From the IMG/VR virus record IMGVR_UViG_3300035701_000205, positions 1-29,047 of that record: 29,047 nucleotides of DNA; one strand, written 5' to 3'. Source of the DNA: a virus. Both the position numbers and the translations under genes were made by a program. The notes beneath the pieces were generated by a model. The model worked only from the letters and a program-made list of their open reading frames with translations, was not told the DNA's origin and made no database searches. Shown here one piece after another: positions 1-29,047 of this stretch. How positions within the stretch are numbered: the stretch's first letter is position 1; every line of letters starts with the position of its first letter.

Positions 1-132
1 TTGTACATAGAGCTTGCCGGCGGTGCCCGGCGGTTCAAAGCAATGGTCGGCGTCGATGATGAAGTTGACACGAGAGGCACAATCGAGTTTCGCGTTCTGG
101 CGGATGTAGTTTTACAGTCAAAATGGGACTAA
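1..132 (+). pseudogene. 3' fragment of host NPCBM-domain gene, interrupted by the prophage
   Basis: The frame is open from base 1 to a TAA at 130-132. It reads LYIELAGGARRFKAMVGVDD, then EVDTRGTIEFRVLAD, then VVLQSKWD. The segment up to RVLAD matches the conserved core of the NPCBM domain (novel putative carbohydrate-binding module, found with glycoside hydrolases and common in Planctomycetota), where the family normally continues for some 40 more residues. The match ends at about residue 35, and the last eight codons look unrelated. I infer that the host gene was cut by insertion of the transposable phage at about base 105. The start of the gene lies left of the window and the rest of it should lie beyond the right end of the phage. 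Confidence 0.75.
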
Positions 133-152
133 TTCTGCGCAGATGGGACTAA
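105..152 (+). repeat. Putative phage left end with paired transposase-binding sites
   Basis: ATGGGACTAA occurs at 123-132 and again at 143-152, a spacing of exactly 20 bases. The pair lies 18 bases inside the position where the host gene is interrupted. Mu-family ends carry arrays of roughly 22-bp transposase-binding sites just inside a TG terminus. The placement fits, but the sites are assigned by position only. The matching right end, which should carry inverted copies, is not in the window. Confidence 0.5.
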
Positions 153-248
153 GCGAGACACTTGGTGGGGTGGGAAAAAAGTCAAGTCGGGATGATTTTG
201 TTAGATAAAGTGAAAAATTTCAAAAATTCTTAAAAAAAAATAGATTTT
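153..248. other. AT-rich, gene-free left-end segment
   Basis: No gene is visible between the putative end sites and the stop codon of the first leftward gene at 249. The stretch is strongly AT-rich, with a run of nine A (232-240) followed by T runs. On the minus strand this gives a long U-tract just downstream of the leftward operon, but I see no GC-rich stem before it. It may serve as a weak terminator or as bendable end DNA. Confidence 0.35.
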
Positions 249-698
249 TTACCATTTACCTTTGGGACAATGTTCATCCTTGATTCTTACTTTTGCTGGT
301 ATTAGGCATTTGCATATTGAGCACCATAAAGTTCTGCCAACTTTGTATTTCTTATCGCAAAGAAGGCAAAGTTGAATCCTCTTTTCGGCCAGTTCCTTTT
401 CTTTGCCGAGCAACATATTAATCCAACCTATTGCTATATTCCTGCCCTTGTACATTAGGGACTTTGCCTTGCCGCAGCAACCACCCTGCTTGGCCGTTGT
501 CTTTGTCGGGTTTATGATTTTCTTACTCGGCACCGTAAGGTGTCCCAAGTGGGGCTGGATTATTCTCTGCTCCTCCCTGCCGTCAATCCAGCAGCCGAAC
601 AGACAGCACCATGTCTGCTTGCCGCTTATGTGTTTGCACTTCTTGCATTCGGCAATCTGCTCAGCGGTGAATTCGGGTTTTGATATTTGATTACACAT
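249..698 (-). CDS. Cys-rich zinc-ribbon-like phage protein ending in CPKGKW
   Basis: This 149-aa protein has two cysteine clusters. The N-terminal one runs CKKCKHISGKQTWCCLFGC, and the C-terminal one has CLLC, then CSIC, then C and the terminal CPKGKW. The C-terminal pattern (two CxxC knuckles followed by CPxGKW at the very end) recurs in small phage-encoded proteins near tail genes, to my recollection. It probably binds zinc, and no function can be given. I start it at the ATG at 698, two bases after the stop of the upstream gene (701-703), because an upstream in-frame TTG would overlap that gene by more than 30 bases. It is the last gene of the leftward block and the closest to the phage end. 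Confidence 0.7.
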   Translation of the reverse strand: MCNQISKPEFTAEQIAECKKCKHISGKQTWCCLFGCWIDGREEQRIIQPHLGHLTVPSKKIINPTKTTAKQGGCCGKAKSLMYKGRNIAIGWINMLLGKEKELAEKRIQLCLLCDKKYKVGRTLWCSICKCLIPAKVRIKDEHCPKGKW

Positions 699-700
699 AC

Positions 701-2185
701 TTAACAAATCAAATTGCAACAGGCACTTGAACAAACATTGGCAATTGGATTATATTGCAAACCTATACCTTGAATATTTATTACAGTGAATGTAACATCT
801 CCATTTTCGCATACACAATCAGAATATGCAGTCCCCCATCCTGTTGCATCGGTTAATAAACTACCATTGCCCGTGATAATGCCATTATAATTAAATCCAA
901 CTATTGACCTTTCAATGGGGATATCATTAGAATCTAAAACTCGGAATCGAACTTCAACTCGTTTTTTCGGCGGGTCTGGAGGTTCACAAGATACTAAAGA
1001 TGCCAAACAATCGCTTATATGAACTTTTGTCAAACCTGGTGCGAAAGTAATAGTAGTCAAATAACCACCTGGACTATTTTCACAGAGTTTTGAGCACGCA
1101 GAGTCTAATTTCACTACTTTTTGCATATCATAAGTTGTATAAACATTACCCTCTTTATCCACATCAAGTCCCATCATAGAATAGTTCTGAGGGGATGGAA
1201 AGAAACATACTTCTACAAGGTTGGAAGTAAGTTTTATAAGACGAACAAATGCACCGATAAGAAGATTATCCTGATTATCTCTTCTTATTTCGCAAATTAC
1301 GACATTAGTCCCAGTTAAAATTATTGAGTTTATTTCGCTACCATATTTGTTATAAACTTTCACCGTTTTTGGGTTATAACCAACAACAATGTTTTCATTA
1401 CTTAAAACGATAATATCATTTGCTCCAGCAACTGGACTTGGAGTTGGAATCCGAAAAATAATGTTGCCATTTTTGTCTAATTTTGTAACACTATATGCTA
1501 CCGAATCAATTATGTAATTACTATGAGCCACATAAATGAAATTATTTGCATCAACCCAAAGACCTATGGTATCAAGATATGTTCCCACCACTATTTGTCT
1601 TCGCCATATAAGAGTATAAGAAGTTCCATTGTCTTGCAGTTTGTGCAAATTATATCCTTCGACATCTCGTCCCAAAGTGTAAATATATCCTTCACTATCC
1701 ATTTGGATTTTCTTGCCGTAATAAGCACACTCCTGACTGATGTAATCAAAGATGACATTATATTGCCAGAGAAGTCCAAAATCCGAATTCACCTTACAGA
1801 AAAAGAGATGACCAGCAATAAAATAAGGATAACCTAATCCTAGAATTAACATAAAATAAGTGCGATTAGCAGGCGAACCATATTCGTAATTATAAGAGCA
1901 ATTCGTTTTTAGATTATGCACAGGAGAAAGTGTTGTGCCAACAAATATAAGAGCACAGCAATCTGTTGGAATCTCGACCTGAAATTTGCCAGTGGAGAAG
2001 TTGATGCAACCATAGAAAGTATCGTTGCAAGCGGGGTCATCTGCACCGGAAAGCGTGAGGGCAACCTGTCCTGCGTGAATCCCCGTGAAAACCATACAGG
2101 CGGATTGTGCAAGGCAGGTCTCAAGGTTCTCAAAGGTTATCGTGCCAGCAGGAAAGGTGACACAACCATATACGGTTACGGACAT
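701..2185 (-). CDS. Large tail-associated adhesin-like protein with beta-propeller-type repeats
   Basis: The protein is 494 aa. The N-terminus (about 1-90) has two related Cys-containing segments, each with a YGC[VI]xF motif (residues 6 and 59). The middle (about 110-385) has repeated strands of the NHL/propeller type, such as IQMDSEGYIYTLG, LWVDANNFIYVAH and LDVDKEGNVYTTYD. The C-terminus (about 400-494) resembles a small beta-sandwich followed by a Cys-rich end (CSSACCNLIC). Such repeats suggest a surface-exposed binding protein, here most likely a tail fibre or receptor-binding component because of its neighbours. The ATG at 2185 lies directly after the stop of the upstream gene (2186-2188), so the genes are coupled. 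The exact function is not recognisable. Confidence 0.7.
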   Translation of the reverse strand: MSVTVYGCVTFPAGTITFENLETCLAQSACMVFTGIHAGQVALTLSGADDPACNDTFYGCINFSTGKFQVEIPTDCCALIFVGTTLSPVHNLKTNCSYNYEYGSPANRTYFMLILGLGYPYFIAGHLFFCKVNSDFGLLWQYNVIFDYISQECAYYGKKIQMDSEGYIYTLGRDVEGYNLHKLQDNGTSYTLIWRRQIVVGTYLDTIGLWVDANNFIYVAHSNYIIDSVAYSVTKLDKNGNIIFRIPTPSPVAGANDIIVLSNENIVVGYNPKTVKVYNKYGSEINSIILTGTNVVICEIRRDNQDNLLIGAFVRLIKLTSNLVEVCFFPSPQNYSMMGLDVDKEGNVYTTYDMQKVVKLDSACSKLCENSPGGYLTTITFAPGLTKVHISDCLASLVSCEPPDPPKKRVEVRFRVLDSNDIPIERSIVGFNYNGIITGNGSLLTDATGWGTAYSDCVCENGDVTFTVINIQGIGLQYNPIANVCSSACCNLIC

Positions 2186-2563
2186 TTATGCACACACAAA
2201 AACTTTCTGGAATCCCCAGAGACATCGCCATTTGTCATTATGTTTGAAAACTACAATATCTTGGTCATTGGCAAGATGAGGCCAGGCATTATCAAGATTC
2301 CCGCCACCACAAATATCGCAATATACGGTCACGTTTGCTTCATCTCCCGATGTTATCTCCACATCATCGGAATCGAGCAGGTTGCAAACGATAGTCGCAG
2401 CTGCCCCTGCTGCCGCCGTAGTCCTCGCCCTGCGAATGGGGCTGCCTGCGGAGGCACGAAGGGCCCTTGTTTTTTGAATAAGTTCAGGGGAGGATAATCG
2501 TTCTTTATTAGCGGCGGCATTTGATTCTTTGACTGATTCCAGAATTTTTGAAAGGTCACTCAT
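2186..2563 (-). CDS. Unknown phage tail-region protein
   Basis: This 125-aa protein starts at an ATG overlapping the stop of the FN3-domain gene upstream. The first ~55 residues are hydrophilic and Ala/Arg-rich (ALRASAGSPIRRARTTAAAG), probably helical or disordered. The rest is beta-like with Cys residues (VYCDICGGG) and a C-terminal KWRCLWGFQKVFVC stretch. I do not recognise the family. Because it lies between two adhesin-like genes in a tightly packed leftward series, it is likely an accessory or chaperone of the fibre, which is inference only. Confidence 0.6.
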   Translation of the reverse strand: MSDLSKILESVKESNAAANKERLSSPELIQKTRALRASAGSPIRRARTTAAAGAAATIVCNLLDSDDVEITSGDEANVTVYCDICGGGNLDNAWPHLANDQDIVVFKHNDKWRCLWGFQKVFVCA

Positions 2564-3405
2564 ATTTCTTCTACCACCGCTTCCAATCCTGTAATAACAG
2601 GTGGGCCAACAGCATCTGCAGTCGCAGATATTATGTTTGTATTCTGAGATTCGCCGAATCCTTCGGCGTAACTACGGACCCCGAATTGACATTTTTGTCC
2701 ATCCTCGAATTCAGAAGAGGTCCATGTAAATTCGCCATAGCCGCCTACGAGATAAGTAACTGTGTCGAGCAATGTCCATTCACCATCCTCAATCAAATAT
2801 ATCTTGAATCCGGTTGGAGGTATTTCCTGATCAGCAGTATTATATCGCCATCTTATTTTGAATTTCCCGCCGGCGATAGGAGTAATAGCTAAGTCCATCG
2901 GCGGATTAGGACATAGAGGGACCATATTTCCCTCTGCATCGATGACCACCTGGCAGAGGGGGCTATCTTTTGATTCTTTACCACATTTACTTACTTGCCG
3001 GCGGATATAATGCCAGATTGTGCCGGGAGGTAATACTTGATTTGGAATCGCGATAGAATCCGCGTCTAATAGCATTTCTGCCTGGATATTCTCATAATCT
3101 ACGTTTCCATCCTGGCCGCAATAAATATGGTGATGGGCGAGAGGGCCGTGCATGTCACCCCAACCGGTGTATCCGTATGCGGGTTCGTATATAGCGGATA
3201 TTTTGTCTACGCTGTTCCAGAAGCCGGACAGGTAGACTCCCTTGGTCAATGATACCATCCAGGCGGTTTCATCGGGCCAATACCAATGCCAGAACCCTTT
3301 GGTGGTGTTGTGATAGCACTTCTCACCGTTGTAGGTGCCTTCCTCGACGAAGTAACCTACAGAATCAGGGGAAAGTGTTCCGGTAAATTCGAGAATTTCC
3401 GCCAT
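2560..3405 (-). CDS. Tail-associated protein with C-terminal fibronectin type III-like domain
   Basis: The protein is 281 aa. The N-terminal ~155 residues form a Trp/Tyr-rich beta domain (for example GFWHWYWPDETAWMVSLTKG) that looks like a small carbohydrate-binding or fibre domain, family not identified. From about 165 to 265 comes a fibronectin type III-like sandwich starting with PPMDLAITPIAGGKFKIRW and continuing with GFKIYLIEDGEWTL and CQFGVRSYAEG. FN3 and Ig-like domains are common on phage virion surfaces, where they bind carbohydrate weakly. It begins a new block after a 111-bp gap that holds a hairpin, so it may have its own expression. Confidence 0.65.
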   Translation of the reverse strand: MAEILEFTGTLSPDSVGYFVEEGTYNGEKCYHNTTKGFWHWYWPDETAWMVSLTKGVYLSGFWNSVDKISAIYEPAYGYTGWGDMHGPLAHHHIYCGQDGNVDYENIQAEMLLDADSIAIPNQVLPPGTIWHYIRRQVSKCGKESKDSPLCQVVIDAEGNMVPLCPNPPMDLAITPIAGGKFKIRWRYNTADQEIPPTGFKIYLIEDGEWTLLDTVTYLVGGYGEFTWTSSEFEDGQKCQFGVRSYAEGFGESQNTNIISATADAVGPPVITGLEAVVEEI

Positions 3406-3420
3406 TTATGGGCTCGATTA

Positions 3421-3457
3421 AAGGGTTATTATGATTATATTAATAACCTTTTTTTAT
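3421..3457 (+). terminator. Hairpin with T-run between tail genes (possibly bidirectional)
   Basis: GGTTATTA at 3424-3431 and TAATAACC at 3441-3448 are perfect inverted arms around a 9-base loop. The stem extends to about 11 pairs and is followed by seven T on the plus strand. It is AT-rich and therefore weak. For leftward transcripts, the direction of the genes here, the tail after the stem is only CCCTTTAAT, so it would act more as a pause or partial terminator between the 272-aa and 281-aa genes. Confidence 0.45.
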
Positions 3458-3516
3458 GGTAATAAAGGGCCTTAAATAATCTGATAAATCTTAAAAATAC
3501 GGCATCGGTTATGTAA

Positions 3517-4329
3517 TTAAACGTTGGCTAAAGTTCCGAATACATCTACCGTGCAGGTACAGGCGCTGCCGGCGGCAGTTGTAACATTAATGACAAAAAT
3601 CTCGCCGGCGGTATATTCAATTATCGCCGGTGGTGTGGCATTCGGCACCGGCGTTAATTTGGCTGCCTTGCCGGCGGCATTTAGATTCGATAGTGTTTGT
3701 GCATCCAGAAAATCCGTCTTGGCTGTGCTCTTGCCGAAGGTAGCAACGGCATTGCCAGCAGTCGCGGATAACTTGCGAATCTTGATGTGGTCAACAACCA
3801 ATTTTTTGCCTGTGGGCACTGTATAAAGATTCGTAGAAGCCACCGAGTTCAGATTGACGGAATCCACGCTTGATAGCAGAAGAATCGGGTTTGAAAAATG
3901 TAAAAACGTCTGGCCCCGCAGGTCTCGAATCGCCGTGATTATTCCCTCGGAATCGACATCAATTTCTGCAAGTTTGATATGTTCGGTTGTAGGCCATCCG
4001 CTGCCATCTATCCCTGAGCCAATGGTATTATCGGATTTAAGCCAGATATAGGTTGTATCATTATCTGTCGGGTTAATTGAGCTGCCGGGTGTGTAGGTCT
4101 TTACCTCTCCTTTATAATTATAATCTCCACCTGCTACATTGAAAGTGGTTGGTGTTGCGCAATAAACGGCTAATGCCCCGGGCCAGTCCAATCGGTTCAA
4201 GAATCCCCAGACGAACCGCTTAAATTCCGTTATCCAGGGAGCGATATTCTCCGGCACAATTTCCAATCCGCGATCTGACAGGTAATCATCAATCTCGGTT
4301 TCTGTCGGGTATCCGCGTTCCATTGTCAT
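3517..4329 (-). CDS. Phage tail fibre-like protein
   Basis: This protein is 270 aa from the ATG at 4329, which has AAGGAA about 8 bases upstream; an in-frame TTG lies six bases earlier and an ATG six bases later. Residues ~1-45 form a helical lead (YPTETEIDDYLSDRGLEIVP). These are followed by DWPGALAVYCATPTTFNVAG and DNDTTYIWLKSDNTIGSG, a pattern frequent in phage fibre or baseplate-adjacent proteins that place a thin beta domain on a shaft. The rest is Ala/Thr-rich beta sequence ending in TCTVDVFGTLANV. It lies ten to sixteen bases from the upstream gene, at the head of the adhesin block. The fibre role is inferred from composition and context. Confidence 0.65.
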   Translation of the reverse strand: MTMERGYPTETEIDDYLSDRGLEIVPENIAPWITEFKRFVWGFLNRLDWPGALAVYCATPTTFNVAGGDYNYKGEVKTYTPGSSINPTDNDTTYIWLKSDNTIGSGIDGSGWPTTEHIKLAEIDVDSEGIITAIRDLRGQTFLHFSNPILLLSSVDSVNLNSVASTNLYTVPTGKKLVVDHIKIRKLSATAGNAVATFGKSTAKTDFLDAQTLSNLNAAGKAAKLTPVPNATPPAIIEYTAGEIFVINVTTAAGSACTCTVDVFGTLANV

Positions 4330-4344
4330 TATCAATTTCCTTTC

Positions 4345-4608
4345 TCATTCTCTTTTTAGCGGCAAAACATTCAAGTCGCTTATCACGATTTGTAAATTTA
4401 ATCTCTTCGCCAGAACTACCAATTGTGCCAATGTTGGTTGTGCATTCATATCGACCGGCCAGCCCACCGGCAACTTAAACCCGAGGTCTAATATATTAAG
4501 GTCGGTCCCTAATCCACCTGTATTTAATTGTCTGATGATCTGGTCGGCCAATCGCATCCTTATCCCGGCATCCAACTCCAGCACCAGCATTTCATTGGGG
4601 TCAGTCAT
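4345..4608 (-). CDS. Small unknown early phage protein
   Basis: This 87-aa protein starts at an ATG overlapping the stop codon of the winged-helix gene (TAATG), so translation is coupled. The sequence alternates an acidic helix (MLVLELDAGIRMRLADQIIRQ), a Pro/Gly segment (GFKLPVGWPVDMN) and a C-terminal helix-strand (LAQLVVLAKRLNLQIVISDL). No catalytic motif or cysteine is visible and I do not recognise the family. Its position between the transposition accessory genes and the tail-fibre block gives no clear role. Confidence 0.6.
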   Translation of the reverse strand: MTDPNEMLVLELDAGIRMRLADQIIRQLNTGGLGTDLNILDLGFKLPVGWPVDMNAQPTLAQLVVLAKRLNLQIVISDLNVLPLKRE

Positions 4609-4976
4609 TAGCCGATTCCTATTGTCATTTTCTGCCCGAAAAGGATTCCCTGGCCAGTGGCATCGGCCAACATTCGTTTTCGTTTATATGTTTCGGCGAG
4701 AATTATTTTGGCATCAATCTGCCTGCCTTCCAGGTAATCCCGCCATAAGGCCAGGTCATCAGTCAACCAGTATCCTTCGCTTAAAGTTGCAACAATTTTC
4801 GCACCGGCCTTACGAAGTTGTTCAATAATCGCCCGCACGTGCCGTCTTTGTGTCTCGCGGCAGCCGGGAAGATATAATCTTGATGCAATTTCAGCGGCCG
4901 TTAATGGCGTTCCTGTTTCTTTAAGAATCGTCAGGCACCTGGCCAAGTCAGAGGTTGTTACGTTTATTCCATTCAT
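4608..4976 (-). CDS. Winged-helix-like small phage protein
   Basis: The protein is 122 aa. Residues ~5-75 read like a winged helix: LARCLTILKETG, then TPLTAAEIASRLYLPGCRET, a recognition-type helix QRRHVRAIIEQLRKAGAKI, and a wing VATLSEGYWLTDD. This arrangement is typical of small phage DNA-binding proteins that follow Gam in Mu-like early operons. The C-terminus (DATGQGILFGQKM) is a flexible tail. The ATG at 4976 overlaps the Gam stop codon by four bases. A role in regulating or assisting replication by transposition is plausible but inferred. Confidence 0.65.
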   Translation of the reverse strand: MNGINVTTSDLARCLTILKETGTPLTAAEIASRLYLPGCRETQRRHVRAIIEQLRKAGAKIVATLSEGYWLTDDLALWRDYLEGRQIDAKIILAETYKRKRMLADATGQGILFGQKMTIGIG

Positions 4977-5494
4977 TTCAGGTCCGCCGCTTTTATAATA
5001 TTTGGCTCAACGAAGAAGATGTCCTTTTCCTCCCGCTGAGCCGAGACTGAAGCTAATTCATCGTCCGTGAGCTTCGCCATTGCCTCTTTATCGATGGATT
5101 CTTTTGTGCGAACAACCTGTTTGATTTTCGATGGTGAGAATAGTTCCTTGATAAGGGATAGCGTCTCTTTGCAGGTGGTGATAAAGGTGCTTTTTCGCCA
5201 GCCGAGGATCCCGAAATTTAGTTTCCGGCTGCGCAGTTTGCCAAAATCATCAGGATGGTTTGTGGCAAATGCCTCCATGCTTCGCATATAAAGTTCTATT
5301 TTATCCTGAGCAATTTCTACTGCTAAAACAAGGTCCTTCTTTGCATCCTCGATTTTAGTCTTGGCTAATAATTCCGCCTGTTGAATGCGGGTTTGTAATT
5401 GCCCTATTCGCAGGACCAACTCATCTACCTGCTGCCAATCTTTGATAATAATGAGAGGTATTTCTTTTGATTTAACTCGCCTGTTTTTGGCCAT
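4973..5494 (-). CDS. gam: Mu Gam-like host-nuclease inhibitor protein
   Basis: This 173-aa protein matches the Mu Gam family in length and layout. A leading basic segment is followed by a long helical hairpin (residues ~20-80: QVDELVLRIGQLQTRIQQAE and continuing). Then comes the characteristic LNFGILGWRKSTF strand region, a helix LSLIKELFSPSKIKQVVRTK, ESIDKEAMAKL, and a final KDIFFVEPN. Mu Gam is a dimer that binds double-stranded DNA ends, shields them from exonucleases and resembles Ku. The gene overlaps the GemA-like gene by 23 bases and is followed at once by the winged-helix gene, as in Mu-like early operons. Confidence 0.88.
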   Translation of the reverse strand: MAKNRRVKSKEIPLIIIKDWQQVDELVLRIGQLQTRIQQAELLAKTKIEDAKKDLVLAVEIAQDKIELYMRSMEAFATNHPDDFGKLRSRKLNFGILGWRKSTFITTCKETLSLIKELFSPSKIKQVVRTKESIDKEAMAKLTDDELASVSAQREEKDIFFVEPNIIKAADLK

Positions 5495-5990
5495 CCCTGG
5501 CTCCCTTAATTTTGGTTTTTAGATCCTGTAGATTACAACAAGATTTTCCTATCCTCCTTACTACCATCGCCTTCAATGCCTCAATGAGGTCGTAAGCTTG
5601 TTTAGCAGTTAATGCTGGTAAATATTGGATTTTATCGGCGGTCATTCTTCTTATAAACCCTTCAAGTTGAATGTCATTCCAACCGATATCGCCGATAAGA
5701 TGGCGGATCGCCTCCTGCTGGGCGAAACTTATCTCATCTGTTGTCCTGATGATTTTGTTCCTGAAAAAGTTTTCACCCTTGCCCGGCATCCGGAACCCTA
5801 AAGATTCGCATATCGCCAGTAGGTCATCGAGTTGGCGATTGGTCAGTTGTTTGCAGCTCGTCACCGGCCGTTTGTTGTATTGTTTATACTGGCCGAGCAA
5901 CAAACGATACCTGCCGTCAAATCGTCTGCTGCGGATTCCTGCGGCCCTAACCGCCGTTTGAACGAGTTTTACTTGATTATTATTGAGCAT
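5472..5990 (-). CDS. GemA-like (Mu gp16 / DUF1018) regulatory protein
   Basis: The protein is 172 aa. The N-terminus KLVQTAVRAAGIRSRRFDGR, followed by YRLLLGQY, and the central LDDLLAICESLGFRMPGKG match the gp16/GemA family of Mu-like phages. The C-terminal region has the usual LTAKQAYDLIEALKAMVVRR segment. Mu GemA is reported to alter host gene expression and DNA topology, and its precise action in other phages is unclear. The gene starts inside the 3' end of the 54-aa peptide gene (11-base overlap) and overlaps gam downstream, so it belongs to the same leftward transcript. Confidence 0.82.
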   Translation of the reverse strand: MLNNNQVKLVQTAVRAAGIRSRRFDGRYRLLLGQYKQYNKRPVTSCKQLTNRQLDDLLAICESLGFRMPGKGENFFRNKIIRTTDEISFAQQEAIRHLIGDIGWNDIQLEGFIRRMTADKIQYLPALTAKQAYDLIEALKAMVVRRIGKSCCNLQDLKTKIKGARDGQKQAS

Positions 5991-6144
5991 TTAATTTTCT
6001 ACTTTTAGCCAATTCTTTATCCCAGTGATTAACAGATTCTTCTAAACTATGAATCGGCTTATTACAATGAACACAAGTCTTATGTCTTAAAGAACTTAAT
6101 ATGACGACTATATAGCTTGATGGACTTTTCAATATATGAATCAT
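5980..6144 (-). CDS. 54-aa Cys/His peptide between MuB and GemA
   Basis: This small gene reads MIHILKSPSSYIVVILSSLR, then HKTCVHCNKPIHSLEESVNH, then WDKELAKSRKLNAQ. The ATG at 6144 follows the MuB stop codon (TAA, 6145-6147) without a gap, and GGCAGG lies just before that stop. It overlaps the GemA-like gene by 11 bases, the same overlap style as its neighbours, which supports it as real. The core HKTCVHCNKPIH looks like a short zinc knuckle (CxxC with flanking His). No function is known to me, but the position suggests an accessory to replicative transposition. Confidence 0.65.
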   Translation of the reverse strand: MIHILKSPSSYIVVILSSLRHKTCVHCNKPIHSLEESVNHWDKELAKSRKLNAQ

Positions 6145-7272
6145 TTATCCTGCCTTTGCAACTGCCTGTTCTTCTTCCTCGGTTTCTTCTTTTGTGGCCA
6201 ACGGCAGCCGGACCTTAACCGGCAGGTCGAGCTCTTCTATTATTTTTAATATTCCTTGTGAATCGATAATTCCTTCTCGAATAATTTTGGATGAGATATG
6301 CATGGCTGCTATTATATGGCCGCAGGTCCGCAATCTGCCGCTGCGTCCGGTCTTGCAGATTTTTTGTAATGTTTTCACCCCATCGCCTGTAAGTTTTAGA
6401 CCGCCATATTCATAAAGTTGTCGGAGGTCATCTACCGTATAAAGCCCGCCGTCTTTGGTCGATGCCTTGGCGTCAAGGTCCAGCACTGCCATAAGCCGGG
6501 ATGTGAACTGGTCCAGGGATTCGTAACCTCTTCGCGTGGTCGGTTGCATAACGGTATCTAATAAATGTCTGTTACCTGCGAGGACCAGCGGGCATCTGGA
6601 TTTGACGACTATAATCTGTCGAAGTTGGTTGAGCTGCTTGATGGTCAAGCTCGAGGCTTCATCTAACATAATTATGATGTGTCGGTTCTGCAAGTTGTCG
6701 ATAAGCCGTCGCGTTACGCTGGCTAATGACCCGGATGAATCGATACCCAACTTGTGAGCAATCTCGGCGAACAGCATTGTCGAGGTCATTGCATCATCGA
6801 ATTCGACAAAGACGGTGTTTTTATTTGCTTCGGCATATTGTTTCAAACAGTAGCTTTTTCCGTGCCCACCATCCCCTACGATAATGCCTATTTTGCCCTC
6901 TTCGTTCTTATCGCTGAATGACTCCGTTTGGGTTATAAGCGTGCGGATTTTTATCGCAACCGAGGTTTCAATATACGGCAATTTTTTGACCCGCGTTTCG
7001 TGTCTCGAAACGGAATTTATCAGATTCACAACCTTATTGACAAGGTCGGTGAGATTGCCCTTATATTTGCCGGCGAGGAACTGGCTGATTTGCGCAGGGC
7101 TTACCCCGATCGCCTCCGCCGCTTTTGACTGGCTCCAGTTACGCTCTTTCAAAAAGGCCTGCAGAGACTCTGCTATTTTTTTCGCCTTCTGTTGGTTCAG
7201 GTCCATCGGAATCCTTTCTGTTATTATCTGGCTGTCCTTTTCCATCTCCTGCTGGATATTATTTTCATTCAT
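6145..7272 (-). CDS. MuB-like AAA+ ATPase, transposition target-selection protein
   Basis: The protein is 375 aa, somewhat longer than Mu B. Residues ~41-70 form a Cro-type helix-turn-helix (NWSQSKAAEAIGVSPAQISQ). The ATPase core has Walker A GDGGHGKS (133-140), Walker B IIIMLDEA (199-206) and a sensor strand LVLAGN (229-234). MuB coats target DNA as an ATP-dependent filament, delivers target to MuA and enforces target immunity. The ATG overlaps the end of the transposase gene by eight bases, so A and B are translationally coupled. The C-terminal ~30 residues are Glu-rich (KEETEEEEQAVAKAG) and look unstructured. Confidence 0.9.
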   Translation of the reverse strand: MNENNIQQEMEKDSQIITERIPMDLNQQKAKKIAESLQAFLKERNWSQSKAAEAIGVSPAQISQFLAGKYKGNLTDLVNKVVNLINSVSRHETRVKKLPYIETSVAIKIRTLITQTESFSDKNEEGKIGIIVGDGGHGKSYCLKQYAEANKNTVFVEFDDAMTSTMLFAEIAHKLGIDSSGSLASVTRRLIDNLQNRHIIIMLDEASSLTIKQLNQLRQIIVVKSRCPLVLAGNRHLLDTVMQPTTRRGYESLDQFTSRLMAVLDLDAKASTKDGGLYTVDDLRQLYEYGGLKLTGDGVKTLQKICKTGRSGRLRTCGHIIAAMHISSKIIREGIIDSQGILKIIEELDLPVKVRLPLATKEETEEEEQAVAKAG

Positions 7273-9130
7273 CGAGCAATCTCACCCCCTCAAATCGGTT
7301 TTTCGTTTTAAGAAGCGAAAAATCCAGGTTAAGTCCTTCTCTCATCGACTCCGCCCCTGCCGCCTTCCTGAGGAGCTTGACTACTTTTTGCCTTTCATGC
7401 TCCGCCACCTGGTCATCGAGAGGGGTCCTGACCGGCTTTAATATTTGCGGTCCTCTGCTTTCTGCCTCCTCTTCTCTGCCTTCTGCCTTCTGCCTTCTGC
7501 CTTTTTCAACTTCCTGCATCGCCCTTATCGTCAGGGTGGTCAGGTCCATATTCCGGGTCAGCTCGCTATTGCGGAAATCCTTTGCGACCCGCAACACCCT
7601 TCGTTTTTCCCGCATTGCATTTCGCAGGGATTCTTCCTTAATGGCCGTCCCGTAATTGATAAGTTGGTTCTGCTCTGCGATTGTAATCAGTTTGAATGTG
7701 GCCGCATCGTAGATATATGCCCTTCGAAGGTCATCAGGGTCATAGGACAATCTGACCTTCCTGCCCTGATGAATCAGGAGCTCAGCGTTATACTGACCGT
7801 AGTATATTCCCTTAAATTGCACACCGTTCTTGCCGACAATCAGTTCGCGGCTCCATATCCGCAATAGTAAATCCACGACCCCTGGAGCGAGCACCCGGTG
7901 GATTCGGCGATTCTGGAATACCTCTGCAGGGTTTTGCTCGAGCATATCTTTGGCGCTGTGAGAATTGGCGTTATAAACATCGACGTAGGATGCGAATAAT
8001 GACTCAAGTTTTTCAAAACTTATGGCATTGCGTATCGTGGCGGGGTCTTTAAGTTTCTCGACCAGGTCCTCCGGTTTTCGTTTGGTGTCCTTGCCGCAGT
8101 ATAAATCGAAGGTCGCCATGAATTGCGAATCGATTGTTGCGAATAATCTTTCGATTCGTTTGGCCTTTGCATTATATGGAATGGCGAATGATACGCCAAT
8201 ATCCATCATCGCGAATATTCCGGCCAGTATTTTCTCATCCAGATATCCCTTACCGAGTGCCTTCCTGGTCTGTTTGGTAGTACCGGTAATCAGCTTTTTC
8301 TCGTCCAGATATCCTTTACTGAATCTGGTCTGTCTGACCTGTTTGGTAACACCGGTAAATAGTTCGCTGTCGTAGTCCTTGCCGTTATCTATTTTGACCG
8401 ATTCGGGCGGCCCGAATTTTTCGATTGCCCGCTTCATCGATAAGAGTATTGTCGTCTGGTTCGGGATGATTGATAGATACCAGCCGACAATCATCCTGCT
8501 CTTCAAATCCTCCCAGACCGTCATCCACGGCCTGACCCATTCGTTCTGATATCGAATTACGCAGTTGAACTGGCTATGGTCTCCGACCCAGACCTGGTTC
8601 GGCTCGATGCTGTCGGGGTCAATTTCAATATATGGCGCGCATTTGTCCTCATAAGCCGCCAGTCCTTCGCGGTGCAGGACAAGGACCTTCATAGGAATCC
8701 GGTCCTTGACAATTCGGTACATCATGGCCAATTCCGGTATCTTCCAGCCGCGTTTCTGGGATTGGTTGATATAGTTGATATTGAGTAAGCAGGTTTTAAG
8801 CGGCAGTTGCTGCTGCGTAAGGTAGAGTGATTTGAAAAACTCGAATGCCTCTTCGCTTATGATTTCGTTCTCGAATTTGCCTCCGCCGCGTTTATCGACA
8901 AGTCCCAGGAGTCCCTGTTGATGATATTTTGCAAGCCATCGGTATAAAGTGGTTCTGGTTAATTCCTGATTACCGGCGACAAACAGGTCTATTGCATCGC
9001 TTTTTGTCGCTTCATTTTGTCTGTGGAATTGATTGAATTGCTGTATGATTCCTAATCGGCGGATTGCCTCATCTCTTTTGGATGCGGGAACATTGGCAAG
9101 CTCTTCGGTGTTTACAGGTTTTTTTATCAT
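7265..9130 (-). CDS. MuA-like DDE transposase
   Basis: The protein is 621 aa. The N-terminus (about 10-85) is a helix-turn-helix DNA-binding region (TLYRWLAKYHQQGLLGLVDK). The RNase H-like catalytic core carries D184 (WVGDHSQFN), D248 (KIDNGKDYD) and E327 (KAKRIERLF). A C-terminal beta-barrel and helical tail follow. It would bind the phage ends and carry out strand transfer for integration and replication, together with the MuB-like ATPase. The spacing from D248 to E327 is 79, because a segment of 22-23 residues is duplicated (259-280 and 282-302); without one copy it is 56, the MuA value. Residues ~542-560 (KGRRQKAEGREEEAE) are encoded by a TTCTGCC repeat tract. Upstream lies only repeat DNA, and the ribosome site is weak. 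Confidence 0.93.
   Translation of the reverse strand: MIKKPVNTEELANVPASKRDEAIRRLGIIQQFNQFHRQNEATKSDAIDLFVAGNQELTRTTLYRWLAKYHQQGLLGLVDKRGGGKFENEIISEEAFEFFKSLYLTQQQLPLKTCLLNINYINQSQKRGWKIPELAMMYRIVKDRIPMKVLVLHREGLAAYEDKCAPYIEIDPDSIEPNQVWVGDHSQFNCVIRYQNEWVRPWMTVWEDLKSRMIVGWYLSIIPNQTTILLSMKRAIEKFGPPESVKIDNGKDYDSELFTGVTKQVRQTRFSKGYLDEKKLITGTTKQTRKALGKGYLDEKILAGIFAMMDIGVSFAIPYNAKAKRIERLFATIDSQFMATFDLYCGKDTKRKPEDLVEKLKDPATIRNAISFEKLESLFASYVDVYNANSHSAKDMLEQNPAEVFQNRRIHRVLAPGVVDLLLRIWSRELIVGKNGVQFKGIYYGQYNAELLIHQGRKVRLSYDPDDLRRAYIYDAATFKLITIAEQNQLINYGTAIKEESLRNAMREKRRVLRVAKDFRNSELTRNMDLTTLTIRAMQEVEKGRRQKAEGREEEAESRGPQILKPVRTPLDDQVAEHERQKVVKLLRKAAGAESMREGLNLDFSLLKTKNRFEGVRLLDE
7452..7506. repeat. TTCTGCC tandem tract inside the transposase gene
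   Basis: The plus strand holds repeated TTCTGCC/CTCTGCC heptamers, with at least five units. On the coding (minus) strand this reads as AAGGCAGAAGGCAG-type repeats, giving KGRRQKAEGR-type peptide at transposase residues ~542-560. The same pattern occurs as a degenerate TTCTGTC tract at 11389-11425 in an intergenic gap. The tract is in frame and lies outside the catalytic core. Confidence 0.75.
8225..8356 (-). repeat. Tandem duplication within the transposase catalytic domain
   Basis: Two diverged copies of about 66 bases lie side by side at 8291-8356 and 8225-8287. They encode TGVTKQVRQTRFSKGYLDEK and TGTTKQTRKALGKGYLDEK. Both copies share the nucleotide stretches CCAGATATCC and CTGTTTGGTA on the plus strand, so this is duplication rather than convergence. 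The copies differ at many positions, so the event is not recent. Confidence 0.85.
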
Positions 9131-9144
9131 CTTTATTTTGTAAT

Positions 9145-9210
9145 AAAATCTGTGTTAATCCGTGTTAATCTGCCTGCCCGGTGTAGCTTTAGCGAAGTCG
9201 GGTGGTTAAA
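9145..9210. repeat. Host-type dispersed repeat filling the gap upstream of the transposase
   Basis: The gap between the Cys-rich 164-aa gene and the transposase start is almost entirely an AATCTGTGTTAATCCGTG element joined to a CTGCCTGCCCGG...GCGAAGTCGGG element. The same two families recur at 10464-10505, 10824-10860, 12486-12573, 12772-12848, 14185-14300 and 28371-28406. No promoter is obvious in it. Confidence 0.7.
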
Positions 9211-9221
9211 TTCTTCTACAA

Positions 9222-9716
9222 TCATTTCTGGAAATGCCTTACGAGGCATTCTATCACCTGATTTACGGCATTTAATGCCTTTTGCAAATTGAGCCAAAGT
9301 TCGCTCGTTTCAGGCGTATATCCCTGGTCGTATTCTTTCCCGGGCCCGGTTACTATCGGCGCCGGCTCCGGTAATTCGTTAAGTGGTATCCATTTGCCCG
9401 AAGAATGATATTGTCCGATTGGTGACAAATCCTTCATCGGTGATACGAAGGAATTACCATCCGAGCCGATTTGTTTTATCGGATATTTTTGGTATTTATG
9501 GATGACCCAACGGCACTGGTTCTCTCTCTTGAATTGGACGACTTCATAGCCACAGTTGCATTTAGAGCAGTATCCTAAATATGTCCTGAACTCCGTGTAG
9601 TATCGGTTTGTCTGCGATGGCAGGACCTTGGTCCCCGGCATTTGCACAAAACATTCTGGGCAAACCACTGCCTCAATTGTCGTTACTTGCTCATTGTTCA
9701 TATTTTTTTCCGGCAT
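9222..9716 (-). CDS. Cys-rich zinc-ribbon protein of the early operon
   Basis: The protein is 164 aa. Residues ~19-62 contain CPECFVQMPG and then YCSKCNCGYEV, a two-knuckle zinc ribbon. The remainder is polar, with a C-terminal helix (WLNLQKALNAVNQVIECLVR). I do not recognise a specific family. The ATG at 9716 overlaps the preceding 58-aa gene by 26 bases. A second in-frame ATG at 9701, with GGAAA seven to eight bases upstream and an 11-base overlap, is about as likely and would give 159 aa. It precedes the repeat-filled gap before the transposase, so it may be cotranscribed with it. Confidence 0.6.
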   Translation of the reverse strand: MPEKNMNNEQVTTIEAVVCPECFVQMPGTKVLPSQTNRYYTEFRTYLGYCSKCNCGYEVVQFKRENQCRWVIHKYQKYPIKQIGSDGNSFVSPMKDLSPIGQYHSSGKWIPLNELPEPAPIVTGPGKEYDQGYTPETSELWLNLQKALNAVNQVIECLVRHFQK

Positions 9717-9867
9717 CCCAACCTGAAATAAATGCTTTTTCTAAACGGTTTTTAAGATATATCCCCGCCGCTCCCAATCCGAGCAATGTAGGATTTTCTC
9801 GAAAAAATTTATCACGAGCTTTTGCAAGCAATCGGCCTTCGTTTGATTTTATTTTTCTTTTTGCCAT
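9691..9867 (-). CDS. Small basic unknown protein (58 aa)
   Basis: The gene reads MAKRKIKSNEGRLLAKARDK, then FFRENPTLLGLGAAGIYLKN and ends RLEKAFISGWDAGKKYEQ. It is basic at the N-terminus with a short Gly/Ala helix in the middle. GGGAAAG lies about ten bases before the ATG. It starts 18 bases after the SEC-C gene and overlaps the Cys-rich gene downstream. The tight packing and sensible composition support it as a real gene. The family is unknown. Confidence 0.55.
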   Translation of the reverse strand: MAKRKIKSNEGRLLAKARDKFFRENPTLLGLGAAGIYLKNRLEKAFISGWDAGKKYEQ

Positions 9868-9885
9868 TTGATTCTTTCCCAGTAT

Positions 9886-10107
9886 TCATCTAATGATTCT
9901 CTGGGGCAAAGTGGTTGATGGTAATAAACAACAATTCTTAAATTTTTTACCGGAACCACAGGGACAGGGTTCATTTCTTCCGATTCTGTTACTGGATAAT
10001 TGGTTTTTTGTGGGAAATATCTTCATTGGCTTAACAAATTGCTTGTCAAATTCCGATAGAGTTGCCACTTCTTTTGCTGTTAAAATTTTACCGTCTCTTA
10101 TATCCAT
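9886..10107 (-). CDS. SEC-C motif protein
   Basis: This 73-aa protein has a short N-terminal helix pair ([20 protein letters not shown]) followed by a complete SEC-C motif at ~42-61, [23 protein letters not shown] is a zinc-binding tail best known from the C-terminus of SecA, where it contacts SecB and ribosomes. It also occurs in many small standalone proteins. The ATG abuts the stop codon of the transglycosylase gene (10108-10110), so expression is coupled. A SEC-C protein encoded beside a membrane-anchored lytic enzyme could affect export, but that is speculation. Confidence 0.8.
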
Positions 10108-10821
10108 TTATTTTTTTACCTCTGTGGTCTCTGTGTTCTCTGTGACTATTTTTATTTTCTCACAATAACCATCGACATCTTTTCCCCGCCAGCCGGCGGG
10201 TCCGTAATGAAAAATCCTTGCTGAAATTTCTTCGAGATTATTATCGAGGTACATTGTGATGTATAGTTTTGCGACGAGCTTTGCCTTCTCGATATCCCTC
10301 ATGTCCCAGAGGGCATAATTCAATCCGAACCGTTGATTGACGTCCGTAAGGGCTTCCTGATGTATTTGCAGGGGTCCTACCGCCTTGCCGTCATCCCCAT
10401 CGGGCGGATTGAGCCGTCCCGATGATTCCTGTTGCCAGATTCGCTCTATTAGGTCATCCAACCAATCTGCCTGTCCTGCGTAGTCCGCAGGACGAAGTAG
10501 GGTGGCCTGTGAAAAGGTTGATAAAATTTGGTCGGCAGCCGGGGGTTGGCCGCCGATCAGGCATCCGTCTGCGGTGCGGTATGATGACGCCGGCAGGCCT
10601 GACCATTCAGACCTACCGGAATTGGAAGGAGGATTATTATGAGTATCGATTTCCCACTCCGCTCGGGGATGGCTTACGCCACTGGAAGCAGGATTCTTTT
10701 CCGGGGCGGGGGCACGGCCCCCCGTCCCAGTCAGGAGAAACAAAATTAAGGAGAGAATAATTCCGAGGACCATTCCCACCCTAAATCCTCTTATAAAGTT
10801 AATTTTCCGTTCATCATTCAT
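10108..10821 (-). CDS. Membrane-anchored lytic transglycosylase-like protein
   Basis: The protein is 237 aa. An N-terminal membrane segment (about 15-31, GMVLGIILSLILFLL) is followed by a long Pro/Ser-rich linker (32-120). A lysozyme-like domain (about 122-220) has the SLT-type catalytic Glu at E132 in WQQESSG, then GPLQIHQEAL, LYITMYLDNN and ARIFHYGPAGW. It would cut peptidoglycan from the periplasmic side as an endolysin or infection lysozyme. Two host-type repeats lie in frame: the CCTGCG element gives LLRPADYAGQADW (108-120), and a CTCTGTG tract gives the C-terminal TENTETTEV. There is no clear ribosome site, since the upstream gap is repeat DNA. It is unusual to find it in the leftward early block. 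Confidence 0.78.
   Translation of the reverse strand: MNDERKINFIRGFRVGMVLGIILSLILFLLTGTGGRAPAPEKNPASSGVSHPRAEWEIDTHNNPPSNSGRSEWSGLPASSYRTADGCLIGGQPPAADQILSTFSQATLLRPADYAGQADWLDDLIERIWQQESSGRLNPPDGDDGKAVGPLQIHQEALTDVNQRFGLNYALWDMRDIEKAKLVAKLYITMYLDNNLEEISARIFHYGPAGWRGKDVDGYCEKIKIVTENTETTEVKK
10464..10505. repeat. CCTGCG...GAAGTAGGG dispersed element inside the transglycosylase gene
   Basis: AATCTGCCTGTCCTGCGTAG begins the element, with CCTGCG and CGCAGG able to pair around TAGTC and a GACGAAGTAGGG end. The same layout is seen in intergenic copies at 12487-12528 and 12772-12810 and beside the transposase at 9169-9205. Here it is read in frame in the linker just before the catalytic domain. Confidence 0.75.
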
Positions 10822-10823
10822 CT

Positions 10824-10860
10824 AAAATCTGTGTTAATCCGTGAAATCCGTGGTTAAAAT
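10824..10860. repeat. AATCCGTG-family dispersed repeat upstream of the transglycosylase
   Basis: The element reads AATCTGTGTTAATCCGTG followed by AAATCCGTGGTTAAAAT on the plus strand. It occupies nearly the whole gap between two leftward genes, so the start codon at 10821 has no ordinary ribosome site. Near-identical copies lie at 12533-12573, 14185-14216, 28371-28406 and, in frame, at 19355-19387. Confidence 0.75.
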
Positions 10861-10864
10861 TCTC

Positions 10865-11059
10865 TCAATCTTTTACCCAGGAGCTTCGATGAAAAACTTC
10901 CGACCTTTCTCTGTCTAATCTTCTTATGCGGATACATCCGCCCTCAACTTTTTCGATAAATATTGCCCGTGTGTTTTCATCGCAGCCATAAGCACCAACC
11001 ATACCAGGGGTGGGTTTCAATCTGTCGCCTTTTTTAAATTCTGGTTCGGTTTTAACCAT
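10865..11059 (-). CDS. Small unknown early protein (64 aa)
   Basis: I start this gene at the ATG at 11059 (MVKTEPEFKKGDRLKPTPGM), which is preceded by AAAGG. An in-frame TTG at 11086 would add nine residues. The rest, AIFIEKVEGGCIRIRRLDRE and EVFHRSSWVKD, alternates strands in a way that suggests a small SH3-like barrel, but I do not recognise a family. It lies between a membrane peptide and the transglycosylase in the leftward series. Confidence 0.55.
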   Translation of the reverse strand: MVKTEPEFKKGDRLKPTPGMVGAYGCDENTRAIFIEKVEGGCIRIRRLDRERSEVFHRSSWVKD

Positions 11060-11123
11060 TTGCCTTTGTGCCTTTGCTATGTTCAACTTTGCCGGGCGAT
11101 ACCCTTGCTGGATTTATCGCTTA

Positions 11124-11228
11124 TCATTTGAAAAACGGTGATAATGCCCTTGCGAATAGGCACGCCCCTGTCATCGAAAAGATGGCAATCCCTGTAATAA
11201 TCAGATGTATGATGATTTTTTTAAGCAT
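11124..11228 (-). CDS. 34-aa membrane peptide
   Basis: The peptide reads MLKKIIIHLIITGIAIFSMT then GACLFARALSPFFK. It has a positively charged start and one hydrophobic span of about 18 residues, enough to cross the membrane once. GGATTTTAAG precedes the ATG at 11228, a weak ribosome site. It could be a small holin-like or lysis-regulating peptide given the transglycosylase downstream. The evidence is composition and position only. Confidence 0.4.
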   Translation of the reverse strand: MLKKIIIHLIITGIAIFSMTGACLFARALSPFFK

Positions 11229-11332
11229 CTTAAAATCCAAACCAATGCGGCGTTTAACCTATACCACACCGCGAAGGTTATTCACTTGCGTGTTCTGCAG
11301 ACCTCAATAGGGCTTTCGCAGACCTTGCCGGG

Positions 11333-11425
11333 CAATCCACAATCTACAATTCGCAATCTAAAATTCCTTCATTTTTCCCTTGACTTTTCCTTCTGTCTTC
11401 TGTATTCTGTCTTCTACTTTCTGAC
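11333..11425. repeat. Low-complexity host-type repeats in the early-operon gap
   Basis: Two tracts lie in the gap between the 34-aa and 69-aa leftward genes. One is of the CAATCCACAATCTACAATTC type (11333-11366) and one is a degenerate TTCTGTCTTCTGTATTCTG tract (11389-11425). Both belong to families of short repeats dispersed in noncoding DNA of many bacterial genomes. Apart from these and the two hairpins at 11464-11523, I see nothing functional in 11229-11503. Confidence 0.6.
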
Positions 11426-11463
11426 TTTTATTCACTTCGGGATGGACCCCGCTTAATTTCAAT

Positions 11464-11523
11464 CCCCTGCACCGTTCTGGTACAGGGGGGTTTATAAGAT
11501 TACTCAGCCGACAGCCGGCTGAG
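11464..11523. other. Pair of hairpins at the end of the first leftward gene
   Basis: CCCCTGCACC (11464-11473) pairs with GGTACAGGGG (11479-11488) with one mismatch and a 5-base loop. CTCAGCCG (11503-11510) pairs perfectly with CGGCTGAG (11516-11523). The second overlaps the stop codon of the 69-aa gene at 11504. Neither has a good U-run in the leftward direction. They could be pause or processing sites that lower expression of the lysis and transposition genes in a lysogen. Confidence 0.4.
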
Positions 11524-11713
11524 TTGATTCCTGTTGGTAAATATCTATTCCATGCTGTTCGATTATTTTGTCTAATTCCTGCAGGAGGAGTACTCTTACA
11601 AGGTCATGAGGTTTTCGATAGACAACCGGGGCCACGGCATTGAGCTTCCGAAAAAGCCCTTTGTCATTCCTCTTGTCAAAATGCAAGGTTTCTATAGGTC
11701 TTATTGTCGCCAT
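11504..11713 (-). CDS. Putative small DNA-binding regulator, first gene of leftward operon
   Basis: I start this 69-aa protein at the ATG at 11713 because TTTCAAAGGAAATTGGGTT gives a good ribosome site just upstream; a longer reading would begin at an ATG at 11770. The sequence MATIRPIETLHFDKRNDKGL, then FRKLNAVAPVVYRKPHDLVR and VLLLQELDKIIEQHGI has a beta strand followed by helices, as in ribbon-helix-helix proteins. The fold call is weak. It is transcribed divergently from another small gene across a 150-bp AT-rich region, the usual layout of a lysogeny switch, so I propose a Ner- or repressor-like role. Confidence 0.5.
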   Translation of the reverse strand: MATIRPIETLHFDKRNDKGLFRKLNAVAPVVYRKPHDLVRVLLLQELDKIIEQHGIDIYQQESTQPAVG

Positions 11714-11743
11714 AACCCAATTTCCTTTGAAAGTATTACAAAC

Positions 11744-11772
11744 GTATCCTATGTATCGGCAGAAGTCCACAA
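11744..11772 (-). promoter_or_regulatory. Candidate leftward early promoter
   Basis: Read on the minus strand, TTGTGG (11772-11767) is followed after 17 bases by GGATAC (11749-11744). The match to the sigma-70 consensus is modest. It is positioned about 30-35 bases before the ribosome site of the 69-aa leftward gene. An alternative TACATA hexamer lies within the spacer. No other leftward promoter stands out before the transposase genes. Confidence 0.35.
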
Positions 11773-11813
11773 AAATCCCTCTAATAATCTCTAAAAAGTT
11801 CTTAATAATGGCC

Positions 11814-11850
11814 TTGAAATTGTTCTAACCGTTTGTATATAAGGTGGTTA
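11814..11850 (+). promoter_or_regulatory. Candidate rightward promoter with overlapping inverted repeat
   Basis: TTGAAA at 11814-11819 is followed after 16 bases by TATATA (11836-11841), or after 18 bases by TATAAG, a fair sigma-70 match. TAACC (11826-11830) and GGTTA (11846-11850) form an inverted repeat centred on the -10 box, as an operator would. The gene's AAAGGA ribosome site begins right after, at 11850-11855. Confidence 0.5.
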
Positions 11851-11863
11851 AAGGAATTTTTGT

Positions 11864-12187
11864 ATGATTGAAAATTTTATTAAAAGAAGTTACTATTTTT
11901 CTCCGGAACTTCTCAAAGAATGGGAAATATTCCACCTTCCAAGCAAAGATTATAGTCCCTCTGCCGCAGCGGCATTTCTTGTGTATATAACCCTCGAACC
12001 AGCATTGCGAGAGCAATTACGAAAACTTGCTTTCCAGAAAGACATTGAAAAAGCAAAAATTGAAGCAAGAAAAGCCTTGAGAGAAACAATGATAAATGCA
12101 TATATGACTGGTTTTGTTGGTATATTTTCCGAAGAGGACCGGAGGATTCTTATGGAAAGATTTTTACAAACAGAAAAAAAACATTAA
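11864..12187 (+). CDS. Candidate phage repressor or regulator (107 aa)
   Basis: The ATG at 11864 has AAAGGA eight bases upstream. The N-terminal half YYFSPELLKEWEIF and DYSPSAAAAFLVYITLEPAL resembles the strand-helix-helix order of ribbon-helix-helix proteins. It is followed by a long charged helix (REQLRKLAFQKDIEKAKIEA) suited to oligomerisation. I do not recognise a named family. It is the first rightward gene at a divergent control region with a good promoter and operator-like inverted repeat, so a role as the lysogeny regulator is likely but inferred. No cI-like or Mu c-like repressor is recognisable elsewhere in the window. Confidence 0.6.
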   Translation: MIENFIKRSYYFSPELLKEWEIFHLPSKDYSPSAAAAFLVYITLEPALREQLRKLAFQKDIEKAKIEARKALRETMINAYMTGFVGIFSEEDRRILMERFLQTEKKH

Positions 12188-12214
12188 CTTAAATCAGGAC
12201 GAAATGGATAAAAA

Positions 12215-12298
12215 ATGAACCTTGTGGGTTTTGGAATCTGGATAATAATAGGTATTATTTTCATGATTGGTTTGGTTGCTTATTTGAATAGGCAATAA
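12215..12298 (+). CDS. 27-aa single-span membrane peptide
   Basis: The peptide reads MNLVGFGIWIIIGIIFMIGL then VAYLNRQ. It is nearly all hydrophobic, ending in a basic tail, so it would insert with its C-terminus in the cytoplasm. It lies 27 bases after the candidate repressor and 19 bases before another membrane peptide. The ribosome site is poor (GGATAAAAA). Tiny pairs of this kind are often holin or antiholin candidates in phages. Confidence 0.4.
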   Translation: MNLVGFGIWIIIGIIFMIGLVAYLNRQ

Positions 12299-12317
12299 CC
12301 AAGATATTTTGAGAAAA

Positions 12318-12485
12318 ATGCTGATAATCGCCGGAATCCTGTTCTTATTGGCCTTGCTTTTTTTATTCATCGATAGATGGTTCGATAATGCCGCTATGGA
12401 TTTGCGGTGGGTCTTTTATCTTTTTTTCTTTGCCACGATGGCCGTTATAATCCTCAATTTTTACCTATCCACAAAAACCCCCTGA
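12318..12485 (+). CDS. 55-aa two-span membrane protein, holin-like candidate
   Basis: The protein has a first hydrophobic span MLIIAGILFLLALLFLFI, a short loop DRWFDNAAMDLRW and a second span VFYLFFFATMAVIILNFYL. Two-span small proteins are typical of class II holins, and a coiled-coil lipoprotein gene lies 1.8 kb downstream on the same strand. There is no strong ribosome site (GAGAAAA before the ATG). The holin role is inferred from topology and size only. Confidence 0.45.
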   Translation: MLIIAGILFLLALLFLFIDRWFDNAAMDLRWVFYLFFFATMAVIILNFYLSTKTP

Positions 12486-12845
12486 AATCCTGCCTGCCCT
12501 GCGTAATCGTTTCTTGATGTAGTAGGGACTATTTTGAAATCCGCGTTAATCCGTATAAATCCGTGGTTAAAATTTATTTAAGATTTCTCTTGCCCTTTTC
12601 CGATTACGATATTAGTTTGTTTTTGACAGCATGGATGCTTGTTGCATTCATTAACAAATTCCGGTAGAGCAAATCTAAAGCCCGCCGGCTGAGTTGATTC
12701 AAAATTCGGTCGGGGGCTTTCTGTTTTTAAATCCCAGAAAACCGTTATCTGGGACCAGCTCAAAGCCCCCGAATAGCCTGCCCTGCGTAGCCATTTAAAG
12801 CGAAGTAGGGTCTGTGTTAGTCAGTGTTTTAGTCAGTGTGAGTCA
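12486..12845. other. 360-bp gene-free region made of dispersed repeats and nested hairpins
   Basis: From left to right the region holds a CCTGCCCTGCG/AGTAGGG element (12487-12528) and an AATCCG-family element (12538-12573). An AT-rich stretch follows, then a hairpin complex at 12677-12772, a second CCTGCCCTGCG/GCGAAGTAGGG element (12772-12810) and GTCAGTG repeats running to the start of the HerA-like gene. A 17-base stretch at 12684-12700 is identical to 11514-11530. I see no convincing gene here. A minus-strand frame of 61 codons is discussed under rejected items. Confidence 0.6.
12677..12728 (+). terminator. Candidate rightward terminator
   Basis: AAAGCCC (12677-12683) can pair with GGGCTTT (12714-12720), which is followed by CTGTTTTT. 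The loop is long (30 bases) and could fold further. It would end the transcript of the regulator and membrane peptides ahead of the HerA-like gene. The downstream arm can instead pair with AAAGCCCCCGA at 12762-12772, so two structures compete. Confidence 0.4.
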
Positions 12846-12848
12846 GTG
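12811..12848 (+). repeat. GTCAGTG-family repeat, running into the HerA-like start codon
   Basis: TCTGTGTTAGTCAGTGTTTT is followed by AGTCAGTGTGAGTCAGTG. The last GTG (12846-12848) is the only sensible start codon for the downstream gene. Related copies lie at 14231-14300 and 29007-29047, in each case in an intergenic gap of the rightward operon. Confidence 0.7.
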
Positions 12849-14183
12849 ATTACTAATCAGTTAAATCTCGGCAGTATTCAGATACCTATCAATGCGGCGA
12901 CTAAGACCTTCGCTATCCTGGCCAAGCGGGGCGCCGGCAAAACCTGGACGGCGGCGGTGATGGCCGAGGAGCTTTTCAAAAACGGCATTCCCTTCGTCGT
13001 TTTCGACCCGATTGATGTTTGGTGGGGTTTGCGTCTGACTGCAAACGGCAAGGATGCAGGCCTGCCGGTAGTTGTATTCGGGTTGGAGCACGCCGATATT
13101 CCTCTCGACAGGGACATGGGCAGGACAATCGCCCAGGCAATTGTCAGGGAGAACGTTTCCTGCGTTATTAATACCTTCGGGATGCCCAAAGTCGCCCAAC
13201 GTCATTTGATTGCCGAATTCGCTGAGGAACTTTTGAATATCAATAACACCCCTCGTCACGTCTTTATCGAGGAAGCGCACGAGTTCGTTCCTCAGCATGT
13301 ATTTGGCGGGCTTGGTAAGACCTTTAATTCGGTCAGCAATCTCGTAGTGATGGGCCGCAACAGGGGTATTGGCGTTACCTTGATTAATCAGCGGGCCGCC
13401 ACGATTAACAAGGATGTTCTCACCCAGCTCGATACTTTATTGGCCTTTCAAAATGTCAGTCCTCATGACCGCAAGGCACTCAAAGATTGGGTGGAATTTC
13501 ACGCGGCGGAAGGCGACTTTGAGAAGTTTATGGCATCTTTGCCGTCTTTACCGAAAGGTGAGGGCTGGATTTGGTCACCTGAATTTCTCGGTATCTTCGA
13601 GCGAATCAAAATTCGCAAACGCGAGACTTTCCATCCGGACCGCGAAAAAATCGGCGATAAGTTCACAATGCCGGAGTTTGGCCAGACCGATATTCAGGCC
13701 TTCATCGGCCGATTCGCCCGGTCTTTAGAGGATGGCAAAAAGAAAAAAGGTTCACCTGAAAAATCATCTGTTGCCGGCGTTCAGGAAGAGCTTAAACCAA
13801 AAGAAAATCCGGAGTTGCTCGCCTTTCGCAATGAATACGAATCTAAACTTATGCAGAAGGATATCGAGCTAAGGAAATTGAGGGAGATGCTCGAGCAAGT
13901 CCGCAGGATTGTCGATGGTTCGGGCGGTAATCAATCTCTCTCTGTACCTATTTCTGTAGGAAACAATGTTGAGGAATGGTTAAAAAAATTAGGTAATGGC
14001 GGCGCTTCTCGAATTTTCAAGTTCCTGGCAGAAAAATCAGGAATGAAATTCACCAAGTCCCAAATTGCTTTGGCGGTCCGGCTTCGGATATCCGGAAGTT
14101 TCAATACTTATTTATCTACCTTGAAAAGAACCAATCTTATTGTTAAGGATGGTAATTTTTTCAGTATAAACCCTGATTTATAA
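12846..14183 (+). CDS. HerA/FtsK-type ATPase with C-terminal winged helix
   Basis: The protein is 445 aa. It opens with LGSIQIPINAATKTFAILAK, the beta-strand lead of HerA/DUF87 ATPases. Walker A is KRGAGKT (27-33) and Walker B is HVFIEEAHEF (138-147). These are followed by a conserved GRNRGIGVTLINQR segment (170-183) holding the sensor Gln and candidate arginine finger. A coiled coil spans ~325-355. Residues ~375-445 form a winged helix (FTKSQIALAVRLRISGSFNT). Such hexameric ATPases pump or translocate DNA. In a phage already encoding a terminase its role is open: replication, DNA handling or defence. The GTG start lies in repeat DNA without a ribosome site, and no other in-frame start precedes the Walker A. 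Confidence 0.85.
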   Translation: MITNQLNLGSIQIPINAATKTFAILAKRGAGKTWTAAVMAEELFKNGIPFVVFDPIDVWWGLRLTANGKDAGLPVVVFGLEHADIPLDRDMGRTIAQAIVRENVSCVINTFGMPKVAQRHLIAEFAEELLNINNTPRHVFIEEAHEFVPQHVFGGLGKTFNSVSNLVVMGRNRGIGVTLINQRAATINKDVLTQLDTLLAFQNVSPHDRKALKDWVEFHAAEGDFEKFMASLPSLPKGEGWIWSPEFLGIFERIKIRKRETFHPDREKIGDKFTMPEFGQTDIQAFIGRFARSLEDGKKKKGSPEKSSVAGVQEELKPKENPELLAFRNEYESKLMQKDIELRKLREMLEQVRRIVDGSGGNQSLSVPISVGNNVEEWLKKLGNGGASRIFKFLAEKSGMKFTKSQIALAVRLRISGSFNTYLSTLKRTNLIVKDGNFFSINPDL

Positions 14184-14184
14184 C

Positions 14185-14300
14185 TCCGTGAAAATCAGTG
14201 TAATCCGTGGTTAAAAAGGATTTTAGATAAGTCCATGTTAATCAGTGTTTTAGTCAGTGTATTTCAGTGTTATATGTTTTAGTCCGTGTCAGTCAATGTT
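14185..14300 (+). repeat. AATCCGTG and GTCAGTG repeats between the HerA-like gene and the lipoprotein gene
   Basis: An AATCCGTGGTTAAAA copy at 14185-14216 is followed by at least five degenerate GTCAGTG/GTCCGTG units at 14231-14300. They fill the whole 134-bp gap apart from the AAGGAG ribosome site of the next gene. No separate promoter is evident. Confidence 0.7.
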
Positions 14301-14317
14301 CAAGAAAGGAGTCTTTT

Positions 14318-14893
14318 ATGTTCAGCAAATGCAAACCCAGCAAGCCCCGTAAGCCCCGTCTTTCGTCTGTTGTCCATCGTCTATCATCCATCGTCTTTCT
14401 TTTTGTCTTCTGTGGCTTATTCACTGGTTGTGGCAGCGATTTATTAACTGGCATTGGCATTGGTGCAGGTACGTCTGCCGGATTGACCGAAGCTCAAAAA
14501 ATGGCACAGGAGAGCAAGGCCGTTCTTATTGCCGAGCTTGCTGCAACCAAAGAAAAGTTGTCACAGGCATCCGAACCTGCTGAAGTTAAAGCACTTGAAA
14601 ACAAACTTTCAACGCTGGAAAAGAAACAGGATGTAGTCGAGATTACCGAGCAGGTAACGGGCAAGATAACAGAGGGTCTTGCGAAGGATTGGCAGACGAA
14701 AGACCCGACCAAACAAACCGAAAATATTCAATGGATTGTCGGGGCAGGTATGGGTGCCTGGGCATTATGGAACAAGCGAAGGCAATTGGCCGCTGAAAAG
14801 ACCTTGACAAGAATAGAGGGCGAAAGCGACCCTGCGACTGCCAAAAAGATTTACGACATTCACAAAGATTATAAAAAGAAGGTGATTGCCTGA
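14318..14893 (+). CDS. Phage lipoprotein with coiled coil (spanin-like)
   Basis: The ATG at 14318 has AAGGAG seven to twelve bases upstream; in-frame codons further upstream lie in repeat DNA. The 191-aa product begins with a basic, then hydrophobic signal ending in the lipobox LFTGC, with Cys38 as lipidated residue. A coiled coil follows (about 65-125, including SEPAEVKALENKLSTLEKKQ). A hydrophobic segment WIVGAGMGAWALW (~144-156) precedes a basic tail. A lipoprotein with a coiled coil fits an outer-membrane spanin or a virion-entry lipoprotein. Signal residues ~16-28 (SSVVHRLSSIVFL) are encoded by a CCATCGTC-type repeat tract. Confidence 0.7.
   Translation: MFSKCKPSKPRKPRLSSVVHRLSSIVFLFVFCGLFTGCGSDLLTGIGIGAGTSAGLTEAQKMAQESKAVLIAELAATKEKLSQASEPAEVKALENKLSTLEKKQDVVEITEQVTGKITEGLAKDWQTKDPTKQTENIQWIVGAGMGAWALWNKRRQLAAEKTLTRIEGESDPATAKKIYDIHKDYKKKVIA
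14366..14399 (+). repeat. CCATCGTC-type tract encoding the lipoprotein signal peptide
   Basis: GTCTGTTGTCCATCGTCTAT is followed by CATCCATCGTCTTTC, a degenerate 7-8 base repeat known to me from noncoding DNA of many genomes. Here it is read in frame as the hydrophobic part of a lipoprotein signal. Confidence 0.6.
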
Positions 14894-14916
14894 AAACAAT
14901 TGGCCGGATCAAAGGA

Positions 14917-15090
14917 ATGAAGCGATCTTGTTTTGTAAAATCCTGGAAGCCAATAGTTTCCCTGAAAGTTCGCGGGCGTGGTTTTTATTGTAATTGCCGA
15001 GTTTGCGGCACAGAGGCCCGCATTACCTGGGAAGATTCAAAAGTCATAGTCTTTTGTCCTAAATGCGAAAATAATCGCATTAAGTTGTAA
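14917..15090 (+). CDS. 57-aa zinc-ribbon peptide
   Basis: The peptide reads MKRSCFVKSWKPIVSLKVRG, then RGFYCNCRVCGTEARITWED, then SKVIVFCPKCENNRIKL. The pair CRVC and CPKC with a beta hairpin between them is a classic zinc ribbon. AAAGGA lies directly before the ATG at 14917. It sits 23 bases after the lipoprotein gene and just before the Mu gp25-position gene. It may bind DNA or protein, and the function is unknown. Confidence 0.65.
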   Translation: MKRSCFVKSWKPIVSLKVRGRGFYCNCRVCGTEARITWEDSKVIVFCPKCENNRIKL

Positions 15091-15109
15091 TTTAGAAAAG
15101 GAGTTCTTA

Positions 15110-15481
15110 ATGTCGTCTCAATGGTTGCTTGTTTTGTTTAGTTCAATGATTGGCATCATCAGCAGTTTGATTCTTATAAATCTCCAGTCCATAAAGGCCT
15201 CAATTCGCTCTTTCAGCTTGCGGGCCGACAGGCACGAAGCCGAATTAAAGGCCCTTCAATCTGAATTTTCACGGTGCAAGGTCGACTGTGAAAGGACTTT
15301 TGTCGATAGTGAGCTTTTCCTTCGCGAAACCGGCTGGACCCGCCGCAGCATAGAGCAATTATGTGCCAGTGTAAATCGTCTCGAAGGCAAATTGACTATT
15401 ACCGACAAGCTCCCTGAAATCTGCGGGGAGATCGCCCGCACAATCGTTGCAGGAATGCGCAATGGAGAAAAACCCAAATGA
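15110..15481 (+). CDS. Membrane-anchored coiled-coil protein at the Mu gp25 (DUF2730) position
   Basis: This 123-aa protein has an N-terminal membrane span (WLLVLFSSMIGIISSLILI) and then a helical, coiled-coil-prone body (RADRHEAELKALQSEFSRCK and SIEQLCASVNRLEGKL). The topology and place, two genes before the small terminase, match gp25/DUF2730 proteins of Mu-like phages, whose role is unknown. AAAGGAG lies eight bases before the ATG. The stop overlaps the start of the next gene by four bases. Confidence 0.65.
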   Translation: MSSQWLLVLFSSMIGIISSLILINLQSIKASIRSFSLRADRHEAELKALQSEFSRCKVDCERTFVDSELFLRETGWTRRSIEQLCASVNRLEGKLTITDKLPEICGEIARTIVAGMRNGEKPK

Positions 15482-15786
15482 GAAAAGACCCTGAAGCAAT
15501 CAAGATTATGCAGATGCGGCGATTGATTTTAAGCAATCTCAATCGTCTCTATCCGACTCCATTGCAGACTCAAACCCTTTACAGGGTCCTTTGCGGGTTT
15601 GACGAACACTACACTTTGTCATTATTGGCCAAAGATGCCGCCTATTTGCATCAGAAAGATTATATCGAGTTTATTGATGAGCAAATTGGCGGGTCCGGTT
15701 CTTTTGAGAAAAAGTTCATTGGCCTAACCGCCGCCGGTAAGGAGATTGCCGACAACATTCAGACCGATTCCGCTCTGGAGATTTGA
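15478..15786 (+). CDS. Small winged-helix-like protein at the Mu gp26 position
   Basis: The protein is 102 aa. The order is helix (MQMRRLILSNLNRLYPTP), helix (LQTQTLYRVLCGF), helix (YTLSLLAKDAAYLHQKDYIE), then a wing with FEKKFIGLTAAGKEIADNI. This is the shape of a winged-helix regulator, and the LTAAGKEIAD ending is common in such proteins. It overlaps both neighbours (ATGA at the start, TGATG at the end), so it belongs to the packaging operon. It may help the small terminase bind DNA, which is inferred. Confidence 0.65.
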   Translation: MRKDPEAIKIMQMRRLILSNLNRLYPTPLQTQTLYRVLCGFDEHYTLSLLAKDAAYLHQKDYIEFIDEQIGGSGSFEKKFIGLTAAGKEIADNIQTDSALEI

Positions 15787-16358
15787 TGGTATCGAGGCGA
15801 GTTCATAATTCGATTGAGAAACTTCCTTTCGCTTTGCGGGAGGCAATTACTCAAATGTTGGTGGACAATATCTGGCCAAATGATTTCAAGCCCGAGGCCG
15901 GATATAAAGGCACCCCGCGTTATATAGATATCGTCCTTTATTGCCTGCAAAAAGGTTTTGAAGTAAGCGATTCCGCTATTAGTCGTTGGTCAATTCGCCT
16001 GCGGGTCATATCTCGTATGAAAGAAGCCGGACTTATAGCACGCGATGTGATGAAGGACCTGACCGAGGAGAAGGCATCAGCCACTCAGAAGGCCGCCGCC
16101 GAGATGATTACCGCCCATATCGTCCAATTAGCGGCGGAAGAGGAATCGCTTTCGACCAAGCAGTTAAAGGAGGTTTCTCAGGCGGTCCGCGATTGCATGA
16201 ATGTCTCTATTACGGCGGACAAATATATCCGTGAGCAGCTCGCAAAGAAGATAAGGACCGCGACCGAATCGACAAAGGCCAAACTGACAAAGGCCGGCGT
16301 CAACAGGAAACTCATCCAGGAAATCATAGATGAACATTTAGGGGTCGTTAAAGCGTGA
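15786..16358 (+). CDS. Small terminase subunit-like protein (Mu gp27 / DUF3486)
   Basis: This 190-aa protein starts from the ATG at 15786, which overlaps the previous stop; an upstream TTG is possible. The N-terminus SRRVHNSIEKLPFALREAIT and the helix-turn-helix FEVSDSAISRWSIRLRVISR match the DUF3486 pattern (residues ~1-75). The rest is helical and oligomerisation-prone (EEKASATQKAAAEMITAHIV and following). In Mu-like phages this family precedes the large terminase and is taken to be the small subunit that recognises the packaging site near the left end. It overlaps the large terminase gene by four bases (GTGA). Confidence 0.8.
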   Translation: MVSRRVHNSIEKLPFALREAITQMLVDNIWPNDFKPEAGYKGTPRYIDIVLYCLQKGFEVSDSAISRWSIRLRVISRMKEAGLIARDVMKDLTEEKASATQKAAAEMITAHIVQLAAEEESLSTKQLKEVSQAVRDCMNVSITADKYIREQLAKKIRTATESTKAKLTKAGVNRKLIQEIIDEHLGVVKA

Positions 16359-17719
16359 TTCAAGATTTATTATCAAAGGATTATTTTCTGCCTTACCAGG
16401 TCGCCTGGATAGCGGATGATTCGCATTTTAAGCTCTGGGACAAATCCCGCCGCATCGGCGCTACTTATGCTGAATCATATCGTGCGGTCCGCAGACGTAA
16501 TTTGTCGGATGTTAGACGTGACTATTGGTTCAGCTCATCAGATGAATCTGCTGCCGTGGAATTTTCCTTATATTGTCAGCAATGGTGCAGGATTTTTGAG
16601 GCGGCGGTCAATATTCTTACTGAAGAATTGGTGGATGACCAGGGCTTTCGTTACAATAATTATGTCGTGGAATTCCCTAACGGCTCGCGCATCAATTCTA
16701 TGTCCTCCAATCCCCGCCGGTTTCGCAGCAAGGGCGGTGATGTTGGTCTCGATGAATTCGATTGGCACGATTCGCCGGGCGAGATGCTGGATGCTGCGAT
16801 GCCGGTTACCACGTGGGGCTATGATATCTCAATTCTTTCGACCCGTAATGCTGAGGGTTCTGAATTTGATAATCTCATAAAAACTGCCAGGCGGATTCGT
16901 TCCGGTGAATTAGTTCCGGCACGGGATAATGTTCTCCCTTGGTCGCTTCATGAGGTCCCGATTACCCTGGCCGTTGCGCAGGGATTGGCTGAAAAGATTT
17001 ACAAGCTCAATTATATCGACCTTGAAGCACGCAGGAAATTTCTGGCTGAATGTCGTGCTAAATGCCGCAATGAGGATGCCTACAATCGGGAATATATGTG
17101 CATCCCTTCGACTGCATTGACCTCGCTTATCCCTTACGATTTATATCAATCCTGCGAATCGGCTGATTGTCTCCAGCCGCTTATCCCTCATACAAAAGAA
17201 CGCCGCAATTATTATGCCGGTATGGATGTCGGCAGGGAAAAGGATCTGACGGTTATTTGGATTGATGAGCTGGTCGGGGATGTCTTAATTCCACGCAAGA
17301 TTGAGAAATTACATAAGACCCCTTATGCTGTCCAGTTGCAGATTGCAACGGATTTGCTTGCCAATCAGAACGTCCGCCGTTTCTGCGGCGATGCCACCGG
17401 CATAGGTGACATGCTGGTCGAGTCCTTGCAGGACCGGTTCGGCGATTACCGTGTCGAAAAGGTCAAATTTACTAATGAGGTCAAGGACCATTTGGCAAGC
17501 CAGATTCTTGGCCGGTTCCAGGATAAGCGTATTCGCGTCCCTACTGACAGGGACATTCGTGAAAGCTTCCATAGTGTCCGCAAAACTGTCACGGTCTCCG
17601 GCAATGTCCGTTATGATGCTGCCAGCACTGAGGCCGGTCACGCCGATGAGTTCTGGGCTGCCGCCTTGGCAAAAGAGGCGGCAATCACAAATGTCATCCC
17701 GGAGGTAATCCTGCTTTGA
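16355..17719 (+). CDS. Terminase large subunit (Mu gp28-like)
   Basis: The protein is 454 aa with a GTG start overlapping the previous stop. The ATPase half has PYQVAWIADDS, a Walker A-like DKSRRIGATYAES (~31-43) and Walker B DVGLDEFDWHDSPGEMLD (~129-146). The nuclease half has the RNase H-like acids at YYAGMDVGREKDLTVIW (Asp), FCGDATGIGDML (Asp) and AGHADEFWAAALA (Asp near the C-terminus). Together with the portal it drives DNA into the prohead and cuts the host DNA at the end of headful packaging. The gene leads into the portal with a four-base overlap. Confidence 0.9.
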   Translation: MIQDLLSKDYFLPYQVAWIADDSHFKLWDKSRRIGATYAESYRAVRRRNLSDVRRDYWFSSSDESAAVEFSLYCQQWCRIFEAAVNILTEELVDDQGFRYNNYVVEFPNGSRINSMSSNPRRFRSKGGDVGLDEFDWHDSPGEMLDAAMPVTTWGYDISILSTRNAEGSEFDNLIKTARRIRSGELVPARDNVLPWSLHEVPITLAVAQGLAEKIYKLNYIDLEARRKFLAECRAKCRNEDAYNREYMCIPSTALTSLIPYDLYQSCESADCLQPLIPHTKERRNYYAGMDVGREKDLTVIWIDELVGDVLIPRKIEKLHKTPYAVQLQIATDLLANQNVRRFCGDATGIGDMLVESLQDRFGDYRVEKVKFTNEVKDHLASQILGRFQDKRIRVPTDRDIRESFHSVRKTVTVSGNVRYDAASTEAGHADEFWAAALAKEAAITNVIPEVILL

Positions 17720-20079
17720 ATGAACAGGTTAATAGATTAAGTCCCGATGCCGCCTCGATGCTGCAAATTGCCGTTGATAAGCAAATCGAATCAGCAGGTA
17801 AGAGCATCGGTTTAAGCCAACTTGCCCACATCTGGCTGACCGGCGGCGATCTGACCGATTCTTCATTAAGTAAACCTACAAAGCCATATAAGCAGATTGA
17901 TTTGGTCTTTGCCTGCATTACTAAAATCATAATTACGATGCTGGGCCTGCCTTTGGTCATTTCCACGGTAGATGAAAAAATTATTGAGTCCGGTCCATTA
18001 TGGGAAGTGCTCTTTAAGAACCCTTTAATGACCTTCAAAATGTTTGTTACTAATTGGATTGGCCATTATGCATTAACTCGTGATGTTTTTATGATTTTTA
18101 CCGAAGGCGAGATTATTCGACCAACCCAATTTCTTGTCGTTTCAGGTATCCAAATGAATCCCCTCACGGACAAAGGTGGAAATCAAGGTAATCTATTCGG
18201 TTGGGAATTTAGCGGCGGAGGCCAATTGGAAAAATTTACGACACTTGAGGTCCATCAGACCCGCAATTTCAATCCTTACGATCGCTTTCACGGCATAGGC
18301 CCTGCAACTGCCGCTGAGCAGAGCATCAATTACACCTACGCCGCCGAGTTATTTAATACTGCCGCTCTCCAAAACGGCGCTGAACCGGGTGCGATATTAA
18401 CCTCACAAAACCGGCTGGAAAAAGAGCAGGTTGATTCTCTGCGTTCCCAATTTGATGCCCGTCACGCGGGCGCCGGCAGGGCCAAGCGGACGGCCATATT
18501 GACGGGTGGTATGGATATCAAAACCGTGGCAATGAACATGGTCGATATGGACGTCGCAAATCTGACGACTATGTCCGACAAAAAAATCTGTTCTGTCTTT
18601 GGCGTTCCGCCCGGCGTGGTCGGTCTTATTACCGAGGCCCAGTATTCTCACGGCCCCGCCCAGGAGGACTTTATTTTCAATACGATTATTCCGTTCGCCG
18701 AGCTTTTCGCAAGCGAGATTACCGATGGCGTTTTATCAAGGTTCGGGTCATCTGATATTCGCTCTCTGGAATTAAAAGAGAGCTGGTTCGGCAAATCTTC
18801 GCGGTTCAAAGATTTGTCTATGAACCGTTCCTTCCGTGATGCCCGCCAGAAGGCAGTCGCAAATAACCGGCAGGTCTTTGCCTGGTTCGATTATAGTCAG
18901 CATCCTGTTGTTCAGGAATCAAAAAGAAAACAGGCGGAGCAGGTGCTGAAGTTCACCGCAGCCGGCGTTACATTGAACCAGCTTATTGCGGCCCACGATT
19001 TGCCGTACGAGGAGACCACGTGGGGCGAGCATTGGTGGATTCCGATGGGTCAGGTCCCCGCCGATTTTACGCTCGAAGGCGGCCTCGAAGGAATGACGGG
19101 CCCTGTCCTTCCTGAAGGTGGAACTCCTGCCAAAGAGGAGCCAAAATCAATCAATAATTCTGTGCCTGCCCTGAGCGAAGTCGAAGGGTCCTCTGTGGCT
19201 AAAGAAACCGCTGCCGAACGTCTCTGGCGGAACTGGACCGCATCCTGGATAGGCATTGAAAGGGAATATCAAAATGCCCTGCGACTATTCTTTATTCGCC
19301 AGCAGCGAATCCTTATCTCAAAACTTAAAAATGCCTTCTCTGAACTTAAGATTCAATCTGTGGAATCCGTGAAATCCGTGGTTAAAGCCGATGCCGACCA
19401 GGTTATCGCCCGCGTGACCTTGGACCTCAAATCCGAGGATAATAAATTAGTCATTATTCATCGCAGTTTCTTCTATAAGGCAAGTGAACTTGGTGTTCGT
19501 CAGACCCTTGTCGAGACCCTGAATCTGGCCGGTTCGGAATTAAATATACGTGTTGAGCAAGTCAAATTAAAGCAGGTGATTGACAGGGCATTGATTCGGT
19601 CTTCTCAAAACTTAAAATCCGTCAATCACATTACGCAGAATATGGTTGCAAACCAATTGAAGGAAGGTCTTGAGACAGGCGAGGGTATAAATGAGCTTGA
19701 ATCGCGTGTTCGTCAGGTTTTAGGTTCCAATCGTGCGCGGGCATTACGCATCGCTCGAACGGAAACGGGTAGTGCTGTCAATTCTGGCAGGCATGCGGGA
19801 TTGGAGGCCTCCGGAGTGAAATTAAAAAGCTGGCTATCCGCCCGCGACAAGGCCGTTCGCGATAGTCATCGGCAAGCCGAGACGGATTATTCCGAAGGCA
19901 TCCCTTTAGAACAGCCATTTAAGGTTGGTTCGGCGACGTTGATGTATCCTACCGACCCTGCCGGCCCGCCTGAGGAAATTATCAATTGTCGATGCGTTGA
20001 GCTTGCCCTAATGCCGGGCAAGGAAGTCTCACAATTTTATACTTACGAAAAAATGAAAGGGGACAAAAATGTCCGTTAA
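17716..20079 (+). CDS. HK97-type portal protein fused to a C-terminal MuF-like domain
   Basis: The product is 787 aa, far longer than a lone portal (about 400-500 aa). The TTG start at 17716 overlaps the terminase stop and has GGAGG ten bases upstream. Residues ~50-470 are an HK97-type portal (IDLVFACITKIIITMLGLPL; AAEQSINYTYAAELFNTAAL; TMSDKKICSVFGVPPGVVGL). After a linker (~480-500), residues ~640-787 match the SPP1 gp7/MuF head morphogenesis domain (RTETGSAVNSGRHAG; SWLSARDKAVRDSHRQAE; EIINCRCVELAL). The fusion would carry MuF into the head with the portal. The linker VPALSEVEGSSV and the segment SVESVKSVVK (~548-557) are both encoded by dispersed repeats. Confidence 0.92.
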   Translation: MNEQVNRLSPDAASMLQIAVDKQIESAGKSIGLSQLAHIWLTGGDLTDSSLSKPTKPYKQIDLVFACITKIIITMLGLPLVISTVDEKIIESGPLWEVLFKNPLMTFKMFVTNWIGHYALTRDVFMIFTEGEIIRPTQFLVVSGIQMNPLTDKGGNQGNLFGWEFSGGGQLEKFTTLEVHQTRNFNPYDRFHGIGPATAAEQSINYTYAAELFNTAALQNGAEPGAILTSQNRLEKEQVDSLRSQFDARHAGAGRAKRTAILTGGMDIKTVAMNMVDMDVANLTTMSDKKICSVFGVPPGVVGLITEAQYSHGPAQEDFIFNTIIPFAELFASEITDGVLSRFGSSDIRSLELKESWFGKSSRFKDLSMNRSFRDARQKAVANNRQVFAWFDYSQHPVVQESKRKQAEQVLKFTAAGVTLNQLIAAHDLPYEETTWGEHWWIPMGQVPADFTLEGGLEGMTGPVLPEGGTPAKEEPKSINNSVPALSEVEGSSVAKETAAERLWRNWTASWIGIEREYQNALRLFFIRQQRILISKLKNAFSELKIQSVESVKSVVKADADQVIARVTLDLKSEDNKLVIIHRSFFYKASELGVRQTLVETLNLAGSELNIRVEQVKLKQVIDRALIRSSQNLKSVNHITQNMVANQLKEGLETGEGINELESRVRQVLGSNRARALRIARTETGSAVNSGRHAGLEASGVKLKSWLSARDKAVRDSHRQAETDYSEGIPLEQPFKVGSATLMYPTDPAGPPEEIINCRCVELALMPGKEVSQFYTYEKMKGDKNVR
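19160..19196 (+). repeat. CCCTGAGCGAAGTCGAAGGG element in frame in the portal gene
   Basis: TGTGCCTGCCCTGAGCGAAG is followed by TCGAAGGGTCCTCTGTG, a short partly palindromic element (CCCT...AGGG) found dispersed in many bacterial genomes. Read in this frame it gives VPALSEVEGSSV, located exactly in the linker between the portal and MuF-like domains. Confidence 0.8.
19355..19387 (+). repeat. AATCCGTG-family element in frame in the portal gene
   Basis: AATCTGTGGAATCCGTG followed by AAATCCGTGGTTAAAG is the same element that fills gaps at 10824-10860 and 28371-28406. Here it is translated as QSVESVKSVVK in the helical segment before the MuF-like domain, with no frameshift. Confidence 0.8.
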
Positions 20080-20806
20080 AGCAAAATACTTTTTCGCCCA
20101 GGTAAAGCAAATCGACCAGGAATCCCGCTCTCTCGAAGCAGTGGCTTCGACGATGGACCTTGACCGTGATGAGGAGATTATTCTGCCTTCTGCTTTTGTC
20201 GGCACGATTGCCTCTTTTAAGGCCAATCCGGTGATATTGGCCGCACATCAGCACCGGCTCGCTTCCGGCTCATCGCCTGTTATCGGCTCTGCAATTCCCG
20301 AAAGTATTCAAATCACCGATAAGGAGGTTGATTTTAAGATGCGGTTTGCATCCACGGCGCTTGGCGAGGAATACTGGCAATTATACAAAGATGCCCACAT
20401 GAGGGCATTCAGCGTTGGTTTTATCCCTGTAAAAGGCAACTGGCAGGAAAGCAAGGGCAAACGGGTTTTTATCCATGAGGAAATCGAGCTTCTTGAAATC
20501 TCTGCCGTTCCGGTCCCTTCTAATCGTGCAGCATTGGCGAGGTCAAAGACCTTTTACGAAGAACCTGACCAGCAGGATTTGAAATCTTATATTGATGATA
20601 AACTCAATTCTTTCTCCAAAGAAATTTCCTCTCTTCGCGAATCTATCGAGAGTTCTCTCGAAGATATAAAGTCGTTACTTGTCCCTGGTTCGGATGAATT
20701 TGCGGATGCCCTCCTGTCCGGTGAGGCCCCTGTCGAATCCATCCCGTGCAAGGACAAGGACAAAGCCGGGCAACTATTAAAAACCCTAAAAAGTATTCAA
20801 CCATAA
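20069..20806 (+). CDS. HK97-family prohead protease
   Basis: The protein is 245 aa. The core (about 10-165) contains AVASTMDLDRDEEIILPSAF, the His motif VILAAHQHR (~69-77), the Ser motif AFSVGFIPV (~112-120) and the third catalytic region EEIELLEISAVPVPSN, all typical of the HK97 prohead protease family (herpesvirus assemblin-like serine proteases). The C-terminus (about 165-245) is a charged helix that may act as an internal scaffold. It would trim the N-terminus of the capsid protein during maturation. It overlaps the portal gene by 11 bases, with AAAGGGG before the ATG. Confidence 0.92.
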   Translation: MSVKAKYFFAQVKQIDQESRSLEAVASTMDLDRDEEIILPSAFVGTIASFKANPVILAAHQHRLASGSSPVIGSAIPESIQITDKEVDFKMRFASTALGEEYWQLYKDAHMRAFSVGFIPVKGNWQESKGKRVFIHEEIELLEISAVPVPSNRAALARSKTFYEEPDQQDLKSYIDDKLNSFSKEISSLRESIESSLEDIKSLLVPGSDEFADALLSGEAPVESIPCKDKDKAGQLLKTLKSIQP

Positions 20807-20818
20807 GGAGATATTCTC

Positions 20819-22171
20819 ATGGAACCAACCTTAACTCAAATACAGGAGGCCGTAGAGGACCTCAAAAAAGGTCTCGCTACCAAAAGTGAGATTACCGCCC
20901 TCATCGACAAAAAACTTGCTGATGATGAAGTGAAACTCAAGGCCGGCGTGGCGGACCAATTAAAGCCGGTGACAACTGCCGTTGAAGAGATGAAGCAAAT
21001 AACCGAGAAACTAACCAGGGAAATCAATCTTCTTCAGCGGTCGCGGTTTGCAAGCATACGGAATTCTGATGGCCTTTACAAGGGCTTCTGGCCTTCGTTT
21101 GAAGTCTGTAAGGACTTCGGTCTGTTTATCATCGGCCACATTCTGGGCAATACAAATGCCCAGGAGGAATTGAAAAACAAAGGCATCGATTGCCACTATA
21201 TCGACAAGGAAGGCAACATCGTAAAAACCAAGGCGATGGGCGATCCACTTATCCCCGAGGACTTTATGGCGTATCTCGTCGAGCGAATCGGAATTTACGG
21301 GGTTTATCGCCGCAATGCTATGGTTTGGCCGATAACTGGCGGCAGTGCATCTTTCCCGATTGTCACCGGGGATCCGGACGTTTACTGCCTCGAAGCCGGT
21401 GTTGCACCAAGCGCTTCGGACATCGGTTTTGGGGCCGCAGGCCTTTCGCCGAAGGTCTGGATTAGTTATATCCCTGTCCCGAGGGCCACAATGGAGAGTG
21501 CGGCAATTGCCATCGGCGAGGTCGTTGGCAGGCGGTTGGCAAGGGCCTTTGGTCGTAAGGAAGATGCTGCTGGTTTTATGGGCGATGGTTCCAGCACCTA
21601 TTTCAATTACATCGGCCTGACCCAGGCCCTTTTGCGGGTGAATGCGACTCCGGCACTTGTTCGGGCATTGGCGGTGCAGGCGACACCCGGCGCCTGGAGT
21701 GCTATTACTGCACAGGACCTCACGAATATGCAGGGCATCATTCACGATGATGCCGACGATAGTGTGGACCTTAAGTGGTATTGCCACAAGAATTTCTTTT
21801 ACACCGTCCTGATTAAAATTGCACTGGCAATGACTGGTTCATTTGCAGCCGAGATGATAAATACCGCTTATGGCAAAAATCCACAATTCCTCGGCCGGCC
21901 AGTGGAATTCGTCCCGCCGATGCACCGGACAAAACCGGCAGTTGACCATGTCCCCTTGCTTTATGGCAATCTTCGTATGGCGGCTGTTCTCGGCGAGGCA
22001 AGGGCCTATACCCTGGCATCTGATGCTTCGGTATTTTTCACCGCCGATTCGGTAGCCATAAGGGCCACCGAGCGTATCGGGATGAATAATGAGACCGGAG
22101 TCGGCACTGCAACAACCGCGACTACCCCTGAAGATGGTGTCGTGGTTGGTCTTTATGCCGATATCGCCTGA
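20819..22171 (+). CDS. HK97-fold major capsid protein
   Basis: The protein is 450 aa with AAGGAGAT before the ATG. Residues ~1-80 form a charged coiled coil (VEDLKKGLATKSEITALIDK), the delta domain that serves as scaffold and is removed by the protease. The shell domain (from about 140) begins near AMGDPLIPEDFMAYLVER and shows the HK97 signature: SASFPIVTGDPDVYCLEAG, then LSPKVWISYIPVPRATMESA, and FMGDGSSTYFNYIGLTQ. The gene lies 12 bases after the protease and is followed by a perfect hairpin, as expected for the most expressed structural gene. Confidence 0.92.
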   Translation: MEPTLTQIQEAVEDLKKGLATKSEITALIDKKLADDEVKLKAGVADQLKPVTTAVEEMKQITEKLTREINLLQRSRFASIRNSDGLYKGFWPSFEVCKDFGLFIIGHILGNTNAQEELKNKGIDCHYIDKEGNIVKTKAMGDPLIPEDFMAYLVERIGIYGVYRRNAMVWPITGGSASFPIVTGDPDVYCLEAGVAPSASDIGFGAAGLSPKVWISYIPVPRATMESAAIAIGEVVGRRLARAFGRKEDAAGFMGDGSSTYFNYIGLTQALLRVNATPALVRALAVQATPGAWSAITAQDLTNMQGIIHDDADDSVDLKWYCHKNFFYTVLIKIALAMTGSFAAEMINTAYGKNPQFLGRPVEFVPPMHRTKPAVDHVPLLYGNLRMAAVLGEARAYTLASDASVFFTADSVAIRATERIGMNNETGVGTATTATTPEDGVVVGLYADIA

Positions 22172-22192
22172 TTTGTTTTCAGGCGAAAAAGT
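22164..22192 (+). terminator. Hairpin directly after the major capsid gene
   Basis: TCGCCTGA (22164-22171), containing the capsid stop codon, pairs perfectly with TCAGGCGA (22179-22186) around a 7-base loop. The tail AAAAGTTTTC is a poor U-run, so it is more likely a partial terminator or an mRNA-stabilising stem that raises capsid yield relative to downstream genes. Confidence 0.6.
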
Positions 22193-22261
22193 TTTCGTAG
22201 ATTCTTTGAGTGAATGTTTTGAATTAGTATTTTGAGTCATTGTTTTAGAAAGGACAAAACG

Positions 22262-22711
22262 ATGAGACCTTTTGAACGCGAAAAAGTAGTTACCCTGTTG
22301 CCTCCGCAACTTAAGGATGATGGAGATTTCGCAGGTAATACCTACGTCGATACTGCTGGATTTGATGAGAAACTCCGAGTCGAGTTCCATGTCGGCACTG
22401 TTGATGCCGCCATTGGTTCAACCGCCGAAACAACTCCGCCCTTGATTGAGGAATGCGATACTACCAATGGCACTTATACCGCCGTTACCGATGCTGCGCT
22501 TGCTGCGGTTATCGGTGCAGGCGGAGATAATACCATATACGCCATTGATGTGTCCCTGAAGAAAACGCATAAGCGGTATATGCAGGTCCAGGTGCCTCAC
22601 GCCGGCAACGGCACCACCGGCTGTAATCTGTGCATTATCGGCCGATTATCCGGCGGTCATGTGGTCAAGGATGCGACCGATATGGGCCTGACTGAGTTGG
22701 TCGAGGCATAA
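22262..22711 (+). CDS. Small structural protein after the capsid gene (possible head decoration)
   Basis: I start this 149-aa protein at the ATG at 22262, which has AAAGGA upstream; an upstream in-frame TTG at 22232 is less likely. The sequence is mostly beta (AAIGSTAETTPPLIEECDTT; TIYAIDVSLKKTHKRYMQVQ; GCNLCIIGRLSGG) with Gly/Ala turns. A small beta-rich protein encoded right after the major capsid protein is often a decoration or head-stabilising protein. The family is not recognised, so the role is from position. Confidence 0.6.
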   Translation: MRPFEREKVVTLLPPQLKDDGDFAGNTYVDTAGFDEKLRVEFHVGTVDAAIGSTAETTPPLIEECDTTNGTYTAVTDAALAAVIGAGGDNTIYAIDVSLKKTHKRYMQVQVPHAGNGTTGCNLCIIGRLSGGHVVKDATDMGLTELVEA

Positions 22712-22720
22712 GGGATTAAA

Positions 22721-23371
22721 ATGCCTAAGATTCTTATTGCAACTCCGACCGGCGATACAATCGAACCGAGAACATCGGCCTGGCGTGAATCTATTGCGCA
22801 CAGGTTCCGCGACCGCGTGGCCTTTGCCCACATCGATGATAACCCGATTATCGTGGTTGGCAGGCCGCACGACCACGTGCGTAATGGTCTGGTTCGCATA
22901 TTTCTGGCAGGCGATTGGACGCACCTGTTTTTCCTGGATAGCGACGTCGAGCCGCCGTTGGATTGCATTGAGCGACTTTTGGCCTTGAACGTCCCACTTG
23001 CCGGCGGATGTTATCCTCTGAATATGCAGCAGGGTCTCCGCTGGGCATTACTGAACGCAGACAGCGACCGGCTCTACCGGCTCCTCGAATGGCTTCCATC
23101 GCTGGATAAGCCCTTCGAGGTCGATGCCGGCGGGGCCGGTTGTCTGCTAATTCGCCGTGATGTCTTTGATAAAGTCAATTGGCCCTGGTTCAAATGGGTC
23201 GAGCGTGAGGATAGTTCTCAGGAATCCGAAGATGTATTCTTTTTCCGCAAGGCCAATGCGGCGGGTTATCGTGTCACTATCGACCCGCAGGTCATCTGTA
23301 ATCATTTCAAGAAGATAAATATAACCGACCTGATGCGTATGAAAATGGCAGGTCAAAAACGAAAGGAATAA
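22721..23371 (+). CDS. Glycosyltransferase-like (GT-A fold) protein
   Basis: The protein is 216 aa. It has an N-terminal strand KILIATPTGDTIEPRTSAW, a nucleotide-sugar metal motif DSD within THLFFLDSDVEPPLDCIERL (~68-87), PLAGGCYPLN, a Gly-rich VDAGGAGCLLIRRDVFDKV (~131-149) and SEDVFFFRKANAAGYRVTID followed by CNHFK. This is the arrangement of family-2-like glycosyltransferases with a DxD motif. Encoded between capsid genes, it could glycosylate a virion protein or modify host surface sugars. The acceptor cannot be read from sequence. Confidence 0.75.
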   Translation: MPKILIATPTGDTIEPRTSAWRESIAHRFRDRVAFAHIDDNPIIVVGRPHDHVRNGLVRIFLAGDWTHLFFLDSDVEPPLDCIERLLALNVPLAGGCYPLNMQQGLRWALLNADSDRLYRLLEWLPSLDKPFEVDAGGAGCLLIRRDVFDKVNWPWFKWVEREDSSQESEDVFFFRKANAAGYRVTIDPQVICNHFKKINITDLMRMKMAGQKRKE

Positions 23372-23373
23372 TT

Positions 23374-23937
23374 ATGTGGGTCAAAATTCTAAAAATCTAC
23401 GCCGGCCCGCTCGGCCTGTATGTCATCGACCAGAAATTGGATGTGCCGAAGGAAATAGTGGACAAACTCCCCAAAGGCACCTGCAAACCCGTCCCCGCCC
23501 CCTGGGACGAAAAAATTGACCATAAGGCGATTGCCGCCGCCGAACAGAAAAAGAATGCGACTCTCGCTATTGAAAAGGCGGTTGCTTTGCGTAGAAAAGT
23601 CGATGAACTTACTCTTCTAATGGTCGATTTCTCTCGTGCATTTAAGAATGCACAGGATGCCGATAAAAAGGCACGGGATATGGAAAATAAAGCAGCAAAA
23701 AAAAGTGATGTAAAAAAGATTATACAATTTGCAGATGCCAAACTGCAAATTGCAGGTAGCAGGTTCGCAGAAGTTCAGGCAGAAAAAACCATTGCTATTC
23801 TGGAGGCAGAAGATGCAGAACAAGTCGCAGCAAAACTCGCCGAAGAGGCCGGAATCGGATTCGAGCCGGCAAAAGGAATTTCGGACGCCGATGGACAAAC
23901 AGTATCGTCCCCGGCAGAAAAATCCATACAGGACTAA
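23374..23937 (+). CDS. Coiled-coil protein of the head operon
   Basis: This 187-aa protein has a short beta N-terminus (MWVKILKIYAGPLGLYVIDQ). A long Ala/Lys/Glu-rich helical body follows (about 50-165, including KKNATLAIEKAVALRRKVDE and AEKTIAILEAEDAEQVAAKL), with a disordered tail. No family is recognised. It starts two bases after the glycosyltransferase-like gene and ends directly before the dockerin-like gene. The DNA at about 23725-23755 (TTGCAGATGCCAAACTGCAA) resembles a degenerate dispersed repeat, with low certainty. Confidence 0.6.
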   Translation: MWVKILKIYAGPLGLYVIDQKLDVPKEIVDKLPKGTCKPVPAPWDEKIDHKAIAAAEQKKNATLAIEKAVALRRKVDELTLLMVDFSRAFKNAQDADKKARDMENKAAKKSDVKKIIQFADAKLQIAGSRFAEVQAEKTIAILEAEDAEQVAAKLAEEAGIGFEPAKGISDADGQTVSSPAEKSIQD

Positions 23938-24447
23938 ATGACAGGTAAAATATCCATTTTTATTCTGGTTATGGGTATTATTTCAGGGACAATTTGTCCT
24001 TCTCCAGAATCTATTGTCCCACCGTTCGCCTATGACCCTGAAGAATGTCAATATCGGATTCTCGGGTCGGTGCAGATGAATGTGGGTAATTCGTTTGCTA
24101 TACCGATAGGCGCTTGTGATCCTGATGGAGATGCACTTGTTTTTACGTTAGACAATCAGCCGGAGGGAATGATTTTAGATTTAGGTTCTATCGAGCCAAA
24201 TATGATTATTCTTGTTTGGAAGGCAACGGCAGCAGGTATCTATTATCCAAATATCACGGTCACGGACATGCCGGTCGATGGCATACCGCTATTCGATAGA
24301 GGGACTATTGTGGTTCGCATTTGGGAATTTAATCAAGCGCCGATTCTATCCGGTTTTGGCAGTGCCGATTTGAACTTTGATGGAACGGTTAATTTCGCTG
24401 ATTTTGCGATATTTGTTTCGCATTGGCTAAAATCAGTAAAGGATTAA
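23938..24447 (+). CDS. Secreted protein with cadherin-like domain and dockerin-type calcium loop
   Basis: The protein is 169 aa. A hydrophobic N-terminal segment (ISIFILVMGIISG) looks like a signal peptide. Residues ~45-130 form an Ig/cadherin-like domain (GACDPDGDALVFTLDNQPEG; NMIILVWKATAAGIYYPNIT). The C-terminus (~143-169) is a single dockerin-type EF-hand, DLNFDGTVNFADFAIF, with calcium ligands D-N-D-D and the SHWL ending common in Phycisphaerae secreted proteins. It starts directly after the previous stop (TAAATG). It looks like a host-derived cargo gene, although head or tail attachment through the dockerin loop cannot be excluded. Confidence 0.78.
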   Translation: MTGKISIFILVMGIISGTICPSPESIVPPFAYDPEECQYRILGSVQMNVGNSFAIPIGACDPDGDALVFTLDNQPEGMILDLGSIEPNMIILVWKATAAGIYYPNITVTDMPVDGIPLFDRGTIVVRIWEFNQAPILSGFGSADLNFDGTVNFADFAIFVSHWLKSVKD

Positions 24448-24450
24448 AAA

Positions 24451-24726
24451 ATGGCAATAACGTGGGAAGTTAAAATAACTGTCACGGATATTTTATCAAA
24501 AACAATATCGATAACGGCGATTCGAACAGATAGCACCAACCCTGCAAATCCGAGAACATATACGATTGTCAATCGGCATATAAACACGGCAGCGGAAAAA
24601 ATTGCCGTGATGAATGATATTTGGGTGATGCGAACAGCGGATGTAAATCGTGATTTAGCAGTCTCCACTTTAATTGGGACATTGGAGGCACAAGCAAAAG
24701 CCAATCTTGAGGCCAGAGAGGTGTAA
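24451..24726 (+). CDS. Small phage structural-type protein
   Basis: This 91-aa protein has beta strands (MAITWEVKITVTDILSKTIS; ITAIRTDSTNPANPRTYTIV) followed by a C-terminal helix (VSTLIGTLEAQAKANLEARE). I recall similar short MAITWEV-type proteins beside phage tail-fibre genes, but no function. It begins three bases after the dockerin-like gene and is followed after two bases by the next gene. Confidence 0.6.
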   Translation: MAITWEVKITVTDILSKTISITAIRTDSTNPANPRTYTIVNRHINTAAEKIAVMNDIWVMRTADVNRDLAVSTLIGTLEAQAKANLEAREV

Positions 24727-24728
24727 TT

Positions 24729-25379
24729 ATGGCAGCCATTGATACAATCGAAGTTCTTGATAATCTGCAATTTGAGCATCTTAATACGGCAGATATTTAC
24801 ACGGTTCACGCAGATGGACAGGCGGGTGAATGTGTATGCACAAATCCTATTGCAGTTCCTATGCCTGCCTTGGGAGCACGGGTCCTTGTCAACAATAATT
24901 ATGGTGCAACCGGCTCGACAATTATCGCCAGGGTCAAGGCTACTACTGTTACCGGTATGACTGCCACAACGGTGACCAAGACACAAAATACGCAACTACT
25001 TGAATGGACATCAATTGCTTTAGCCGAAATGGCGGAATCTACCGAGCTGAATTTGACTGATGTTAGGGATGCCTTGTTTCATATTGATGTCGCCATTGCA
25101 GGAACTACGGCCCATCTTGGAACGGAGATTATTATTCAGGTTCGCAAAGAGGCAACGGTGGACGAGTGGACCACAATTTGTCGGTTTGTCGTTCTGTCTG
25201 GATTAACTGCGTTCAAAACAGATGTATTAAGCACGGCCGCCGCCGGTCAAAAGGTTATACCTATTAGCAATCCAACGGCAGGGAATCTAAATCATATTAA
25301 CAAATGGATTTTCATTTTGGATGCAACTATCGCAAACTGTGAGATGGCATTCCAGACTGCTTGTGGAGCAGATGCCTAA
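24729..25379 (+). CDS. Beta-rich virion-type protein (216 aa)
   Basis: The sequence is Thr/Ala-rich with repeated strands: VLVNNNYGATGSTIIARVKA, then MTATTVTKTQNTQLLEWTSI, an acidic helix LAEMAESTELNLTDVRDALF and TAHLGTEIIIQVRKEATVDE. No cysteine-rich motifs or catalytic residues stand out. It is probably a tail-fibre or baseplate accessory. The stop overlaps the start codon of the LamG-like gene (TAATG), which shows coupling. The family is not recognised. Confidence 0.6.
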   Translation: MAAIDTIEVLDNLQFEHLNTADIYTVHADGQAGECVCTNPIAVPMPALGARVLVNNNYGATGSTIIARVKATTVTGMTATTVTKTQNTQLLEWTSIALAEMAESTELNLTDVRDALFHIDVAIAGTTAHLGTEIIIQVRKEATVDEWTTICRFVVLSGLTAFKTDVLSTAAAGQKVIPISNPTAGNLNHINKWIFILDATIANCEMAFQTACGADA

Positions 25380-26188
25380 TGATACATTTACTTCAAAAAC
25401 CTCTTTTAGGAGTTCCGGTTAACTGGTCCCATCCGCTCGCTCGCGGTCTCGTCCGCGCGTGGATTATGAACGAGAACGGCGGAACATTTGTTTATGACCG
25501 CTGCGCTCGTATAGCAGCGAATTTTTCAGGAGCGCCGACATGGGCGGCTGGAAAATATGGTTCACGAATTGAATGCGATGGTAATGATGATTCTATTGAT
25601 AATACCGCCATCCTGCCGTTCACTAACTATCCATTTACCATAATCGTCTCGGCTATTCGTTGTTCGGGCTCCTATTCTAACATTTATGGAGTTAACCAGA
25701 CCGGAGTAAATATAACAAGAGCAGGAATGAATTGTTCAAGCACCGGTTTTTTAACAGGGTATGTTTACTCCGGAAGCAGCGGTGGTGACGTTCAGTCTGT
25801 TACGACATTTGCAGTGGGTGATGAATATTGGGGAGCATTTGTTGGTTACAGTAGTAATAACAGGTCAATGTACGTCAATGGGAAATATGAAGCGAACACC
25901 ACAACGGCAAAGAATTTTCCTACCGGTTTGAATAGTGAGAGTTTTGCGAGACATTGGGGCGCAGGTGGTGCTCCGTATTGTTATGCAGCCAAATTCAATT
26001 ATGTGTATACTTATAACCGTGCCCTTACAGATGCAGAGATTGCCTGGCTTTACCGCGAGCCGTTTGCGATGTTTGATAGGCCGAGTATTGGCTTGCTCTA
26101 TGTCCCGCCGGCAGGCGGCCAGACAATTCTTGATTATGAGCGAGGCGTCAGGGGCGTCAATCGGGGAGTTATGGTAGGAGTCTCATAA
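25379..26188 (+). CDS. LamG/concanavalin-like domain protein, likely virion adhesin
   Basis: I start this 269-aa protein at the ATG at 25379, overlapping the upstream stop. Residues ~15-60 (HPLARGLVRAWIMNENGGTF) and ~160-225 (YNRALTDAEIAWLYREPFAM) are the classic ends of a LamG/concanavalin A-like jelly-roll domain as found in phage and planctomycete proteins. The centre has strands such as NRSMYVNGKYEANTT. The C-terminus (YERGVRGVNRGVMVGVS) is a short Gly-rich tail. It probably binds polysaccharide on the host surface. The next gene follows directly after its stop codon. Confidence 0.75.
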   Translation: MIHLLQKPLLGVPVNWSHPLARGLVRAWIMNENGGTFVYDRCARIAANFSGAPTWAAGKYGSRIECDGNDDSIDNTAILPFTNYPFTIIVSAIRCSGSYSNIYGVNQTGVNITRAGMNCSSTGFLTGYVYSGSSGGDVQSVTTFAVGDEYWGAFVGYSSNNRSMYVNGKYEANTTTAKNFPTGLNSESFARHWGAGGAPYCYAAKFNYVYTYNRALTDAEIAWLYREPFAMFDRPSIGLLYVPPAGGQTILDYERGVRGVNRGVMVGVS

Positions 26189-27475
26189 ATGATAATTGCG
26201 AATAAGAAAAACTCGGCCTTTGAGCTTGCATTTCCGATGGTGGACAGCACAACGCCTGCGAGTTTTAAGACGGGTTTATCCCCTGTTGATACCGCATATT
26301 ATAAAGATGGTGCGGGCGCCTGGACGACACTGGCGATAACCGATACCGCCGCAGAAATCGGCACTACCGGCATTTATGAGATAAGTCTTACCGCCGCTGA
26401 AATGAATCACGACTGGGTGAATATAAAATTCACGGCATCCGGTGCAGCGGACACTCTTATTACTTTCAAAATGTTCACAAATAATATTGATGATGTAGAT
26501 ACGATAGTAGATGCCATTAAAGCCAAAACCGACAATCTGCCTGCCGCCCCCGCCGATGATACGAGCATCGATTCTCAATTGGCCGCGATAGCGGGTTACA
26601 TTGATACCGAGGTCGCCGCTATCAAGGCCAAAACAGATTTGATTCCCGCCGATATAACAACCCAACTTGATACTAACCTCCCGGCGATTAAAACTAAGAC
26701 TGATTTAATCGGAGCGAGTGTAGCTCTTGAAACCGGCGGTAATGTAGTGGCGATAAAAGCAAAGACCGATACTCTGCCTGCCAATCCGGCCGATGATACG
26801 AGCATTGATTCTCAATTAGCCGCGATAGCGGGATATATTGATACCGAAGTGGCAACTATTAAGGCCAAGACGGATTTGATTCCCGCCGATATAACAGCAC
26901 AATTGGATACGAACATTCCGGCGATTAAAGCAAAGACCGATTTGATTGGAGCGAGCGTGGCCCTTGAATCCGGAGGTAACGTAGCGGCGATAAAAGCAAA
27001 AACCGACAATCTGCCTGCTGCCCCCGCCGACGACACGAGCATTGATTCTCAATTGGCCGCGATAGCGGGTTACATTGACACCGAGGTCGCCGCCATCAAG
27101 GCCAAGACAGATTTGATTCCCGCCGATATAACAACACAATTAGATACGAATGTTCCGGCGATTAAAGCAAAAACTGACTTGATTGGAGCGAGCGTGGCCC
27201 TTGAAACTGGCGGTAATGCAACGGCAATAAAAACAGTAACCGATAAGCTCGGAACTGCGGTGGAATTGGATGGGGCGGTATATCGCTTCACCACAAATGC
27301 CCTGGAAATGGCGCCTTCCGGCGGTGCATCTGTTGGCGCCATCGCCGATGCCGTCTGGGATGAGACTGCCGCCGAGCACGTGGCCGCCGGGACAACAGGC
27401 AAAAAACTAAACGATATATCCGGCGGGGCTCCTATAAACGTCCAGCACGATTCCACACATATTGTAAGGAATTAA
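26189..27475 (+). CDS. Repetitive tail-fibre-like protein with three 79-aa repeats
   Basis: The protein is 428 aa. Residues ~1-105 form a beta domain (FELAFPMVDSTTPASFKTG; YEISLTAAEMNHDWVNIKF). The shaft (~110-346) consists of three repeats of exactly 79 residues, each carrying IKAKTDNLPAAPADDTSIDS, then QLAAIAGYIDTEVAAIKAKT and DLIPADITTQLDTN. The C-terminus (~347-428) ends with a GASVGAIADAVWDETAAEH segment common in phage fibre tips. The repeated AIKAKTD helices suit a trimeric coiled shaft. The ATG follows the previous stop directly. Confidence 0.8.
   Translation: MIIANKKNSAFELAFPMVDSTTPASFKTGLSPVDTAYYKDGAGAWTTLAITDTAAEIGTTGIYEISLTAAEMNHDWVNIKFTASGAADTLITFKMFTNNIDDVDTIVDAIKAKTDNLPAAPADDTSIDSQLAAIAGYIDTEVAAIKAKTDLIPADITTQLDTNLPAIKTKTDLIGASVALETGGNVVAIKAKTDTLPANPADDTSIDSQLAAIAGYIDTEVATIKAKTDLIPADITAQLDTNIPAIKAKTDLIGASVALESGGNVAAIKAKTDNLPAAPADDTSIDSQLAAIAGYIDTEVAAIKAKTDLIPADITTQLDTNVPAIKAKTDLIGASVALETGGNATAIKTVTDKLGTAVELDGAVYRFTTNALEMAPSGGASVGAIADAVWDETAAEHVAAGTTGKKLNDISGGAPINVQHDSTHIVRN
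26516..27226 (+). repeat. Three tandem 237-bp repeats in the fibre gene
   Basis: Units begin at 26516, 26753 and 26990, each exactly 237 bases, and end at 27226. They are similar but not identical, with many third-position differences. This indicates in-frame duplication followed by divergence under selection for the protein. Confidence 0.9.
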
Positions 27476-27476
27476 G

Positions 27477-28361
27477 ATGAGTTCTGTTGTTCTTGAAGAA
27501 AAATTTACGATTGATGGTGTATTGACCGATGTGACATCGGTCAAATTGAGTGACCCGACCGTGACTTTCGGCGTGAAGCGTAATGATACCGGCGATACGG
27601 TTGTTAAAGATGATACGGTAATGCCGAAGGTCTCTACCGGAGTTTATAGATATACTTTTACTGAGCCGGCTGCCGGCCTGACTTATACCTATTGGGTCGA
27701 ATGGGTCTATGCCGGTGAGACCTATCACGATGAGCATACCATCGCGGGCGCAGTTGCCGCGACAGGCATCTGTACTTTGTCAGATATCAAAGATCGCTTA
27801 GGAATTGTTGTTACCGACTATGATGCCGCTATTAGTCGAATTATTAACGGGGTTGAATCTCTTTTCGATAGTTATACCGGCAGGTCTTTAATTATCACTG
27901 CCGCCGATATTACTGAGTATTATACCGGTTGCGGGCCGTCACTGCAAGTTCGCCGGTTCCCGATTGTATCTCTTACCTCAATCAAGGAATCCATCTCTTA
28001 TGAATTTGATGCTGGCTCTCTTTTGATAACAGACCAGGATTATCGCATTATCACCGGCGGGAAATTCGGTATCATCCAGCGTCTCTGGACGGGCTGGCTT
28101 GATGTCCCCGATTCGATTGAAGTTATTTATCGCGGGGGTTATTGTTCTGCGGATGTGGTACCGGGTGAAGGTGAAACCGCCTTACCTTCCGATTTGCGCG
28201 AGGCGGCAATTGAACAGGCAATTTTCATCTGGAAGCGAAAGGATGATTTGGGCCTGTCGAGTGTGAGCGCTGAAGGCGGCTCCATCAACAAGTTCAGTGA
28301 TATGGACCTGCTGCCGATGGTCAAGAGAATTCTCGACCGTTACCGTCTTCCTTCTCTATAA
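27477..28361 (+). CDS. Head-tail connector (HK97 gp6-like) with extra N-terminal beta domain
   Basis: The protein is 294 aa. Residues ~1-95 form an Ig-like or beta-sandwich domain (TVTFGVKRNDTGDTVVKDDT; YRYTFTEPAAGLTYTYWVEW). From ~98 on the sequence matches the gp6-like connector family: LSDIKDRLGIVVTDYDAAIS, RIINGVESLFDSYTGRSL, a central beta part (YYTGCGPSLQVRRFPIVSLT) and a C-terminal LREAAIEQAIFIWKRKDD. Connector proteins form the ring under the portal. They are usually ~100-200 aa without the extra domain, so this is a fusion. The ATG lies one base after the fibre gene stop. Confidence 0.8.
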   Translation: MSSVVLEEKFTIDGVLTDVTSVKLSDPTVTFGVKRNDTGDTVVKDDTVMPKVSTGVYRYTFTEPAAGLTYTYWVEWVYAGETYHDEHTIAGAVAATGICTLSDIKDRLGIVVTDYDAAISRIINGVESLFDSYTGRSLIITAADITEYYTGCGPSLQVRRFPIVSLTSIKESISYEFDAGSLLITDQDYRIITGGKFGIIQRLWTGWLDVPDSIEVIYRGGYCSADVVPGEGETALPSDLREAAIEQAIFIWKRKDDLGLSSVSAEGGSINKFSDMDLLPMVKRILDRYRLPSL

Positions 28362-28370
28362 ACTCTATGA

Positions 28371-28406
28371 TTAAAATCCGTGAAATCCGTGAAATCCGTG
28401 GTTAAG
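28371..28406 (+). repeat. AATCCGTG-family repeat filling the gap before the gp10-like gene
   Basis: AAAATCCGTG is followed by AAATCCGTGAAATCCGTGG and TTAAG, ending just before the ATG at 28408. There is no room for a normal ribosome site. Confidence 0.75.
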
Positions 28407-28407
28407 T

Positions 28408-29010
28408 ATGCAAGTAATTATCGAATTAGGTCCTGATTTCCCGCAGACCGTCGCCGAACTTGGTGCAATGGGCAGTGCCGTTCTGTCCGCCTGTAATGAA
28501 GGCCTGGCCGAAGGCGCCCAATATGCCGCGACGAACGTGGTACAGAACTTCCTGACCGGCCAGTATTTGAGAGCCCGTTCCGGCCAGTTGCGGACTGCCG
28601 TTCAGGGTTGGCTGGATAAACCGTTAGATGCGATTGTCGGCGTTCGACCGAATTCCAAAGTTGAAAAATATAAATGGCTATTAGGCGAGGAATCGATTGG
28701 CCCGATTTTTCCAAAACGAGCAAAAGCATTGACGATTCCGATCGGTGAGGCCTTGACTTCTGCCGGCGTTGCCCGATTTGCCTCTGTAAAAGATGCGGAA
28801 GTTTCTTTAGGTGTGAAGATTTTTCGCCCAAAAGGTAAAAATGTTTTAGGTTACATACGCGGCAAGAAAGGCAAGTTCCGTCCTCTTTTTGTCCTTGTCA
28901 AGTCCGTTTTTGTCCAGCCGACCGGCGCCCTTATTGATGGCGTTTTAGATAGTGAAGATAAAATCGTGGGACTAATTGAATCCAAAATCTCTGATGCAAT
29001 CGGTCCATAG
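28408..29010 (+). CDS. HK97 gp10-like head-tail joining protein
   Basis: The protein is 200 aa. The N-terminal part has a helical lead (GSAVLSACNEGLAEGAQYAA; TNVVQNFLTGQYLRARSGQL) and the middle a WLLGEESIGPIFPKRAKALT segment. That segment matches the gp10 family of HK97-like phages, where a conserved E/G-x-x-I-x-PK-K/R-A-K-xL motif occurs. The C-terminus (RPLFVLVKSVFVQPTGALID; LIESKISDAIGP) is also family-like. gp10 proteins act in head-tail joining next to the connector, which is encoded immediately upstream. The start is preceded by repeat DNA rather than a ribosome site. Confidence 0.8.
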   Translation: MQVIIELGPDFPQTVAELGAMGSAVLSACNEGLAEGAQYAATNVVQNFLTGQYLRARSGQLRTAVQGWLDKPLDAIVGVRPNSKVEKYKWLLGEESIGPIFPKRAKALTIPIGEALTSAGVARFASVKDAEVSLGVKIFRPKGKNVLGYIRGKKGKFRPLFVLVKSVFVQPTGALIDGVLDSEDKIVGLIESKISDAIGP

Positions 29011-29047
29011 TCAGTGTTAGTCCGTGTTTTAGTCAGTGGAAGTCAGT
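29007..29047 (+). repeat. GTCAGTG-family repeat at the right edge
   Basis: The sequence TAGTCAGTGTTAGTCCGTG continues TTTTAGTCAGTGGAAGTCAG to the end of the window, beginning at the stop codon of the gp10-like gene. It is the third copy of this family in the rightward operon. Confidence 0.7.

Follow-up and report, generated by a model that had tools for sequence, protein, structure and literature searches.

Results

A Mu A-type transposase in a Mu-like phage

The window (the whole 29,047-nt stretch of viral DNA that was analysed) encodes on its minus strand a DDE transposase of 621 aa (7265..9130), recognized by Pfam, PHROG and fold matches. We use W for the phage in the window and for its transposase. 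The Pfam domains are HTH_Tnp_Mu_2, rve, DDE_2 and Mu-transpos_C; rve and DDE_2 exceed their curated cut-offs, as do PF09039 (45 bits) and PF09299 (38 bits), which mark a Mu I-gamma DNA-binding domain and a Mu-type C-terminal domain. The protein also matches phrog_310 (E 6e-87), and D184, D248 and E327 align with the catalytic residues of homologues, as in an RNase H-like DDE core. The codons for D248 and E327, placed by this alignment, are at 8387..8389 and 8150..8152 on the minus strand. The next gene downstream, overlapping by 8 nt (6145..7272, minus strand), encodes a Mu B-like AAA ATPase with an N-terminal HTH (Pfam AAA_22 and HTH_3; phrog_296 "DNA transposition protein", E 1e-43). By its DDE core, its flanking domains, the adjacent MuB-type ATPase gene and its fold, the transposase is of the Mu A type. 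Small and large terminase, portal/head-morphogenesis, protease, capsid and head-tail adaptor genes are also present, and W is therefore a Mu-like phage. Homologues of the transposase are found mostly in genomes of Planctomycetota (Phycisphaerae) and in IMG/VR contigs.

Several other features of the window are recorded here. A 787-aa ORF (17716-20079) matches portal families in its N-terminal part and head-morphogenesis (MuF-like) families in its C-terminal part, an apparent fusion. A 445-aa ATPase (12846-14183) matches a terminase-annotated PHROG, the real terminase being separate (16355-17719). The ORF at 26189-27475 holds 3.1 copies of a 237-bp repeat (26519-27243, 84% matches) and has no PHROG match. 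Short repeats of the AATCCGTG / TTAGTCAGTG type recur at 9147, 12537, 12813, 14241, 19355, 28374 and 29008; they are mostly intergenic, and some are common to the contigs of relatives.

A tandem duplication between the second Asp and the Glu

Two copies of a 22-codon unit (LFTG...GYLDEKI), delimited by DNA self-comparison and shuffles, lie in frame between D248 and E327. Copy 1, LFTGVTKQVRQTRFSKGYLDEKK, has one extra codon (aa 257-279; 69 nt, 8294..8362, minus strand) and is 23 aa long, and copy 2, LITGTTKQTRKALGKGYLDEKI, is 22 aa long (aa 280-301; 66 nt, 8228..8293, minus strand). With the extra codon omitted, the copies are identical at 50 of 66 nt. The DNA repeat comprises 8225-8256 against 8291-8322 (84%, lag 66) and 8265-8304 against 8334-8373 (73%, lag 69), and none of 400 codon shuffles reached the observed self-match. 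The junction between the copies, DEKK-LITG, reads as DEKI joined to LFTG, which is what a head-to-tail duplication predicts. A 66-nt segment between the second Asp and the Glu is thus duplicated in tandem and in frame.

An earlier note on this DNA had described two related copies of about 22 residues at 8225-8356 (residues 259-302), and this description was accurate, the exact unit being slightly wider (8228-8362). The D248-E327 spacing is 79, and removal of 22-23 residues brings it to 56-57. The note had equated the one-copy spacing, 56, with that between D336 and E392 of Mu A; it is also the value found most often in homologues. The window is a metagenomic-type virus record, but an assembly artefact or a chance similarity is scarcely credible: the copies differ at 16 of 66 bases, the shuffles never matched the repeat, and a separate contig has an equal-sized insert in the same place, as described below.

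The insertion in relatives

We compared D-E spacing in the 49 sequences that have all three catalytic residues: W, the IMG/VR locus L016 and 47 others. The spacing is 79 in W and 78 in L016, and it ranges from 41 to 73 in the other 47 (median and mode 56), with 53-63 in the nearest 20 of these. None of the 47 has the duplication. L016 is the nearest relative; its transposase is 90% identical to that of W, and its contig is syntenic with the window (89% DNA identity over 7.8 kb). It has a 22-aa insert at the site of W's, which is one codon longer, and a weaker lag-66 repeat whose self-match was reached by 2 of 400 shuffles. The next relative, L015 (IMGVR_UViG_3300031885_000054), is 79% identical and has one copy of the loop and a spacing of 54; synteny is otherwise common to all three phages. 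The two segments could in principle have been unrelated DNA or non-homologous parts of a normal loop, but the copies are related and close homologues are single-copy. Because W and L016 share the insert and L015 has a single copy, the duplication most likely had a single origin, in the ancestor from which W and L016 descend, and a single-copy ancestor of that enzyme would have had a D-E spacing of 56.

Searches with L016, with L015 and with the alignment of all three sequences yielded no further close relatives. Three partly overlapping sets of genomes, from one phylum (392), one order (161) and one class (397), contained only more distant members of the family, and no such duplication. We also scanned IMG/VR for other tandem duplications of GY(hydrophobic)DE at similar spacing, with all four Gly codons. 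Such scans would miss L016, because its copy 1 has lost the motif. Of the five loci from the first two scans, four (L099-L102) proved on translation to be unrelated repeat proteins or frames, and the other (L103) gave only a weak match (E 0.007). None of the ORFs of L103-L107 was matched by BLAST at E 0.01. The only insertion-bearing genes known are those of W and L016. The L016 contig also carries a second transposase fragment (G005:C1:21258-21596), which is 58% identical to aa 425-539 and contains a single in-frame TGA.

Position of the loop in the fold

An AlphaFold2 model of the transposase was built from 27 sequences (mean pLDDT 73). Its best structural matches are TnsB (Z 21-23) and Mu A cores, with Z 20.0 and an rmsd of 4.0 over 267 residues against 1bcm_A, and a Foldseek E of 3e-21 against 4fcy_A. 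In the model, predicted strand 244-248 carries D248 and is followed by strand 312-316 and by helix 325-336, which carries E327. Between the two strands, pLDDT falls below 50 at aa 272-295; confidence is likewise low for the one-copy loop of L015 (261-274). The insert is probably surface-exposed, low pLDDT alone being no proof of exposure.

Mu A T347-K364 aligns by sequence with the duplicated loop (Mu A numbering is that of the 4fcy chain plus 76, which places D336 and K364 correctly). By this alignment, the duplicated loop corresponds to Mu A aa 350-360, one of four regions of the catalytic core that mutagenesis and natural alignments have identified as insertion-tolerant (PMC3362531). An insertion at R355 is tolerated, and relatively long natural indels, of 8-10 aa, have been reported for this Mu A subdomain (PMC3362531). 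The earlier note had called an insertion in the catalytic domain unusual. This holds only for its size, because spacing in the family varies from 41 to 73 and the matching Mu A loop is rich in indels.

The transposase gene has a second indel site built from repeats. An array of a 7-bp unit (TCTGCCT) at 7454-7503 encodes a linker, GRRQKAEGREEEAESR, that is poorly predicted in the model, and the linker of L015 at this site, RRQETGDGEQKTGDRRQET, is repetitive too but differs from it.

Conserved outer halves and a divergent inner segment

Outside the insert, W and L016 differ with dS 0.576 and dN 0.045 (dN/dS 0.078), and dN/dS in the catalytic part is 0.065. If the insertion is shared, this strong purifying selection has acted wholly on insertion-bearing enzymes. 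The low dN/dS between two carriers argues that the enzyme survived, and we infer from these comparisons that transposition activity was retained after the duplication. The earlier note had drawn survival from the divergence of the copies; the conclusion stands on dN/dS, but the divergence argument is weak alone, because synonymous and nonsynonymous changes between the copies of W (4 at 13 sites and 8 at 44 sites, only 12 differences) are indistinguishable from neutral (p 0.28).

The note had also left open whether the insertion was tolerated, regulatory or inactivating. That the duplication inactivated the transposase, leaving a decaying gene, might be suspected since most pentapeptide insertions in domain II of Mu A abolish activity (PMC3362531). 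We nevertheless regard it as very improbable: the DDE residues are intact, the gene has no stop or frameshift, dN/dS is low between the two carriers, and Mu A 350-360 is among the tolerant loops. The variable loop and the dN/dS favor tolerance, and nothing that we found points to regulation.

The conserved and changing parts of the loop are sharply partitioned. Ten codons at the start of copy 1 (10/10 aa) and twelve at the end of copy 2 (11/12 aa) are conserved in L016, and these outer halves (21/22 aa, 61/66 nt identical) align as what is, by sequence, one normal loop. The inner "filler" (aa 267-289, 8264..8332, minus strand), made of the C-terminal half of copy 1 and the N-terminal half of copy 2, is drifting, as judged from the L016 comparison and the pLDDT of the model. 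Its 22 codons compared with L016 retain 5/22 aa and 27/66 nt, and a neutral clock would leave about 39/66 nt (about 60%) identical (p 0.0015). Amino acid differences between W and L016 affect 18 of 28 positions in the loop and 41 of 590 elsewhere (p 2e-13). The rate of change in the inner codons equals or exceeds that of neutral drift, and from these alignments they look like spacer.

Divergence of the filler beyond the neutral expectation points to unusually fast change in L016, hidden compensated indels or two separate insertions. In the last case, the loop would have been duplicated in the lineage of W alone, and that of L016 would have gained a different 22-aa insert at the same hot spot. 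The excess divergence fits such a history, as do the variable length of the loop across the family and the poor likeness of the two inner segments, whose gapped alignment is no better than shuffles (489/2000). However, two sister phages share the site, the length (22 aa, with one more codon in W) and the 66-nt lag, seen in 0 of 47 others, and the L016 filler still resembles L016's own loop (4/2000 shuffles), a relic of the duplication. We therefore consider two independent insertions unlikely. Reading the L016 filler as a frameshifted copy gave an unconvincing alignment.

Discussion

We think it probable that a single 66-nt tandem duplication in the ancestor of W and L016 enlarged an indel-tolerant loop of a working enzyme, and that the inner 22 residues have since been free spacer. 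One in-frame event, probably replication slippage, would have occurred after the split from L015, and would have doubled the loop between beta-4, which ends at D248, and beta-5 of the RNase H-fold catalytic domain. Because this loop tolerates indels, the active site should still form and the enzyme should still transpose. Selection would maintain the equivalent of a single loop, formed by the N-terminal half of copy 1 and the C-terminal half of copy 2, and the 22 residues that separate these halves would be free to change.

The longer loop could instead have been selected, perhaps for contacts with DNA, MuB or another subunit that tune target use or complex assembly. The motif TGxTKxxR...GYxDE is conserved among closer homologues and is present in both copies of W, which retain TGxTKQ and KGYLDEK, and certain insertions in Mu A loops increase activity (PMC3362531). 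However, L016 has lost the extra half-motifs (KGYLDEK became KDCIVKK and LFTGVTKQ became TGEIITKR), and the copies show no sign of constraint, so we find selection for a longer loop improbable. We give similarly little credence to a version in which the extra motif-bearing segment of W makes further contacts with DNA or MuB, and diversifying selection at this interface explains why the filler diverged so quickly between W and L016.

The closest well-studied system is transposase A of phage Mu (PDB 4fcy, 1bcm, 1bco). At about 20% identity, it shares with W the order of domains (HTH I-gamma, RNase H-like DDE core and Mu-type C-terminal domain), the catalytic triad, a neighboring MuB-like ATPase gene and an alignable loop after the second Asp. 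The D-E spacing is 79 rather than 56 because of the duplicated loop. In Mu A, loop 350-360, with its R355 pentapeptide site, tolerates added residues and is a natural insertion site in homologues (PMC3362531); there the additions are 5 engineered residues or natural indels, whereas W has a tandem duplication of 22-23 aa. The transposase of L015 comes from a syntenic sister phage but has the single loop. ISCth4/IS256, hAT, RAG1, Transib and P element transposases, like W, have extra sequence between the second Asp and the Glu of the RNase H-like domain (PMC7780238). Their insertions are folded helical domains (residues 261-325 in ISCth4) ahead of the Glu-bearing helix (PMC7780238). In contrast, the insert of W is predicted as about 22 poorly modelled residues between strands 244-248 and 312-316; inspection of aa 257-301 found no C/DxxH, and with pLDDT below 50 the insert does not belong with the alpha-helical insertion domains of the IS256, hAT and RAG1 kind.

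The insertion is an ordinary indel, longer than usual and produced by tandem duplication, which is tolerated in a loop already known to be variable, and it changes no view of the mechanism of transposition. It provides a natural example, longer than the indels reported for the Mu A subdomain, of sequence that loop 350-360 accommodates without loss of the enzyme. A large natural insert of this kind therefore supports the use of Mu A loop 350-360 as a site for engineering.
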